A stretch of 64,000 nt of DNA from Parvivirga hydrogeniphila. GTDB taxonomy: Bacteria > Actinomycetota > Coriobacteriia > Anaerosomatales > Anaerosomataceae. Within the stretch, counting starts at the first letter, position 1; each line of letters begins with the position of its first letter. Made by a program: the position numbers and the translations under genes. The notes under the pieces were generated by a model, which saw nothing but the letters and a program-made list of their open reading frames with translations, ran no database searches and had not been told where the DNA came from. The stretch lies in contig NZ_JAMCCO010000001.1 in NCBI RefSeq assembly GCF_023371205.1, positions 864,662 to 928,661 on the forward strand, written 5' to 3'. Shown here piece after piece: positions 1 through 64,000 of this stretch.

Positions 1-1
1 G

Positions 2-274
2 CTATGGAAGTGCCTCGAGTGCTACACGTGCCAGGAGCTCTGCCACAGCCGCATCGGGATGGCCGACACCTTCCGTCGGCTGAAAGAGATCGCGATCGAG
101 GCCGGGCTCGGGCCGGACCAGGTCGTGGCGGCCTACGAGACCTTCGTGAAGACCGGCCTGCTCGGCTCTGCACGAGAGTCTGCTCGCAAGAAGCTGGGTC
201 TCGAGCCGCTCCCGGCCCGCGGCGGCGACCTGTCGGGCCTGCTTGGATCGGACGATGGAGAGGAGTCGCGATGA
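2..274 (+). CDS. HdrC-like 4Fe-4S protein, C-terminal part
   Basis: This is the 3' end of a gene entering from the left edge, in frame from base 2, leaving about 90 codons. The visible start holds a CxxCxxCxxxC-type motif (KCLECYTCQELCHSRIGMAD), the second cluster motif of a heterodisulfide reductase subunit C-like or dicluster ferredoxin protein, followed by a helical tail. Such subunits pass electrons between Fe-S partners. The stop overlaps the next start as ATGA, so it is translationally coupled to the glutamate synthase genes. I infer that it may belong to an electron-input module for that enzyme, since no NAD(P)H subunit is visible here. The full domain layout cannot be seen because the gene is cut. 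Confidence 0.7.
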   Translation, partial: LWKCLECYTCQELCHSRIGMADTFRRLKEIAIEAGLGPDQVVAAYETFVKTGLLGSARESARKKLGLEPLPARGGDLSGLLGSDDGEESR

Positions 275-1479
275 GCACCACGCGTCCCCGGTACGCTGAA
301 GAGGCGCCGTTCAAGATCCACGGCGGGTGCGGGCTCGCCGGCATCTGTGACGAGAGCGGCGCTGCGATGAGCGGCGAGCGGATCATCCTCGCGATGGCCG
401 TGCAGCGCGATCGCGGCAACGGCTTAGGAGGCGGCTTTGCCGGCTACGGCATCTATCCGGAGTTCCCGGACCACTTCGCCTTTCATCTGATGTACCACGA
501 CGAGCAGGCACGCGAGGAGGCCGAGGCGCTTCTGAACGAGCACTGCGTGGTCGACCTTGCCGAGCCGATGCCGACCCGTCCGGTGAAAGGCATCGCCGAT
601 GCGCCGCTGCTGTGGCGCTACTTCCTCAAGCCGCTGCCGGGCGAGCTCGAGCGTCTGGAGCTCTCGGAAGAAGACCTCGTCGTGCGGCTCGTGATGACCA
701 TCAACGCCACGGTGGACGGTGCGTTCGTGGCTTCCTCTGGCAAGAACATGGGCGTCTTCAAAGGCGTCGGGTTCCCTGAGGAGATCGGTCACTTCTACCG
801 TCTCGAGGAGTACGAGGGCCACACCTGGACGGGGCACAACCGCTTCCCGACGAACACGCCTGGCTGGTGGGGCGGCGCGCACCCGTTCGCGCTGCTCGAC
901 TGGACGATCGTGCACAACGGCGAGATCTCGTCGTACGGCATCAACTCGCGCTACCTGGAGCAGTTCGGCTACCGCTGCACGCTCGGCACCGACACCGAGG
1001 TGGCGGCCTACCTGTTCGACCTCATGCTCAGGCGGCACGGGCTGCCGCTCGAGCTGGCGTGCAAAGCGCTCGCCGCGCCGCTGTGGTCGGAGATCGACCG
1101 GATGCCGGAGGCCGAGCGCGAGCTGATGCGCTCGCTGCGCGCGGTGTACGGGCCTGCGATGCTCAACGGCCCCTTCGCGATCATCCTCGGCTTCAACGGC
1201 GGGATGGTCGCGCTCAACGACCGCATCAAGCTGCGCCCGCTCGTCGCGGCGAGGTCGGGGAGCGTCGTGGTGGTCGCGTCCGAAGAAGCGGCCATCCGCG
1301 CGGTCGTGCCTGAGCCCGACGCCGTGTGGATGCCCAAAGCGGGCGAGCCGACGGTCGCGCGGATCGAAGGGATGCCGTGGCCGATCCACGGCGATTTGCA
1401 CCTCTCGCCGTCGGAGGTCTCGTGTGCGGTGCTCGGTACCGAAGACGTGTGCGACGAAGCGGTGGAGGTGACCGCGTAA
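271..1479 (+). CDS. Glutamate synthase glutaminase subunit (class II amidotransferase)
   Basis: A 402-residue class II glutamine amidotransferase that releases ammonia from glutamine for glutamate synthesis. The start of the family domain (HGGCGLAGICDESG) puts the likely nucleophile at Cys20, not Cys2, so a short propeptide must be removed or the start must lie later; no good later start is visible. Further family signatures are HNRFPTNTPGWWGGAHPF and the VHNGEISSYG loop. It is separate from the FMN and GXGXG domains, as in archaeal and Thermotoga-type split glutamate synthases, rather than fused into one roughly 1500-residue GltB. It overlaps the upstream Fe-S gene by 4 bases and precedes the FMN subunit by one base, so it is an operon member. 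Confidence 0.88.
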   Translation: MSTTRPRYAEEAPFKIHGGCGLAGICDESGAAMSGERIILAMAVQRDRGNGLGGGFAGYGIYPEFPDHFAFHLMYHDEQAREEAEALLNEHCVVDLAEPMPTRPVKGIADAPLLWRYFLKPLPGELERLELSEEDLVVRLVMTINATVDGAFVASSGKNMGVFKGVGFPEEIGHFYRLEEYEGHTWTGHNRFPTNTPGWWGGAHPFALLDWTIVHNGEISSYGINSRYLEQFGYRCTLGTDTEVAAYLFDLMLRRHGLPLELACKALAAPLWSEIDRMPEAERELMRSLRAVYGPAMLNGPFAIILGFNGGMVALNDRIKLRPLVAARSGSVVVVASEEAAIRAVVPEPDAVWMPKAGEPTVARIEGMPWPIHGDLHLSPSEVSCAVLGTEDVCDEAVEVTA

Positions 1480-1480
1480 G

Positions 1481-2992
<1,512 letters not shown>

Positions 2993-3001
2993 GGAGGAGC
3001 G

Positions 3002-3811
3002 ATGGCGAGCACAGTCATCGAAGGGTACCGGCAGGTCGCGCCTCACGTGCGGACGGAAGGCGACGCGATCGTCTTCGACGCGAACGGCGTGTACTACCGG
3101 CAGCTCAACGACGCGATCCGCCAAGCGGTCGAGGCGGGCGCGCGCCGCATCATCATCGAGAACGCGAACGGCCAGCGCTACATCGGAGCGGGCCTCCAGG
3201 TGAAGGACCTCGCCATCGAGGTGCGCGGCACGGCAGGCAACGACCTGGCTGCGTTCATGGACGGCCCGTCGATCGAGGTGTTCGGCAACGCCCAAGACGG
3301 CGTCGGCAACACCATGGCGTCTGGGAAGGTCGTGATCCACGGGGACGCTGGCGACGTGCTCGGCTACGGCATGCGCGGGGGGCGCGTGTTCGTGCGCGGG
3401 GACGTCGGCTACCGCGTCGGCATCCACATGAAGGCGTACGAGAGCCTCGTGCCCGTGGTCGTGTGCGGAGGCAAAGCGCGCGACTTCTTCGGCGAGTACA
3501 TGGCAGGCGGCATGCTCGTGCTGCTCGGCATGAACACGCAGTTCCCGGACGATCCCATCGCGGGAGGATTCCTCGGGAGCGGGATGCACGGCGGCGTCAT
3601 CTACCTCCGTGGCGCCGTCGAGCCGTGGCAGTGCGGCAAGGAGGTCGGCATCGCAGAAGCAAGCGACGCAGACATAGCAGCGTTGACGCCGGTGCTGAAG
3701 GACTACTGCGACTCGCTCGGCCTGGACATCGACGAGGTGCTGAGTGCTCCGTTCACGCGCATCGCGCCGGTGAGCCACCGTCCGTACGGCAAGATGTACG
3801 CGTACCTGTGA
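3002..3811 (+). CDS. Glutamate synthase GXGXG-domain subunit
   Basis: A 269-residue stand-alone copy of the C-terminal beta-helix (GXGXG) domain of glutamate synthase alpha. Repeating Gly-rich turns are visible (GTAGNDLAAFMDG, GNTMASGKVVIHGDAGDVLG, GMRGGRVFVRGDVGYRVG, AGGMLVLLG, GSGMHGGVIYLRG). In the fused enzyme this domain stacks against the FMN and glutaminase domains and helps form the ammonia channel. The same fold occurs in formylmethanofuran dehydrogenase subunit C, but the two upstream genes settle the assignment. A GGAGG-like site lies 5 bases before the ATG. It is the last gene of the glutamate synthase cluster. Confidence 0.9.
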   Translation: MASTVIEGYRQVAPHVRTEGDAIVFDANGVYYRQLNDAIRQAVEAGARRIIIENANGQRYIGAGLQVKDLAIEVRGTAGNDLAAFMDGPSIEVFGNAQDGVGNTMASGKVVIHGDAGDVLGYGMRGGRVFVRGDVGYRVGIHMKAYESLVPVVVCGGKARDFFGEYMAGGMLVLLGMNTQFPDDPIAGGFLGSGMHGGVIYLRGAVEPWQCGKEVGIAEASDADIAALTPVLKDYCDSLGLDIDEVLSAPFTRIAPVSHRPYGKMYAYL

Positions 3812-3817
3812 GGCGGT

Positions 3818-3855
3818 GTTGCGAAGAGTTCTTCTGTTGGAAACACGTTTGAAAC
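3818..3855 (+). promoter_or_regulatory. GlnR-box-like direct repeats upstream of glnA
   Basis: In the 114-base gap before glnA two GAAAC elements stand 11 bases apart (3840-3844 and 3851-3855, separated by ACGTTT). A GTTGC element lies a further 22 bases upstream (3818-3822). Actinobacterial GlnR sites use GTNAC/GAAAC half sites on the same 11-base period. A GlnR-like regulator is encoded just after glnA. The match is partial (the b-site at 3829 is absent), so this is a candidate only. No clear -35/-10 pair was seen in the gap. Confidence 0.35.
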
Positions 3856-3925
3856 ACAGCCGCGAGACCATGGCGACAGACAGTGTGGCGACCGGCGCGC
3901 AGCCGGTGTCGTGAAGGAGGTTGCA

Positions 3926-5257
3926 GTGACCACGAGGTTCGACAAAGACTACGTGCTCAAGACCGTCGAGGAGCGCAACATCCGGTTCATCCGGTTCTGG
4001 TTCACCGACGTGCTGGGCGTTCTGAAGTCCTTCGCGGTGACCGACAGCGAGCTCGAAGGCGCGTTCGAGGAGGGCATGGGCTTCGACGGCTCGTCGATCG
4101 ACGGGTACACCCGCATCCAGGAGTCCGACATGGTGGCGTTCCCGGACGCCAGCACGTTCCAGCTGCTGCCGTGGCGGTCCGGCGAGGTCGGCGTGGCGCG
4201 CATGTTCGCTGATGTGCGCAGGCCCGATGGCTCGCCGTTCGAGGGCGATCCCCGCTACGCGCTCAAGCGCATGCTCGACAAGGCCGCCTCGATGGGCTAC
4301 ACGATGTACGTCGGGCCGGAGCTCGAGTTCTTCTACTTCAAGAACGACAAGGGCACCGAGGTGCTCGACCAAGGCGGCTACTTCGATCTGACGCCGCTCG
4401 ACGTGGCGAGCGACCTGCGCCGCGAGACGGTGCTCACCCTCGAGAAGCTCGGCATCCCGGTGGAGTACTCGCACCACGAGGTCGCCCCCTCGCAGCACGA
4501 GATCGACCTGCGGTACGCGGACGCGCTCACCATGGCGGACAACGTGATGACCTACCGCCTTGTCGTCAAGGAGATCGCATACCAGAACGGCGTGTACGCC
4601 ACCTTCATGCCGAAGCCGATCGAGGGCCAGAACGGCTCGGGCATGCACACGCACCAGTCGCTGTTCACCAAGGACGGCAACGCGTTCTACGACCCGAACG
4701 ATCCGCAGCACCTCTCGAAGGTCGCCCGCCACTACATCGCCGGTCTGCTGAAGTACGCGCCGGAGTTCTGCGCGGTCACCAACCCGCTCGTGAACTCGTA
4801 CAAGCGGCTCGTTCCGGGCTACGAGGCGCCGGTGTACATCTCCTGGGCGCAGCGCAACCGCTCAGCGATGGTGCGCGTCCCGATGTACAAGCCGGGCAAG
4901 GAGGCCGCCACGCGCATCGAGCTGCGCTCGCCGGATCCGTCCTGCAACCCGTACCTCGCCTTCGCGGTCATGCTGGGAGCGGGTCTGAAGGGCATCGAAG
5001 AGGAGCTGGAGCTCATGCCCGAGGCCACCAACGACATCTTCGAGATGACGGAGGCCGAGCTGGCCGAGGCGGGCATCGAGACGCTGCCGAAGAACCTCGG
5101 CGAGGCCATTGAGCGCTTCGAGCACTCCGAGCTCATGAAGGAAGTCCTCGGCGAGCACATCCACGCCTTCTACGTGGAGAACAAGAAGGCCGAGTGGGCC
5201 GACTACATCAAGAACGTCTCGAAGTGGGAGCTCGACCGGTACCTGTCAGTGGTCTAG
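3926..5257 (+). CDS. glnA: Glutamine synthetase, type I
   Basis: A 443-residue GSI enzyme that condenses glutamate and ammonia with ATP. Visible signatures are the N-terminal GFDGSSIDGYTRIQESDM, the ATP-site loop MPKPIEGQNGSGMHTHQSLF, the Asn/Arg region SYKRLVPGYEAPVYISWAQR, and NPYLAFAVMLGAG. The length suits the GSI-alpha class, which is usually controlled by feedback and transcription rather than adenylylation. I chose the GTG at 3926 because AAGGAGG sits 5 bases before it; the in-frame GTG at 3911 lies upstream of that ribosome site. It follows the glutamate synthase genes, completing a GS-GOGAT route, and is followed by a hairpin and a GlnR-like regulator. Confidence 0.95.
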   Translation: MTTRFDKDYVLKTVEERNIRFIRFWFTDVLGVLKSFAVTDSELEGAFEEGMGFDGSSIDGYTRIQESDMVAFPDASTFQLLPWRSGEVGVARMFADVRRPDGSPFEGDPRYALKRMLDKAASMGYTMYVGPELEFFYFKNDKGTEVLDQGGYFDLTPLDVASDLRRETVLTLEKLGIPVEYSHHEVAPSQHEIDLRYADALTMADNVMTYRLVVKEIAYQNGVYATFMPKPIEGQNGSGMHTHQSLFTKDGNAFYDPNDPQHLSKVARHYIAGLLKYAPEFCAVTNPLVNSYKRLVPGYEAPVYISWAQRNRSAMVRVPMYKPGKEAATRIELRSPDPSCNPYLAFAVMLGAGLKGIEEELELMPEATNDIFEMTEAELAEAGIETLPKNLGEAIERFEHSELMKEVLGEHIHAFYVENKKAEWADYIKNVSKWELDRYLSVV

Positions 5258-5281
5258 GCCGGCTCGCAGAAGAACGGCAAC

Positions 5282-5310
5282 GGCGCCGGGCGGGTATCCC
5301 GTCCGGCGCC
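5282..5310 (+). terminator. Hairpin after glnA
   Basis: A 13-base stem (GGCGCCGGGCGGG against CCCGTCCGGCGCC, one G-U pair) with a TAT loop lies 24 bases after the glnA stop. There is no T-run after it, so it may stabilise mRNA or act as an atypical terminator between glnA and the regulator gene. Confidence 0.6.
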
Positions 5311-5341
5311 TGCGGTATCAGGAGGGAGGCGAGCAGCGGGT

Positions 5342-6019
5342 ATGATGGCGCACGTGAAGACCGTCGTCATAGCGAGCGACGACGCGCACCTCGCTGTGCG
5401 CCTGGGCGAAGCGCTGGAGCGGCTCGACGTCGCGGTCGCGACGCTTCCGCGCGAGCGCGCGCTGCGGGCCGACAAGCTCCCCGATGCCGCGCTGCTGGTG
5501 GCCGATGCAGGGCACGATGCCCGCGAGATCATCGTGGCCGCTGAGCGGCGCGCTGCGGGCGACGAGCCAGTTCCGGTGCTCCTCGTAGTCGAGCGTGATG
5601 CCGTGGCCGGGCTCCGCCTGCCGACCAGCACGAGGGCCGACTTCGTGGTGCGGGACGCCTCCGCAAGCGAGGTGACGACGCGTGCGCGGCTGCTGCTCTG
5701 GCCGGGCGAGGAGGCGTCGGCCGAGGAGATCGTGCGCGTCGGCGACCTCACGCTCAACCTCGCGACCTACCAGGCGCACGTCGGCGGCGTCCCCGTGGAG
5801 TTCACCTACCTCGAGTACGCGCTCTTCGCATTCCTGGTCACGCACCCGAACCGCGTCTACAGCCGCGACGCGCTGCTCAAGCGGGTATGGGGCCACGACT
5901 ACTTCGGCGGCGCGCGCACCGTCGACGTGCACGTGCGCCGCGTCCGGTCCAAGCTGGGGCCGGAGCTCGCGGCGCGGCTGGAGACGGTTCGGAACGTCGG
6001 GTACCTCTGGCGGAGCTGA
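5342..6019 (+). CDS. GlnR-like orphan OmpR-family response regulator
   Basis: A 225-residue protein with an N-terminal receiver fold (1-120) and a C-terminal OmpR winged helix (130-225; RDALLKRVWGHDYFGGARTVDVHVRRVRSKLG split over the recognition region). The receiver keeps an Asp at 55 (LLVADAG) but lacks the usual Thr/Ser and the conserved Lys-Pro (FVVRDAS sits there), so phosphorylation is doubtful. This is the hallmark of actinobacterial GlnR, the global nitrogen regulator. No kinase is adjacent. Its place directly behind glnA and the glutamate synthase genes supports control of nitrogen assimilation. A general PhoB/MtrA-type regulator is the alternative. Confidence 0.75.
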   Translation: MMAHVKTVVIASDDAHLAVRLGEALERLDVAVATLPRERALRADKLPDAALLVADAGHDAREIIVAAERRAAGDEPVPVLLVVERDAVAGLRLPTSTRADFVVRDASASEVTTRARLLLWPGEEASAEEIVRVGDLTLNLATYQAHVGGVPVEFTYLEYALFAFLVTHPNRVYSRDALLKRVWGHDYFGGARTVDVHVRRVRSKLGPELAARLETVRNVGYLWRS

Positions 6020-6028
6020 GACCGCGTT

Positions 6029-6625
6029 TCAGGCTGCCGACCCGGGCTTGAACACCCTCCCGAGGAAGCGGTAGCTGCCGCGCGCGAGCGTCTCGCACTC
6101 CCCGAGGATGCCCGCGGACGCCATCGACGCGCGCAGCTCGTCTGGCGCGAAGAACGCGGCGGGCTCCCCGACCAGCTGCTCTGCGAGCGCGATCGCGCGC
6201 ACCGCCAGAAGCCGAGGGTCGGGCTCGATGACGAGGACGATGCCGTCGGGACGCACGACGCGAGCGAACTCGGCCACCGCGGCGCTCTGGTCGCGGAAGT
6301 GGTGGAACGCGTCGGTCACCACGAGCCCGTCGAAGGACGAGTCTGAGAACGGCATCGCTTCTGCGCGGCCGCGGACCGCTGCGATGCGCTCGCCTTCCGG
6401 CACGTGGGCGAGCAAGCGGGCCGTCGGCTCGAGGACGGTCACGTGCGCCTCGAGCGCGTCTGATAGCAGCGTCGCGAGCTGTCCCGCTCCGCCGCCGACG
6501 TCGAGGATCCGGCCGCCCGGCGCGACCGCCGGCCGGAGCCACGACGAGATGAGCGCCGCGTCCTGCTCGTCGAAGCGGTCGCCGTAGCGGCGCACGAGCG
6601 GAGCTGCCCAGTCGAAGAAGCCCAT
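6029..6625 (-). CDS. Class I SAM-dependent methyltransferase
   Basis: A 198-residue Rossmann-fold methyltransferase. Motif I is GGRILDVGGGAGQLATLL (about residues 40-57), followed by an acidic residue (VLEPT) for the SAM ribose and a motif IV-like FDGLVVTDAFHHF. It resembles UbiE/Methyltransf_11 proteins, and the substrate cannot be told. I took the ATG at 6625 because GAAAGGA lies 5-6 bases upstream; an in-frame ATG 10 codons earlier lacks that support. It is divergent from polA, with about 65 bases between the two starts. Confidence 0.8.
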   Translation of the reverse strand: MGFFDWAAPLVRRYGDRFDEQDAALISSWLRPAVAPGGRILDVGGGAGQLATLLSDALEAHVTVLEPTARLLAHVPEGERIAAVRGRAEAMPFSDSSFDGLVVTDAFHHFRDQSAAVAEFARVVRPDGIVLVIEPDPRLLAVRAIALAEQLVGEPAAFFAPDELRASMASAGILGECETLARGSYRFLGRVFKPGSAA

Positions 6626-6690
6626 GTCGGTCCTTTCGGGTAGAATCGGCCACACGGCGTCGGCTTGTTCGTACCCGAAAGGCGCACGAG

Positions 6691-9327
6691 ATGCCCCAGC
6701 GCACCATCGCCGTCGTCGACGGCAACAGCCTGCTCCACCGCGCGTTCCACGCGCTCCCGAATACGATGACGGCGCCCGACGGCCGCCCCACCAACGCGGT
6801 GTTCGGTTTCATGTCGATGCTGCTGAAGATGGCGGCCGACCTGAAGCCCGACGCGGTGGTCGTGGCGTTCGACAAAGGCAAGCCGGCGTTCCGCACCGAG
6901 GCCCTCGCTGCCTACAAGATCCAGCGTCCGCCGACCGCTCCGGAGCTCAAGGAGCAGTTCCCGATCGTCAAGGAGCTGCTCAGCGCGCTCGGCATCCCGG
7001 TCGTGGAGGTCGATGGGTGGGAGGGCGACGACGTCTTGGGGACGCTCGCGCGCATGGCCGTCGAGCAGGGGGGCTCGGTGCTGCTCGTCACCGGCGACAA
7101 AGACGCGCTCCAGTTGATCGGCGACGGGGTGCGCGTGGTGCGGACCCGGAAGGGCCTCACCGACATCGAGGTCTACGGTCCCGACGAGGTCGTCGAGCGC
7201 TACGGTGTGCCGCCCGAGCGCGTGGCGGACCTCCTCGGGCTCATGGGCGACACCTCCGACAACATCCCAGGCGTGCCGGGCATCGGCGAGAAGACGGCAG
7301 CGAAGCTGCTCGGGCAGTACGGCGACCTCGAGTCGGTGCTCGCCGCTGCGGAATCGATCCCTGGCAAGCTGGGCGAGAACCTTCGCGAGCACGCGGACGC
7401 CGCACGGGCGAGCAAGCTCGTGGCGACGATCCGGCGCGACGTGCCGCTCGATCCCGCGCCGCTTTTGGCCTCGTGGGGCGATTTCGACCCGGATCGCGCA
7501 GCGGCGGCGCTGTCGGAGCTGGCGTTCACCTCGCTCGTGGACCGCGTGCTCGCGATCGCGCGCCGCGGACGCGCCGATACCGAGCGCGCCGACGCAGAGC
7601 CGGAGGCGCCGGCATGGCGGGTGCTCGCAGGCGCTGAAGCGCTCGAGCGGGTGCGGGCGCTTGCGGCCGACCCGCCGGCTGGGTGGGTGGGCGTCGCGCT
7701 CGGCGGGACGAGCGGTCAGCTCTTCGCCAACGCCGCCGAGGTCGCTGTTGCCGCCGCCGGCGCTGTCGCGCTGCTGCCGCCCGAGCGCGCGAGCGCGTGG
7801 CGCGCGCTGCTCGCGAACGCGCGCGTGGCGGCCGTCGACCTCAAGGCGCTGCTCGAAGCGGACTGCCCGCCTGGAAGCGTGGCCTCGCGCGAGGGGAGCG
7901 GCGCCGACGGCGTCGATCCGGCGCGCTGCTTCGACTGCGGGATCGCGGCGTACGTGCTCGAGTCGAACCGCTCGTCGTACGACGCCGGCTCGCTCGCGGC
8001 CGCCTACCTCGGCCGGGCGCTTCCGGACGCCGCCCCGCCGGCAGAGGTCGCGCGCGTGACGGCCGAGCTCCAGCCGGTGCTGGCGGCGAAGCTGGCAGAG
8101 ACCGGCTCGCAGGACGTCTTCTGGCGCATCGAGATGCCGCTGGTGCCGGTGCTCGTCCGCATGGAGGAGACGGGCGTCGGCATCGACGTCGGCGTGCTGT
8201 CGGCGCTCGCGCAGGAGACCGCCGCGGAGATCGAACGGCTGCGGCGAGAGATCTTCGAGCTCGCCGGCTGCGAGTTCACCATCGACTCGCCCAAGCAGCT
8301 CGGCGAGGTGCTGTTCGAGAAGCTGCAGCTCCCCGCAGGCAAGCGCACGAAGACGGGTTTCTCCACCGACGCATCGGTGCTGCAGGCGCTTGCGCCGTCG
8401 TACCCGATCGCGGCGAAGATCATCGAGTACCGCGAGGTGACGAAGCTCAAGAGCACCTACATCGACGCGCTTCCCCGGCTGGTGGGCGCCGACGGGCGGC
8501 TGCACACCACCTTCAACCAGACGGTCGCGGCGACCGGCCGGCTGTCGAGCAGCAATCCCAACCTGCAGAACATCCCCGTCAGAAGCCCGCTCGGCCAGCG
8601 CATACGCGCCGCGTTCGTGCCGGCGCGCGTAGGCGACCTCATGGTCTCGGCGGACTACTCGCAGATCGAGCTCCGCGTGCTCGCGCACCTCTCTGGCGAC
8701 GAGGGGCTCATCGAGGCGTTCGCCTCGGGGCGCGACTTCCACGCCGCGACCGCCTCGCGCGTGTTCGGCGTCGAGCCCGACGCGGTGACGCCGGAGATGC
8801 GCCGGCGCGCCAAGGCCGTCAACTTCGGCATCGTGTACGGCCAGAGCGCGCACGGCCTTGCCGAGTCGCTCGGGATCCCGCACGCCGAGGCGCAGGAGAT
8901 GATCGACCGGTACTTCGCGGCGTATCCGAAGGTGCGGGCGTACCTCGACCGCCTCATCGCCGATGCGCACGCGAACGGCTACGCGGTCACGATGTTCGGG
9001 CGCAGGCGACCGATCCCGGAGCTCAAGAGCTCCAACTTCAGCGTGCGGTCGTTCGGTGAGCGCACGGCGATGAACCACCCGATGCAGGGAACGGCCGCGG
9101 ACATCATGAAGCTTGCGATGATCGAGGTCGACCGGCGGCTGCGCGAGGAGGGCCTGGCGAGCGCGATGGTTCTGCAGGTGCACGACGAGCTCGTGTTCGA
9201 GGCGCCGCCAGAGGAGCTGGACCGTCTCTCGGACCTCGTCCGCGACGCGATGAGCGGCGTCGTCACGCTCGCCGTGCCGCTCGAGGTCAGCGTCGCTTGG
9301 GGCCCGGACTGGGCAAGCGCGAAGTAG
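6691..9327 (+). CDS. polA: DNA polymerase I
   Basis: An 878-residue repair and Okazaki-fragment polymerase. Residues 1-290 form the 5'-3' nuclease (VVDGNSLLHRAFHAL, GWEGDDVLGTLAR, GDKDALQL, GLMGDTSDNIPGVPGIGEKT). The central region (about 305-440) occupies the place of the proofreading domain but has no DxE motif (GWVGVALGGTSG stands there) and looks inactive. The polymerase domain has motif A (VSADYSQIELRVLAHL, about 651-666), motif B (RRAKAVNFGIVYGQ, about 705) and motif C (LQVHDELVF, about 828). Lack of proofreading is common in actinobacterial and Thermus-type PolA. The next core gene on this strand is rpsA, 9 kb away across the accessory island. Confidence 0.97.
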   Translation: MPQRTIAVVDGNSLLHRAFHALPNTMTAPDGRPTNAVFGFMSMLLKMAADLKPDAVVVAFDKGKPAFRTEALAAYKIQRPPTAPELKEQFPIVKELLSALGIPVVEVDGWEGDDVLGTLARMAVEQGGSVLLVTGDKDALQLIGDGVRVVRTRKGLTDIEVYGPDEVVERYGVPPERVADLLGLMGDTSDNIPGVPGIGEKTAAKLLGQYGDLESVLAAAESIPGKLGENLREHADAARASKLVATIRRDVPLDPAPLLASWGDFDPDRAAAALSELAFTSLVDRVLAIARRGRADTERADAEPEAPAWRVLAGAEALERVRALAADPPAGWVGVALGGTSGQLFANAAEVAVAAAGAVALLPPERASAWRALLANARVAAVDLKALLEADCPPGSVASREGSGADGVDPARCFDCGIAAYVLESNRSSYDAGSLAAAYLGRALPDAAPPAEVARVTAELQPVLAAKLAETGSQDVFWRIEMPLVPVLVRMEETGVGIDVGVLSALAQETAAEIERLRREIFELAGCEFTIDSPKQLGEVLFEKLQLPAGKRTKTGFSTDASVLQALAPSYPIAAKIIEYREVTKLKSTYIDALPRLVGADGRLHTTFNQTVAATGRLSSSNPNLQNIPVRSPLGQRIRAAFVPARVGDLMVSADYSQIELRVLAHLSGDEGLIEAFASGRDFHAATASRVFGVEPDAVTPEMRRRAKAVNFGIVYGQSAHGLAESLGIPHAEAQEMIDRYFAAYPKVRAYLDRLIADAHANGYAVTMFGRRRPIPELKSSNFSVRSFGERTAMNHPMQGTAADIMKLAMIEVDRRLREEGLASAMVLQVHDELVFEAPPEELDRLSDLVRDAMSGVVTLAVPLEVSVAWGPDWASAK

Positions 9328-9481
9328 GGAGCCGGCGCCTTCGCACGGCTGGAGCTCGGCGCGCCTCCGGTCGTTCTGGCGGTGCAGATTTGACATAGGA
9401 GCAACGGCAGGCGCGATGAGCGCTCGGCTACACTGGTTCCGCAAGGTGCGCAGCTGAAGCGCGAGAGCGTCGTCAGAGATG

Positions 9482-9794
9482 ATGGGCATCGCAAACGACA
9501 CCCCCATGAAGCGTCGGCCCACCCATCCCGGCGAGGTCCTGCGCGAGGACTTCATGCCCGACTACGGGGACGGTCAGCGGCCTGGCTGAGGCGCTCGGTG
9601 TGTCCCGTCAGACGGTGAACGAGCTGCTGCGTGAGCGGCGATCGCTTTCCCCTGAGATGGCACTGCGCCTATCGGCACTCTTCGGCAACTCGCCGGAGTT
9701 CTGGCTGAACCTGCAGCGCGCGGTCGACCTGTGGGACGCGCAGGCCGCGGTGAAGGATGATGTGCGGCGCATCAAGCCGCTGTGTGTTGTCTGA
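9482..9794 (+). pseudogene. higA: Frameshifted HigA-family antitoxin
   Basis: The reading frame from ATG 9482 (or 9509) gives the canonical HigA start (RPTHPGEVLREDFMPDYG) and then runs to a TGA at 9588. The rest of the protein (TVSGLAEALGVSRQTVNELL, then SPEMALRLSALFGNSPEFWL and NLQRAVDLWDAQ) continues in another frame from about 9570 to the stop at 9792-9794. The joint at 9567-9571 (GGGGACG) is explained by loss of two bases from a GGG-xxG-ACG stretch. The XRE-type helix-turn-helix is otherwise well preserved, so the break looks recent. No HigB toxin is recognisable in the 150 bases upstream. Confidence 0.8.
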
Positions 9795-9800
9795 CGCGCG

Positions 9801-9950
9801 TGTATCGGTGCGATCGTCGCGGGCAAGCGTGCCATCACCGCTGACACCGACCTGCGCCCCTGCAAGTCTTCGGCCTCTCGGACGGGTACTGGCTGCGTGC
9901 GCAGGCGGCCTATGACACCGAGGTTGCACGTGACCAGCTTCCACATCCGC
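9801..9950 (+). pseudogene. Second HigA-like antitoxin remnant
   Basis: Two pieces of a different HigA-like protein sit in two frames. The first is IVAGKRAITADTDLR (from 9813). The second, after a frame change near 9857, is LQVFGLSDGYWLRAQAAYDT followed by EVARDQL, matching the region of the family normally read as FFGLS-WL-QA-YDLEVAR. Start and first helix are missing. Together with the neighbouring frameshifted higA it shows that this gap is a site of decayed toxin-antitoxin genes. Confidence 0.6.
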
Positions 9951-10025
9951 TCAAGGGCACCCTGGTGCAGTTGTCTTACGCTATTTTCATCGATATAGTA
10001 TGCGTATGTCGATTGGAGATCCCAC

Positions 10026-10235
10026 ATGGAGGCAGTCACCATTTCTCCCAAGTACCAGGTCGTCATCCCCAAGTCCGTTCGGAAGCAGTTGCGCCTTGTG
10101 CCGGGACAGAAGGTCCAAGTCATCGCCTACGGCGACCGGATCGAGTTCATCCCGCTGAAGCCTGCGCGCGAACTCCGCGGCATGTTGCGCGGCCTCGACA
10201 CCACCTTTGAGCGGGACCGGGAGGACCGGGTGTGA
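10026..10235 (+). CDS. vapB: VapB/AbrB-family antitoxin
   Basis: A 69-residue SpoVT/AbrB swapped-hairpin DNA-binding protein (VTISPKYQVVIPKSVRKQLR then LVPGQKVQVIAYGDRIEFIP), with a charged C-terminal tail of the kind that wraps a PIN toxin. It is the intact half of a VapBC module and would normally repress its own promoter and neutralise VapC. Its stop overlaps the vapC GTG (GTGA). The toxin is truncated by the CRISPR array, so this is probably an orphan antitoxin today. The AT-rich stretch just before it (9970-10010) may hold the promoter. Confidence 0.85.
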   Translation: MEAVTISPKYQVVIPKSVRKQLRLVPGQKVQVIAYGDRIEFIPLKPARELRGMLRGLDTTFERDREDRV

Positions 10236-10411
10236 ACGTCGTTGACTCCTCGGCCTGGCTCGAGTACTTCGGCGACGGCCCGAACGCCTCGGAGTTCGCC
10301 CCGGTGATCGAGGACCCGGATCATCTCGTCGTGCCCACGCTCACCATCTTCGAGGTGTTGTCATGGGTTCCCTGCAGACCCATCCATGCTAAGATCTCTC
10401 GGGGATGCTAG
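10232..10411 (+). pseudogene. vapC: VapC PIN-domain toxin truncated by the CRISPR array
   Basis: GTG at 10232 begins a PIN domain (MNVVDSSAWLEYFGDG) with the first catalytic Asp at residue 5. It reads on to VVPTLTIFEVL, which holds the second conserved acidic residue (Glu). At 10360 the coding sequence runs directly into the first CRISPR repeat, and the frame ends at a TAG at 10409-10411 within the first spacer. The C-terminal two-thirds, with the remaining catalytic acids, is absent on either side of the array. A deletion or an array-linked rearrangement removed it. The protein should be inactive as an RNase. Confidence 0.85.
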
Positions 10412-13205
10412 CGTCGCTCACTGGCAGTCATGGGTTCCCTGCAGACCCATCCATGCTAAGATCAGGACGAGGCGGAAGGCCGAGCAACCGCCGGTCATGG
10501 GTTCCCTGCAGACCCATCCATGCTAAGATCGATCTCGACGCTCTCCACGTTGGTGAACGTGTCATGGGTTCCCTGCAGACCCATCCATGCTAAGATCCGG
10601 CGTCGCGCCGCTTGGGCGGGTTCTTCAGTCATGGGTTCCCTGCAGACCCATCCATGCTAAGATCCAGACGCGGCGGGAAGGTCGCCGTCGTCGAGTCATG
10701 GGTTCCCTGCAGACCCATCCATGCTAAGATCGCACCGCCTCCACGACCTCGGCGGCCGTCGGTCATGGGTTCCCTGCAGACCCATCCATGCTAAGATCGG
10801 CGGGCATCCTCACGAAAGGCATGCAGATGTCATGGGTTCCCTGCAGACCCATCCATGCTAAGATCCTGCGAGGATTGTGCCTTTGCCAGGAAGCGTCATG
10901 GGTTCCCTGCAGACCCATCCATGCTAAGATCCGCGATGCGTTTCGAGGTGATGCCCATGCGGTCATGGGTTCCCTGCAGACCCATCCATGCTAAGATCGA
11001 CGCCCGTTTGAGTTGGACGTATCCGTGAGTCATGGGTTCCCTGCAGACCCATCCATGCTAAGATCCGAGCGCAAGGCGTCGATCGCGACAGGCCGGTCAT
11101 GGGTTCCCTGCAGACCCATCCATGCTAAGATCCCTGCAGCTCGCTGTCGAGCTCGCCTCGCGGTCATGGGTTCCCTGCAGACCCATCCATGCTAAGATCA
11201 CTACTTGGTAGTACCGCATGACCTGCTCCGTCATGGGTTCCCTGCAGACCCATCCATGCTAAGATCCGATCCACGCCGGCCTGGTACCCGCGCCTGTCAT
11301 GGGTTCCCTGCAGACCCATCCATGCTAAGATCGCATGGCTCGCAACGCACGACTCACGACACGTCATGGGTTCCCTGCAGACCCATCCATGCTAAGATCC
11401 CGTGCTCTCCGAGCGCTGCATCGTCTGCGGTCATGGGTTCCCTGCAGACCCATCCATGCTAAGATCAGCTGGTGGCGGTCGCCTCGGCGACGCCGCGTCA
11501 TGGGTTCCCTGCAGACCCATCCATGCTAAGATCCGCCCGCTGGGTGCGACGTCTGCGTCGAGTGTCATGGGTTCCCTGCAGACCCATCCATGCTAAGATC
11601 GTGGTTCACCAGAGGTCCGCCCACGGCGCGGTCATGGGTTCCCTGCAGACCCATCCATGCTAAGATCCCGTGACCGTCTCCTCTCCTGCCGGGTTCAGTC
11701 ATGGGTTCCCTGCAGACCCATCCATGCTAAGATCTTCTCGAACGTCTCGAAGTCGTAGCGCGCGTCATGGGTTCCCTGCAGACCCATCCATGCTAAGATC
11801 GTCCTGTTTCTGTACTAACCATGGTGTTGTGTCATGGGTTCCCTGCAGACCCATCCATGCTAAGATCCCGAAACGCTGTATGAGACGAACGATACGAAGT
11901 CATGGGTTCCCTGCAGACCCATCCATGCTAAGATCTCAGCATCTGACAGACATCTTCTTTCCGCAGTCATGGGTTCCCTGCAGACCCATCCATGCTAAGA
12001 TCCCAGTGCTTGCAGGTGACGAGTTCGATTACGTCATGGGTTCCCTGCAGACCCATCCATGCTAAGATCCCTCGGCCTCGTCCTGGTAGAGCTCGCCGCG
12101 TCATGGGTTCCCTGCAGACCCATCCATGCTAAGATCGGCGCTTCTGCGTGAACTACGGCTCGCCTGGTCATGGGTTCCCTGCAGACCCATCCATGCTAAG
12201 ATCCGGTTCGCCGATGAGGACATGGTGACGGACGTCATGGGTTCCCTGCAGACCCATCCATGCTAAGATCAAGGCATCACCGCGCTCGCGCGCTCCGGCG
12301 GTCATGGGTTCCCTGCAGACCCATCCATGCTAAGATCGCTGCCGTGTAGTCCCTCACTTCCATGGTGGTCATGGGTTCCCTGCAGACCCATCCATGCTAA
12401 GATCGGCCGAGGCGCGGGGAGCGGAGGCGAGCGGTCATGGGTTCCCTGCAGACCCATCCATGCTAAGATCATAGCGGCCGTAGTCCTTGACGGCCTTGCG
12501 GTCATGGGTTCCCTGCAGACCCATCCATGCTAAGATCCTAGTCGAAGCCGAGAGCGATGATCCGTAGTCATGGGTTCCCTGCAGACCCATCCATGCTAAG
12601 ATCTCAAGGCCTCCGGCGGGGGGGCACCCCCCGGTCATGGGTTCCCTGCAGACCCATCCATGCTAAGATCCGCTTCGTAGATGGCCTCGTCTGTCATGGT
12701 GTCATGGGTTCCCTGCAGACCCATCCATGCTAAGATCGAGGGCGTTCAGGTTCGTCCGCGCCTTGAGTCATGGGTTCCCTGCAGACCCATCCATGCTAAG
12801 ATCTGCGCCGCTTCGATTGCAGCTCTTCCTGGCGTCATGGGTTCCCTGCAGACCCATCCATGCTAAGATCCGCACGCAATCTATCCGGTGCTGATTCAGG
12901 GTCATGGGTTCCCTGCAGACCCATCCATGCTAAGATCTGATAGCGCGGAGGATGGAGTAGTTGCGGGGTCATGGGTTCCCTGCAGACCCATCCATGCTAA
13001 GATCGTTCCAGGTTCAGGGTGCACATGGCTCATGGTCATGGGTTCCCTGCAGACCCATCCATGCTAAGATCGACCCTTATCCGGGACGGCGAGGCCTCTC
13101 TGTCATGGGTTCCCTGCAGACCCATCCATGCTAAGATCTCGCATTGCACGCGTTCGTCGCGTCGCGCAGTCATGGGTTCCCTGCAGACCCATCCATGCTA
13201 AGATC
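10360..13205 (+). CRISPR. Type II-C CRISPR array, 43 repeats / 42 spacers
   Basis: Forty-three copies of a 37-base repeat start at 10360, 10427, 10494 and so on to 13169. Each begins GTCATGGGTTCCCTGCAG and ends CCATCCATGCTAAGATC. By eye all copies are identical, including both terminal ones. Spacers are 30 bases, except the 8th, 14th, 21st, 31st, 33rd and 36th (29) and the 23rd (31), and all differ. The final G of each unit's start and the final C are invariant, so the repeat is 37 rather than the usual 36. The TGCTAAGAT at repeat positions 28-36 is an extended -10 element pointing into each spacer on the + strand. No AT-rich leader is seen at either end: the left flank is vapC and the right flank is a terminator and cas2. 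Confidence 0.98.
10387..10395 (+). promoter_or_regulatory. Repeat-embedded extended -10 promoter (first of 43)
   Basis: TGCTAAGAT, at positions 28-36 of every repeat, fits TGnTAnnnT. Transcription would start about 6-7 bases into the following spacer and give crRNAs with roughly 24-nt guides. This parallels the TGCTACAAT and TGGTAAAAT ends of Neisseria and Campylobacter type II-C repeats, which are known or proposed promoters. There is no recognisable -35, which extended -10 promoters can do without. The same element recurs in all 43 repeats. Activity is inferred. Confidence 0.6.
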
Positions 13206-13215
13206 CGAGCATGGA

Positions 13216-13249
13216 AAAGCCCCAGGTCAGAATGCTGATCTGGGGCTTT
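13216..13249. terminator. Bidirectional terminator between array and cas2
   Basis: A 15-base stem (AAAGCCCCAGGTCAG against CTGATCTGGGGCTTT, one G-U type mismatch) with an AATG loop. On the - strand it ends GGGGCTTTTCC and on the + strand GGGGCTTTGC, so it can stop the cas operon coming from the right and crRNA transcripts coming from the left. The two units are convergent here. Confidence 0.85.
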
Positions 13250-13271
13250 GCATTGCCGCAAATCTGGCCGT

Positions 13272-13589
13272 TTAGAAGGTCAGTTGCTCGTACGCGCACT
13301 GTTTTTCCTCGGGTTTCTGCTGTCCGAGCAGCACTTCTATTGATGCGTACTGCTTCTCCGTCACGACCATGCATCGCACGCTCCCTTTGGGAGGCAGGTG
13401 CGCCTTCAGACGCGCGAGATGCATCTCCGTCCGATCGAGTCCGCCGCACGCGCGGCCGTAGACAGAGAACTGTATCGGATAGTACCCGTCGCGGAGCAGG
13501 AAGCGGCGGAACTCGGCGTAGTGGCGCTTGTCTCGCCGCGTCTTCACTGGCAAGTCGAAGAAGACTATGAGCCGCATCAGACGACCCAT
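13272..13589 (-). CDS. cas2: CRISPR-associated endonuclease Cas2
   Basis: A 105-residue ferredoxin-fold Cas2, the structural partner of Cas1 in spacer integration. The N-terminus MGRLMRLIVFFDLPVKTRR carries the conserved Asp (residue 12) after the first strand, and FSVYGRACGG is typical of type II Cas2. It starts 7 bases after the cas1 stop; an alternative start is the Met at residue 5. It is the last gene of the cas operon, ending 22 bases before the shared terminator. No cas4 or csn2 is present. Confidence 0.92.
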   Translation of the reverse strand: MGRLMRLIVFFDLPVKTRRDKRHYAEFRRFLLRDGYYPIQFSVYGRACGGLDRTEMHLARLKAHLPPKGSVRCMVVTEKQYASIEVLLGQQKPEEKQCAYEQLTF

Positions 13590-13596
13590 CCCGGCC

Positions 13597-14502
13597 CTAC
13601 TCGTATCGGCGGACTTCTCCCCCGACCAGCTCAGGAAGGCTCACTTTGCGGTGGTCTCGCGCGAGCACGGCGCGGGCGTACGACTCTGCAACCTCCTGAG
13701 CTGCTGTGGATATGCAGTACGCATTTCCATATATCGAGCACTCCAGCCGGAGGGTTGAGAGCAAATACGACCGGTATTCGGAAGTAAGTTCGCGCTCGGT
13801 CTGCGGAGGCTGGCTGAACACCATGAGGTCCACGAACGGTCGGAACACCTCGACGAAATCGTCCGCGAGGTTGAACGGGTTGGCTGCTCCTCTGTGGCCG
13901 ACGCCCAGAGCGCACTGCAGTCCTGTCGAAGCCAAAGACCGCGCGACCGCGGCACGGACCACGGCGTACCCGTAGTCGAGCGCGGCACTGGTGGAACTTT
14001 CGGAGCGGCGCTTGAATCCAGGCCCGAGGAACTTGAAGTACTCTCGGGCGGCGTACGCTTCACGCCCGGTGGAGTCGCCCGACTTGACCGTGGCAGCGAT
14101 CTGACGCAGCTTCTCGCTCCCTGGTCTGCCGAGCTCATCGAGGCACCGTGCTGCATTGCGGATCTTCTGCTGGACGATTCGTTGCCACACGCGCTTCTTG
14201 AACGGTTCCGTCAGGTCGATTTGAGCTTGCAAGAGCGGGGGGATGCGAGGGTTCTGGGCATAGGGGAGAAGGACACCGCACGGCGTGTGCTTGCGGTCGA
14301 CCACGAGCAGAGCGATGCCCCGAGTCGCAAGTTCGCTCAAGACGGGGACGCTCACGCTCCCTTGCGGCGATTCGATGAGTATGGTGTCGATATCTTCGAT
14401 GGGCAGGGTGAGCTGTCGGTCATCACGCTCGAGGTGCAGGTTGCCATCACGCACCACCAGGCGCGCGTCCGAGGTGACGATGAGAGTCCGCCAGCCGGCC
14501 AT
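13597..14502 (-). CDS. cas1: CRISPR-associated integrase Cas1
   Basis: A 301-residue Cas1 that, with Cas2, cuts and joins new spacers into the array. The N-terminal beta domain (SDARLVVRDGNLHLERDD) leads to the alpha-helical catalytic domain. The metal ligands are Glu148 (TGREAYAAREYF), His203 (LGVGHRGAANPF) and Glu218 (DDFVEVFRPFVD). Length and order (cas9-cas1-cas2) are typical of type II-C. It begins 5 bases after cas9, which implies one transcript. Confidence 0.95.
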   Translation of the reverse strand: MAGWRTLIVTSDARLVVRDGNLHLERDDRQLTLPIEDIDTILIESPQGSVSVPVLSELATRGIALLVVDRKHTPCGVLLPYAQNPRIPPLLQAQIDLTEPFKKRVWQRIVQQKIRNAARCLDELGRPGSEKLRQIAATVKSGDSTGREAYAAREYFKFLGPGFKRRSESSTSAALDYGYAVVRAAVARSLASTGLQCALGVGHRGAANPFNLADDFVEVFRPFVDLMVFSQPPQTERELTSEYRSYLLSTLRLECSIYGNAYCISTAAQEVAESYARAVLARDHRKVSLPELVGGEVRRYE

Positions 14503-14507
14503 GGGCG

Positions 14508-17500
14508 CTACAAGGGGCGCTTACCGGGTCGCTTGACGGTGCTCACTTCTCCCAGGAGACCGACGTCGATTTTTTCGATTCTGTCGGCAGTCTTGGGCGA
14601 TACGCGCACAGCATCTACTTTTCCATCGGGTGCGCGATTCGCGCGATCGTGCAAGTTGCCCTCTATTCTTACGTTGGCCACATCGAACGATGTCATGTAC
14701 AGCAGCGGCCCGGCCTTGTCTTTCTCGTGCCACACGCGGAAGTAGTCGCCTTTATACAGTGAGAACAAGAACTCATAAGTGTTGTCTATCACGAGCCACT
14801 CCGATTCAGGTTTTCCCTTTAGCGCAGCTTTGTTTGGCACCCAGCCAGCGGCGATATCAGCGGCGTAGACCGGCACCACGTGATGCTGCATGCGGCCGGT
14901 CTTGCTTGGTTTCCGGTAGATGTCCAACCGGACAATCCTGTCACGCTCGGCGAGTCCGCTACGCACCACTACCCCTGAGCGAGCTTTCGTGAACAGCCGG
15001 ATGCTCCGCACCACAGGTCCCGGAGACCCGTCGTTGGTCGGCATGCGCAGCGGCTCAGCTTGGGCGCCGAACGCCCGCTCGGCCCACGTCTTGCCGGTCT
15101 CGTGCTCGACGGCGCGCAGGCGCTCGCGGATCAACTGGTACAGCCGCCAGTTGGCTTCCTCGTCCACCAAGATGGGGGAGGGCTCCTCGAGGATGTCTCG
15201 TATCTGGGAGTCGCTGAGTTGCGTCAGCTTGGTGCGCCGCGTCGGCCGCGGATCGTTGGGGGCGAGCGCGACACGCCCGCGCTCCGGCAGCTCGCCAAGC
15301 GCCTTCCTGACGTGTTTCAGGGAGTAAATCGTCTCCTTATGGCCGCGGCCGGACATGCGGCGGTTCGGCATCCTTGAGACCACGATGCCCTGCACCGCCT
15401 CGATGACGTCTTCGCGGAAGCCTGGCCACGGCTCCAATACGGGAGGTTCAGCAACCTCGCCGGTCAGCGGGTCAACCCAGCGTCCGTCTGGCGTCTTCTC
15501 GTAGGACTCGCGTGCTTTGAAGTACCGGGCCATACGGTGCACCATCTTGTGGTCGGCAAGCGCGCAGAGCGTCGCGTCGATGGCGTGGTGCGTGTCGCTC
15601 GCCTGGCGGTCCTTCTCTTCGCCGAGACCCAAGTGCCACCTCAAGTCGTTCGTCATCCTGCCATTCACCGAAAGGACGCGGCTCTCCGGGACGTCGAGGT
15701 GGTCTTTGAGGATGCCCAGGAAGTAGCGGGCTGCGTACTGCGTGGAGACCAGATACCGGCCCTGGAGCTCGCGGCGCTGCTCTTCGGTCAGCTCCTCGGT
15801 GAGAAGCAGGCGCTTCTTCTTCGACGGCATCTGCGAGCTTTGCACCCATGCGCTGTACCGCTCGAAGTGCGCATCACCGTGCGCGCGCCGCACGTACACC
15901 GCGGCGAGCTCATCGCCCTTGTTACGGTTCTCGCCCGCCAAGACCAGCACCTTGTTCGCCATCGAATCGTCGAACGACACGCTGCGTGGCACGGCATGGT
16001 CGATCTCGGTGTACGAGCCGTCGGTGAGAACCCGCTGAAGATCAAGCTCCTTGAGGGAGTATGCGCACTTGCCGCCCTGTTGCTCGTACAGGAAGTACTT
16101 GCGCCACACGCGTTCAGGCACCGCGCCTGGAGCGATCTCGCGGATTCGATCGAAGATGCGCTCCTTCTCTCTGCGGTTCTTGAGCTGCTCTTGCTCGATC
16201 TCGCGTCGCTTCGATGGGCTGATCGCCGCTTCGCGCGCAAGCTCGACCGCGACGCGTGACGGGAGCCCGTATTCGGCGACGATTGCGTTGACGACCTTGC
16301 GCGCTTGCGTGAGCGCGCGCTTCACGTTGGGGTTGGTGATGGAGTTGAAGTCCTCCAGCGTGTCGAGCGGTGGGATTCGGTCGGACTTCGTCCCGACCTG
16401 CCGCTGCGAGTGGTTGTAGCCGGCCGCCTCGCAGGCCTCGCTGTACAGCATGCCCTGCTCGAGGTAGGGGATGAGGGTGCGCATGGCCTTGAGAGACAGC
16501 CGCCCATGTCCGTCGAAGACCACTGAGTCTGCCAGCTTGCGGGCGGCGCCGTCCTCGATGCCGAGTTCGACCAGCGCAGCGTAGGCCGAGTCTTTGCGCA
16601 GCCAGTAGGTGAGCCGACTGGCGACCTCGTCGAGCAGCTCGATGTCGGAGCGCAAGCGCTGCCAGGTTGCGGGGAAGTCCTTCTCGAGCGCGCTTCTGAG
16701 CTTGTGGTACGACTCGAGCTTCAGCAGTATCTCGTTCTGCATGTCGGCGAGCGTCTTGCCCCGCTTGCGCCCGCGCACCTCGAAGAGCCAGCCGTCTTCC
16801 ACGCCGAGCGCTTTGAGGGCTCGCTTGTACTTCAGATCCTTGACCTCGAGGGCCTCCTCGAACAGCAGCGCGATCTCCTCAGGATCCAAGCGTCGCCTCG
16901 ATCCGGAGGTGTGCGTGAGCGACTGGTTCACGAGCGTCTGGAGCGCCATGAACTTCTGGAATGTGAAGGTGGCTTTGGGGGCGCGGCGTTCTTCGGGCTC
17001 GAGGAAGCAGCGGCCGACCTTGCGCATGAGCTCATCGCCTTCGGCCAGGCGCGGCGGCTCATCGACGATCTCGACGTAGGCGTCCTCCATCTCCTTGGTG
17101 GCATACGGGTTGCCGAGCCGCCGCTGCGCCTCGAACAGCGTGCGGGCCTCGGCGATGAGATCGTCTCGTCCGATCGTGCAGATGTACTGGCCGCCCTTGT
17201 TCCGGCGCTGCTCGCCGTACGGCCAGTCCGGCGATTCCAGGTACTCGGCCACCGTCCGGTAGCCGTGCGCAACCATCCCATCGTGGATGCCCTTCACGCC
17301 GCTCAGCATCTCGCCGAGCTTCTTCTTCTCCTCCTGGTCGGCTGTCTCGAGTTCTCCACGCTTCGTGGACTTGAAGCCGCGGTGCCGGGCGATGTGAAAC
17401 AGCGCTCGCGCCCACTCGCGCGGCTCGAGCAACCGGTCGAGGCCCTGCACTCTGAGCTGCCAGGGCGTCAGGTCGTCGGGCCACGTGCGGAGGAAGTCTT

Positions 17501-17774
17501 CGAGCTCGTCGCGGCTGCTCACGAGCCCGTGCTGAGCGAACAGCTCTGCGACGCGGCGCAAACGGCGCTTCCGGTTGCGGAGGCGGCGCCGCTGGCTCCG
17601 CGCGACGCGACGCTCCTCAGCAGGCGTCGTCGCGTTCGCGGCTTCTTTTCGGACGGCGTCGAAGGCCCTCACGCCGAGCCGAACGAGCCGGACAGGCTCG
17701 TCAGCGTCGTTCAGCTCGACGACGCTCCAGCCGACGCTCTCGCTTCCGATGTCGAGACCCAACGAGTAGCGCAT
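14508..17774 (-). CDS. cas9: Type II-C Cas9 nuclease (compact, GeoCas9-like)
   Basis: A 1088-residue RNA-guided DNA endonuclease. RuvC-I is at the N-terminus (MRYSLGLDIGSESVGWSVVE, Asp8). An Arg-rich bridge helix follows (about 52-76, RRVARSQRRRLRNRKRRLRR). RuvC-II has Glu511 (VAVELAREA). The HNH domain contains CAYS (570-573), EIDHAVPRSVSFDD (His593), NKVLVLAGENRNKGD. RuvC-III is DTHHAIDATL (His730, Asp733). A divergent PAM-interacting region ends the protein. Length and many local blocks (RALTQARKVVNAI, RAPKATFTFQ, NGRMTNDLRW) resemble Geobacillus Cas9 (about 1087 residues). All catalytic residues are present. I chose ATG 17774 because the family starts at MRY; the frame is open 26 codons further upstream without support. 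A GGGGGTG precedes the start. Confidence 0.95.
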   Translation of the reverse strand: MRYSLGLDIGSESVGWSVVELNDADEPVRLVRLGVRAFDAVRKEAANATTPAEERRVARSQRRRLRNRKRRLRRVAELFAQHGLVSSRDELEDFLRTWPDDLTPWQLRVQGLDRLLEPREWARALFHIARHRGFKSTKRGELETADQEEKKKLGEMLSGVKGIHDGMVAHGYRTVAEYLESPDWPYGEQRRNKGGQYICTIGRDDLIAEARTLFEAQRRLGNPYATKEMEDAYVEIVDEPPRLAEGDELMRKVGRCFLEPEERRAPKATFTFQKFMALQTLVNQSLTHTSGSRRRLDPEEIALLFEEALEVKDLKYKRALKALGVEDGWLFEVRGRKRGKTLADMQNEILLKLESYHKLRSALEKDFPATWQRLRSDIELLDEVASRLTYWLRKDSAYAALVELGIEDGAARKLADSVVFDGHGRLSLKAMRTLIPYLEQGMLYSEACEAAGYNHSQRQVGTKSDRIPPLDTLEDFNSITNPNVKRALTQARKVVNAIVAEYGLPSRVAVELAREAAISPSKRREIEQEQLKNRREKERIFDRIREIAPGAVPERVWRKYFLYEQQGGKCAYSLKELDLQRVLTDGSYTEIDHAVPRSVSFDDSMANKVLVLAGENRNKGDELAAVYVRRAHGDAHFERYSAWVQSSQMPSKKKRLLLTEELTEEQRRELQGRYLVSTQYAARYFLGILKDHLDVPESRVLSVNGRMTNDLRWHLGLGEEKDRQASDTHHAIDATLCALADHKMVHRMARYFKARESYEKTPDGRWVDPLTGEVAEPPVLEPWPGFREDVIEAVQGIVVSRMPNRRMSGRGHKETIYSLKHVRKALGELPERGRVALAPNDPRPTRRTKLTQLSDSQIRDILEEPSPILVDEEANWRLYQLIRERLRAVEHETGKTWAERAFGAQAEPLRMPTNDGSPGPVVRSIRLFTKARSGVVVRSGLAERDRIVRLDIYRKPSKTGRMQHHVVPVYAADIAAGWVPNKAALKGKPESEWLVIDNTYEFLFSLYKGDYFRVWHEKDKAGPLLYMTSFDVANVRIEGNLHDRANRAPDGKVDAVRVSPKTADRIEKIDVGLLGEVSTVKRPGKRPL

Positions 17775-17827
17775 GTGCAACACCCCCGGTATCTGACGCA
17801 GCACGCTGCTGCGAGCCATGCGCTGAA

Positions 17828-17856
17828 AGCATATCCCGAAGGTCTGACACATGCAA
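17828..17856 (-). promoter_or_regulatory. Possible cas operon promoter
   Basis: On the - strand TTGCAT (17851-17856) and TATGCT (17828-17833) stand 17 bases apart, placing a start about 50 bases before the cas9 ATG. The -35 matches weakly and the -10 matches 4 of 6. It is plausible because the tracrRNA terminator upstream would block read-through. Confidence 0.35.
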
Positions 17857-17880
17857 AGAATGGAATCGCGGACGGAGCGC

Positions 17881-17967
17881 CGGTCCGAATCCGACGGCGG
17901 AACGGGCCTGGATCCGGGTCCGAAGGCGGAACGGGCCTGGATCCGGGTCCGAAGGCGGAACGGGCGG
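17881..17967. repeat. Three tandem 29-base repeats between tracrRNA and cas9
   Basis: Three adjacent 29-base units (17881-17909, 17910-17938, 17939-17967). Copies 2 and 3 differ only in the last two bases; copy 1 matches at about 24 of 29. The shared core is GGCGGAACGGGC preceded by TCCG repeats. They fill the space between the tracrRNA end and the putative cas9 promoter. Function is unknown: a protein-binding array or simple slippage expansion are both possible. Confidence 0.8.
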
Positions 17968-17977
17968 AATCCGGCCC

Positions 17978-18069
17978 CAAGAAAACGGATACCCCCGGAG
18001 CCGAAGCCTCGGGGGGCTACCGTGCGGCGCTGAAGGCGGAGCCAACAGCGTTATCATGGGAACCCTGCA
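17978..18069 (-). ncRNA. tracrRNA for the type II-C Cas9
   Basis: Read on the - strand, the RNA would begin TCTGCAGGGTTCCCATGA (18069-18052). This pairs with the first part of the CRISPR repeat (bases 2-19) at 16 of 18 positions, the exceptions being a central pair of U-U mismatches. The nexus-like region (CGCTG...CAGCG) follows. Then comes a terminator stem at 17992-18015 (CCCCCGAGGC, loop TTCG, GCTCCGGGGG) and a T-rich run (GTTTTCTT, to about 17979). Size is about 92 nt, comparable to other II-C tracrRNAs. A strong promoter sits directly upstream. It lies between cas9 and rpsA, on the cas9 strand. Confidence 0.88.
17979..18015 (-). terminator. tracrRNA terminator with UUCG tetraloop
   Basis: A 10-base stem with one A-C mismatch closed by C(UUCG)G, followed on the - strand by GGTATCCGTTTTCTT. 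A classic intrinsic terminator that would also form the 3' stem of the tracrRNA, separating it from cas9. Confidence 0.85.
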
Positions 18070-18074
18070 GAGCC

Positions 18075-18103
18075 TTTATAGCAAGGCCGGCATCTCTCGT
18101 CAA
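18075..18103 (-). promoter_or_regulatory. tracrRNA promoter
   Basis: TTGACG (18098-18103) and TATAAA (18075-18080) on the - strand with exactly 17 bases between them. The -10 is also extended (TGCTATAAA). The predicted start at about 18069 falls on the first paired base of the anti-repeat. It is among the best sigma-70-type promoters in the window. Confidence 0.85.
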
Positions 18104-18259
18104 CGACCTTTCAGTTCTCCCGCGCTTCGCTCTACCCAACACACGCGCTCGCGTGGTACCATCATCAGGCTTGTGCGGACCCGCACGGGCAGGAGTACTG
18201 TAGGCCCCCGAGATGCATGTACGGAAAGCAGTCGACCGAGACGAGTACGTGAGGATCGG

Positions 18260-18280
18260 GGCCCCATACGGAAAGGGGCC
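18260..18280 (+). promoter_or_regulatory. Hairpin over the rpsA ribosome site
   Basis: GGCCCC (18260-18265) can pair with GGGGCC (18275-18280) across ATACGGAAA, covering the AAAGGGG that serves as the rpsA ribosome site. S1 proteins are known to control their own translation in other bacteria. The remaining leader (18104-18259) shows no gene; I see no clear -35/-10 pair in it. Confidence 0.35.
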
Positions 18281-18286
18281 ACCAGA

Positions 18287-19612
<1,326 letters not shown>

Positions 19613-19632
19613 CGGCTGACGAACAACCCGCA

Positions 19633-19665
19633 AGGGCCGGCGCGTCCGCGAGGGCAGCCGGCCCT
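19633..19665 (+). terminator. Hairpin after rpsA
   Basis: AGGGCCGGC (19633-19641) pairs perfectly with GCCGGCCCT (19657-19665) across a 15-base loop, 20 bases after the rpsA stop. Only GTGTCTT follows, so termination may be partial. Confidence 0.6.
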
Positions 19666-19683
19666 GCGTGTCTTGGAGGAACG

Positions 19684-20295
19684 ATGTACGTGCTCGCCAT
19701 CACCGGCGGCATCGGCGCTGGCAAGTCGACAGCAGCGCGCGTGTTCGCCGAGCACGGTGCGGTCGTCATCGACGCCGATGAGCTCGCGAAGAGCCTGCTC
19801 AGGCCCGGCTCGCCCGTCGTCGAGCCGATTGTCGAGGCGTTCGGCGAGACGGTGCGCTCGCGAGACGGCGGCATCGAGCCCGCTGCGCTCGCCGAGGCGG
19901 CCTTCGCGTCGCCGGAGGCCGCCGCGAAGCTCAACGCGATCGTCCACCCGGCCGTGTACGCAGCGCTCGCGGGCGCGCTCGACGCGCTCGCTGCGCAGGC
20001 GAGGCCCCCGCGCGTCGTTGTGATCGACATCCCGCTTCTGTACGAGTCGCCGCAGTTCCTCGATCTCTTCGACGCGGTGCTCGTCATCTCCGCCGCCGAC
20101 GACGTGCGGGCGGAGCGCCTGGTTGCTCGCGGCATGGCGGCAGACGACGTGGAGCGCCGGATGGCGTGCCAGGCGAGCGACGCCGAGCGCCGGTCGATCG
20201 CCGACTACGTGATCGAGAACGACGGCGACGAGTCTTCGTTCCGCGAGGCCGTGGAGGAGTTCTTCGAGCGTGAGATCGCGCCGCGTTTCTCGTGA
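19684..20295 (+). CDS. coaE: Dephospho-CoA kinase
   Basis: A 203-residue P-loop kinase that performs the last step of coenzyme A synthesis. The Walker A is TGGIGAGKSTAARVF (residues 6-20), followed by VVIDADELAKSLLRPGSPVV (substrate Asp), VVVIDIPLLYES and the lid-type VLVISAADDVRAERLVARG. GGAGGA sits 3 bases before the ATG. The last 26 bases overlap the next gene, so the two are probably coupled. rpsA-coaE-uvrB adjacency is common in Actinobacteria. Confidence 0.94.
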   Translation: MYVLAITGGIGAGKSTAARVFAEHGAVVIDADELAKSLLRPGSPVVEPIVEAFGETVRSRDGGIEPAALAEAAFASPEAAAKLNAIVHPAVYAALAGALDALAAQARPPRVVVIDIPLLYESPQFLDLFDAVLVISAADDVRAERLVARGMAADDVERRMACQASDAERRSIADYVIENDGDESSFREAVEEFFEREIAPRFS

Positions 20296-20866
20296 GCACG
20301 CGCTCGCACCGCACCGCGTGTGGCTGCTCGCCGTGCTCGCCGTGCTCGCGCTCGTGGCGGTGCTCGCCGCGCGCGGGCCGGTGTGGGCACAGCGGCTCTA
20401 CCACCCGCTGCGCTACGAGGCCGAGATCGCGCGTGCGGCGAAGGCGAACGGCGTGGACCCGTACCTCGTCTGCGCAGTCATCAACGCCGAGTCCGGCTTC
20501 GACCCCAAGCGCGTCTCGCAGGCGGGTGCCGTGGGGCTCATGCAGGTGATGCCGGCCACCGCGACCGAGGTGGCAGGTGCGCTCGGCATTTCGCGCGACC
20601 GGCTCGACCTTACGGATCCGGCCACGAACATCGCCATCGGCACGCGTCACCTCGCCGATCTCCTGGCGCGCTACGACGACACCGCGACGGCGCTCGCGGC
20701 GTACAATGCGGGTGCAGGGACGGTCGGGCGGTGGATGGCCGAGGAGGGCACCGAGACGCTGACGAAGGCGCGGTACCCCGAGACGGCCGCCTACGTCGAG
20801 CGCGTGCTCGCGGAGCGCGACCGCTACGCCCGGCTGTACCCGGACGCGTTCGCGGGGGTGCGCTGA
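20270..20866 (+). CDS. Membrane-anchored lytic transglycosylase (SLT domain)
   Basis: A 198-residue protein with a short basic N-terminus, one membrane segment (about 17-39, [20 protein letters not shown]) and a soluble lytic transglycosylase domain. The catalytic Glu lies in [30 protein letters not shown] and [12 protein letters not shown] complete the fold. It cuts peptidoglycan between MurNAc and GlcNAc, acting outside the membrane. The GTG at 20270 overlaps coaE; a later in-frame GTG (20318) is possible but would leave a shortened signal region. Its stop overlaps the uvrB start. Confidence 0.88.
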
Positions 20867-22932
20867 TGCCCGAGTTCCAGGTGGTCTCCGAGTACGAGCC
20901 CGCGGGCGACCAGCCCAAGGCGATCGCGCAGCTCGCCGAGGGCGTGCGAAGCGGCATGCGGGACCAGACGCTGCTCGGTGTGACCGGCTCGGGCAAGACC
21001 TTCACCATGGCGAAGGTGATCGAGGCGGTGAGGAAGCCCACGCTCGTGCTCGCGCCCAACAAGACGCTCGCGGCGCAGTTGGCCTCGGAGATCCGCGACC
21101 TCATGCCGCGAAACGCCGTCGTGTACTTCGTCTCGTACTACGACTACTACCAGCCCGAAGCGTACGTTCCGACGACCGACACCTACATCGAGAAGGACGC
21201 CTCGATCAACGAAGAGGTCGAGAAGCTCAGGCACGCGGCCACCGCCGCGCTGCTCTCGCGTCGAGACGTCGTGGTGGTGGCGAGCGTCTCGTGCATCTAC
21301 GGCATCGGCTCGCCGGAAGACTACGCCGGCATGGCGGTCTTCCTCGAGCGGGGCAGGCCGTACGACCGCGACCGGCTCATCCGCGACCTCATCGGCATCC
21401 AGTACGACCGCAACGACTACGAAGCGGCGCGCGGGACCTTCCGGGTGCGCGGCGACGTGGTCGACATCTTCCCGCCGTACGCGGAGAACCTCGTCAGAGT
21501 GGAGTTCTTCGGTGACGAGGTGGAGTCGATCGCCGAGGTCGAGCCGCTCACCGGCGAGGTCGTCGAGCAGCTCGAGTCGCTGCCTGTGTGGCCGGCCACG
21601 CACTACGTGACCCGCCCGGAGCGCGTCCAGGAGGCCGTGGACTCCATCCGCGACGAGCTCCGCGCGCGGCTGGCCGAGCTGAAGGCGCAGGGCAAGCTGC
21701 TGGAGGCCCAGCGGCTCGAGATGCGCACCTCGTACGACCTCGAGATGCTCGAGACCATGGGGTTCTGCAGCGGCATCGAGAACTACTCGCGGCACCTCGA
21801 CGGCCGCAAACCGGGCGAGCCGCCGCACACGCTCATCGACTACTTCCCGAAGGACTTCTTGTGCATCATCGACGAGTCCCACGTCACGGTGCCGCAGCTC
21901 CACGGCATGCACGAGGGCGACCGTTCGCGCAAGATCACGCTCGTCGAGCACGGCTTCCGTCTGCCGAGCGCGCTCGACAATCGGCCGCTCACCTTCCAGG
22001 AGTTCCGCGACCGAGTGCCGCAGACCATCTTCGTCTCGGCCACGCCTGGGGACTTCGAGCTTCGCGTGAGCGAGCAGGTCGTCGAGCAGATCATCCGACC
22101 GACCGGCCTGGTGGATCCGAAGGTCGTGGTGCGCCCGACGCGAGGGCAGATCGACGACTTGATGGAGGAGATCCGCAAGCGCGTGGAGCGCGACGAGCGC
22201 GTGCTCGTCACCACGCTCACCAAGAAGATGGCGGAGGACCTCACGGAGTACCTCGCCGAGCACGGCGTGAAGGTGCGGTACCTGCACGCCGACATCGGCA
22301 CGCTGGAACGCGTGGAGATTCTGCGCGACCTGCGCGCAGGCGTGATCGACGTCGTCGTCGGCATCAACCTGTTGCGCGAGGGGCTCGACCTGCCTGAGGT
22401 CTCGCTGGTGGCGATCCTGGACGCCGACAAGGAAGGGTTCCTCCGGAACCACCGGTCGCTCATCCAGACGATCGGCCGCGCGGCCCGCAACGTCTCGGGC
22501 GAGGTCATCCTCTACGCCGACACGGTCACGGACTCGATGCGCACCGCCATCGACGAGACCGAGCGCCGGCGCGCGCTGCAGCTGGCCTACAACGCCGAGC
22601 ACGGCATCGAGCCGCAGACGATCCGCAAGGCCATCCACGATATCGCTCAGTACGTGCGCGAGACCGAGGCAGGGCTCGAGCCGTCCGTGGAGGTGGCGCG
22701 CGACCTGACTGCGCTTCCACGCGAGGAGATCGCGCGCATCATGGCCACGATGGAGGAGGAGATGCACGCCGCCGCCGAGGCCCTCGACTTCGAGACCGCG
22801 GCGCGGTTGCGAGACCAGGTCGTCAAGCTGCGCGCAGAGATCGAGGCGACGAGCGCGGACGAGGTGCTCGCGCGCCTCAAGCGCGGCGCCCGGCGCGGCT
22901 CGGCGCACGGCGTCAAGAAGCGGCGTCGGTGA
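20866..22932 (+). CDS. uvrB: Excinuclease ABC subunit B
   Basis: A 688-residue helicase-like damage verifier of nucleotide excision repair. Walker A is [13 protein letters not shown] (about 38-50) and the DNA-clamping beta-hairpin is [31 protein letters not shown] is the Walker B region, and motifs V-VI include [20 protein letters not shown] and [11 protein letters not shown]-terminal UVR motif ([20 protein letters not shown]) contacts UvrC. The ATG overlaps the previous stop (TGATG); the frame is open further upstream only as a shadow. uvrA and uvrC lie 8-13 kb downstream on the same strand, separated by unrelated genes. Confidence 0.97.
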
Positions 22933-22980
22933 AGCCCCTCGTGCGCGACGAGCGTGATGCCGGGCCTCACAGCGGCGGCA

Positions 22981-23628
22981 TCACGGCGTGTACTGCTGCG
23001 CGATCTTCGTGATCTCGCCGTCGCGCACGGTGACGAGGAAGTAGCTGCTGGAGTACTGGTCCGCGAGCGACCCGGTGAGCCGCGCGTACCACGCGTCGAG
23101 CGAGATGTCTCTGCCCTCGTACGACATCGTGCCATCGTCGTTGTACAGGACGTGGACCATGATGCCGGGCCGTACCGGGAACACGCGCAAGCGCGGGTTG
23201 TCGTTGACGATCAGGTAGTCGTTCGGGACCGGCACCTCGAGCCCGCGGCGGGCGGCTTCCCGGTTGGCGTCCTCGCCGAAGAGGACCTGCACGTAGTCGA
23301 GCGTCAGGCGGATGCGGCCGCCTGAGCGGCTCCAGTCCACCACGAGCGTCGGCTGGTCGACGACGTCGCTCGGCCGGCTTGTGCTTGAGGCCGTCGTCTC
23401 AGTCGTCTCGCTCGGCGCGGCGGTCGGCTCCTCGCTCGCGGACGACGTGGCTGGTAGTGATGGCGTCGCAGTGGCCTCAGGCGTCGCAGTCTGCTCGGTG
23501 CGCGGCTGCGGTGGTTGTGCGGGCGGTTCGCCGCGTGTCGCAATGTAGACGACGGCCCCGCCGAGGACCGCGCCCCCCACCGCGACGGCAGCGATCGCCG
23601 CGACCGCCTTGGTTCCGGCAAGGTTCAT
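22981..23628 (-). CDS. Unrecognised membrane-anchored extracytoplasmic protein
   Basis: 215 residues. One N-terminal membrane segment (AIAAVAVGGAVLGGAVVYIA) is followed by a long Pro/Thr/Ser/Glu-rich spacer (about 35-90) and a C-terminal globular domain (about 92-215) with LDYVQVLFG and NDYLIVNDNPRLRVFPV, and a tail ending ITKIAQQYTP. Similar low-complexity stalks carry domains outside the membrane. I do not recognise the C-terminal domain and propose no function. AGGGGG lies 8 bases before the ATG at 23628, which decides the start over an in-frame GTG three codons earlier. It is convergent with uvrB. Confidence 0.7.
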   Translation of the reverse strand: MNLAGTKAVAAIAAVAVGGAVLGGAVVYIATRGEPPAQPPQPRTEQTATPEATATPSLPATSSASEEPTAAPSETTETTASSTSRPSDVVDQPTLVVDWSRSGGRIRLTLDYVQVLFGEDANREAARRGLEVPVPNDYLIVNDNPRLRVFPVRPGIMVHVLYNDDGTMSYEGRDISLDAWYARLTGSLADQYSSSYFLVTVRDGEITKIAQQYTP

Positions 23629-23662
23629 CTCCCACACCCCCTACAATCGCACTCTCATGCAA

Positions 23663-24856
23663 TCATACCCCCGGCGCGCGCAACATTCGCGTGCGTGCGA
23701 GCGCAGCGGCCGAGCCTGCCATGAGGACCGCGGAGAACGCGAACGGTGCGGCGTGCGAGACGGTGTCCCACAGGATGCCGGCGACGGTGCTCGACAGCAG
23801 CGTCGCGAGTCCGAGCAGGAAAGTGTAGGCACCGATGGCGGTCGCTCGCACCTCGTCGGGCACGAGGTCGACGACGAACGCGCGCGCCATCCCCTCGGTC
23901 AGCGCATACGGCACACCATACGCGAAAAACAGCGGCCACGGCGCCCACGCGTGGCGAGCGAGCGCGAACCCCGCGTACACCAGCGCGTAGCCAGCGAACC
24001 CGGCGACGAGCACGCGACGTCTGCCGACGCGGTCGGAACGCCGGCCGAAGAGGCGTGCCAGCGACGCAGCGACGACGTTGAAGACGAAGTACATGAGCGG
24101 CACCGTCGCGGGCGCAGCCCCGAGGTCCTGTGCGCGCAGGATCAGCATGGCGTCAGACGAGTTGCCGAGCGCGAAGACCATCGAGATCGCGGCGAAGGCC
24201 GCGAACTTCCGCCCGAGGCCGTGGAAGGATACCGTCGCAGCGTCGGGTTCGACGGCCCGCTGGCGCGCACGGTCGCGCACCATCGTGAGCGCGACGAGGA
24301 TGGCGAGCATTCCCGGGACCGCCGAGACTAGGAACACCGTGCGGTACCCCTCGGGTTCGAGCGCAAGGATCGCCCACGCGATGAGCGGGCCGATCGCAGC
24401 GCCGATGGTGTCCATCGCCCGGTGCAGCCCGAACGCCTCGCCGCGTTTGGCTTCAGGCGCGTAATCGGCGATGAGGGCGTCGCGCGGCGCGGTGCGGACG
24501 CCTTTGCCGAGCCGGTCGGTGACGCGCAGCGCGAGGGCCCACGGCCACGATGGCACGAGTGCGAGCGCCGGCTTGACGAGGTTCGACAACGAGTAGCCGA
24601 TCAGCACGAGCGGCCGCCGCTTCCCGACGCGGTCGGAGAGGCGGCCGGAGAACACCTTGGCGATCGCCGCCGTCGCCTCGGCGAGCGACTCGATGAGACC
24701 GATGGCGGCCACCGGCGCTCCGATGACGTTCGTCAAGAAGAGCGGCAAGACGGGGTAGACGGCCTCCGAGGAGGCGTCCGTGAGCAAGCTGACGAGCCCG
24801 AGGGCGCGGACCTGTGCGAACGACGCGCCCGCCTCAGCGTTCCGCCGGTCGCTCAC
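23663..24856 (-). CDS. Major facilitator superfamily transporter
   Basis: A 397-residue protein with about 12 membrane segments. Typical MFS loop motifs are GRLSDRVGKRRPLV (segments 2-3) and GRRSDRVGRRRVLVAG (segments 8-9), with DRLGKGVRTAPRDALIADYA between. The last motif is common in a subfamily of putative multidrug or siderophore exporters, so the substrate is unknown. I set the start at the GTG at 24856, which has AAGGAGG 10 bases upstream and overlaps the stop of the DUF190 gene (GTGA); the open frame upstream of that is a shadow. It forms an operon with DUF190 and fluC. Confidence 0.82.
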   Translation of the reverse strand: MSDRRNAEAGASFAQVRALGLVSLLTDASSEAVYPVLPLFLTNVIGAPVAAIGLIESLAEATAAIAKVFSGRLSDRVGKRRPLVLIGYSLSNLVKPALALVPSWPWALALRVTDRLGKGVRTAPRDALIADYAPEAKRGEAFGLHRAMDTIGAAIGPLIAWAILALEPEGYRTVFLVSAVPGMLAILVALTMVRDRARQRAVEPDAATVSFHGLGRKFAAFAAISMVFALGNSSDAMLILRAQDLGAAPATVPLMYFVFNVVAASLARLFGRRSDRVGRRRVLVAGFAGYALVYAGFALARHAWAPWPLFFAYGVPYALTEGMARAFVVDLVPDEVRATAIGAYTFLLGLATLLSSTVAGILWDTVSHAAPFAFSAVLMAGSAAALARTRMLRAPGV

Positions 24857-25203
24857 TGAGCGGAGACCTCCTTGCGCGACACGTAGCGGAGCACGTGCAC
24901 GTCCTCGATGGTGACCATCCCGCCTTCGATCATCTCGTCGAGCATCGGCAGGACCCTCGCCACCCGCTGGGGTTCGTCGACCCATTCGATGAGCATCGGC
25001 AGGTCCTGCGAGAGGCGAAGGATACTGGCGGTGTGGATGCGGCTCGTCCTGCCGAATCCGGCAATGCCGCGCAGGACGGTCGCGCCGGCGCAGCCCTCAC
25101 GGCGAAGGAGCTCCAAGATGGCGTCGTGCAGCGGTCGCCCGTGCCAGCGGTCGCTCTCGCCGACGTAGATCGTCACGCGTTTGGCATCGCCTTCGATATG
25201 CAT
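24853..25203 (-). CDS. DUF190 PII-like protein
   Basis: 116 residues, DUF190 family (VTIYVGESDRWHGRPLHDAI, GCAGATVLRGIAGFG, LPMLIEWVDEPQRVARVLP). The fold is PII-like, and these genes commonly accompany crcB/fluC, as here. A signalling or gating role is presumed but not known. It starts 9 bases after fluC and ends in overlap with the MFS gene. Confidence 0.85.
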   Translation of the reverse strand: MHIEGDAKRVTIYVGESDRWHGRPLHDAILELLRREGCAGATVLRGIAGFGRTSRIHTASILRLSQDLPMLIEWVDEPQRVARVLPMLDEMIEGGMVTIEDVHVLRYVSRKEVSAQ

Positions 25204-25212
25204 CGTGGCCTC

Positions 25213-25593
25213 CTATATGACGCGTCCCGCTGCAAGACCGAGCCACGCAGCGACGAGCCCGGCCATGCCGCTTCCGAACATGTTCGCGAGTCCGAGAGCG
25301 TACGCACCGTCCGACAGGAGCGCGACGCTCTCGTACGACAGCGTCGAGAAGGTCGTGTAACCGCCGAGCACTCCGACGCCGAGCGCGAGACGCCACGCCT
25401 GCGGCACGATGCCGCGCTCGACGGAGAGCGCTACGAGCATGCCGAGCAAGAACGCGCCGGTGATGTTGATGACGAAGGTGTGCCAGGGAAACATGGGGCC
25501 GAACCGGTCGGCGAGCCAACCGCCCACAGCATATCGGGCCGCCGCGCCGATCGCGCCGCCCGCTGCGACGATCAGCACGTCGCTTGCGCGCAT
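25213..25593 (-). CDS. crcB: Fluoride channel FluC/CrcB
   Basis: 126 residues with four membrane segments. Family motifs are GGAIGAAARYAVGGWL, HTFVINITGAFLLG (Asn in the pore), and GVLGGYTTFSTLSYES (Phe-box and the Thr-Thr-Phe-Ser signature). Dimeric channels of this family export fluoride. Only one copy is present, so it would be a homodimer. I looked for a fluoride riboswitch in the 100 bases upstream and did not find its conserved core. Confidence 0.92.
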   Translation of the reverse strand: MRASDVLIVAAGGAIGAAARYAVGGWLADRFGPMFPWHTFVINITGAFLLGMLVALSVERGIVPQAWRLALGVGVLGGYTTFSTLSYESVALLSDGAYALGLANMFGSGMAGLVAAWLGLAAGRVI

Positions 25594-25712
25594 CGATCCT
25601 CCATCCGTCAGGGTACCCTCGCAGTGTAGGACTCGTCCTCACGGCAGGGAAGGTCTTAGCGGCGTAGAATGCCGGGGTGGTCGCGCGTGCGCATCGTGAG
25701 AGAGGGACGGCG

Positions 25713-26066
25713 ATGACTGAAGACGTGATGCGGTTCTTCGCGGCGTGGCTTCTCACTCATGAAGCCGCCGACGAAGGCGTGAAGGCGGCGATCAGGCGCG
25801 GTCAAGAGGCCGGGCTCGAGGGGATGGGCGGCGGCCCCGACGCCTTCGTCGACGGCTTGGCGGCCATGATCGCCGAGGAGAAGGAGAAGCTCAAAGCCGA
25901 GCTCATCGCGCGAGCGAGGGGGGAAAGCGAGCCTGCGGAGACGAAGCGCGATCCAGTCATCGACGAGATCCGCTTCGAGGTCGGTGCGCTCCGGGGACGC
26001 CTTGAGAGCCTGGAGGCGAAGCTCGACGCCGTGCTCGGGCGCCTGGAGGGCGAGGAGCGAGCGTGA
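25713..26066 (+). CDS. Small coiled-coil protein paired with ABC1 kinase
   Basis: 117 residues, strongly helical. A first part (TEDVMRFFAAWLLTHEAADE) is followed by a charged helix and a C-terminal heptad stretch (about 85-115, VGALRGRLESLEAKLDAVLG). No enzymatic motif is seen. GAGGGA precedes ATG 25713 by 5 bases. The stop overlaps the GTG of the kinase gene, so the two are coupled and may form a complex. Phasin-like or regulatory coiled-coil roles are guesses only. Confidence 0.65.
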   Translation: MTEDVMRFFAAWLLTHEAADEGVKAAIRRGQEAGLEGMGGGPDAFVDGLAAMIAEEKEKLKAELIARARGESEPAETKRDPVIDEIRFEVGALRGRLESLEAKLDAVLGRLEGEERA

Positions 26067-27433
26067 GCTCGCGGGCCCGGCAGATCGCGGGGGTGGTCCT
26101 CCGGCACCAGGCCCGTGCCCTGGCGCGCAGCGCCTTCGGCCTCGCGGGGCGCGCCCGGTTGCGAGCGGCCTCAGCGCGCGCGTGGCGCGAGGCGTTCGAG
26201 GAGCTGGGGCCGGCATTCATCAAGCTCGGGCAGCTCATCTCGGTCAGGCCCGACGAGTTCTCCGACGAGATCGTCGCTCAGATGCAGGCGATGCAAGACG
26301 CGGTGCCTGCGCTGCCCGCCGCCGCGATCCGGGAGGTGGTGCGCTCGGAGTTCGGGCGGGACGCCGATGAGCTCTGGGACTGCTTCGAGGACGAGCCGGT
26401 CGCGTCCGCGTCGATCGCGCAGGTGCACCGAGCGCGGCTCAAGCGCGCGTATCGGCCCGTCTGGGGCGGGGAGCTTCCCGCCGGCGCGCGCGTGGCGGTC
26501 AAAGTCATCCGGCCGGGAGCGGCCGAGGCCATCCGGGCGGACGTGGCGGTCGCGCGGCGTCTCGCCGAAGCGGTGGTGCGCCGCGGGCTCGTCAGGCGGA
26601 TCGACCCCGTTGCGCTGCTCGACGAGTTCGCGGCAAGCGTCGAGCGCGAGCTCGATCTGCGCGTGGAGGGGAGGTTCGCCGACCGGTTCGCCTTCGACTT
26701 CCGCGACGATCCTGTCGTGCAGGCGCCGCGGATCGTGTGGCCTCTCACCGCGCGGCGCGTGCTCACGATGGAGTTCATCGAGGGGTGGCGGCTCACCGAA
26801 GTGGACCGCGCGCTCGCCGAAGGGGTCGACTTCTACGGGCTGGCCGTGCACGGCGCTGAGGCGTTCATGCGGCAGGTGTTCGTGTACGGCCGCTACCACG
26901 CGGACCTGCACCCCGCCAACGTCTTCGTCACGCCTGAGAACCGTATCGCGTACCTCGACTTCGGCATCGTCGGCTACCTCACGCCTCAGGAGCGCTACCA
27001 CATCACGCAGGTGATGGCCGCCCTCGTGTACCGCGACCCGGACCGCGCGCTCACGCATTCGGCCGAGCTCGGCGTGCACGTGCCGCCCGAGAAGGTCCAG
27101 ACGGTACGGCGCGAGCTGGGAGAGCTCCTCGACGCGCTGGCACGTCCCGGTGAAGGCACCAACGAGACGAGCAGCTTCGCGCACTTCGGCTACGGTTTCT
27201 TGCGGCTGCTCGGTCGTCACGGGATCGAGATACCGAGCGGGTACGGCATGCTCATCAAGTCGCTCGCGACGGTCGAGGGATGCTCGCGGATGCTCTACCC
27301 GGAGATCGACATCATCGCCACCGCTCAGCCGTTCACCACGCGCGTGCTTGCGAAAGCGCTCGCCGACCCGGCGGTGCTGCGCGAACGCATGCCGGAAGCG
27401 GTCAGAGCGGCGCTGCGGGTCCTCGTATCCTAG
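26063..27433 (+). CDS. ABC1/UbiB-family atypical kinase
   Basis: 456 residues, ABC1/AarF/UbiB protein-kinase-like family. The KxGQ motif of the family is in AFIKLGQLISVRPDEFSDEI; the Ala-rich nucleotide loop is ASASIAQVHRA; the ATP Lys is in VAVKVIRPG. The catalytic loop (YHADLHPANVFV) and metal loop (YLDFGIVGYL) are intact. In proteobacteria the family supports ubiquinone synthesis; in Actinobacteria and other quinone users it is tied to isoprenoid lipid or quinone handling. It is coupled to the small coiled-coil gene upstream. Confidence 0.88.
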   Translation: MSSRARQIAGVVLRHQARALARSAFGLAGRARLRAASARAWREAFEELGPAFIKLGQLISVRPDEFSDEIVAQMQAMQDAVPALPAAAIREVVRSEFGRDADELWDCFEDEPVASASIAQVHRARLKRAYRPVWGGELPAGARVAVKVIRPGAAEAIRADVAVARRLAEAVVRRGLVRRIDPVALLDEFAASVERELDLRVEGRFADRFAFDFRDDPVVQAPRIVWPLTARRVLTMEFIEGWRLTEVDRALAEGVDFYGLAVHGAEAFMRQVFVYGRYHADLHPANVFVTPENRIAYLDFGIVGYLTPQERYHITQVMAALVYRDPDRALTHSAELGVHVPPEKVQTVRRELGELLDALARPGEGTNETSSFAHFGYGFLRLLGRHGIEIPSGYGMLIKSLATVEGCSRMLYPEIDIIATAQPFTTRVLAKALADPAVLRERMPEAVRAALRVLVS

Positions 27434-28269
27434 GCGTCGGCCGTGAGCGTCGAGGCGGCGTCCTCCACGCAGCCGTCGGAGAGGTGCGAGGCGCCTCCCG
27501 GGCGATAGCCTTCGAGGTCCTGCGTCGCGAACGCGAAGCCTGCGCGCTTGATCGCCGCAGCGATCTCGTAGCGCAGCCGCCAGGCGTGCTCCATCTCGGG
27601 CGGGTCCACCTCGATGCGTGCGACATCGCCGTGCGAACGCACGCGGAACTGCCGCAGCCCGAGCTCGCGCAGGGCATGTTCCGCCTGCATGACGCGAGCA
27701 AGACCGTCTTCGGTGATGGGCGTTCCGTACGGGAACCGCGTGGCGAGGCACGCCATGGAGGGCTTGTCCCAGGTCGGCAGGTCAAGCATGCGCGAGAGCT
27801 CACGCACCTCGTCTTTGTGCAGACCGACCTCCAGAAGCGGGCTGATGACACCGTACTCTTCTGCCGCGCGCCGTCCGGGGCGGTTGTCCGAGACGTCGTC
27901 GGCGTTCGTGCCGTCGAGCACCCACGCGATGTCGTGCGCGTCAGCCACGTGCCGAAGGAGCCCGAACATCTCGGACTTGCAGTAGTAGCAGCGGTCGGGG
28001 GTGTTCTCGATGAACCGCGGGTCGGACATCTCGTAGGTGTCGACCTCGAGGAGGCGGAACCCCAGCGCGCGCGCCGTCTCGCGTGCGGCCGCGATCTCGG
28101 ACGCGGTGTGCACGTCGGAGGTGGCAAGAACGGCGAGCGCCCGGTCGCCGAGCACCGCGTGCGCGACGAACGCGACCAGCGTGGAGTCCACGCCTCCGGA
28201 GTAGGCGACAAGCGCGCTGCCCAAGTTGCGCAGCCTGTTGCAGAGGTTCTCGTGCTTGAGCGCGAGCAC
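27430..28269 (-). CDS. larE: LarE-type ATP-dependent sulfur transferase
   Basis: About 279 residues. The PP-loop is SGGVDSTLVAF, and the sacrificial-Cys region is PDRCYYCKSEMF, followed by VLDGTNADDVSDNRPG and PSMACLATRFPYGTPI. LarE adenylates a pyridinium precursor and transfers sulfur to make the nickel-pincer cofactor of lactate racemase-type enzymes. larB, larC and larA are not in the window. I prefer GTG 28269 (GGGAGG upstream); a GTG at 28336-28338 would lie at or before the predicted transcription start. The gene overlaps the ABC1 kinase end by 4 bases, convergently. Confidence 0.82.
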   Translation of the reverse strand: MLALKHENLCNRLRNLGSALVAYSGGVDSTLVAFVAHAVLGDRALAVLATSDVHTASEIAAARETARALGFRLLEVDTYEMSDPRFIENTPDRCYYCKSEMFGLLRHVADAHDIAWVLDGTNADDVSDNRPGRRAAEEYGVISPLLEVGLHKDEVRELSRMLDLPTWDKPSMACLATRFPYGTPITEDGLARVMQAEHALRELGLRQFRVRSHGDVARIEVDPPEMEHAWRLRYEIAAAIKRAGFAFATQDLEGYRPGGASHLSDGCVEDAASTLTADA

Positions 28270-28339
28270 GGCGTTCCGCGACCTCCCAGCTTCGCTCCGA
28301 CACAGGCGGCTCTCACATCGTGCCACGGGAGCGTGCACG

Positions 28340-28345
28340 ATTGTA
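28340..28345 (-). promoter_or_regulatory. -10 element upstream of larE
   Basis: TACAAT on the - strand, preceded by GGGC. The implied start (about 28333) lies downstream of the most distal GTG of the larE frame, which argues for the shorter protein. No good -35 was seen at 16-18 bases. Confidence 0.4.
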
Positions 28346-28391
28346 GCCCTATCGGGAAAACACTACGACAAACCCGACGAACGGAGGGTTC

Positions 28392-30380
28392 ATGGCCGAG
28401 CATGACGCTGAACACACCATCGAGGCGCTCACCGGTTCCGGTCGCGTCTTCGAACCGCCGTCCGAGTTCGCTGAGCGCGCGCTCATCGGAGGCCGCGAGC
28501 GGTACGAGGAGCTGTACCGCCGCTCGCTCGACGACCCGGAGGGCTTCTGGGGCGATGCAGCGCGCGAGCACCTGGAATGGATGCGGCCGTTCACGCGCGT
28601 GCTCGAGGGCGGGTTCGAGGCGCTGGACTACCGGTGGTTCGCAGACGGCGTCTTGAATGTGAGCGCGAACTGCCTCGACCGGCACCTCGGCACCTGGCGG
28701 CGCAACAAGGCGGCGCTCATCTGGGAAGGCGACGACGGGTCGTCGCGGACGTTCACCTACCAGCAGCTGCTCTACGAGGTGTCGCGGTTCGCGAACGTGC
28801 TCAAGAAGAAGGGGATCGGCCGCGGCGACCGCGTGGCGATCTACCTGCCCATGGTGCCCGAGTTGCCGATAGCGATGCTTGCGTGCGCGCGCATCGGCGC
28901 CATCCACTCGGTGGTGTTCGGCGGGTTCTCTGCGAGCGCGCTTCGGGAGCGCATCCAGGACTGCTCGGCGAAGCTGCTGATCACTGCTGACGAGGGCGTG
29001 CGGGGCGGTCGCAAGGTGGCGCTGAAGGCCGCGGCGGACGAGGCGCTGTTCGAGTGCCCGAGCGTCGAGGCGTGCATCGTCGTCAAGCGCGGAGCCGGCG
29101 ACGTCGACATGGAGCCTGGGCGGGACACCTGGTGGCACCAGGAGATCAACGTGCCTGAGGTCCGCAAGCCGTGCCCCGCCGAGCCGATGGGCGCGGAAGA
29201 CCCGCTGTTCATCCTGTACACTTCCGGCTCCACCGGCAAGCCGAAAGGCGTGCTGCACACGACCGCTGGATACCTGCTGTACGCGCTCATGACCTTCAAG
29301 AGCGTGTTCGACTACCGCGATGAGGACGTGTACTGGTGCACCGCAGACATCGGCTGGGTGACTGGGCATTCCTACATCGTGTACGGGCCGCTTGCGGCTG
29401 GTGCGACGACGCTCATGTTCGAGGGCGTGCCGACGTATCCCGACCCCGGCAGGTTCTGGGCGGTGGTGGAGAAGTACCGCGTGAACATCTTCTATACAGC
29501 ACCCACCGCCATCCGCGCGCTCATGCGCCACGGCGCGGGGTGGCCGCAGCGGTACGACCTGTCGAGCCTGCGGCTCTTGGGCACCGTGGGAGAGCCCATC
29601 AACCCCGAGGTGTGGGAGTGGTACCACGACACCATCGGGCGGGGCGAGGTGCCCATCGTGGACACCTACTGGCAGACGGAGACGGGCGGCATCATCATCA
29701 CACCCTTACCTGGCGCGACGCCGCTCAAGCCAGGTTCGGCGTCGTGGCCGTTCTTCGGCATCGAGGCCGAGGTCGTGCGGGAAGACGGCAGCCGCGCCGA
29801 TGCGGGGGAGGGCGGCTACCTCGTGGTGGACCGTCCCTGGCCGGGCATGCTGCGCGGCACATGGGGCGACGTCGAGAACAAGCGGCTCAAGGAGACGTAC
29901 TTCGAGCGCTTCCCGGGGCGGTACTTCACCGGCGACGGCGCGCGCGTCGATGCCGACGGCGACTACTGGCTGCTCGGCCGTGTCGACGACGTCATCAACG
30001 TGAGCGGCCACAGGCTTGGCACCGCAGAGATCGAAAGCGCGCTCGTGAGCCACGAAGCGGTGAGCGAAGCGGCGGTCGTCGGTTATCCGCATCCGGTCAA
30101 AGGAGAGGGCATCCATGCCTACGTCGTGCTGCGCGATGGGCAGGTGCCAAGCGACGATCTTGCGACGATCCTCAAGGGCCACGTGCGCAAGGTGATCGGC
30201 CCGATCGCGCAGCCCGACCGCATCCAGTTCGCGAACGACCTGCCCAAGACGCGCAGCGGAAAGATCATGCGGCGGATCCTGCGCAAGATCGCCGCCGGTG
30301 AGGCCGATCTCGAAGCGCTCGGCGACATCTCCACCCTCCAGGACCCGAAAGTCGTGAAGGACCTCATCGCCGGCGCCTGA
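28392..30380 (+). CDS. acsA: Acetyl-CoA synthetase
   Basis: A 662-residue AMP-forming acetate:CoA ligase. The P-loop-like motif is [18 protein letters not shown], the acetate-pocket motif [14 protein letters not shown], the hinge region [20 protein letters not shown], and the catalytic Lys near residue 624 lies in [15 protein letters not shown], the usual acetylation-control site. AGGAGGG-like GGAGGG lies 4 bases before the ATG. It stands alone and ends just before the decayed glnK on the opposite strand. Confidence 0.96.
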
Positions 30381-30393
30381 GCAAAGCGGATGC

Positions 30394-30941
<548 letters not shown>

Positions 30942-30990
30942 GTAGAATGGAAGTTCGCCCGCAGTGCGACGCGTTGAAAGGACGTCTGCT

Positions 30991-33840
<2,850 letters not shown>

Positions 33841-33841
33841 G

Positions 33842-35713
33842 ATGCCGCTGCCGGAGGACAAGCGGAAGCTTGCCGACGTGCCGGACGCGCCCGGCGTGTA
33901 CCTCTGGAAGGCGGCCGATGGCGCGGTGCTCTACGTCGGCAAGGCCAAGTCGCTCAAGAAGCGTATGCGGCAGTACGTAAGCGGGCATGACGAGCGCGAG
34001 CGCGTGCCGCTCCTGATGGAGCAGGCGGCGGACTACTCGTTCGTCGTGACAGAGAACGAGGTCGAGAGCCTCATCCTCGAGAACTCGCTCATCAAGCAGT
34101 TCGACCCGCCGTTCAACGTCCGCTACCGCGACGACAAGTCGTTCCCGTTCATCGCGCTCACGATGGACGACCCGTTCCCGGCCATCAAGTACACGCGCGA
34201 GCGGCACCGGGAAGGCACGCGGTACTTCGGGCCGTACACCGACGCGCGGGCCGCGCGGGAGACGATCGAGGTGGCGCGGCGCATCTACCCGATATGCCGC
34301 GCAACCTGCACGCAGTGGAAGCGGGTGATCGCACACGGCGGCGATCCCGTGGGTACGGCGTGCTTCGACTACCACGTGGGGAAGGGGCCGGGCGTGTGCG
34401 TGGGCGCGATCTCGCGCGAGGAGTACGCGCAGCGGGTGCGGGCGGTGGCCGCGTTCCTCGAAGGCAAGCGCGCGGACGTCGTGCGCGAGCTCGAAGAAGC
34501 CATGCGCGAGGCGGCAGCGAATCTCGAGTACGAGCGGGCCGCCAGGCTCAGGAACTCGCTCGAGGCGGTGCATCGGGTGCTCGAGCGGCAGAAGGTCGTC
34601 TCCGAAAGGCCGCTTCACCTCGACGTGTTCGGCATCGAGCGCGCTGAGACGATCTCGGGGGTGCACGTGCTGCTTGTACGCGAGGGGCGTGTGCTTGCTG
34701 GCAATGAGTTCGTCGTGGAAGGCGGCCTGGACGTGCCGTTCGGCGAGCTCGTCGAAGGCGTCCTCGAGCGCTACTACGCTGACGCGCCGCATGTGCCAAG
34801 AGAGGTGCTCGTGCCGCAGGCGCCTGCAAGCGGCGAGACCGTGAGCGAGTGGCTGTCGTCCGTGCGGGGAAGCCGCGTTCGCGTGATCGTGCCGCAGCGG
34901 GGGCTCAAGCGCGACCTTCTCGGCCTCGCGTCCGAGAATGCCCGGTTCGCGCTCGCCCGGTACAAGCACCGGACGCGCTACGACGAGGAGCGCACCAACC
35001 GCGCGCTGCTCGAGCTGGAAAGCGCACTTGCGTTGCCCGCCCCGCCGCTCCGCATCGAGTGCTACGACATCTCGACGCTGCACGGCGCCGACTCGGTGGG
35101 CTCGATGGTCGTGTTCTCGGGAGGACGGCCCGACAAGGCCGCCTACCGGCGGTTTCGCGTGCGGCTCGCGACGGGCGAGGCGAACGACGTGGCGATGATG
35201 CGCGAGGTGCTCCTGCGGCGCTTCCGGCGCGCTCGCAGCGGGGACGAGCGCTTCGCGACGCTTCCAGACCTCCTCATCGTCGACGGTGGCAGGCCGCAGC
35301 TTTCGGCTGCGCTGTCGGCGCTCGACGAGGCGGGCGTGGCCGTTCCCGTCGTGGCCCTCGCGAAGCGGGAAGAGGAGGTGTTCGTGCCGGGCTGGGACGA
35401 GCCCGTGCGGCTTCCCGACGCGTCGCCCGGGCTGATGCTCCTCAAGCGCGTGCGCGACGAGGCACACCGCTTCGCCATCGAACACCACCGGGCCGTCCGC
35501 AGCACGCGTGCCGTGGCGTCGCAGCTCGATGCGATCCCCGGTGTCGGTCCTTCGCGGAAGAAGGCGCTGCTTGCCCGCTTCGGGTCGCTCAAACGTCTGA
35601 AGGCCGCGAGCGTCGAGGAGATCGCTCAGGTCCCTGGCATCGGGAAGGCCACCGCCGCACGCGTCCTCGAGGCGCTGCGGGCGGCCGAGGAGCCGTCGCA
35701 GCGCCGGCCGTAG
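33842..35713 (+). CDS. uvrC: Excinuclease ABC subunit C
   Basis: A 623-residue dual-incision nuclease. The GIY-YIG domain is at the N-terminus (APGVYLWKAADGAVLYVGKA). A UVR motif (NLEYERAARLRNSLEAVH) binds UvrB. The RNase H-like domain carries IECYDISTLHGADSVGSMVV and LLIVDGGRPQLSAA, and two helix-hairpin-helix motifs end the protein (IPGVGPSRKKALLARFGS, VPGIGKATAARVLEAL). It is directly downstream of uvrA, so the two are co-transcribed. Confidence 0.97.
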   Translation: MPLPEDKRKLADVPDAPGVYLWKAADGAVLYVGKAKSLKKRMRQYVSGHDERERVPLLMEQAADYSFVVTENEVESLILENSLIKQFDPPFNVRYRDDKSFPFIALTMDDPFPAIKYTRERHREGTRYFGPYTDARAARETIEVARRIYPICRATCTQWKRVIAHGGDPVGTACFDYHVGKGPGVCVGAISREEYAQRVRAVAAFLEGKRADVVRELEEAMREAAANLEYERAARLRNSLEAVHRVLERQKVVSERPLHLDVFGIERAETISGVHVLLVREGRVLAGNEFVVEGGLDVPFGELVEGVLERYYADAPHVPREVLVPQAPASGETVSEWLSSVRGSRVRVIVPQRGLKRDLLGLASENARFALARYKHRTRYDEERTNRALLELESALALPAPPLRIECYDISTLHGADSVGSMVVFSGGRPDKAAYRRFRVRLATGEANDVAMMREVLLRRFRRARSGDERFATLPDLLIVDGGRPQLSAALSALDEAGVAVPVVALAKREEEVFVPGWDEPVRLPDASPGLMLLKRVRDEAHRFAIEHHRAVRSTRAVASQLDAIPGVGPSRKKALLARFGSLKRLKAASVEEIAQVPGIGKATAARVLEALRAAEEPSQRRP

Positions 35714-35727
35714 ATGTCAGCGCGGCT

Positions 35728-35735
35728 GGTATACT
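35728..35735 (+). promoter_or_regulatory. Extended -10 promoter before the phage-holin-like gene
   Basis: TGGTATACT (from 35727) is an extended -10 lying 35 bases before the next ATG. No clear -35. It suggests a new transcript starting after uvrC for the small membrane protein and probably rapZ-yvcK-whiA. Confidence 0.5.
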
Positions 35736-35769
35736 CGGACGTGCAGACCGCAAGCGAGGGGAGTGCGCG

Positions 35770-36126
35770 ATGAAGTTCGTGGTACGCATGCTGGTCTCGG
35801 CAGCAGCCGTTTTCGGAGTGGCGTATCTGAGCGGCGGGGCGCTGCTCTCGGTCGACAGCTTCTGGCCGGCGGCCGTGTACGCCGCCGTCGCGCTTGCCGT
35901 GGTGAACGCGGTGGTGAGACCCGTGGTGCGGGTGCTGACGTTCCCGGTCACGCTGCTCACGCTCGGCCTGTTCGGCCTCGTCGTCAACGCGCTCATGCTG
36001 TACATCGTCGACTGGGTCGTTCCCGGCGTGAGCACCACGGGCTTCTGGCAGACCGTCGTTGCGAGCGTGCTCATCTCGTTCGCTTCGTCCGTCGCAGGCA
36101 AACTCCTCGAGGGTGACGATGACTGA
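35770..36126 (+). CDS. Small four-helix membrane protein (phage holin 4 / DUF-type)
   Basis: 118 residues, nearly all hydrophobic, with about four membrane segments (MLVSAAAVFGVAYLSGGALL; VYAAVALAVVNAVV; LLTLGLFGLVVNALMLYIVD; VVASVLISFASSVAG). The pattern VNAVVRPVVRVLTFPVTLLT matches the family labelled phage holin family 4, which is widespread in bacterial chromosomes and not tied to prophages. Function is unknown. AGGGGA precedes ATG 35770. It overlaps the start of rapZ by a few bases. Confidence 0.75.
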   Translation: MKFVVRMLVSAAAVFGVAYLSGGALLSVDSFWPAAVYAAVALAVVNAVVRPVVRVLTFPVTLLTLGLFGLVVNALMLYIVDWVVPGVSTTGFWQTVVASVLISFASSVAGKLLEGDDD

Positions 36127-37042
36127 GGAGCGCGTCACCGCCGACGAGCGACGTCGCGCCGAAGGCGAGGCACGGGACCTCGTGATCATCACGGGGATGT
36201 CGGGCGCTGGCCGCTCGGAGGCCATGCACACCTTCGAAGACCTGGGGTACTTCTGCATCGATAACCTGCCGCCTGCGCTCATCCAGCAGCTGGTGGAGCT
36301 GACAGCGCTGCCCGGGAGCCGCGTGCAACGCGTCGCGGTCGTGTGCGATGCGCGCGGACGGGAGTTCTTCTCCGAGCTCGCTGCCGCGCTCGACGCGCTC
36401 GAATCGTCCGGCCACCCGTACCGCCTCGTTTACCTCACGGCGGACGATCGCACGCTCGTCCGCCGCTTCAAGGAGACGCGTCGTCGGCACCCCCTCTCGG
36501 ACGAGTGCTCTCTCGCCGACGGCATCCGGGCCGAACGGGAGCTGCTCGCGCCGTTCGCTTCGCGCGCCGACGTCACAATCGACACGAGCGACATGCGTCC
36601 GAGCGAGCTCAAGTCGCTCATCCGTGAACGGTTCGCGCCGATCGACGAGGAGTCTGCGCTGACGGTCGCCGTGTCGTCGTTCGGGTTCAAGTACGGGCTT
36701 CCGGTGGATGCGGACATCGTCATGGACGTGCGGTTCTTGCCGAACCCATACTACGTCCCGAGGCTCCGTTCGCGGACGGGGCTCGAGCGGCCGGTGCGTG
36801 CGTACGTGCTCGATCAGCCGGAGACCGAGGAGTTCCTCGGCAGGTGGTACGCGCTGCTCGACCACCTGCTGCCGGGCTACGTCCGCGAGGGCAAGGCCCA
36901 TCTGCACGTCGCTCTCGGGTGCACCGGTGGCCAGCACAGGAGCGTCGTTCTGGCGGAGCAGACGGCGGATCATCTCCGCAAGGCAGGTTATCCAGTGAAC
37001 GTCTCGCACCGCGACATCGCCAAGGACAGGAGCCGCGAGTGA
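36119..37042 (+). CDS. rapZ: RapZ-family nucleotide-binding protein
   Basis: 307 residues. Residues about 20-35 have a P-loop variant (VIITGMSGAGRSEAMHTFED), and the family block LGYFCIDNLPPALI follows. The C-terminal half carries FGFKYGLPVDADIVMDVRFL, PNPYYVPRLRSRTGLE, and GCTGGQHRSVVLAE. In E. coli RapZ controls GlmS through a small RNA; in Gram-positives YvcJ acts in a rapZ-yvcK-whiA operon, exactly as here. The ATG at 36119 is preferred; GTG 36113 is in frame. Confidence 0.93.
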   Translation: MTEERVTADERRRAEGEARDLVIITGMSGAGRSEAMHTFEDLGYFCIDNLPPALIQQLVELTALPGSRVQRVAVVCDARGREFFSELAAALDALESSGHPYRLVYLTADDRTLVRRFKETRRRHPLSDECSLADGIRAERELLAPFASRADVTIDTSDMRPSELKSLIRERFAPIDEESALTVAVSSFGFKYGLPVDADIVMDVRFLPNPYYVPRLRSRTGLERPVRAYVLDQPETEEFLGRWYALLDHLLPGYVREGKAHLHVALGCTGGQHRSVVLAEQTADHLRKAGYPVNVSHRDIAKDRSRE

Positions 37043-37971
37043 GCGGCGTGCGGAAGGCGGTCGCGATCGGAGGCGGGACGGGGCTCCCTCTCGTCCTGTC
37101 GTGCCTCGTCTCCGCCGGCTTCGAGACGAGCGCAGTCGTGACGATGGCGGACGACGGCGGCTCCTCCGGCCGTCTGCGCGCGGAGCTGGGCGTCCTGCCG
37201 CCCGGCGACATCCGGAACTGCCTCGTGGCGCTCGCGCCCTCAGGCGAGATTCTCGCGCAACTGTTCCAGTACCGCTTCCCGCGAGGGGAGGGGCTTGCAG
37301 GACACGCGCTCGGCAACCTCATCATCGCAGCCTTGGCCGACATGACGGGAGACTTCGCGCGCGCGGTGCAGATGGCAGGCGAGCTGCTGCAGGTGCGCGG
37401 CCGCGTGCTGCCGAGCACGCTCGCCGACGTCACGCTGCACGCTGAGACGACCTCAGGAGAACGTGTGAGCGGTCAGGCGCGCGTTGCTCGCGCTCCTGCG
37501 CGCATCGCTCGCGTGACCCTTGAGCCTGCACGCCCTCCGGCCTACGCCCCGGCGCTCGACGCGATACGCGAGGCCGACGTGGTCATCGTCGGTCCCGGCA
37601 GCCTGTACACGAGCGTGATCCCGAACCTGCTGGTTGACGGTATACCCGAGGCGCTGCGTGATTCAGCGAGCCGAGTGGTGTACGTCTGCAACGTCGCCAA
37701 CCAGCGAGGCGAGACGCACGGCATGGACGCCGCCGACCACCTCCAGGCGCTCGTCGACCACGGTCTGGCGAGGGCGGACGTCGTCGTCGTCCACGACACG
37801 GACACGACAAGTCCGGCTGCGGAAGTCGAACCGGTGGATGCAGGTGCCGCAGTGCGGACACGCATCCAGACGATGGGTGCCGAGGTGCTCGCGGCAGACG
37901 TCGTGGACGCATCCAACCCACGGCACCACGACCCGGCGCTCCTCTGCGCGGTGCTGAGGAGGGTCGTGTAG
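37039..37971 (+). CDS. yvcK: YvcK/CofD-like gluconeogenesis factor
   Basis: 310 residues. The start VRKAVAIGGGTGLPLVLSCL and VTMADDGGSSGRLRAELGVL are the nucleotide-binding blocks of the CofD-like family; GDIRNCLVALA, HALGNLIIAAL and VGPGSLYTSVIPNLLV follow. YvcK binds UDP-sugars and supports cell-wall supply. GTG 37039 overlaps the rapZ stop (GTGA) with AGGAG 7 bases upstream. Middle gene of the rapZ-yvcK-whiA operon. Confidence 0.93.
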   Translation: MSGVRKAVAIGGGTGLPLVLSCLVSAGFETSAVVTMADDGGSSGRLRAELGVLPPGDIRNCLVALAPSGEILAQLFQYRFPRGEGLAGHALGNLIIAALADMTGDFARAVQMAGELLQVRGRVLPSTLADVTLHAETTSGERVSGQARVARAPARIARVTLEPARPPAYAPALDAIREADVVIVGPGSLYTSVIPNLLVDGIPEALRDSASRVVYVCNVANQRGETHGMDAADHLQALVDHGLARADVVVVHDTDTTSPAAEVEPVDAGAAVRTRIQTMGAEVLAADVVDASNPRHHDPALLCAVLRRVV

Positions 37972-38930
37972 TGTCCTTCACGGCGGAGGTCAAAGAGGAG
38001 CTCTCGCGCGTGGAAGGGCGCCGAGCTTGCTGCGCTCGTGCGGAGCTCTCCGCCCTGGTGCGCGTCGAGGGCACGCTGCACCTCGGCGGAACCGGCCGGC
38101 TGCGCCTGGAGATCGCGACCGAGACCGCACCGGTGGCGCGCAAGACGATCAAGCTGCTGCACTCCCTGTACGGCCTCACGACGGAGCTCACGGTGCGGCG
38201 GTCGGTGCTGCACAAGTCCAACAACTACCTCATCACCGTCCCTGCGCAACCGAAGCTCGAAGAGGCGCTCGCCGATCTGGGCATCCTCGGCGATGATCGG
38301 GCGCTCATGCACGGGGTCCCGCCAGCGCTCGTCAAGCGCGACTGCTGTGCGATCGCATACCTCAGAGGCGCGTTCCTCGGCGGCGGGTTCGTCGCCGATC
38401 CGCACGGCGACTTCCACTTCGAGCTCACCGCGGAGACCGAGCAGATCGCCGACGACCTCGCCGCGCTCATGGGCCGTTTCGACATGCAGGCGAAAGTCGC
38501 GAAGCGGCGTGGATCGTACGCGGTGTACCTGAAAGGCGCCGAGCCGATCGTGACCTTCCTCGCGCACGTAGGGGCCCACCGCGCTCTGCTAAGGACCGAA
38601 GACGTGCGCATCATGAAGGGCATCCGAAACGAGATCAACCGGCTGGTGAACGCTGAGACCGCGAATCTCGAGAAGAGCGCGGACGCGGCGATGCAGCAGA
38701 TCGAGGCCATCAAGACGATCGCCGCGGTCCGGGGCATCGAGACTTTGCCGCCGGCGCTTCGCGAGATGGCGGAGCTCAGGCTTGCCAACCCGGACGCGAC
38801 ACTCAAAGAGCTGGGCGAGCTCGCCGATCCGCCGCTCACGAAGTCCGCCGTCTACCACCGCATACGGCGCCTGGTGAAGATCGCCGAAGACCTGGCTCCG
38901 CCGCGCAGGCGCCGAGGCGCGGCGCGGTAG
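37971..38930 (+). CDS. whiA: WhiA sporulation/cell-division regulator
   Basis: 319 residues. The N-terminus (SFTAEVKEELSRVEGRRACC) leads to a LAGLIDADG-like domain (CCAIAYLRGAFLGGGFVADP) without endonuclease acidic signature. The C-terminal helix-turn-helix is about 240-310 (LRLANPDATLKELGELADPP, LTKSAVYHRIRRLVKIAEDL). WhiA is a DNA-binding regulator in Actinobacteria and Firmicutes. Its GTG shares one base with the yvcK stop. Confidence 0.95.
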   Translation: MSFTAEVKEELSRVEGRRACCARAELSALVRVEGTLHLGGTGRLRLEIATETAPVARKTIKLLHSLYGLTTELTVRRSVLHKSNNYLITVPAQPKLEEALADLGILGDDRALMHGVPPALVKRDCCAIAYLRGAFLGGGFVADPHGDFHFELTAETEQIADDLAALMGRFDMQAKVAKRRGSYAVYLKGAEPIVTFLAHVGAHRALLRTEDVRIMKGIRNEINRLVNAETANLEKSADAAMQQIEAIKTIAAVRGIETLPPALREMAELRLANPDATLKELGELADPPLTKSAVYHRIRRLVKIAEDLAPPRRRRGAAR

Positions 38931-40037
<1,107 letters not shown>

Positions 40038-40042
40038 TGCGC

Positions 40043-40065
40043 CGGGCGGGCCACGCGCCCGCCCG
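40043..40065 (+). terminator. Hairpin between gap and pgk
   Basis: CGGGCGGG (40043-40050) pairs with CCCGCCCG (40058-40065) over CCACGCG. There is no T-run after it, so it may be a processing or mRNA-stability element within the glycolytic operon, giving more gap than pgk message. Confidence 0.5.
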
Positions 40066-40101
40066 CTTGCTGCATGGGCAGTGTTGGGACCGGGAGGACG
40101 G

Positions 40102-41295
40102 ATGTTCGCGAAGAAGACCGTGAAAGACATCGACGTGCGCGGGAAGCGCTGCCTCGTGCGCGTCGATTTCAACGTGCCGCTGTCTGAAGGAGCGGTCACC
40201 GACGATACGCGGGTGCGGGCGGCGCTGCCGACGATCAGGTATCTCATCGACCACGGCGCGCGCGTGATACTCATGAGCCACCTCGGGCGGCCGAAAGGCG
40301 CGCCGGATCCGCAGTACAGCCTGCGGCCGGTCCGGCGCGTCTTGCAGCGTCTGCTGGGCCGCAACGTCGTGTTCGTCGACGACATCGTCGGACCCGAGGC
40401 GCAGGAGGCCGTCGCGCGCATGGTGGACGGCGAGGTCCTCATGCTCGAGAACGTCCGCTTCCACCCGGGCGAGAAGGCCAACGACCCGGAGTTCGCCGAG
40501 GCGCTGGCTTCCCTCGCCGACATCTTCGTGAACGACGCGTTCGGCGCCGCACACCGCGCGCATGCCTCGACGGCAGGCGTGGCGCAGTACCTGCCGGCGG
40601 TAGCGGGCCTGCTGCTCGCGCGCGAGGTCGACACGCTCACCTCGATGCTCGCCGAGCCCGAGCGGCCGTTCGTCGCCATCCTCGGCGGGTCGAAGGTCTC
40701 GGACAAGATCGGGGTGATCGATCGGCTCCTGGAGTGCGTGGACGTGCTGCTCATCGGCGGCGGCATGTGTTTCACCTTTCTCGTCGCGAAGGGCGTGGAC
40801 GTCGGCGAGTCGATCGTCGAGCAGGACTGGGTCGAGCGCGCTGGCGAGATGCTGAAGAAGGCGAGCGAACGTGGCGTGGACCTGATGCTGCCGGTGGACT
40901 TCGTGATCGCCGACCAGATCGTCGAAGACGCCGAGACCAAGATCGTCGGGCGCGAGGAGATCCCGGAAGGGATGATGGGGCTCGACATCGGCCCAACCAC
41001 GGGCGAGCTGTACAAAGGCGCCATCGCCACCGCGCGGACCATCTTCTGGAACGGCCCGATGGGCGTGTTCGAGCTCACGCCGTTCGAGACAGGCACGCGC
41101 GAGGTGGCGACCGCCGTCGCGCGCAACAACCGCGCCGCCTCGATCGTTGGCGGCGGAGACTCGGTAGCGGCCCTCAAGAAGTTCGACCTTGAGGAGCGCG
41201 TGACCTTCGTCTCGACCGGCGGCGGGGCGGCCATGAAGCTGCTCGAAGGAACGCCGCTCCCGGGCGTCGAAACGCTGCTCGACAAGGACGCCTGA
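40102..41295 (+). CDS. pgk: Phosphoglycerate kinase
   Basis: A 397-residue enzyme transferring phosphate from 1,3-bisphosphoglycerate to ADP. Family blocks: KRCLVRVDFNVPLSEG, LMSHLGRPKG, LMLENVRFHPGEKAND, FVNDAFGAAHRAHAS, ILGGSKVSDKIGVIDRLLE, and the C-terminal SIVGGGDSVAALKKF. ATG 40102 has GGGAGG 5 bases upstream. The frame is open 21 bases earlier but without a ribosome site. Confidence 0.97.
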   Translation: MFAKKTVKDIDVRGKRCLVRVDFNVPLSEGAVTDDTRVRAALPTIRYLIDHGARVILMSHLGRPKGAPDPQYSLRPVRRVLQRLLGRNVVFVDDIVGPEAQEAVARMVDGEVLMLENVRFHPGEKANDPEFAEALASLADIFVNDAFGAAHRAHASTAGVAQYLPAVAGLLLAREVDTLTSMLAEPERPFVAILGGSKVSDKIGVIDRLLECVDVLLIGGGMCFTFLVAKGVDVGESIVEQDWVERAGEMLKKASERGVDLMLPVDFVIADQIVEDAETKIVGREEIPEGMMGLDIGPTTGELYKGAIATARTIFWNGPMGVFELTPFETGTREVATAVARNNRAASIVGGGDSVAALKKFDLEERVTFVSTGGGAAMKLLEGTPLPGVETLLDKDA

Positions 41296-41315
41296 GGCAG
41301 GAAAGGAGCGCTCGG

Positions 41316-42086
41316 ATGGACCGCCGCATGATGGTCGCTGGCAACTGGAAGATGTACACGACCTCGGCAGAAGGCGCCGTGCTGGTGCAGGACATGGCAC
41401 GCGAGCTGGAGGCGGTGCACGGCGATGTCGAAGTCGTGGTGTGCCCTCCGTTCACCGGGCTCAAGGCAGTCTCGACCGTGATCGAATACGATCGCGTGCC
41501 GATCGCGTTGGGCGCGCAGGACGTGTTCTGGGAGCGTGAAGGCGCCTTCACTGGCGAGATCGCGCCTGGCATGCTCACGCACCTCGGGTGCACCTACGTG
41601 ATCGTCGGCCACTCGGAGCGCAGGGAGCACTTCAACGAGACGGACGAGATCGTGAACCGCAAGGTGAAAGCAGCGTTCGCGTCCGGCATGACGCCGATCA
41701 TGTGCGTCGGGGAGCCGCTCGCTATCAGGGAGTCAGGGGAGACCGAGCGCTTCGTCCGCGACCAGGTGTTGGCCGGGGCCGCAGGCCTCGAAACGGACGA
41801 CGCCGCTCGTCTCGTGGTGGCGTACGAGCCGATCTGGGCCATCGGTACCGGTCGCACGCCGACGCCCGAGTCCGCGAACGACGTGGCGCGGAGCATCCGC
41901 GCCACGATCGGCGCGATGTACGGGCCGCCTGCAGCCATGCAGATGCGCGTCCTGTACGGCGGCTCGGTGAAGCCAGAGAACGCTGCTCACTTCTTCCGTG
42001 AGCCGGACGTGGACGGCGCACTCGTCGGAGGCGCGTCGCTCAAAGCAGGCTCCTTCGTAGAGATCGTCAAGGCAGCGACCCGATGA
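41316..42086 (+). CDS. tpiA: Triosephosphate isomerase
   Basis: A 256-residue TIM barrel. Catalytic Lys is in MVAGNWKMYTT, catalytic His in YVIVGHSERREHF, and catalytic Glu in VVAYEPIWAIGTGRTPTPE; the phosphate loop LYGGSVKPENA is present. GGAAAGGAG lies before the ATG. It ends in a 4-base overlap (ATGA) with gpmI. Confidence 0.97.
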   Translation: MDRRMMVAGNWKMYTTSAEGAVLVQDMARELEAVHGDVEVVVCPPFTGLKAVSTVIEYDRVPIALGAQDVFWEREGAFTGEIAPGMLTHLGCTYVIVGHSERREHFNETDEIVNRKVKAAFASGMTPIMCVGEPLAIRESGETERFVRDQVLAGAAGLETDDAARLVVAYEPIWAIGTGRTPTPESANDVARSIRATIGAMYGPPAAMQMRVLYGGSVKPENAAHFFREPDVDGALVGGASLKAGSFVEIVKAATR

Positions 42087-43612
42087 CGCCAGGCCCCGTC
42101 GCGCTCATCATCATGGACGGGTTCGGGCTTGCGCCTCCAGGGCCGGGCAACGCCATCTCGCTCGCGCGCACGCCGAACCTCGACGCGCTCATGATGCGCT
42201 GGCCGTGGACGTCTCTGGCGTGCTCCGGCCTCGCGGTCGGTCTGCCAGAAGGCCAGATGGGCAACTCCGAGGTCGGCCACCTCAACATCGGCGCCGGCAG
42301 GGTCGTCTACCAGGAGCTCACGCGCATCTTCAAGGCGATCGAAGACGGGTCGCTGGAAGAGAACGAGGTCCTCGCGCACGCCATCGACGGGGCAGTGGCC
42401 GATGGTCGCGCCGTGCACTTCATGGGGCTGGTGTCCGACGGCGGGGTGCACAGCCACCAGGAGCACCTGTACGCGCTCGTGCGCATGGCGGCGAAACGTG
42501 GTGCGAGGCGGGTGTTCGTGCACGCGTTCCTTGACGGTCGTGACGTGCCGCCCTCCAGCGGCCTCGGGTACGTCCGTGCGCTCGAACGCGTGCTCGCCGA
42601 GGTCGGCGTCGGCGAGGTCGCGACCGTGATGGGCCGCTACTACGCGATGGATCGCGACCGGCGCTGGGAACGCGTCGAGCGCGCGTGGCGGGCGATGGTG
42701 CTTGGTGACGGCGTCCGGGTGTCGAGCGCGCAGGCCGCTATCGAAGCGTCGTACGCAGCCGGCGTCACAGACGAGTTCGTCGAGCCTGCCGTTGTGACGC
42801 GCGACGGCTCCCCCGTGGCCACTGTCGAAGACGGCGACACGGTCATCTTCTTCAACTTCCGGCCCGACAGGGCTCGCGAGATCACGCGTGCGTTCGTCGA
42901 TCCGGCATTCGATGGGTTCGAGCGTCCGTTGAGACCGCAGGTGCGCTTCGTCTGCCTCACCGAGTACGACCCGACGATCCCGGCCCCCATCGCGTTCGAG
43001 AAGGACCTCCCGTGCTGCGTGCTCGCCGACGTCATCGCTGAAGCGGGCCTTCGCCAGCTCCACATCGCCGAGACCGAGAAGTACGCGCACGTGACGTTCT
43101 TCTTGAACGGCGGAAAGGAGGCTCCGAAGCCGGGTGAGCAGCGGATCCTGGTGCCGAGCCCGAAGGTTCCCACGTACGATCTTCAGCCCGAGATGAGCGC
43201 ACCGGAGGTCACGAGACGGCTCGTGGAGGCGATCGATGCGAATGCCGCCGACTTCTACGTGGCGAACTACGCCAACTGCGACATGGTCGGCCACACGGGC
43301 GTCCTCGAAGCAGCCATTCGCGCAGTGGAAGCCGTCGACGACGGGGTGGGGCAGGTCGTCGCCGCAATCAGGGCGAAGGGCGGTTCGGCCATCGTCACAG
43401 CCGACCACGGCAACGCCGAGAAGATGCTCGACGAGGGCGGCGCCCCCTTCACCGCCCACACGTCGGACCCGGTGCCATTCATCGTGGCGGCCGATGGCGT
43501 GCGCTCCGTCCGTGAAGGGGGTATCTTGGCCGACGTGGCGCCAACGGTGGCCGACCTGATGGGACTCGACGCGCCTGCTGAGTGGACAGGGTGCTCGCTC
43601 GCAGAGCGGTGA
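42083..43612 (+). CDS. gpmI: 2,3-bisphosphoglycerate-independent phosphoglycerate mutase
   Basis: A 509-residue alkaline-phosphatase-superfamily enzyme. The first metal Asp is in LIIMDGFGLAP, the phosphoserine in MGNSEVGHLNIGAGRV, later metal ligands in NYANCDMVGHTG and ITADHGNAEKML. The interrupting domain includes HFMGLVSDGGVHSH and GRYYAMDRDRRWERV. Coupled to tpiA by overlap. It interconverts 3- and 2-phosphoglycerate; enolase is not in the window. Confidence 0.97.
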   Translation: MTPGPVALIIMDGFGLAPPGPGNAISLARTPNLDALMMRWPWTSLACSGLAVGLPEGQMGNSEVGHLNIGAGRVVYQELTRIFKAIEDGSLEENEVLAHAIDGAVADGRAVHFMGLVSDGGVHSHQEHLYALVRMAAKRGARRVFVHAFLDGRDVPPSSGLGYVRALERVLAEVGVGEVATVMGRYYAMDRDRRWERVERAWRAMVLGDGVRVSSAQAAIEASYAAGVTDEFVEPAVVTRDGSPVATVEDGDTVIFFNFRPDRAREITRAFVDPAFDGFERPLRPQVRFVCLTEYDPTIPAPIAFEKDLPCCVLADVIAEAGLRQLHIAETEKYAHVTFFLNGGKEAPKPGEQRILVPSPKVPTYDLQPEMSAPEVTRRLVEAIDANAADFYVANYANCDMVGHTGVLEAAIRAVEAVDDGVGQVVAAIRAKGGSAIVTADHGNAEKMLDEGGAPFTAHTSDPVPFIVAADGVRSVREGGILADVAPTVADLMGLDAPAEWTGCSLAER

Positions 43613-43624
43613 GCGTGTGTACGG

Positions 43625-43653
43625 TTGAGCGGTCGTGCAGGCATCGCTATACT
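43625..43653 (+). promoter_or_regulatory. secG promoter
   Basis: TTGAGC (43625-43630) and TATACT (43648-43653) with a 17-base spacer, in the gap between gpmI and secG. Four or five matches in each hexamer make this one of the clearer promoters here. Confidence 0.7.
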
Positions 43654-43701
43654 CAGTCAGCGCTTCGCGCCTCTGAGCGTCCGATCGAGAAGGAGCTTGC
43701 T

Positions 43702-43947
43702 GTGCAAGTCATCGCGTACATCGTCATCGCGCTGCACGTCATCAGCGCCATCGGCCTGATCATCTTCGTTCTTCTGCACTCGGGGAAAGGCACCGGACTG
43801 TCCACCATGCTAGGCGGAGCGATGCCATCGACGTCGACAGGCACCGGCATCATCGAGAAGAACCTCGATCGGATTACGGTCGGTTTCGGCATCCTGTACG
43901 CGGTCACGGCTGTCGTTCTCATGCTCGTATACAGGCCCATGGCCTGA
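43702..43947 (+). CDS. secG: Protein translocase subunit SecG
   Basis: 81 residues with two membrane segments (VIAYIVIALHVISAIGLIIF and VGFGILYAVTAVVLMLVYRP) flanking a Gly/Ser/Thr-rich loop (SGKGTGLSTMLGGAMPSTST). This is the standard SecG layout, an accessory part of the SecYEG channel. GTG 43702 has AAGGAG 8 bases upstream. Following gpmI is its usual position in Gram-positive genomes. Confidence 0.92.
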   Translation: MQVIAYIVIALHVISAIGLIIFVLLHSGKGTGLSTMLGGAMPSTSTGTGIIEKNLDRITVGFGILYAVTAVVLMLVYRPMA

Positions 43948-44139
43948 TCGGCGAGCTTTCCTTCTGTCTCGTCCAGGCCTCGGCGCCTCACCGATTCATG
44001 CCCCCTTGCCATTCTATGCAAAGAGGGCGACTATTAGTGTGTCAGAGCCGGCTTCGGCAGGTTTGGCGGTGTCCTGCGGAAGTCCAGCTGAAAGGGTATG
44101 GCAGGAATGTGGGTCCGTCGTTTCGAAGGGAGGCTGACA

Positions 44140-45801
44140 TTGTCAGAGCGATTGCGTAAGGTTCTCGCCGTGTCGCTCGCGGTCGTCCTCGCGCTCGGTG
44201 TCTCCGGGTTGGCCGGGTGCGCGAAGAAGACCGATGAAGGCACCGGCGGCGAGACGGGCGACAAGCCCGTCAAGGGGGGCACGTTGAGCTTCTATCTCAA
44301 CGAGCCCGCGTTCATCGACCCGTTCAATGCTCAGGAGAGCGAAGGCGTGCAGGTCGTGAGCGCAGTGTTCGACAGCCTGGTCGATTTCGACCCGATCACC
44401 TCCGAGATCAGGCCTGCGGCCGCTGAGAGCTGGGAGTCGAATGACGACGCGACGGTCTGGACCTTCCACCTCCGCAAGGGCGCGAAGTTCCACAACGGTC
44501 GCGAGGTCAAGGCCGAGGACTTCAAATACGCCTGGGAGCGCATCTGCAACCCGGAGAACAAGTCCGAGATCTCGTACCACCTGAGCGCCGTCAAGGGCTA
44601 CGACGAGATGCAGGAAGGCAAGGCCAAGGAGCTCGAGGGCGTAAAGGCCGTGGACGACTACACGCTTGAGGTGACCCTCAAGGAACCGTTCGCGGACTTC
44701 GAGTACGTCGTCGGCCACCCGGCGCTCGCTCCGGTGCCGAAAGAGGAGCTCGACACGCCTGAGAAGGCCAAGGCGTTCCTCGACAAGCCGATCGGCAACG
44801 GTCCGTTCATGATGGCGGAGCCGTGGGCCCACGACCAGGGCATCAAGATCGTACGGTTCGACGACTACTACGGCGAGCCGGCGTACCTCGATGGTGTCGA
44901 CTTCAAGATCTTCAAGGACGAGGAGACCGCGTTCCTGGAGTTCAAGGCCGGGAACCTGGACTTCACCTCGATTCCGAGCGGTCAGCTCAAGGCGACCATC
45001 GAGCAGTACGGCGAGAGCCCGGACGGGTACACCGTCGAGCCCGGCAAGCAGGTCCTGACCGGTCCCGAGCTCGCGGTCTACTACATCATCCTGAACAACA
45101 AGGACAAGGTCTTCAGCAACAAGACGGTCCGTCAGGCGTTCTCGTTGGCCGTCAACCGCCAGGCCATCGTGGACAGCGTCTTCGAGGGCACTCGCGATCC
45201 GGCGACCGGTATCGTGCCCAAGGGCGTTGTGGGGTACCAGGACGGCGCGTGGCCGTTCGCCAAGTACGACAAGGAGCAGGCAGCCAAGCTGCTCGCTGAC
45301 GCAGGCTATCCCGAGGGCAAGGGCCTGCCCGAGATCACTCTGTCGTTCAACAGCGGTTCTGGCCATGAGGCGATCATGGAGCTCATCTCCTCCGACCTGA
45401 AGGCTCTTGGCGTGAACGTCAAGCTGGACGGTCAGGAGTGGGCGCAGTACCTCGACAAGCTGGATGCCGGGGAGTTCCAGATGGGTCGTCTCGGCTGGAT
45501 CGCCGACTACCCGGTCATGGACAACTTCCTGTATCCGCTGTTCAACTCGACGAGCGCCGACAACCACTCGTTCTACGTGAACCCGCAGGTCGACTCGCTG
45601 ATCGCAGAGGCTCGCAAGACGCCTGACGCCGCCGCGCGCATCGAGAAGTACCGCGAGGCGGAGCGCATGATCGGCGAAGACGCCCCTGTCATCCCGATCG
45701 TGTTCTACAAGCACGGCCGTGTCGGCTCTGACCGCATCCGGGACTTCGTCTACGGCCCGATGGGCATCGCGGCCCTCGACAAGGCTTGGATCGCGCAGTA
45801 A
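44140..45801 (+). CDS. oppA: Oligopeptide ABC transporter substrate-binding lipoprotein
   Basis: A 553-residue family 5 binding protein. The N-terminus has a signal peptide and lipobox (VVLALGVSGLAGC), then GGTLSFYLNEPAFIDPFNAQ, WTFHLRKGAKFHNGREVKAE and the domain-II block TVRQAFSLAVNRQAIVDSVF. I placed the start at TTG 44140 because GGGAGG stands 6 bases before it; ATG 44098 is in frame but has no ribosome site and would precede the signal peptide with 14 odd residues. It is the first gene of an oppABCDF operon, probably lipid-anchored outside the membrane, capturing peptides. Confidence 0.9.
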   Translation: MSERLRKVLAVSLAVVLALGVSGLAGCAKKTDEGTGGETGDKPVKGGTLSFYLNEPAFIDPFNAQESEGVQVVSAVFDSLVDFDPITSEIRPAAAESWESNDDATVWTFHLRKGAKFHNGREVKAEDFKYAWERICNPENKSEISYHLSAVKGYDEMQEGKAKELEGVKAVDDYTLEVTLKEPFADFEYVVGHPALAPVPKEELDTPEKAKAFLDKPIGNGPFMMAEPWAHDQGIKIVRFDDYYGEPAYLDGVDFKIFKDEETAFLEFKAGNLDFTSIPSGQLKATIEQYGESPDGYTVEPGKQVLTGPELAVYYIILNNKDKVFSNKTVRQAFSLAVNRQAIVDSVFEGTRDPATGIVPKGVVGYQDGAWPFAKYDKEQAAKLLADAGYPEGKGLPEITLSFNSGSGHEAIMELISSDLKALGVNVKLDGQEWAQYLDKLDAGEFQMGRLGWIADYPVMDNFLYPLFNSTSADNHSFYVNPQVDSLIAEARKTPDAAARIEKYREAERMIGEDAPVIPIVFYKHGRVGSDRIRDFVYGPMGIAALDKAWIAQ

Positions 45802-45825
45802 CGGTACGTCGTACTCGACGCACAA

Positions 45826-45858
45826 GCGGGAGGATGCCTTGCGCGGGCATCCTCCCGC
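45826..45858 (+). terminator. Strong hairpin between oppA and oppB
   Basis: A perfect 13-base stem, GCGGGAGGATGCC (45826-45838) against GGCATCCTCCCGC (45846-45858), loop TTGCGCG. No T-run. Such intercistronic hairpins after binding-protein genes protect the upstream message and lower expression of the permease genes. Confidence 0.75.
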
Positions 45859-45913
45859 CAGTTGCGGCCGCGGGCGCGAGGCCCAGCGGCCCACGGACTA
45901 GTTAGGCAGCCAG

Positions 45914-46885
45914 ATGCTCAAGTACATCGTGAGGCGCATCGTGCAGATGGTGCCGGTGTTCTTCGGCGTCACCATCCTGCTGTTCATCCTGCGCGCACCC
46001 GGCGTGCTGCCGGGCGATCCCATACGGATGATCACGGGCGAGAAGGCCATCTCCCCAGCGCTGTACAACCAGTTGGTGAAGGAGAACGGCCTCGACAAAC
46101 CGCTTCCCGTGCAGTACGTCACCTATCTTGGAAAACTTTTCAAGGGCGATCTCGGACGCTCGTACCAGAAAGACCGCCCTGTGGTTGAGATATTCGCCGA
46201 CAAGTATCCCAACACGATCCGTCTCGCGCTTGCGGCCATCGTGCTCGAGATCGTGATCGGCATCGGCGCCGGCATCATATCGGCCATCAAACAGTACTCG
46301 TTCTTGGACATCCTGGTGACGCTGTCGACGTCGATCCTCGTGTCGGTGCCCGTGTTCTGGCTCGGCATGATGTTCCAGGTGTTCTTCGGCATCAAGCTGA
46401 AGGAGTGGACCGGGGGCTCCGTCTTCCTGCCGATGTCGGGCATGGGCTCCCCACCTGACTTCGCGCACCTCGTCTTGCCTGCGGTGACGCTCGCGTCTGT
46501 CTCGACGGCGTACGCCGCGCGCATCATGCGCAGCCAGCTGCTCGAGGTGATGGGTCAGGACTACATCCGCACTGCAGTCGCGAAGGGCCTAAGCGACCGA
46601 GCGGTCGTCTTCAAACACGCGCTCAAGAACGCGCTCATCCCGGTCGTGACCTTCATCGGCCTCGATCTCGGCGCGATGATGAGCGGCGCGATCCTCACGG
46701 AGACGATCTTCAACTGGCCAGGTGTGGGCCTGGAGATCTACTTCGCTATACAGCAGCGCGATTGGCCGATCGTCATGGGCGGCGTCATCATCGTCGTGTT
46801 CGCCGTGATGATCATCAATCTTGTCGTCGACATCTCGTACGCCTTCCTGGATCCGCGGATCCGCTACGGCGAGCCGGCGAAGTGA
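45914..46885 (+). CDS. oppB: Oligopeptide ABC transporter permease OppB
   Basis: 323 residues, about six membrane segments. N-terminal MLKYIVRRIVQMVPVFFGVT is typical of OppB/DppB; the EAA loop is in GQDYIRTAVAKGLSDRAVVF and the family-ending ETIFNWPGVGLEIYFAI follows. It pairs with OppC to form the channel. The ribosome site is weak. Confidence 0.94.
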   Translation: MLKYIVRRIVQMVPVFFGVTILLFILRAPGVLPGDPIRMITGEKAISPALYNQLVKENGLDKPLPVQYVTYLGKLFKGDLGRSYQKDRPVVEIFADKYPNTIRLALAAIVLEIVIGIGAGIISAIKQYSFLDILVTLSTSILVSVPVFWLGMMFQVFFGIKLKEWTGGSVFLPMSGMGSPPDFAHLVLPAVTLASVSTAYAARIMRSQLLEVMGQDYIRTAVAKGLSDRAVVFKHALKNALIPVVTFIGLDLGAMMSGAILTETIFNWPGVGLEIYFAIQQRDWPIVMGGVIIVVFAVMIINLVVDISYAFLDPRIRYGEPAK

Positions 46886-46898
46886 GGGGGTGGCGAGC

Positions 46899-47888
46899 GT
46901 GAGCGACCGACATGTCCACGACCCTCTCGCGGAGGAGGGCCACCCCGTGAAGGATTTCCGGTCCGGCGTTCCAGCGACGCCGCCCACCGAAGACGTGCCT
47001 GCAGCATCTCTTGCATCGCGCAGCAGCCGCACGCTGTGGGGAGATGCGTGGCACCGTCTGCGCCGGAACAAGCTCGCGATGGCGGGCCTCGTGTGGGTCT
47101 TCATCATGATCATCGTCGCGGTGAGCGCTGACCTTTGGGTCCCGCAGCGGTACGGCGATCCCGAGTACATCGACACCACGACAGTGAGCCAGCGGATGCT
47201 GCTTGCGCCGAGCGCCCAGCACCCGTTCGGGACCGACCGGCTCGGAAGGGACATCTTCGCGCGCGTCGTGTACGGCTCGAGGATCTCGCTCGCGGTCGGC
47301 GTGATCGCGGTGTCCATCGAGGTCATCATCGGCCTTGTCCTCGGCGCGTTGGCCGCGTACTACGGGAAGCTTTGGGACTCGATCATCATGCGGATAGCCG
47401 ATGTGTTCCTCGCGTTCCCGTACATCCTGTTCGCGATCGCGCTCATCGCGGTCCTCGGCAAGGGCTTCATCAACGTCTTCATCGCCATCGGCATCCTCGG
47501 ATGGCCGTCGATCGCCCGTGTCTTCCGTGGCTCGATCCTTTCTGTGAAGGAGAACGAGTACGTGGACGCTGCGCGCGCTCTCGGTGCGTCGGACCTGCGG
47601 ATCATGATGCGGCACATCATGCCGAACGCGATCGCGCCGATCATCGTGTACGGGACGATGAGCATCGGCGGCGCCATTCTCACGGAAGCGGCGCTGTCGT
47701 TCCTCGGCATGGGCGTGCAGCCGCCGACGCCCTCGTGGGGGCTCATGCTGTCTGAGGCGCGGGCGTTCATGTTCACCGCGCCGTGGATCATGATCTATCC
47801 GGGCTTCGCCATCCTCACCACCGTGCTTGCGTTCGTGCTGCTCGGCGATGGCCTGCGCGACGCCCTCGACGTGAAGATGAAGGACTGA
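46899..47888 (+). CDS. oppC: Oligopeptide ABC transporter permease OppC
   Basis: 329 residues. A cytoplasmic N-terminal stretch of about 60 residues (SLASRSSRTLWGDAWHRLRR) leads to six membrane segments. Characteristic blocks are HPFGTDRLGRDIFARVVYGS and the EAA loop EYVDAARALGASDLRIMMRH, with ILTEAALSFLGMGVQPPTPS near the end. GTG 46899 follows GAGGGGG by about 8 bases; GTG 46890 is an alternative in the same frame. Confidence 0.94.
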   Translation: MSDRHVHDPLAEEGHPVKDFRSGVPATPPTEDVPAASLASRSSRTLWGDAWHRLRRNKLAMAGLVWVFIMIIVAVSADLWVPQRYGDPEYIDTTTVSQRMLLAPSAQHPFGTDRLGRDIFARVVYGSRISLAVGVIAVSIEVIIGLVLGALAAYYGKLWDSIIMRIADVFLAFPYILFAIALIAVLGKGFINVFIAIGILGWPSIARVFRGSILSVKENEYVDAARALGASDLRIMMRHIMPNAIAPIIVYGTMSIGGAILTEAALSFLGMGVQPPTPSWGLMLSEARAFMFTAPWIMIYPGFAILTTVLAFVLLGDGLRDALDVKMKD

Positions 47889-47891
47889 GCG

Positions 47892-48904
<1,013 letters not shown>

Positions 48905-48908
<4 letters not shown>

Positions 48909-49951
48909 GCACGATCCTCTCTGTCAGGAACCTGAAGAAGTACTTCCCGGTCGAGCAAGGCGTTCTGCTTTCGCGCATCGGCGCTCACGTGAGCGCCGTC
49001 GACGACGTGTCCTTCGACGTGGAGCAGGGGGAGACCCTTGGCCTCGTCGGTGAGTCGGGATGCGGGAAGTCCACCACCGGCCGCTGCATCATCCGCTTGC
49101 TCGAGCCGACGGCGGGAGAGATCGAGTTCGAGGGCAAGGACGTCTTGAAGCTTCGCGGCAAGGACCTCAAGGCGTTCCGGCGCGACGTGCAGATCATCTT
49201 CCAGGACCCGTATGCGTCGCTGAACCCCCGCATGACGGTCGGCGAGATCGTCACGGAGCCGCTCGTCATCCACGGCATCGGCACCAAGCTCGAGCAGCGG
49301 AGGCGCGCGCAGGAGCTGCTCGAAGTCGTCGGTCTGAGCCCCGAGCACATCAATCGGTATCCGCACGAGTTCTCTGGCGGTCAGCGGCAGCGCATCGGTG
49401 TCGCGCGAGCGCTCGCGTTGAATCCGAAGCTGATCGTGTGCGACGAGCCGGTCTCGGCGCTGGACGTGTCCATCCAGGCGCAGATCATCAACCTGCTCGA
49501 GAAGCTGCAAGACGAGTTCGGCCTCACGTACCTGTTCATCGCACACGACCTGTCGGTCGTCCGGCACATCTCCGACAGGATCGCCGTGATGTACCTGGGC
49601 AAGATGATCGAGATCGGCGACTGGAAGGGCCTGTACGACGAGCCGCACCACCCGTACACGCAGTCGCTGCTGTCCGCGGTACCGGTCCCGGACCCTGAGA
49701 GGCAGCGTCAGCGCACCCGCATCATCCTGGAAGGTGACGTTCCGAGCCCGATCAATCCGCCGAGCGGATGCCGCTTCCACACTCGCTGCCCCATCGCCGA
49801 GTTCCCGCTGTGCAAGGAGCAGGAGCCGGAGCTTCGGGAGGTCGCGCCCGGGCACAAGGTCGCGTGCCACTTCGCGGCTCCGAATCCCATACCGCCGGAG
49901 AAGCAGAAGCGGAGCGTCGCTGCGCTCGACGCCGATCCATCGAACGGCTAG
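48905..49951 (+). CDS. oppF: Oligopeptide ABC transporter ATPase OppF
   Basis: 348 residues. Walker [21 protein letters not shown], signature [20 protein letters not shown], Walker [21 protein letters not shown], and the C-terminal [20 protein letters not shown] extension. It dimerises with OppD. It starts with GTG 48905 inside the oppD stop. Last gene of the operon; no terminator hairpin was found before the tRNA. Confidence 0.95.
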
Positions 49952-49989
49952 GAAGAGCGCACGAACATCTGGAACGCACGAATCGGTTC

Positions 49990-49998
49990 TGATACACT
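49990..49998 (+). promoter_or_regulatory. Extended -10 promoter of tRNA-Leu
   Basis: TGATACACT (extended -10 with TACACT at 49993-49998) lies 30 bases before the tRNA. No -35 of quality seen. Confidence 0.45.
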
Positions 49999-50027
49999 TC
50001 CCTTCGCTGTCCTTCGGACAGCCGTTC

Positions 50028-50114
50028 GTCGGAGTGGCGGAATGGCAGACGCGCTAGGTTGAGGGCCTAGTGTCCACTTAGGACGTGTGGGTTCAACTCC
50101 CACCTCCGACACCA
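50028..50114 (+). tRNA. tRNA-Leu (anticodon GAG)
   Basis: An 87-base class II tRNA. The acceptor stem GTCGGAG pairs with CTCCGAC, the anticodon loop TTGAGGG sits in a CTAGG/CCTAG stem with anticodon GAG (reads CUC/CUU), a long variable arm (TGTCC-ACTT-AGGAC) is present, and the T arm has GGGTTCAACTCCC. CCA is encoded at 50112-50114. Confidence 0.97.
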
Positions 50115-50123
50115 GAGACGAAG

Positions 50124-50151
50124 ACGGGCGGCTCCTCGCGGGGCCGCCCGT
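50124..50151. terminator. Terminator after tRNA-Leu / phosphatase gene
   Basis: ACGGGCGGC (50124-50132) pairs with GCCGCCCGT (50143-50151). It is placed between the tRNA and the end of the convergent phosphatase gene, and may serve both. Confidence 0.6.
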
Positions 50152-50173
50152 TCGCATCATCGAGGCAGCGGCG

Positions 50174-52192
50174 CTACCGGGGCGCTTCTTCCAGCCGGAG
50201 CGCCACGATCGCGATGTCGTCCACGTGCGTGCCGTCTGCGTGCGCTGTGACGGCATCAAGCAGCATCTCGGCGATGGCCTGTGGATCGACGAGACGTGCG
50301 CTGTCGAGCACCTCGCGGACCCGCCATTCGCCGAAGGGCTCCTGTCCGCGACGAGCGTCGAGCACACCGTCGCTGAACATCACGAGGACCTCGCCGTCCG
50401 TCAGAGGAAGACTGAACTGCTCGTACTCGGTCTCTGGGAACATGCCGAGCGGCAGGTTGCGGACGGCGTCGTGCTCGACGCAGCCGTCCAGGGTGCAGAT
50501 CACTGGGTCGGGATGGCCGGCGCTGGCCGCGGTGAACGTGCCGCCTTGCACGTCTATCACGCCGAAGATCGCCGTTGCGAACGCTTCATCTGGAAGGAGC
50601 CGAGCGAGCACGTCGTTCGCCGCAGCCATGACGCGCGCGGGAGAAGGTTCGCGCAGCGCGAGCGCGTGGAAAGCGGTCCGCGTCACGAAGCTCGAGACGG
50701 CGGCGTCGATGCCCTTGCCGGACACGTCGCCCATGAGGACGGCGTGGCGCCCGTCAGCGAGCGAGAACGCGTCGTAGAAGTCGCCTCCTATCTTCGCGAT
50801 ACGGTCGGCGGACCGGTACACGTGGCCGAGCTGCACGCCCGGAAGGGCGTCCGGCATCGTGAGGATCGCGCTGCGCAGAGCATCGGCGACCCGGGACTGC
50901 GCGGACTGCATGCGATCGTTCGATATCGCGAGGCCGAGCGAGGTCGCGAGCCTGGCAGAGAAGCCGCGGTCCTGCTCGCTGAATCCGGCACGTCCGCGCC
51001 GCTTGATGAACGTCAGGGCGCCGAACACCTCGTTCCGAGCGACGAGCGGAGCAACGAGGAGCGAGGTCACCCCGAACCGCGAGACGAACTCTCTGTCGAC
51101 GCGCGGATCGAGGGCGGGCTCGTTGACGATCACGGGCGAGCGCTTCTCGTGCGCGAGAAGAAGGTGGTGCGCGGATGGGCCCTCGCGCCGCATGCCGATC
51201 ACCGTGCGGTCGAATCCGTACGCGTGCGTCACGACCCAGCCGCCACCGCGTTTCGCCGTGAGAGCGGCGCCGTCGGCTCCCATGGCGTTCGCGCCGAGCT
51301 CGAGCGCGCGCTCGATCACGGCGTCGAGCGGCTCAGCCCGCGCGATCATCGTGCTCACGGCAAGCATCGCGTCGCTGCGCTCCTTGGCGGAGCGCAGCGC
51401 CCGGTCGGTCTCTTCGAGCTGCGCGTTGCGAAGGCTGATCTCCCGGAACAGCGTCGCTTGGGGCTGCTCGAGCACCGAGACGACGACGGCGCGGTACAGC
51501 GCGTAGGCCGCAGCGATGCGGACGACGTGGCCCACGACGTGGGACGCAGAGCCCGGGTCTCCGCCGAGCGCAAAGAGGGTCTCTGCGGCCGCAGCGAGGC
51601 CGACCGCCCAGAGCAGCCTGCGACCGACCGCCGGAGCGAACGCCGCCTTGCTGCTCCAGAAACGGTAGAGCGCCACGAGCAGCGCCACGACGATCGCCGC
51701 ATCGATGGCGGCCGTCAGCGGGTCCGCGCTGAGCGGCAAGCGGTTCGTGGCGGCCGCGCCCACCACGACTCCGGTCGCGATCGTGCTCGCCGCGAGCGCC
51801 TTCCAGGCGGCGGGCCTCGTCTGCTCGAACCACGACGCCGCCAGCAGCGCTGCTGCCTGCAAGAAGCGTGCGGCGATCCAGAGCTGTGCCGAGAAGCCCT
51901 GTGCCGTGCTGGTGATGAGCCCGATCTCCACGTACGAAAGGAGATGTAGTGCGCCGACAGCAGCGATGGGCGCTGCCGAGGTGCCTATCACGACGAGCGC
52001 ACCGTCGTCGAGGTGCCGCCTGGAGTGCCACACGACCGTGAACAGAGCGAACTGCACAGCGATGGCGAAGATCTCGGCAAGAGTGTGGAACAGGCCGTAG
52101 CTGTACAGCAGCGTCGACAGCAATGCGGACAGCGCAATGGCTCCGGGAAGGTAGCCCGCCAGTGCACCGGCTTTGCTCGCCATTCGGTCCAT
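50174..52192 (-). CDS. Membrane sensor with GAF and SpoIIE/PP2C phosphatase domains
   Basis: 672 residues. Residues 1-245 hold about seven membrane segments in a MASE-like sensor block (ALSALLSTLLYSYGLFHTLA at the start). A GAF domain follows (about 285-430; VIERALELGANAMGADGAAL to LVAPLVARNEVFGALTFIKR). The PP2C/SpoIIE phosphatase occupies about 460-672, with metal Asps in IAKIGGDFYDAF and VLMGDVSGKGIDAAV and the late VMFSDGVLDAR and HVDDIAIVAL. Such proteins dephosphorylate anti-anti-sigma factors in partner-switching cascades. No STAS or RsbW-type partner is near, so the target is unknown. Confidence 0.87.
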   Translation of the reverse strand: MDRMASKAGALAGYLPGAIALSALLSTLLYSYGLFHTLAEIFAIAVQFALFTVVWHSRRHLDDGALVVIGTSAAPIAAVGALHLLSYVEIGLITSTAQGFSAQLWIAARFLQAAALLAASWFEQTRPAAWKALAASTIATGVVVGAAATNRLPLSADPLTAAIDAAIVVALLVALYRFWSSKAAFAPAVGRRLLWAVGLAAAAETLFALGGDPGSASHVVGHVVRIAAAYALYRAVVVSVLEQPQATLFREISLRNAQLEETDRALRSAKERSDAMLAVSTMIARAEPLDAVIERALELGANAMGADGAALTAKRGGGWVVTHAYGFDRTVIGMRREGPSAHHLLLAHEKRSPVIVNEPALDPRVDREFVSRFGVTSLLVAPLVARNEVFGALTFIKRRGRAGFSEQDRGFSARLATSLGLAISNDRMQSAQSRVADALRSAILTMPDALPGVQLGHVYRSADRIAKIGGDFYDAFSLADGRHAVLMGDVSGKGIDAAVSSFVTRTAFHALALREPSPARVMAAANDVLARLLPDEAFATAIFGVIDVQGGTFTAASAGHPDPVICTLDGCVEHDAVRNLPLGMFPETEYEQFSLPLTDGEVLVMFSDGVLDARRGQEPFGEWRVREVLDSARLVDPQAIAEMLLDAVTAHADGTHVDDIAIVALRLEEAPR

Positions 52193-52279
52193 GCCCGGAT
52201 TCTACCAGCCGCGGAGCCGTACCGCCGAGCCGTTGTCGGCGTGTGCCGGTATACTGTCGTCGTCTGCTCAAGGAGGCGT

Positions 52280-52981
52280 ATGCTGCCGTTTGCGCGCGTC
52301 GAAGTGGGGTCGCCTGCAGAGAGGCGGTGCCGGCTCTGCCGCCCGTCGAGCACGCCTGTCACCTGGCGGTCCGTCGCGGACGTCGCTGCCGAGCTTAAGG
52401 AGGTCGTCTCCGAGTGGACGGCGCCTGTGGGCCCGAGCGTGCTGCTCGCAGGAGCGGAGCCGTTCGCGCACCCCTCGCTCCCGGCGATCGTGGCAGCGGC
52501 GAGAGACGCCGGATTCGAGCGCATCGGCATTGAGACGGACGCGACGGCGCTCGTTCGGGGCGAGAACGCGCGCGGGTCGCTCCACGCAGGAGTGCGCCAC
52601 CTGTCTGCGATGCTGTTCGGCGTCGGCGAGATGGGCGATGCGATGGCCGGGGCGCCCGGGGCGTCGGCGACCGCCCTGCAGGGGATCGAGCGGTTCGTGC
52701 AGGTGGCGGCCGACGAGCACCTGGTCGTTGCGGTCTCCGTCGTCGTGCCGGTGTGCCGCCACAACGTCGAGCACCTGCCGGTCATCGTGGCTGCGGCCGC
52801 GCGCGCCGGTGCTGCGCGTGTGGTGCTCGAAGCGGCGGAAGCGGTCGCTGAGAGTGCCGGGCCGATTGTCGCTGCCGCGTGCGATACCGGCACGGTCAAC
52901 CGGGCGTGGGTGGAGGTCCGCGGCGTGCCGCTCCCGACCACGCACGAGGTGCACCGAGGCGGGGAGGTGCTGCGAGCGTGA
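52280..52981 (+). CDS. Degenerate radical-SAM-like protein without cluster motif
   Basis: 233 residues. The stretch VGPSVLLAGAEPFAHPSLPA then IVAAARDAGFERIGIETDAT, with GVRHLSAMLFGVGEMGDAMA and GIERFVQVA, reads like the beta2-beta4 part of a MoaA-type radical SAM barrel (the GGEP, ETNGT and DG blocks). The cluster-binding CxxxCxxC is missing: only CRLC appears near residue 17, so catalysis is unlikely. AAGGAGG precedes the ATG by 3 bases, and TATACT at 52250-52255 may be its -10. The stop overlaps the start of a real radical SAM gene, so it may be a partner subunit. The family link is my reading by eye. Confidence 0.6.
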   Translation: MLPFARVEVGSPAERRCRLCRPSSTPVTWRSVADVAAELKEVVSEWTAPVGPSVLLAGAEPFAHPSLPAIVAAARDAGFERIGIETDATALVRGENARGSLHAGVRHLSAMLFGVGEMGDAMAGAPGASATALQGIERFVQVAADEHLVVAVSVVVPVCRHNVEHLPVIVAAAARAGAARVVLEAAEAVAESAGPIVAAACDTGTVNRAWVEVRGVPLPTTHEVHRGGEVLRA

Positions 52982-54243
52982 GACCGCTTCGCGTCGTCTT
53001 CCTCGCGCTCAACAGCCCCGGGTACCGCTCGCTCGGGTGCGCCTACGTCCGTGCGTACGCACAGCACGACCGGCGGCTGAGCGGCGCTGCGGCGTTCACG
53101 ACGCTCGATCTCGACGCCGGAACCGACCCCTGGTGGGTCGCGTACCGCGTTCTGGGGCTTCAGCCGGACGTCGTCGCGGCATCGGTGATGTGCTGGTCGG
53201 CGCGTGACACCTATGAGGCGCTGCGCATCGTCAAGGCCGCTGCGCCGGACACCTTCGTCGTCGCTGGCGGGCCCGAGGTCTCGCCGATCGGCGAGGACGT
53301 GCTCGCGGACCATCCGGAGATCGACGCGGTGGTGGCAGGCGAAGGCGAGCTCACGTTCGCGGACCTTCTGGCGGCCCGCATCCAGTCGCGGCCGCTCGAG
53401 CGAGTCGAGGGCATCGTCTACAGGTCGCCCGATGGCGAGGTCCGGTCGACGCCGCCCCGGCAGCTTCCGAGCGACCTGGACGTGCTCCCGTCGCCGTACT
53501 TGACCGGGATCTTGCAGCCGGTCGATGGCGCCACCTACATCGAGACCTATCGTGGCTGCCCGCACCGGTGCGGGTACTGCTTCGAGGGCAAGGGCAGCAC
53601 GCGCATCAGGGCCTTCTCGAAACAGCGTGTCGAGGCGGAGATCGACCTCATCGCCTCGACGCCTGGCGTCAGGTCGTTCTCGTTCATCGACCCTGTGTTC
53701 AATCTCACCCAGGAGCGGCTCGCGTGGCTCTCGAAGGTCCTCGGTCCGTACGCGCAGGAAGGCGCGCGCATCCACACTGTGGAGGTCGACATCGAGCGCA
53801 TCGACGACGAGGCGGCGCTTCTGCTAGCGGAGGCGGGCGTGGTCTCTGTCGAGACGGGCCCCCAGACGACCGGCGCGGATGCGCTTTCCGCCTGCCGGCG
53901 GGCGTTCGATCGCGACCGCTTCGTCGCCGGCGTGGAGGCGTGCAAGCGCCGCGGGATCCGGGTCGAGTGCGACCTCATCGTGGGGCTGCCCGGCGACACG
54001 ATCGGCGACAGCTTCGAGAGCATGCGGTTCTGCATCGGCCTCGATCCGGGCAAGATCCAGACATCCACGCTGCGCGTGCTTCCCGGGACGGACTTCTTTG
54101 AGCGGGCCGACGAGCTTGGCGTGGTCTTCGACCCTGAGCCTCCTCACGAGGTCATCTGCACGCGCGAAGCGAGCTTCGTGGACCTGCGGCGCGCAGAAGT
54201 CCGTTTGACGTGGTTGCAGCGTCAGTACGAGGCGAGAGCATAA
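52978..54243 (+). CDS. B12-binding-domain radical SAM protein
   Basis: 421 residues. Residues about 1-150 form a cobalamin-binding-type Rossmann domain (LRVVFLALNSPGYRSLGCAY; FVVAGGPEVSPIGEDVLADH) and a VVAGEGELTFADL motif. The radical SAM core has the cluster motif CPHRCGYC (about 196-203) and GIRVECDLIVGLPGD. Lack of a DxHxxG motif does not exclude B12 binding, since many such proteins have lost it. Likely a methyltransferase or other C-H chemistry; substrate unknown. It overlaps the previous gene by 4 bases (GTGA) and precedes the aminotransferase by 9 bases. Confidence 0.85.
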   Translation: MRPLRVVFLALNSPGYRSLGCAYVRAYAQHDRRLSGAAAFTTLDLDAGTDPWWVAYRVLGLQPDVVAASVMCWSARDTYEALRIVKAAAPDTFVVAGGPEVSPIGEDVLADHPEIDAVVAGEGELTFADLLAARIQSRPLERVEGIVYRSPDGEVRSTPPRQLPSDLDVLPSPYLTGILQPVDGATYIETYRGCPHRCGYCFEGKGSTRIRAFSKQRVEAEIDLIASTPGVRSFSFIDPVFNLTQERLAWLSKVLGPYAQEGARIHTVEVDIERIDDEAALLLAEAGVVSVETGPQTTGADALSACRRAFDRDRFVAGVEACKRRGIRVECDLIVGLPGDTIGDSFESMRFCIGLDPGKIQTSTLRVLPGTDFFERADELGVVFDPEPPHEVICTREASFVDLRRAEVRLTWLQRQYEARA

Positions 54244-54252
54244 GGAGGCACT

Positions 54253-55428
54253 GTGAGCGACGTGTCGGAGCGCGCCCAGGCGATGCGGCCGTTCGTGGTG
54301 ATGGACGTGGTCGCTCGGGCCAAAGAGCTCGAGGCGCAAGGACGAGACGTCGTCCGGTTGGAGATCGGCGACCCCGATTTCCCGACGCCGCGGCGCATCA
54401 CCGAGGCTGCGGAGAAGGCCATGGAGTCCGGAGAGACCGGCTACACGCAGTCGGCCGGCCTGCCGACGTTGCGCGAGGCGATCGTCGAGCACATGCGGTG
54501 CGCTTACGGCGTCACCGTCTCTGCAGACGACATCGTCGTAACCCAGGGAACGTCTCCGGCCATGCTGCTCACCTTCGGCGCTCTGCTCGACCCAGGCGAT
54601 GAGGTCATCATGGCCGATCCGTGCTATCCCGCCTATCCGAACTACGTGCGCTTCCTGGGAAGCACCCCGGTGCCGCTCACGGTGCGCGCTGAGGACGGAT
54701 TCCGGTTCCGGCTCGACGAGCTCGAGGCCGCCATCACGCCGCGCACGAAGGCGATCGTCGTGAATTCGCCGGGTAATCCGACCGGAGCGGTGCTGCACGA
54801 CGCCGACATCCGCGCGCTCGCTGAGATAGCGGAGCGCCGTGGCCTGTGGATCGTGAGCGACGAGATCTACCACGGGCTTCAGTTCACGGACAGGAGCCGC
54901 TCCGTCCTCGAGTACACCGACCGGGCATTCGTGCTGAACGGCTTCTCGAAGGCGTACGCCATGACGGGGTGGCGGCTCGGGTACCTGATCGCGCCGCGGG
55001 CCTTCGTCCGGGCCGCAGAAGTCATCCAGCAGAACTTCTTCTTGTGCGCCAACCACTTCGTCCAGGTGGCCGGTGCGGTCGCGCTCCTCGAAGGCCAAGG
55101 GGAGGTCGCGCGGATGCGGGCGATCTACGAGCAACGGAGGTCGTTCCTCGTCCCGGCGCTGCGCTCGCTCGGCCTCCGCATCGATGTCGAGCCGCAGGGG
55201 GCGTTCTACGTGTTCGCCGATGCGCGGGCGTGGGGAAGCGATTCTCATGCGCTCGCATCGCGGCTGCTCGAAGAGGCAGGCGTCGCGGTCGCTCCCGGCA
55301 TCGACTTCGGTTCGGGGGGAGAGGGGTTCTTGCGGTTCAGCTACGCGACATCGATGGAACGGCTGGAAGAAGGCGTGCGCCGCCTGTCGGAGTGGGCGTT
55401 GGCGCACGCGGACGAGCATCAGGGGTAA
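54253..55428 (+). CDS. Class I/II pyridoxal-phosphate aminotransferase
   Basis: 391 residues, fold type I (AspC-like). The N-terminal DVVRLEIGDPDFPTPRRITE, the ring-stacking region VTQGTSPAMLL, the Asn/Pro motif VVNSPGNPTGAVL, the Asp in WIVSDEIYHGLQF, and the Schiff-base Lys in VLNGFSKAYAMTGWRLGYL are present. The substrate amino acid is not clear; members close to this pattern use aspartate, alanine or aromatic acids. Start GTG 54253 follows AAGGAGG. It sits in a likely operon with the two radical-SAM-like genes. Confidence 0.9.
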   Translation: MSDVSERAQAMRPFVVMDVVARAKELEAQGRDVVRLEIGDPDFPTPRRITEAAEKAMESGETGYTQSAGLPTLREAIVEHMRCAYGVTVSADDIVVTQGTSPAMLLTFGALLDPGDEVIMADPCYPAYPNYVRFLGSTPVPLTVRAEDGFRFRLDELEAAITPRTKAIVVNSPGNPTGAVLHDADIRALAEIAERRGLWIVSDEIYHGLQFTDRSRSVLEYTDRAFVLNGFSKAYAMTGWRLGYLIAPRAFVRAAEVIQQNFFLCANHFVQVAGAVALLEGQGEVARMRAIYEQRRSFLVPALRSLGLRIDVEPQGAFYVFADARAWGSDSHALASRLLEEAGVAVAPGIDFGSGGEGFLRFSYATSMERLEEGVRRLSEWALAHADEHQG

Positions 55429-55449
55429 GGAAGGGCAGGAGGTGGCGTC

Positions 55450-55884
55450 GTGCAGATCGGCAGCAGCGGCCGCATCGTGAAGCTGGCAGACGGCGAGGCG
55501 GTGTTCAACGAAGGCGATCCCGGCGACCGCATGTTCGTCGTGCTTCGCGGCGCGGTCCGCATCAAGAAGCGCGGCATGCACGTGGAGACCGTCGTCGGGG
55601 AGATGGGACCCGGCGAGATGTTCGGCGAGTCGGCCGTCCTCGAGGAGCGGCCGCGATCAGCGACCGCGGTCGCGGTCGGCGACACCGAGCTCGCGTCGTA
55701 CGACAGAGAGGAGTTCCTCTCGGCGCTTCGCTCTGACCCGGAGCTGGCCCTCAGCGCGATGCGCGCGATGGCGGAACGGCTGCGCGTCACCACGGAGCGG
55801 CTGCAGCACCTCGTAACGCAGCACGTGCTGGACCGGGCGGAGATGGCCCTCACGGAGAAAGCGTTGCTTGAGGCCGAACTGTGA
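55450..55884 (+). CDS. Cyclic-nucleotide-binding domain protein
   Basis: 144 residues, a single cNMP-binding beta-roll. VFNEGDPGDRMFVVLRGAVR is the first strands; the phosphate-binding cassette is PGEMFGESAVLEERPRSATA with its Glu and Arg. There is no helix-turn-helix; a C-terminal helix (about 100-140) with VTTERLQHLVTQHVL may mediate dimerisation. It is a stand-alone sensor or regulator domain, possibly acting on neighbours. It follows the aminotransferase by 21 bases. Confidence 0.8.
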   Translation: MQIGSSGRIVKLADGEAVFNEGDPGDRMFVVLRGAVRIKKRGMHVETVVGEMGPGEMFGESAVLEERPRSATAVAVGDTELASYDREEFLSALRSDPELALSAMRAMAERLRVTTERLQHLVTQHVLDRAEMALTEKALLEAEL

Positions 55885-55971
55885 TGAGCCGATAGAGAAC
55901 AGCGGACGCGATCGCGATGGCACGTCGGTTGCTGAACGAAGACGGCACTGCTTCCGATGCGAGAGGCGAAC

Positions 55972-56706
55972 ATGGCTGAGGTCTGGAGCAAGGCGGACTT
56001 GCACATCCACTCCGATCACAGCGACGGTCTGGCGACCATCCCCGAGATCATGGAGCACGTCGCGTCGCACACCGACCTGAAGGTCATCGCGATCACCGAC
56101 CACAACACCATCGAAGGCGCGCTGTTCGCGCAGTCCCTTGCCGAGATGTACGACGTGGAAGTCGTCGTGGGCGAGGAAGTGTCCTCCCGGTCGGGCCACA
56201 TCATCGGCCTGTGGCTGCGCGAAGCGGTCCCACCGGGGCTGAGCGCGGCAGAGACGGTCGCGCGCATCCAGGAGCAGGGCGGGGTGGCCGTCATCGCGCA
56301 CCCGTTCGCAAACCGTGCGTTCGGTCCGTTCGGCCTCGAAAGCGTCGGCAACGCGATCCGGGACGTGGCATTCCATGCGCTCGAGGTCTACAACTCCTCC
56401 CCGTACCTCATCCACGCGAACCGGCTTGCGGCAAAGGCGTTTTCCGGCGGCCAGGGCATCGCGGCCACGGGCGGGAGCGACGCGCACGTGCTCAAGGCCA
56501 TCGGCGCGGGCTACACGCTTTTCCGAGGCTCCACAGCAGAGGACCTGCGTCGGAGCATCGAGAACCTCGAGACGAGAGCGGAAGCTGGCCGCGGCGGGCT
56601 TTCTGTGGCCCTCAGGTACGCGTTCCTCTACCCGAAGATCCGCCGCATGCAGGCGTGGAACTGGGACCGCTGCAAAGCGGCGAAGCAGGTCGCCCGCCCC
56701 TGCTAG
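55972..56706 (+). CDS. PHP-domain phosphoesterase
   Basis: 244 residues. PHP metal motifs: ADLHIHSDHSDGLATIPEIM, AITDHNTIEGAL, GEEVSSRSGHIIGL, VAVIAHPFANRAFGP, and TGGSDAHVLKAIG. These give the expected four-site metal cluster. Substrate unknown; related proteins cleave phosphate esters such as 3',5'-nucleoside bisphosphate or RNA ends. I prefer the Met at 55972, with AGAGGC upstream, over 55957. Its last bases overlap the convergent gene. Confidence 0.85.
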   Translation: MAEVWSKADLHIHSDHSDGLATIPEIMEHVASHTDLKVIAITDHNTIEGALFAQSLAEMYDVEVVVGEEVSSRSGHIIGLWLREAVPPGLSAAETVARIQEQGGVAVIAHPFANRAFGPFGLESVGNAIRDVAFHALEVYNSSPYLIHANRLAAKAFSGGQGIAATGGSDAHVLKAIGAGYTLFRGSTAEDLRRSIENLETRAEAGRGGLSVALRYAFLYPKIRRMQAWNWDRCKAAKQVARPC

Positions 56707-57929
56707 CGTGCGTCGGGCTCAAGACCGAGCGCTTGTGCGATGCGTGACGCCACAACGTCGATGAGCACTTCATCGTCTCCCCACGGCGGCAGTACCGTGA
56801 CCTGCACGTGTTCCGGCAGGCGTGCGTCCCGCACGTCGCGGCCGGTGTCCAGAAGCGTCACCAGGTCCGGGTAGAGGATCGCGGCGGGACACACGACGAT
56901 GCGGGTCGAGCCGATGGCTGCCAGGTGTCGAAGCGCTTCTGCGAGGTTCGGGCTCTGCCAGTCCACCCACGCGGAGCGGATCGCGTGAGACGGCACTCCG
57001 GCGTCTTCAAGCAGCACCGCGACCCGTGTCAGGAAGTACGTCTCATCCTCGAGCCACGACCTGCTCTGGGCATGCCACGCTGACGGTGTCCCCGGTCCGA
57101 GGAGCACGACTCCCGTCGCTGCGCGTTCGTCTGCAGGCACGCGATCGAGGATCCGCTCCGTCAGACGGGACGCCAGCCGTACGTCGCGCCAGATGCTCGG
57201 CTCGGTCACGCGCGGCAGCCGGTTCGGCGGCGCGATGCGCTCCGCCGCCAGTCGTGCCTCGAGGTATGGCAAGGACCCGGCTGCCCCGAGTTCGACGACC
57301 GCCAACGAAGCGGATCCAGACGCAGCGATCACGCTCGGAAGGTCGGGGGCGGAGTCGACGTACGCGACAGCGACATCGAGCGTTCCGCCGGGTCTGCTGA
57401 GGCGTTCTCGGACGCCATCAGCGATCGCGTCGACGACGTACCGTGCGGGGTGCGGGCCGCGCAAGGCCCGGTACCGCATGCGCTCTGTGAGGAAGACGAG
57501 GGGCAGCACGCCAGGGGACAGCGTAGCCGCCCCCGTCCGCTCGATACGGGCAAGCCGGGAGGCGAGAAGGCGCGGATCGTACTCGTGCGGCTCGGCGTCC
57601 GCGAGTATGACGGCCAGGCGCTCCGCTGGCGGGCGCTGCGCTCTCCTGCGCGCTCGTGGATTCCCGGACGCTGCGCTCAGCACGAGAGAAGCGGCGAGCC
57701 GATACCCTGCAAGGGAGCCCGCCGCGGCGAAGGCGAGCGCGACGAACGCCGGGGCCACCTCCCCGTGTACAGCGGCCAGCCCTGCGGCCGACCACGCTGC
57801 GAACAGGCATGACAACGCGCACAGGACAAGCCCCAGGAAGCCGAGCGGCCTGCGTGCGACCAGCCCGACGACGAGCGATATGCCAGCGAGGACGCCGAAC
57901 AGCGCAGCTGCAGCCCAGAGTGCGCTCAC
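56703..57929 (-). CDS. Membrane-anchored ferrochelatase-like protein
   Basis: 408 residues. Three N-terminal membrane segments (SALWAAAALFGVLAGISLVV; FLGLVLCALSCLFAAWSAAG; APAFVALAFAAAGSLAGYRL). The C-terminal domain (about 135-408) is chelatase-like: GVVLLGPGTPSAWHAQSRSW, WVDWQSPNLAEALRHLAAIG, VVCPAAILYPDLVTLLDTGR and VLPPWGDDEVLIDVVA match the HemH/CbiX second half. The first half is weak (ARIERTGAATLSPGVLPLVF). The catalytic His/Glu pair of ferrochelatase is not obvious, so activity is open. I set the start at GTG 57929, with GGAG 5 bases upstream. No haem genes are near. Confidence 0.65.
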   Translation of the reverse strand: MSALWAAAALFGVLAGISLVVGLVARRPLGFLGLVLCALSCLFAAWSAAGLAAVHGEVAPAFVALAFAAAGSLAGYRLAASLVLSAASGNPRARRRAQRPPAERLAVILADAEPHEYDPRLLASRLARIERTGAATLSPGVLPLVFLTERMRYRALRGPHPARYVVDAIADGVRERLSRPGGTLDVAVAYVDSAPDLPSVIAASGSASLAVVELGAAGSLPYLEARLAAERIAPPNRLPRVTEPSIWRDVRLASRLTERILDRVPADERAATGVVLLGPGTPSAWHAQSRSWLEDETYFLTRVAVLLEDAGVPSHAIRSAWVDWQSPNLAEALRHLAAIGSTRIVVCPAAILYPDLVTLLDTGRDVRDARLPEHVQVTVLPPWGDDEVLIDVVASRIAQALGLEPDAR

Positions 57930-57991
57930 CAAGACTCCGTTCCGAGGCGTGCGTCTTGTAGACTGGACAGTAGCACAACCAAGGTCGTTGT

Positions 57992-58019
57992 TTGACAAGG
58001 ATACCCGCCGGGGTATAAT
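57992..58019 (+). promoter_or_regulatory. trxA promoter
   Basis: TTGACA (57992-57997) and TATAAT (58014-58019), both exact consensus, 16 bases apart. Such a strong core suggests that expression is held down by a repressor; the palindrome at 58001-58016 covers the spacer and part of the -10. Confidence 0.85.
58001..58016. promoter_or_regulatory. CstR/CsoR-type operator at trxA
   Basis: ATACCC-GCCG-GGGTAT, a 6-4-6 palindrome of the GC-tract-flanked type bound by the CsoR/RcnR/CstR family. It overlaps the trxA -10. A second copy lies at the promoter of the CsoR/CstR-family gene in this cluster. Confidence 0.65.
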
Positions 58020-58052
58020 CGAAACACGCATCATCTACACAAGGAGGAAGAG

Positions 58053-58376
58053 ATGGGATCTCTCGTCAAGGAAGTAAGCCAAGAAGAGTTCGACACCGAG
58101 GTGCTCGGCGCCTCGATGCCGGTCATCGTCGATTTCTGGGCCCCGTGGTGCGGCCCGTGCCGGCTCGTTGCACCGGAGCTGGACAAGCTGGCTGCCAAGC
58201 ACGGCGGGTCTGTGAAGTTCGTGAAGGTCAACGTCGATGAGAGCCGCGACATCGCGATCCGCTACGGCATCATGAGCATCCCGACGATCGCGAAGTTCGA
58301 GCGCGGGCAGCTCGTCACCCAGGTGATCGGTGCCCGGGGCGCGGACGCGCTCGCCAAGGAGTTCGGATTGGCGTGA
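58053..58376 (+). CDS. trxA: Thioredoxin
   Basis: 107 residues with the active site VDFWAPWCGPCRLVAPEL and the cis-Pro loop GIMSIPTIAKF; standard length. It reduces protein disulfides and persulfides. AAGGAGGAAG lies before the ATG. The consensus promoter overlapped by a CstR-type palindrome suggests induction by the regulator encoded 1 kb away, which is consistent with a persulfide response. No thioredoxin reductase is in the window. Confidence 0.95.
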   Translation: MGSLVKEVSQEEFDTEVLGASMPVIVDFWAPWCGPCRLVAPELDKLAAKHGGSVKFVKVNVDESRDIAIRYGIMSIPTIAKFERGQLVTQVIGARGADALAKEFGLA

Positions 58377-58382
58377 TGGCTC

Positions 58383-58589
58383 GTGCCGACGTATGAGCTC
58401 ACCTGCAAGACGTGCGGCCACAAGTTCGACCTGTTCCTCACGCGGTTGCTGCGTGACGATGACCGCGTGTGTCCGGAGTGCGGGTCGCGCGACGTGGCGC
58501 GCGGCATCGGAGGCGGGTTCGTGAGCACGCCGGCGGGCAGCACGTCGGCCGGTGTATCATCGTGCGTGCCGAGAGGCGGTTTCAGTTGA
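58383..58589 (+). CDS. FmdB-family zinc-ribbon protein
   Basis: 68 residues. Two CxxC pairs (TYELTCKTCGHKFDLFL and DRVCPECGSRDVARGI) form an FmdB/CxxC_CXXC_SSSS zinc ribbon, with a Ser/Gly-rich tail. Starts at GTG 58383, 6 bases after trxA. Role unknown; small proteins of this type are often near metal or sulfur genes. Confidence 0.8.
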   Translation: MPTYELTCKTCGHKFDLFLTRLLRDDDRVCPECGSRDVARGIGGGFVSTPAGSTSAGVSSCVPRGGFS

Positions 58590-58632
58590 GGGTGACGACC
58601 GGCCCGTGAGGCCGCGGTGTCGACGGAGCGCC

Positions 58633-59031
58633 ATGGAACTCGCGTATGCACGGACGTGCCGTGCGCCATACGAGAAGGTCGTGGAAGCCGTGGAGCGGAT
58701 GTCCGCCTCCCACGGCTTCTCTATCTGCGAGAAACGCGACATCCAGGCCATGCTGGCTGCAAAGGGTTTCGCAATCGCGCCGCTGACGATCTTCGAGATG
58801 CTTCCCGCCCGCGAGAGCGCTGAGTGGCACGATCTGCCCGAGGTCATCGTGCGCTGCAGGGTCCACGTCGCGGTCGTGGACGACGATGTGAGCGTCGGGG
58901 CGATCAGGCCGACCGCGCTATGCAGCGCACTGCTTCGCGGTGCAGTCGAAGACGTGATGCGCGACCTCGATCGAACGGTCGTCGCGCTCGTGGACGACGT
59001 GGCTGCTACTTCAGGCAGCTCGAGTACTTGA
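58633..59031 (+). CDS. DUF302-like protein
   Basis: 132 residues resembling DUF302: an N-terminal amphipathic part (APYEKVVEAVERMSASHGFS) and a C-terminal LPEVIVRCRVHVAVVDDDVS and GAIRPTALCSALLRGAVEDV. In place of the usual PCN stretch stands the RCRV turn. DUF302 proteins are of unknown function and often lie near redox or sulfur genes. GGAG precedes ATG 58633 by 5 bases. It overlaps the convergent cstR-like gene by 26 bases. Family match is moderate. Confidence 0.55.
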   Translation: MELAYARTCRAPYEKVVEAVERMSASHGFSICEKRDIQAMLAAKGFAIAPLTIFEMLPARESAEWHDLPEVIVRCRVHVAVVDDDVSVGAIRPTALCSALLRGAVEDVMRDLDRTVVALVDDVAATSGSSST

Positions 59032-59311
59032 GGAACACGCCGAGCGCCTCGTCGATGAGCTCTTCGCGCGTCTTCTCGGCATCATCGACCAGGCAGGTCT
59101 TCATGGAGTGGGCGATGATGTGGAGTCCTACCTGGTTGAGGGCGGACTTCGCAGCCATGATCTGGGTGAGGATCGCCTCGCAGTCCTTGTCGGACGAGAT
59201 CATCGACTGAAGGCCCCGGATCTGTCCTTCGAGCCGCCGCAGCCGGTTGAGGATGCGCCGCCGCTCTTCGTCTCGCACGTCGAGCGCGATTGCGCGCGTC
59301 TGTTCGACCAT
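59006..59311 (-). CDS. CsoR/CstR-family metal- or persulfide-sensing repressor
   Basis: 101 residues, DUF156 four-helix repressor (RRRILNRLRRLEGQIRGLQS; DCEAILTQIMAAKSALNQVG; AHSMKTCLVDDAEKTREELI). Two Cys (DKDC and KTC) align with the sensing thiols. The CsoR copper-ligand His two turns before the second Cys is a Ser (SMKTC), as in S. aureus CstR where Asn stands there, so persulfide sensing is likelier than copper. Two further Cys-type residues sit at the C-terminus (YSSCLK). It is divergent from a CDF transporter, and its promoter overlaps an operator. Confidence 0.8.
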   Translation of the reverse strand: MVEQTRAIALDVRDEERRRILNRLRRLEGQIRGLQSMISSDKDCEAILTQIMAAKSALNQVGLHIIAHSMKTCLVDDAEKTREELIDEALGVFLKYSSCLK

Positions 59312-59362
59312 CTCGACCCCGTTTCCTGTGCGGTATCATGCATGCCGTTGCACGTGACAGGG

Positions 59363-59391
59363 AGTATACCCGGGCAGGGTATCGAGGGCAA
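59363..59391 (-). promoter_or_regulatory. Promoter of the CstR-like gene
   Basis: On the - strand TTGCCC (59386-59391) and TATACT (59363-59368) with a 17-base spacer. The operator at 59366-59382 lies inside it and covers the -10, which fits autoregulation. Confidence 0.75.
59366..59382. promoter_or_regulatory. CstR/CsoR-type operator in the divergent region
   Basis: ATACCC-GGGCA-GGGTAT, arms identical to the site at trxA but with 5 central bases instead of 4. It sits between the repressor gene (-) and the CDF transporter (+), so it may control both. Confidence 0.65.
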
Positions 59392-59400
59392 GGAGCGGCC

Positions 59401-60333
59401 ATGGGGTGCTCGCGCGACCGGCGCGGTGGCGACGATCGTCTGCGCGAGGTGCGGCGGATACTGTGGGGCATTCTGGTGCTCAATCTTGCCGTCGCGGGCG
59501 CGAAGCTCGTGTACGGCCTCGTCACCCGCTCGCTCGCGATGACCGCGGACGGGTTCCACTCGCTGTTCGACGGCACGTCGAACGTCATCGGGCTCGTGGG
59601 CGTGAGCATAGCGGCGCGTCCCGCGGACCGAGGGCACCCGTACGGGCATGCGAAGTACGAGACGTATGCCTCGGCAGCGATCGGCGTGCTGCTCACCGTC
59701 GCTGCGTGGCGTGTCGGCGCCGAGTCGATCCAGCGGTTGCTTGCCGGGGGCGGAACTCCGCGAGTCGATGCCGGGTCGTTCGGCGTGATGCTTGCGACGC
59801 TCGCCGTCAACGTCGCCGTCACGACCTGGGAGCGTCGGGCGGGAATCCGTCTGAAGAGCGACATCCTCATCGCCGATGCCAGCCATACCGGTAGCGACAT
59901 CCTCGTGAGCCTCGGCGTCATCGCCGGCCTTGCTGCCGTCAAAGCGGGCTATCCCATTGCGGACCCGGTCCTTGGCCTGGTGGTCTGCGCGTTCATCGTC
60001 CGCGCTGCGTTGCGGGTGTTCCGGTCCGTGGACGAGACGCTCTCAGACAGGGCGCGTCTCGACCCGAAGACGGTCGAAGCCGTCGCGCTCGAAGTTCCAG
60101 GCGTGCTGGGCTGCCACGACGTGCGCACACGCGGCACGGCGTCGCACGTCGCAGTCGATCTGCACGTGCAGGTCGATCCAGAGGTGAGCATCGCTGCGGG
60201 CCACGAGATCGCTGAGACGGTGGAGCGGGTCTTGTGCGAACGCTTCGACGTGGTTTCGGACGTGATCGCCCACGTCGAGCCGCTCGATGACTACCAGAAG
60301 GCCAAGTCGGCGCGCTGGTCGGAGCAGGCGTGA
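59401..60333 (+). CDS. Cation diffusion facilitator family transporter
   Basis: 310 residues, about six membrane segments (RRILWGILVLNLAVAGAKLV; LAMTADGFHSLFDGTSNVIG, with the metal His and Asp; RGHPYGHAKYETYASAAIGV). The second metal motif is DASHTGSDILVSLGVIAG, and the C-terminal cytoplasmic ferredoxin-like domain carries GCHDVRTRGTASHVAVDLHV. It exchanges Zn, Fe or Mn for protons. Start ATG 59401 after AAGGAG. Next to the CstR-like operator, it may respond to the same signal, though metal control is the usual expectation. Confidence 0.9.
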   Translation: MGCSRDRRGGDDRLREVRRILWGILVLNLAVAGAKLVYGLVTRSLAMTADGFHSLFDGTSNVIGLVGVSIAARPADRGHPYGHAKYETYASAAIGVLLTVAAWRVGAESIQRLLAGGGTPRVDAGSFGVMLATLAVNVAVTTWERRAGIRLKSDILIADASHTGSDILVSLGVIAGLAAVKAGYPIADPVLGLVVCAFIVRAALRVFRSVDETLSDRARLDPKTVEAVALEVPGVLGCHDVRTRGTASHVAVDLHVQVDPEVSIAAGHEIAETVERVLCERFDVVSDVIAHVEPLDDYQKAKSARWSEQA

Positions 60334-61328
60334 AAGACGCTGGTCTGGTCGCAAACAGGGCGCCTACCGCGGGTACGGTGCGCAGCCGACGAACGGGACT
60401 GGTCCTGGCGGTCGCAGCGGCTGCGTTCTGGGCGACTGGCGGGCTTGCGGCGAAGTGGCTGTTCTCGCCGCTCGATGCTCAGACGGGCCGATGGATCCTC
60501 CCGCCGCTCGGCGTCACGATCGACCCCATCGTCCTTTCTGCGGCGCGAGCCGTCGTGGCGGGCGCGCTGCTCTGGCTCGGGCTGGTCGTCCGGGCGCCGG
60601 AGCACCTGCGCATACGGAGGCGCGACCTGCCGTTCCTCGGAGCATTCGGTGTCGTTGGTCTGGCGCTCGTTCACTTCAGCTACTTCAAGACGATCTCGCT
60701 CACCAACGTCGCCACGGCGATCCTGCTGGAGTACATGGCGCCGGTGATCGTGCTCGTCGCGTCGTATGCGGTGTTCAAGACCCGCGCGGGGTGGCGGCTT
60801 CCGTTCGCGGTGGCTTTGAGCGTTGCAGGATGCGCCCTCGTCGCTGGCGCTGCGGCAGGCGAGCTCGCGGTGTCTGCGGAGGGTCTCGCCTGGGGGCTCG
60901 CATCGGCGGCGTTTTTCGCCTCGTACACCGTCATGGGCAGGTGGGCGGCGGAACGGTACACGCCGTGGACCTTGCTCGCGTACGGCCTCGCCGCAGCCTC
61001 GGCGTTCTGGCTCGTCGTCCTCAAGGGCCCAGGCCCCATCGTCGCCGCGCTCGCCGAGCCACGCACGCTCCTGGCCGTGACGTACATCGCCGTGGCGAGC
61101 ACGATCGTGCCCTTCGGCTCCTTCTTGGCTGCGCTTCGGCTGCTCCCGGCCGCCGAAGCGTCCGTTGTCTCGACGCTGGAGCCGGTCATGGCCGCTGCGG
61201 GAGCATGGATCCTGCTCCGTGAGCGCCTCTCCGCGTGGCAGATCGTCGGCGGCGTCCTCGTGCTCGCAGGCATCGCCATCGCGCAAACGCAGCAGCGGCA
61301 AGAGCAGGAGATCCCTCCCGCGACATGA
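60330..61328 (+). CDS. EamA/DMT-family transporter
   Basis: 332 residues with ten membrane segments in two EamA halves (GLVLAVAAAAFWATGGLAAK; ISLTNVATAILLEYMAPVIV; LAWGLASAAFFASYTVMGRW; AASTIVPFGSFLAALRLLPA; EASVVSTLEPVMAAAGAWIL). Substrate unknown; related proteins export amino acids or metabolites. It overlaps the CDF stop by 4 bases (GTGA). Confidence 0.88.
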   Translation: MKDAGLVANRAPTAGTVRSRRTGLVLAVAAAAFWATGGLAAKWLFSPLDAQTGRWILPPLGVTIDPIVLSAARAVVAGALLWLGLVVRAPEHLRIRRRDLPFLGAFGVVGLALVHFSYFKTISLTNVATAILLEYMAPVIVLVASYAVFKTRAGWRLPFAVALSVAGCALVAGAAAGELAVSAEGLAWGLASAAFFASYTVMGRWAAERYTPWTLLAYGLAAASAFWLVVLKGPGPIVAALAEPRTLLAVTYIAVASTIVPFGSFLAALRLLPAAEASVVSTLEPVMAAAGAWILLRERLSAWQIVGGVLVLAGIAIAQTQQRQEQEIPPAT

Positions 61329-61343
61329 TAGCGGCTCGCGCGG

Positions 61344-61352
61344 TGGTATACT
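61344..61352 (+). promoter_or_regulatory. Extended -10 promoter of rpoN
   Basis: TGGTATACT (extended -10, TATACT at 61347-61352), 35 bases before the rpoN ATG. No clear -35. Confidence 0.5.
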
Positions 61353-61386
61353 ATTTGCTAAGGCCGCCGCTTCCGTCGGGACAGCC

Positions 61387-62814
61387 ATGGCTCTCGAACA
61401 ACGGCTCGAACTCAAACACACCGTCTCGATATCGCCCGAGGCGTACCAGGGCCTCGCGATCCTTGCTATGCCCGCTGTCGAGCTGAACATGCTCGTCGAT
61501 GCCGAGCTCGAACGGAACCCCGTCCTGGAACCAGAGGAGATCGAGACCGACCCGGCAGAGGGCGAAACCGATCGCGAAGGGCGGGACGAAGAGGAGCGCG
61601 CCTGGGACGAGTGGGTCGCTGAGTACGAGGAGCTGCAACGGCTCGACGGGGCGTCGGAACGGGACCCCGACAGGTTCGCAGAGGTGCATGACGAGCCGGT
61701 AGCCGCCTCGACGACGCTCGAAGATCACCTGCTGGAGCAAATCGCGCTATCGGCCGTTGACGACGATGTCGCGCGAGCGGCCAAGGTCGTGGCCGGCCTT
61801 CTCGGCGAGGACGGCTTCTTCACCGGCGCCCTCGACGAGGTCCGCCGGTTGACAGGTGTCGACCTCCGTACCGCGAACGCCGGTCTTGCGCTCGTTCAGA
61901 GCCTCGACCCGCCTGGCATCGGCGCGCGCAGCCTCAAGGAAGCGCTGATGACGCAGGCAGAATCGCTGGGCGTCCGTTCGCCGCTGCTGGACGCGATCAT
62001 CGAGCGGCACATGGAGGACGTGGCAGCCGGGCGTATCAGACGCATCGCGCGCGCCGAGAACGTTTCGGAAGAAGACGTGCTCGACGCGATCGAGGTCTTG
62101 CGAAGCCTCAATCCGCGTCCTGCCGCGGCGTTCGGATGGACGGCCGACGTGTCGTACGTGGCGCCGGACGTCATCGTGCGGGAGTTCGACGGCGAGTGGG
62201 TGGTGTTCCCCGACTTCGAGGTGCTGCCCATGCTCCGCGTGTCGCCGCGCTACCGGGCCATGCTCGTCAGCGGTGACGGCGTGGACGAAGAGGCTCGGCG
62301 GTACCTGAGGGAGCACGTGAAGAAGGCCGAGACGTTCATCCGGAACCTCGACAGGCGCAGGGACACGGTGGTCCGCATCGCGAAAGTCATCGTTGAGACG
62401 CAGCGGGAGTTCTTCGAGACGGGCAGAGCTCCGCTCAAGCCGCTTCGGCTCGAAGACGTCGCCATCGAGCTTGGGGTCCACCTGAGCACTGTGAGCCGCG
62501 GTGTCACCGGCAAGTACATGGCCACTCCGTACGGCATGTTCGAACTGAAGCACTTCTTTTCGGGCGGCTATCGGACGCGGACCGGTTTCGATGTCGCTTC
62601 GACGAGCGTGAAGCAGCGGATCCGTGAGCTCGTGCGAGCGGAGAACGCCGACGATCCGCTCTCGGACCAGCGCATCGCCGACCTCCTTGCTGACGAGGGG
62701 GTTCCGGTGGCTCGACGGACGATCGCGAAGTATCGCGAGGAGCTCGGGATCCCGCCCTCGTGGATGCGCAAGCGGCGAGCGGACGGCGCTCGGACGCGGG
62801 GTGCTCTGCGATGA
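61387..62814 (+). CDS. rpoN: RNA polymerase sigma-54 factor
   Basis: 475 residues. Region I (MALEQRLELKHTVSISPEAY), an acidic region II (about 45-95), the core-binding region III, and region IV with the helix-turn-helix (LRLEDVAIELGVHLSTVSRG) and the RpoN box ARRTIAKYREELGI. All three parts are intact. It directs polymerase to -24/-12 promoters that need an ATPase activator. It is uncommon in most Actinobacteria. The ATG follows a weak ribosome site. It ends in a 4-base overlap with a sensor kinase gene, which suggests the two act together. Confidence 0.94.
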   Translation: MALEQRLELKHTVSISPEAYQGLAILAMPAVELNMLVDAELERNPVLEPEEIETDPAEGETDREGRDEEERAWDEWVAEYEELQRLDGASERDPDRFAEVHDEPVAASTTLEDHLLEQIALSAVDDDVARAAKVVAGLLGEDGFFTGALDEVRRLTGVDLRTANAGLALVQSLDPPGIGARSLKEALMTQAESLGVRSPLLDAIIERHMEDVAAGRIRRIARAENVSEEDVLDAIEVLRSLNPRPAAAFGWTADVSYVAPDVIVREFDGEWVVFPDFEVLPMLRVSPRYRAMLVSGDGVDEEARRYLREHVKKAETFIRNLDRRRDTVVRIAKVIVETQREFFETGRAPLKPLRLEDVAIELGVHLSTVSRGVTGKYMATPYGMFELKHFFSGGYRTRTGFDVASTSVKQRIRELVRAENADDPLSDQRIADLLADEGVPVARRTIAKYREELGIPPSWMRKRRADGARTRGALR

Positions 62815-64000
62815 GCGCTCAAGGAACGGCGCGGTCAGGCTCGGCGTACCGTGATGCCGTATCGATCGCCGCGCTGCTCGCCACCATCACGGGGCTCCAC
62901 CTGGTCACAGACCCGTCCGGGCAGTGGGCGTCGATGCACCTGTTGTACCGCCGCCTCTTCTACGTCCCGATCCTCTATGCCGGGTTCGTGTTCGGTCGGC
63001 GCGGAGGTGCGGTCACCGGACTGGCCGCCGCCGTCCTGTACGGCTTCCATGCACAGCTCTCGATGGGAGGCCTTCTCGGGCCCGGCCTGGACAACCTGTA
63101 CGAGACCGTCAGCTTCGTGGTGCTCGGAAGCCTGTTCGGCTGGATGCGGGACCTCGCAGACATGCGGACCGCGGACCTTCGCATCGTGAGCTCGCAGCTC
63201 CAGCGCGCGTACCACAAGCTCGAAGAGCGTGCGCTCCAGCTGTCGAGCGTCCAGGAGTACACGCAAGCCATCCTGCGCTCCGTCACGGCCGGCGTCATGA
63301 CGCTCGGCCCTGATGGTTCGATCGTCACGGCGAACCCGGCTGCGGAACGGCTCCTCGGTCAGCGGGAGCCCGACCTGGTCCCGCGGCGCATCCAGGCAGT
63401 CCTCGCGGACGACGGCGGGTTGGATGCGGACGTGTCGAAGGTGCTCGCAGGGAGAGCGCCACGCATCGTCAGAGAGACGAAGATCGTCACCAGGAACGGC
63501 AAGGCCGTGCACGTGCAGGTGTCGATATCGCGCATGCGGGACGCAGAGGGCAGAATCCTCGGTGCCGTCGTCGCCCTTGAGGACATGAGCGAGGTCAAGG
63601 CGCTGACCGACCAGCTCATCCGCTCCGACCGGCTCGCAGCGATGGGCGAGCTGACGGCCGGCGTCGCCCACGAGGTGCGCAATCCGCTCGGAATCATCCG
63701 TGCGTCGGTGCAGCTGATCGAGGAGAGCAACGGCGATCCGGAGCGCATCGCTGAGGCGACGTCCGTGGTAAAGCAGGAGATCGACCGGCTGGATCGCGTC
63801 ATCAAAGCGCTGCTGGACTTCGGCAGGCCGAGCGCGCCAGCGTTCAGGGCCGTGAAGGTCGCCGACGTGATCGACGACGTCGTCCTTTTCACGAGGAGGT
63901 TCGCACGAGAGGCGCACGTCTCGATCTCGTACGATATCCCGCCGGACATCCCGTACGTGCGCGCTGACCCCGACCAGATGAAGCAGGTGTTCGTCAACCT
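62811..64000 (+). CDS. NtrB/AtoS-like sensor histidine kinase, 3' end missing
   Basis: About 396 residues seen, running off the right edge. Residues about 15-110 have several membrane segments (YVPILYAGFVFGRRGGAVTG). A PAS domain follows (about 148-258; VTAGVMTLGPDGSIVTANPA). The dimerisation helix with the phospho-His is AMGELTAGVAHEVRNPLGII (His about 285). The N-box begins at DPDQMKQVFVNL. The architecture and overlap with rpoN fit a kinase that drives a sigma-54 activator, which is expected just beyond the window. Confidence 0.9.
   Translation, partial: MSAQGTARSGSAYRDAVSIAALLATITGLHLVTDPSGQWASMHLLYRRLFYVPILYAGFVFGRRGGAVTGLAAAVLYGFHAQLSMGGLLGPGLDNLYETVSFVVLGSLFGWMRDLADMRTADLRIVSSQLQRAYHKLEERALQLSSVQEYTQAILRSVTAGVMTLGPDGSIVTANPAAERLLGQREPDLVPRRIQAVLADDGGLDADVSKVLAGRAPRIVRETKIVTRNGKAVHVQVSISRMRDAEGRILGAVVALEDMSEVKALTDQLIRSDRLAAMGELTAGVAHEVRNPLGIIRASVQLIEESNGDPERIAEATSVVKQEIDRLDRVIKALLDFGRPSAPAFRAVKVADVIDDVVLFTRRFAREAHVSISYDIPPDIPYVRADPDQMKQVFVN

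Follow-up and report, generated by a model that had tools for sequence, protein, structure and literature searches.

A type II-C locus with a compact Cas9 and a CRISPR array

The minus strand of the analysed window, a 64,000-nt stretch of the Parvivirga hydrogeniphila genome, carries cas9 (14508-17774), cas1 (13597-14502) and cas2 (13272-13589), the only cas genes of the locus, as well as a predicted tracrRNA gene (17978-18069) upstream of cas9 and in the same direction, whereas the CRISPR array (10360-13205) is read convergently from the plus strand. The 1088-aa Cas9 features RuvC and HNH domains (TIGR01865, 691 bits; HNH_4, RuvC_III and Cas9_a), Cas1 is best matched by a type II model (TIGR03639, 259.5 bits), and Cas2 is recognised by TIGR01573 and, in PADLOC, as Cas2_II. 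The closest solved chains to Cas9 are 8jtj/8uzb and 6jdq/6kc8 at about 505-507 bits, which we take to be GeoCas9 and Nme1Cas9, respectively; 1053-aa Cas9 chains reach 187 bits and 1368-aa chains 67 bits, and it is by this best match to solved chains that the protein is placed in the compact II-C clade. A genome-wide search for cas4, with a positive control that was matched, came back empty; csn2 was not found either, in a search that is uninformative by itself since its positive control also had no match. An RNase III gene is present in the genome, and no relatives of this Cas9 were found in viral contigs.

The array is composed of 43 identical copies of a 37-nt repeat, GTCATGGGTTCCCTGCAGACCCATCCATGCTAAGATC, separated by 42 spacers of 29-31 nt that all differ from one another and of which none is common to the sister species of the genus. 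TG-C-TAAGAT, which has the form of an extended -10, closes every repeat (TGCTAAGAT, found in 43/43 repeats). Arrays convergent to the cas genes and a gnTAnaaT promoter at the repeat 3' end are described for type II-C systems (PMC4607530), and the type II-C assignment of the original prediction is thus borne out by a gene content of cas9-cas1-cas2 only, a compact Cas9, the convergent array and the promoter motif at the 3' end of the repeat. Degenerate first repeats are frequent in type II-C arrays without being required (PMC12080349, PMC4607530), and none is found at either end of this one. A search of the whole array against phages and plasmids returned chance-level matches only, IMG/VR yielded no sequence identical to the 3' 20 nt of three cas2-proximal spacers, and no self-targets beyond chance were detected. 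Directly after the last, cas2-proximal repeat lies a 14-bp hairpin (13206-13252, plus strand; fold z -5.2) that is conserved in three genus members and sits where new spacers would enter, type II-C spacers being added at the last repeat (PMC12080349). This element may be a bidirectional terminator between the convergent transcripts, or a leader or anchor element for spacer insertion.

A predicted tracrRNA gene upstream of cas9

The predicted tracrRNA gene presents, outside the array and near cas9, an anti-repeat that is complementary to the cognate CRISPR repeat and followed by nexus and terminator-like hairpins. Its transcript is predicted to run from about 18069 to about 17982, with the cas9 start codon some 204 nt downstream of the predicted 3' end. 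The putative promoter was exactly as originally proposed, with TTGACG (18098-18103) separated by 17 nt from TATAAA (18075-18080) on the minus strand; the latter is part of an extended -10, TGC-TATAAA (18075-18083), and is followed on the same strand by GGCTC and then TGCAGGGTTCCCATGATAACGCTGTTGGCTCCGCCTTCAGCGCCGCACGGTAGCCCCCCGAGGCTTCGGCTCCGGGGGTATCCGTTTTC. TTGAC and TGnTA are both invariant in the 4/4 genus members, and the hexamer is of the TGnTA type without final T, ending in A here and in G or A in the relatives.

Of the 18 bases of the anti-repeat (18053-18070, minus strand), 16 pair with repeat nucleotides 1-18, the exception being UU/UU at positions 9 and 10 of the repeat; this agrees exactly with the original description, including the neighbouring U-U mismatches. 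With an RNA start at 18069, the pairing covers repeat nucleotides 1-17. Allowing up to three mismatches, a search of the 1.84-Mb genome returned the 43 repeats and the anti-repeat site as the only matches without mismatch, the next best having two, and genome-wide searches found no second anti-repeat and no second array. By chance, given its base composition, the 1.84-Mb genome should contain about 0.001 sites that match all 16 fixed bases, and the 300 bp preceding cas9 about 2e-7. The original prediction had named a better anti-repeat at some other genomic site as an observation that would speak against it; the genome-wide search found none.

Furthermore, when 30-nt windows on both strands of the 64 kb were scanned against the first 24 nt of the repeat, no site in the window formed a more stable duplex with the crRNA repeat than the anti-repeat did (-36.7 kcal/mol); unrelated sites reached -32.6 at best. 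The opposite orientation of the array was rejected, since no duplex partner above background appears when the array is read the other way. Together, the top duplex strength of the site and the lack of anything notable in the opposite sense establish which element is the anti-repeat and also the crRNA sense, which is that of the plus strand; orientation from the anti-repeat, together with the II-C convention (PMC4607530), makes the array convergent with the cas genes.

Beyond the anti-repeat, the tail of the RNA (fold z -3.4) contains two hairpins. The first is nexus-like, CGCUG-UU-GGC-ucc-GCC-UU-CAGCG (18028-18050, minus strand), its arms being invariant and its loop variable within the genus. 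The second is a terminal hairpin of the form ACGG..CCCCC..GGGGG..CCGU followed by UUUU (17982-18023, minus strand). Its inner part is separated from the T-run by UAUCCG, a gap that is bridged because CCGU pairs with the upstream ACGG, so that the short T-run directly follows the stem. Of the proposed UUCG terminator, the hairpin, the UUCG in its loop and a short T-run are all present, but the UUCG itself appears incidental, as the loop reads UUCG, AUAC, UUCG and UUCA across the four genus members. Strict consensus scans call neither promoter nor terminator at the tracrRNA locus, because the -10 lacks the final T and the T-run consists of TTTT only; conservation of TTGAC and TGnTA, as well as the extended hairpin leading into the U-run, support a putative promoter and terminator. 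Rfam searches yielded sub-threshold noise only, without any tracrRNA-type match. Separately, a unit of about 29 nt (GCGGAACGGGCCTGGATCCGGGTCCGAAG) occurs in three tandem copies between the tracrRNA gene and cas9 (17868-17965) and is absent from the three sister genomes of the genus.

Conservation in the genus and co-variation with a sister clade

The genus comparison comprises this genome and three others (G008, G009 and G010), all of which carry the locus. Their aligned upstream regions share nearly nothing but TTGAC, TGnTA and then an abrupt block that opens with TGCAGGG and closes with the terminal hairpin, amounting to 92 nt conserved in four species between non-conserved flanks. A covariance model of this block has one match in each genus genome (4/4, 110-117 bits; 110.5 bits here) and none at E <= 0.001 in the other 65 genomes of the order; as the four genus sequences match by construction, it is the uniqueness that is informative. 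Covariation of the hairpins within the genus is weak, since their stems are nearly invariant. One difference of the G008 repeat, A in place of G18, has its counterpart in a C-to-U change before TGCAGGG, just outside the predicted transcript. The block starts 5-6 nt past the -10 hexamer, where a transcript start is expected, and in type II-C systems the tracrRNA start has been placed at nucleotide seven past TGnTAnaaT (PMC4607530). The 5' end near 18069 and the 3' end near 17980 that had been forecast hold up in this comparison, the conserved block beginning at the predicted start site.

In eight other genomes of the order (L030-L034 and L036-L038), which encode a Cas9 of about 34-35% identity, a matching anti-repeat is found in 8/8 cases on the same strand, 151-173 nt upstream of the cas9 start codon. 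The sister-clade repeat, GTCTTAGCTCCCCGCCACACTCCGAAGTGGTACGCT(A), comes from arrays recognisable on the analysed stretches of 2/8 genomes; in the other 6/8, no complete array of the repeat was seen on the contig. Between genus and sister clade, 6/16 repeat/anti-repeat pairs are changed on both sides with pairing kept and none is changed on one side only, and in both clades the internal loop comes after pair eight. We regard these six compensatory pairs as the strongest evidence for a functional repeat/anti-repeat pairing, although they stem from a single comparison of two clades and are not six independent tests. Taken with conservation across the genus and uniqueness in the genome, this co-variation bears out the tracrRNA call and its strand. 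As to the unpaired uridines, for which recognition by RNase III or by Cas9 had been suggested, a loop found at this place in the sister-clade duplex too would fit an internal loop recognised by Cas9 at least as well as a role in RNase III recognition.

The sister-clade tracrRNAs resemble the present one in position and strand relative to cas9, in the 8-bp lower stem and in the internal loop, and their terminal hairpin is closed before the T-run by a 4-bp AAGG/CCUU equivalent to the ACGG/CCGU found here. They differ in a short GC-GAAA-GC nexus, an asymmetric 2x3 loop and longer anti-repeats that cover most of the repeat, and with the genus covariance model they score only weakly or escape detection. 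As the other carriers of such a Cas9 in the order use an unrelated repeat and tracrRNA, the genus Cas9 (about 35% identity) represents a distinct lineage, perhaps acquired separately.

These comparisons also bear on two other readings of the site. The anti-repeat could be a repeat copy that ended up upstream of cas9 and has since decayed and fallen transcriptionally silent, with the true tracrRNA encoded elsewhere, as the failure of strict scans to call a promoter or a terminator might suggest; the absence of other anti-repeats from the genome, strong purifying selection across the genus and compensatory change that keeps the pairing make this extremely improbable. Alternatively, a longer RNA started further upstream would provide a full-length anti-repeat, and the 18069 start would be wrong. 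In its favour, pairing with the repeat extends here beyond 18069 to 18074 with one mismatch, and the sister clade, with its longer anti-repeats, has a TGnTA-type motif about 35 nt before the anti-repeat; genus conservation, however, ends exactly at TGCAGGG, and the stretch between it and the -10 is free to vary, such that we consider a longer transcript unlikely.

Proposed function and relation to known type II-C systems

Overall, we consider it about 95% probable that the minus strand at 17978-18069 is a genuine tracrRNA gene within an intact type II-C CRISPR-Cas9 locus that works as proposed below, an estimate that covers the whole explanation, encompassing the observed sequence, uniqueness, conservation, pairing and co-variation together with the inferred transcription, processing and Cas9 loading. 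From the TTGAC/extended -10 promoter, transcription would begin at 18068-18069 and yield about 85-92 nt of RNA. Its first 17 nt or so would form a duplex with the 5' half of each crRNA's repeat portion (8 bp, the UU/UU loop, then 7-8 bp), and the remainder would fold into the nexus and terminator hairpins. Cas9 would bind the dual RNA through this duplex together with the hairpins. For the crRNAs, transcription is probably driven by the extended -10 that closes each repeat on its 3' side, with possible trimming by RNase III, a cleavage that we only infer. Given promoters in each repeat, processing-independent crRNAs are plausible. More tentatively, as the genus tracrRNA would start inside the anti-repeat and pair with no more than half of the repeat (about 17 nt, broken by the UU/UU loop), in contrast to near full-length pairing in the sister clade, guide production may, with per-repeat promoters, no longer need RNase III, a scenario that we regard as possible rather than probable.

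An RNA acting mainly on chromosomal genes, in the manner of a scaRNA or a long tracrRNA, would have precedent in regulatory roles reported for other type II loci, such as the type II-C scaRNA of Neisseria (PMC13431127). Here, however, 43 intact repeats, 42 different spacers, intact cas1-cas2 and the lack of spacers common to sister species point to an immune locus, leaving such a regulatory role with very little probability. In the preferred reading, a tracrRNA serving immunity, the locus supplies a complete guide-RNA pair for a compact Cas9, backed by comparative evidence. The nearest named relative of the lineage comes from a thermophilic biocathode (PMC5347234, PMC7943316), making this Cas9 testable as a small, possibly heat-stable enzyme. 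Moreover, two clades with the same duplex geometry and different repeat and tracrRNA sequences form a natural contrast from which the guide-RNA features recognised by Cas9 could be learned.

This kind of system is already well known, and the present locus is a new example of it; a literature search found no published description of this Cas9 or tracrRNA. With the type II-C loci of Campylobacter and Neisseria (PMC4607530, PMC3936727) it shares a cas9-cas1-cas2 gene set with a downstream, convergent array, the extended -10 (gnTAnaaT-like) at the repeat 3' end, a predicted tracrRNA start about 7 nt past a putative TGnTA promoter, and repeat changes that are matched in the tracrRNA. By contrast, the tracrRNA of C. 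jejuni lies beyond the array and not upstream of cas9 as here, its anti-repeat spans 24 nt where the present one has only about 17-18 nt, and the 37-nt repeat of this locus is unrelated in sequence to the Campylobacter/Neisseria type II-C repeats. The short anti-repeat with a predicted transcription start inside it, set against the longer one of the sister clade, is a mildly unusual trait. Finally, the solved Cas9s closest in sequence (8jtj/8uzb and 6jdq/6kc8) have a repeat and tracrRNA that differ from those found here.
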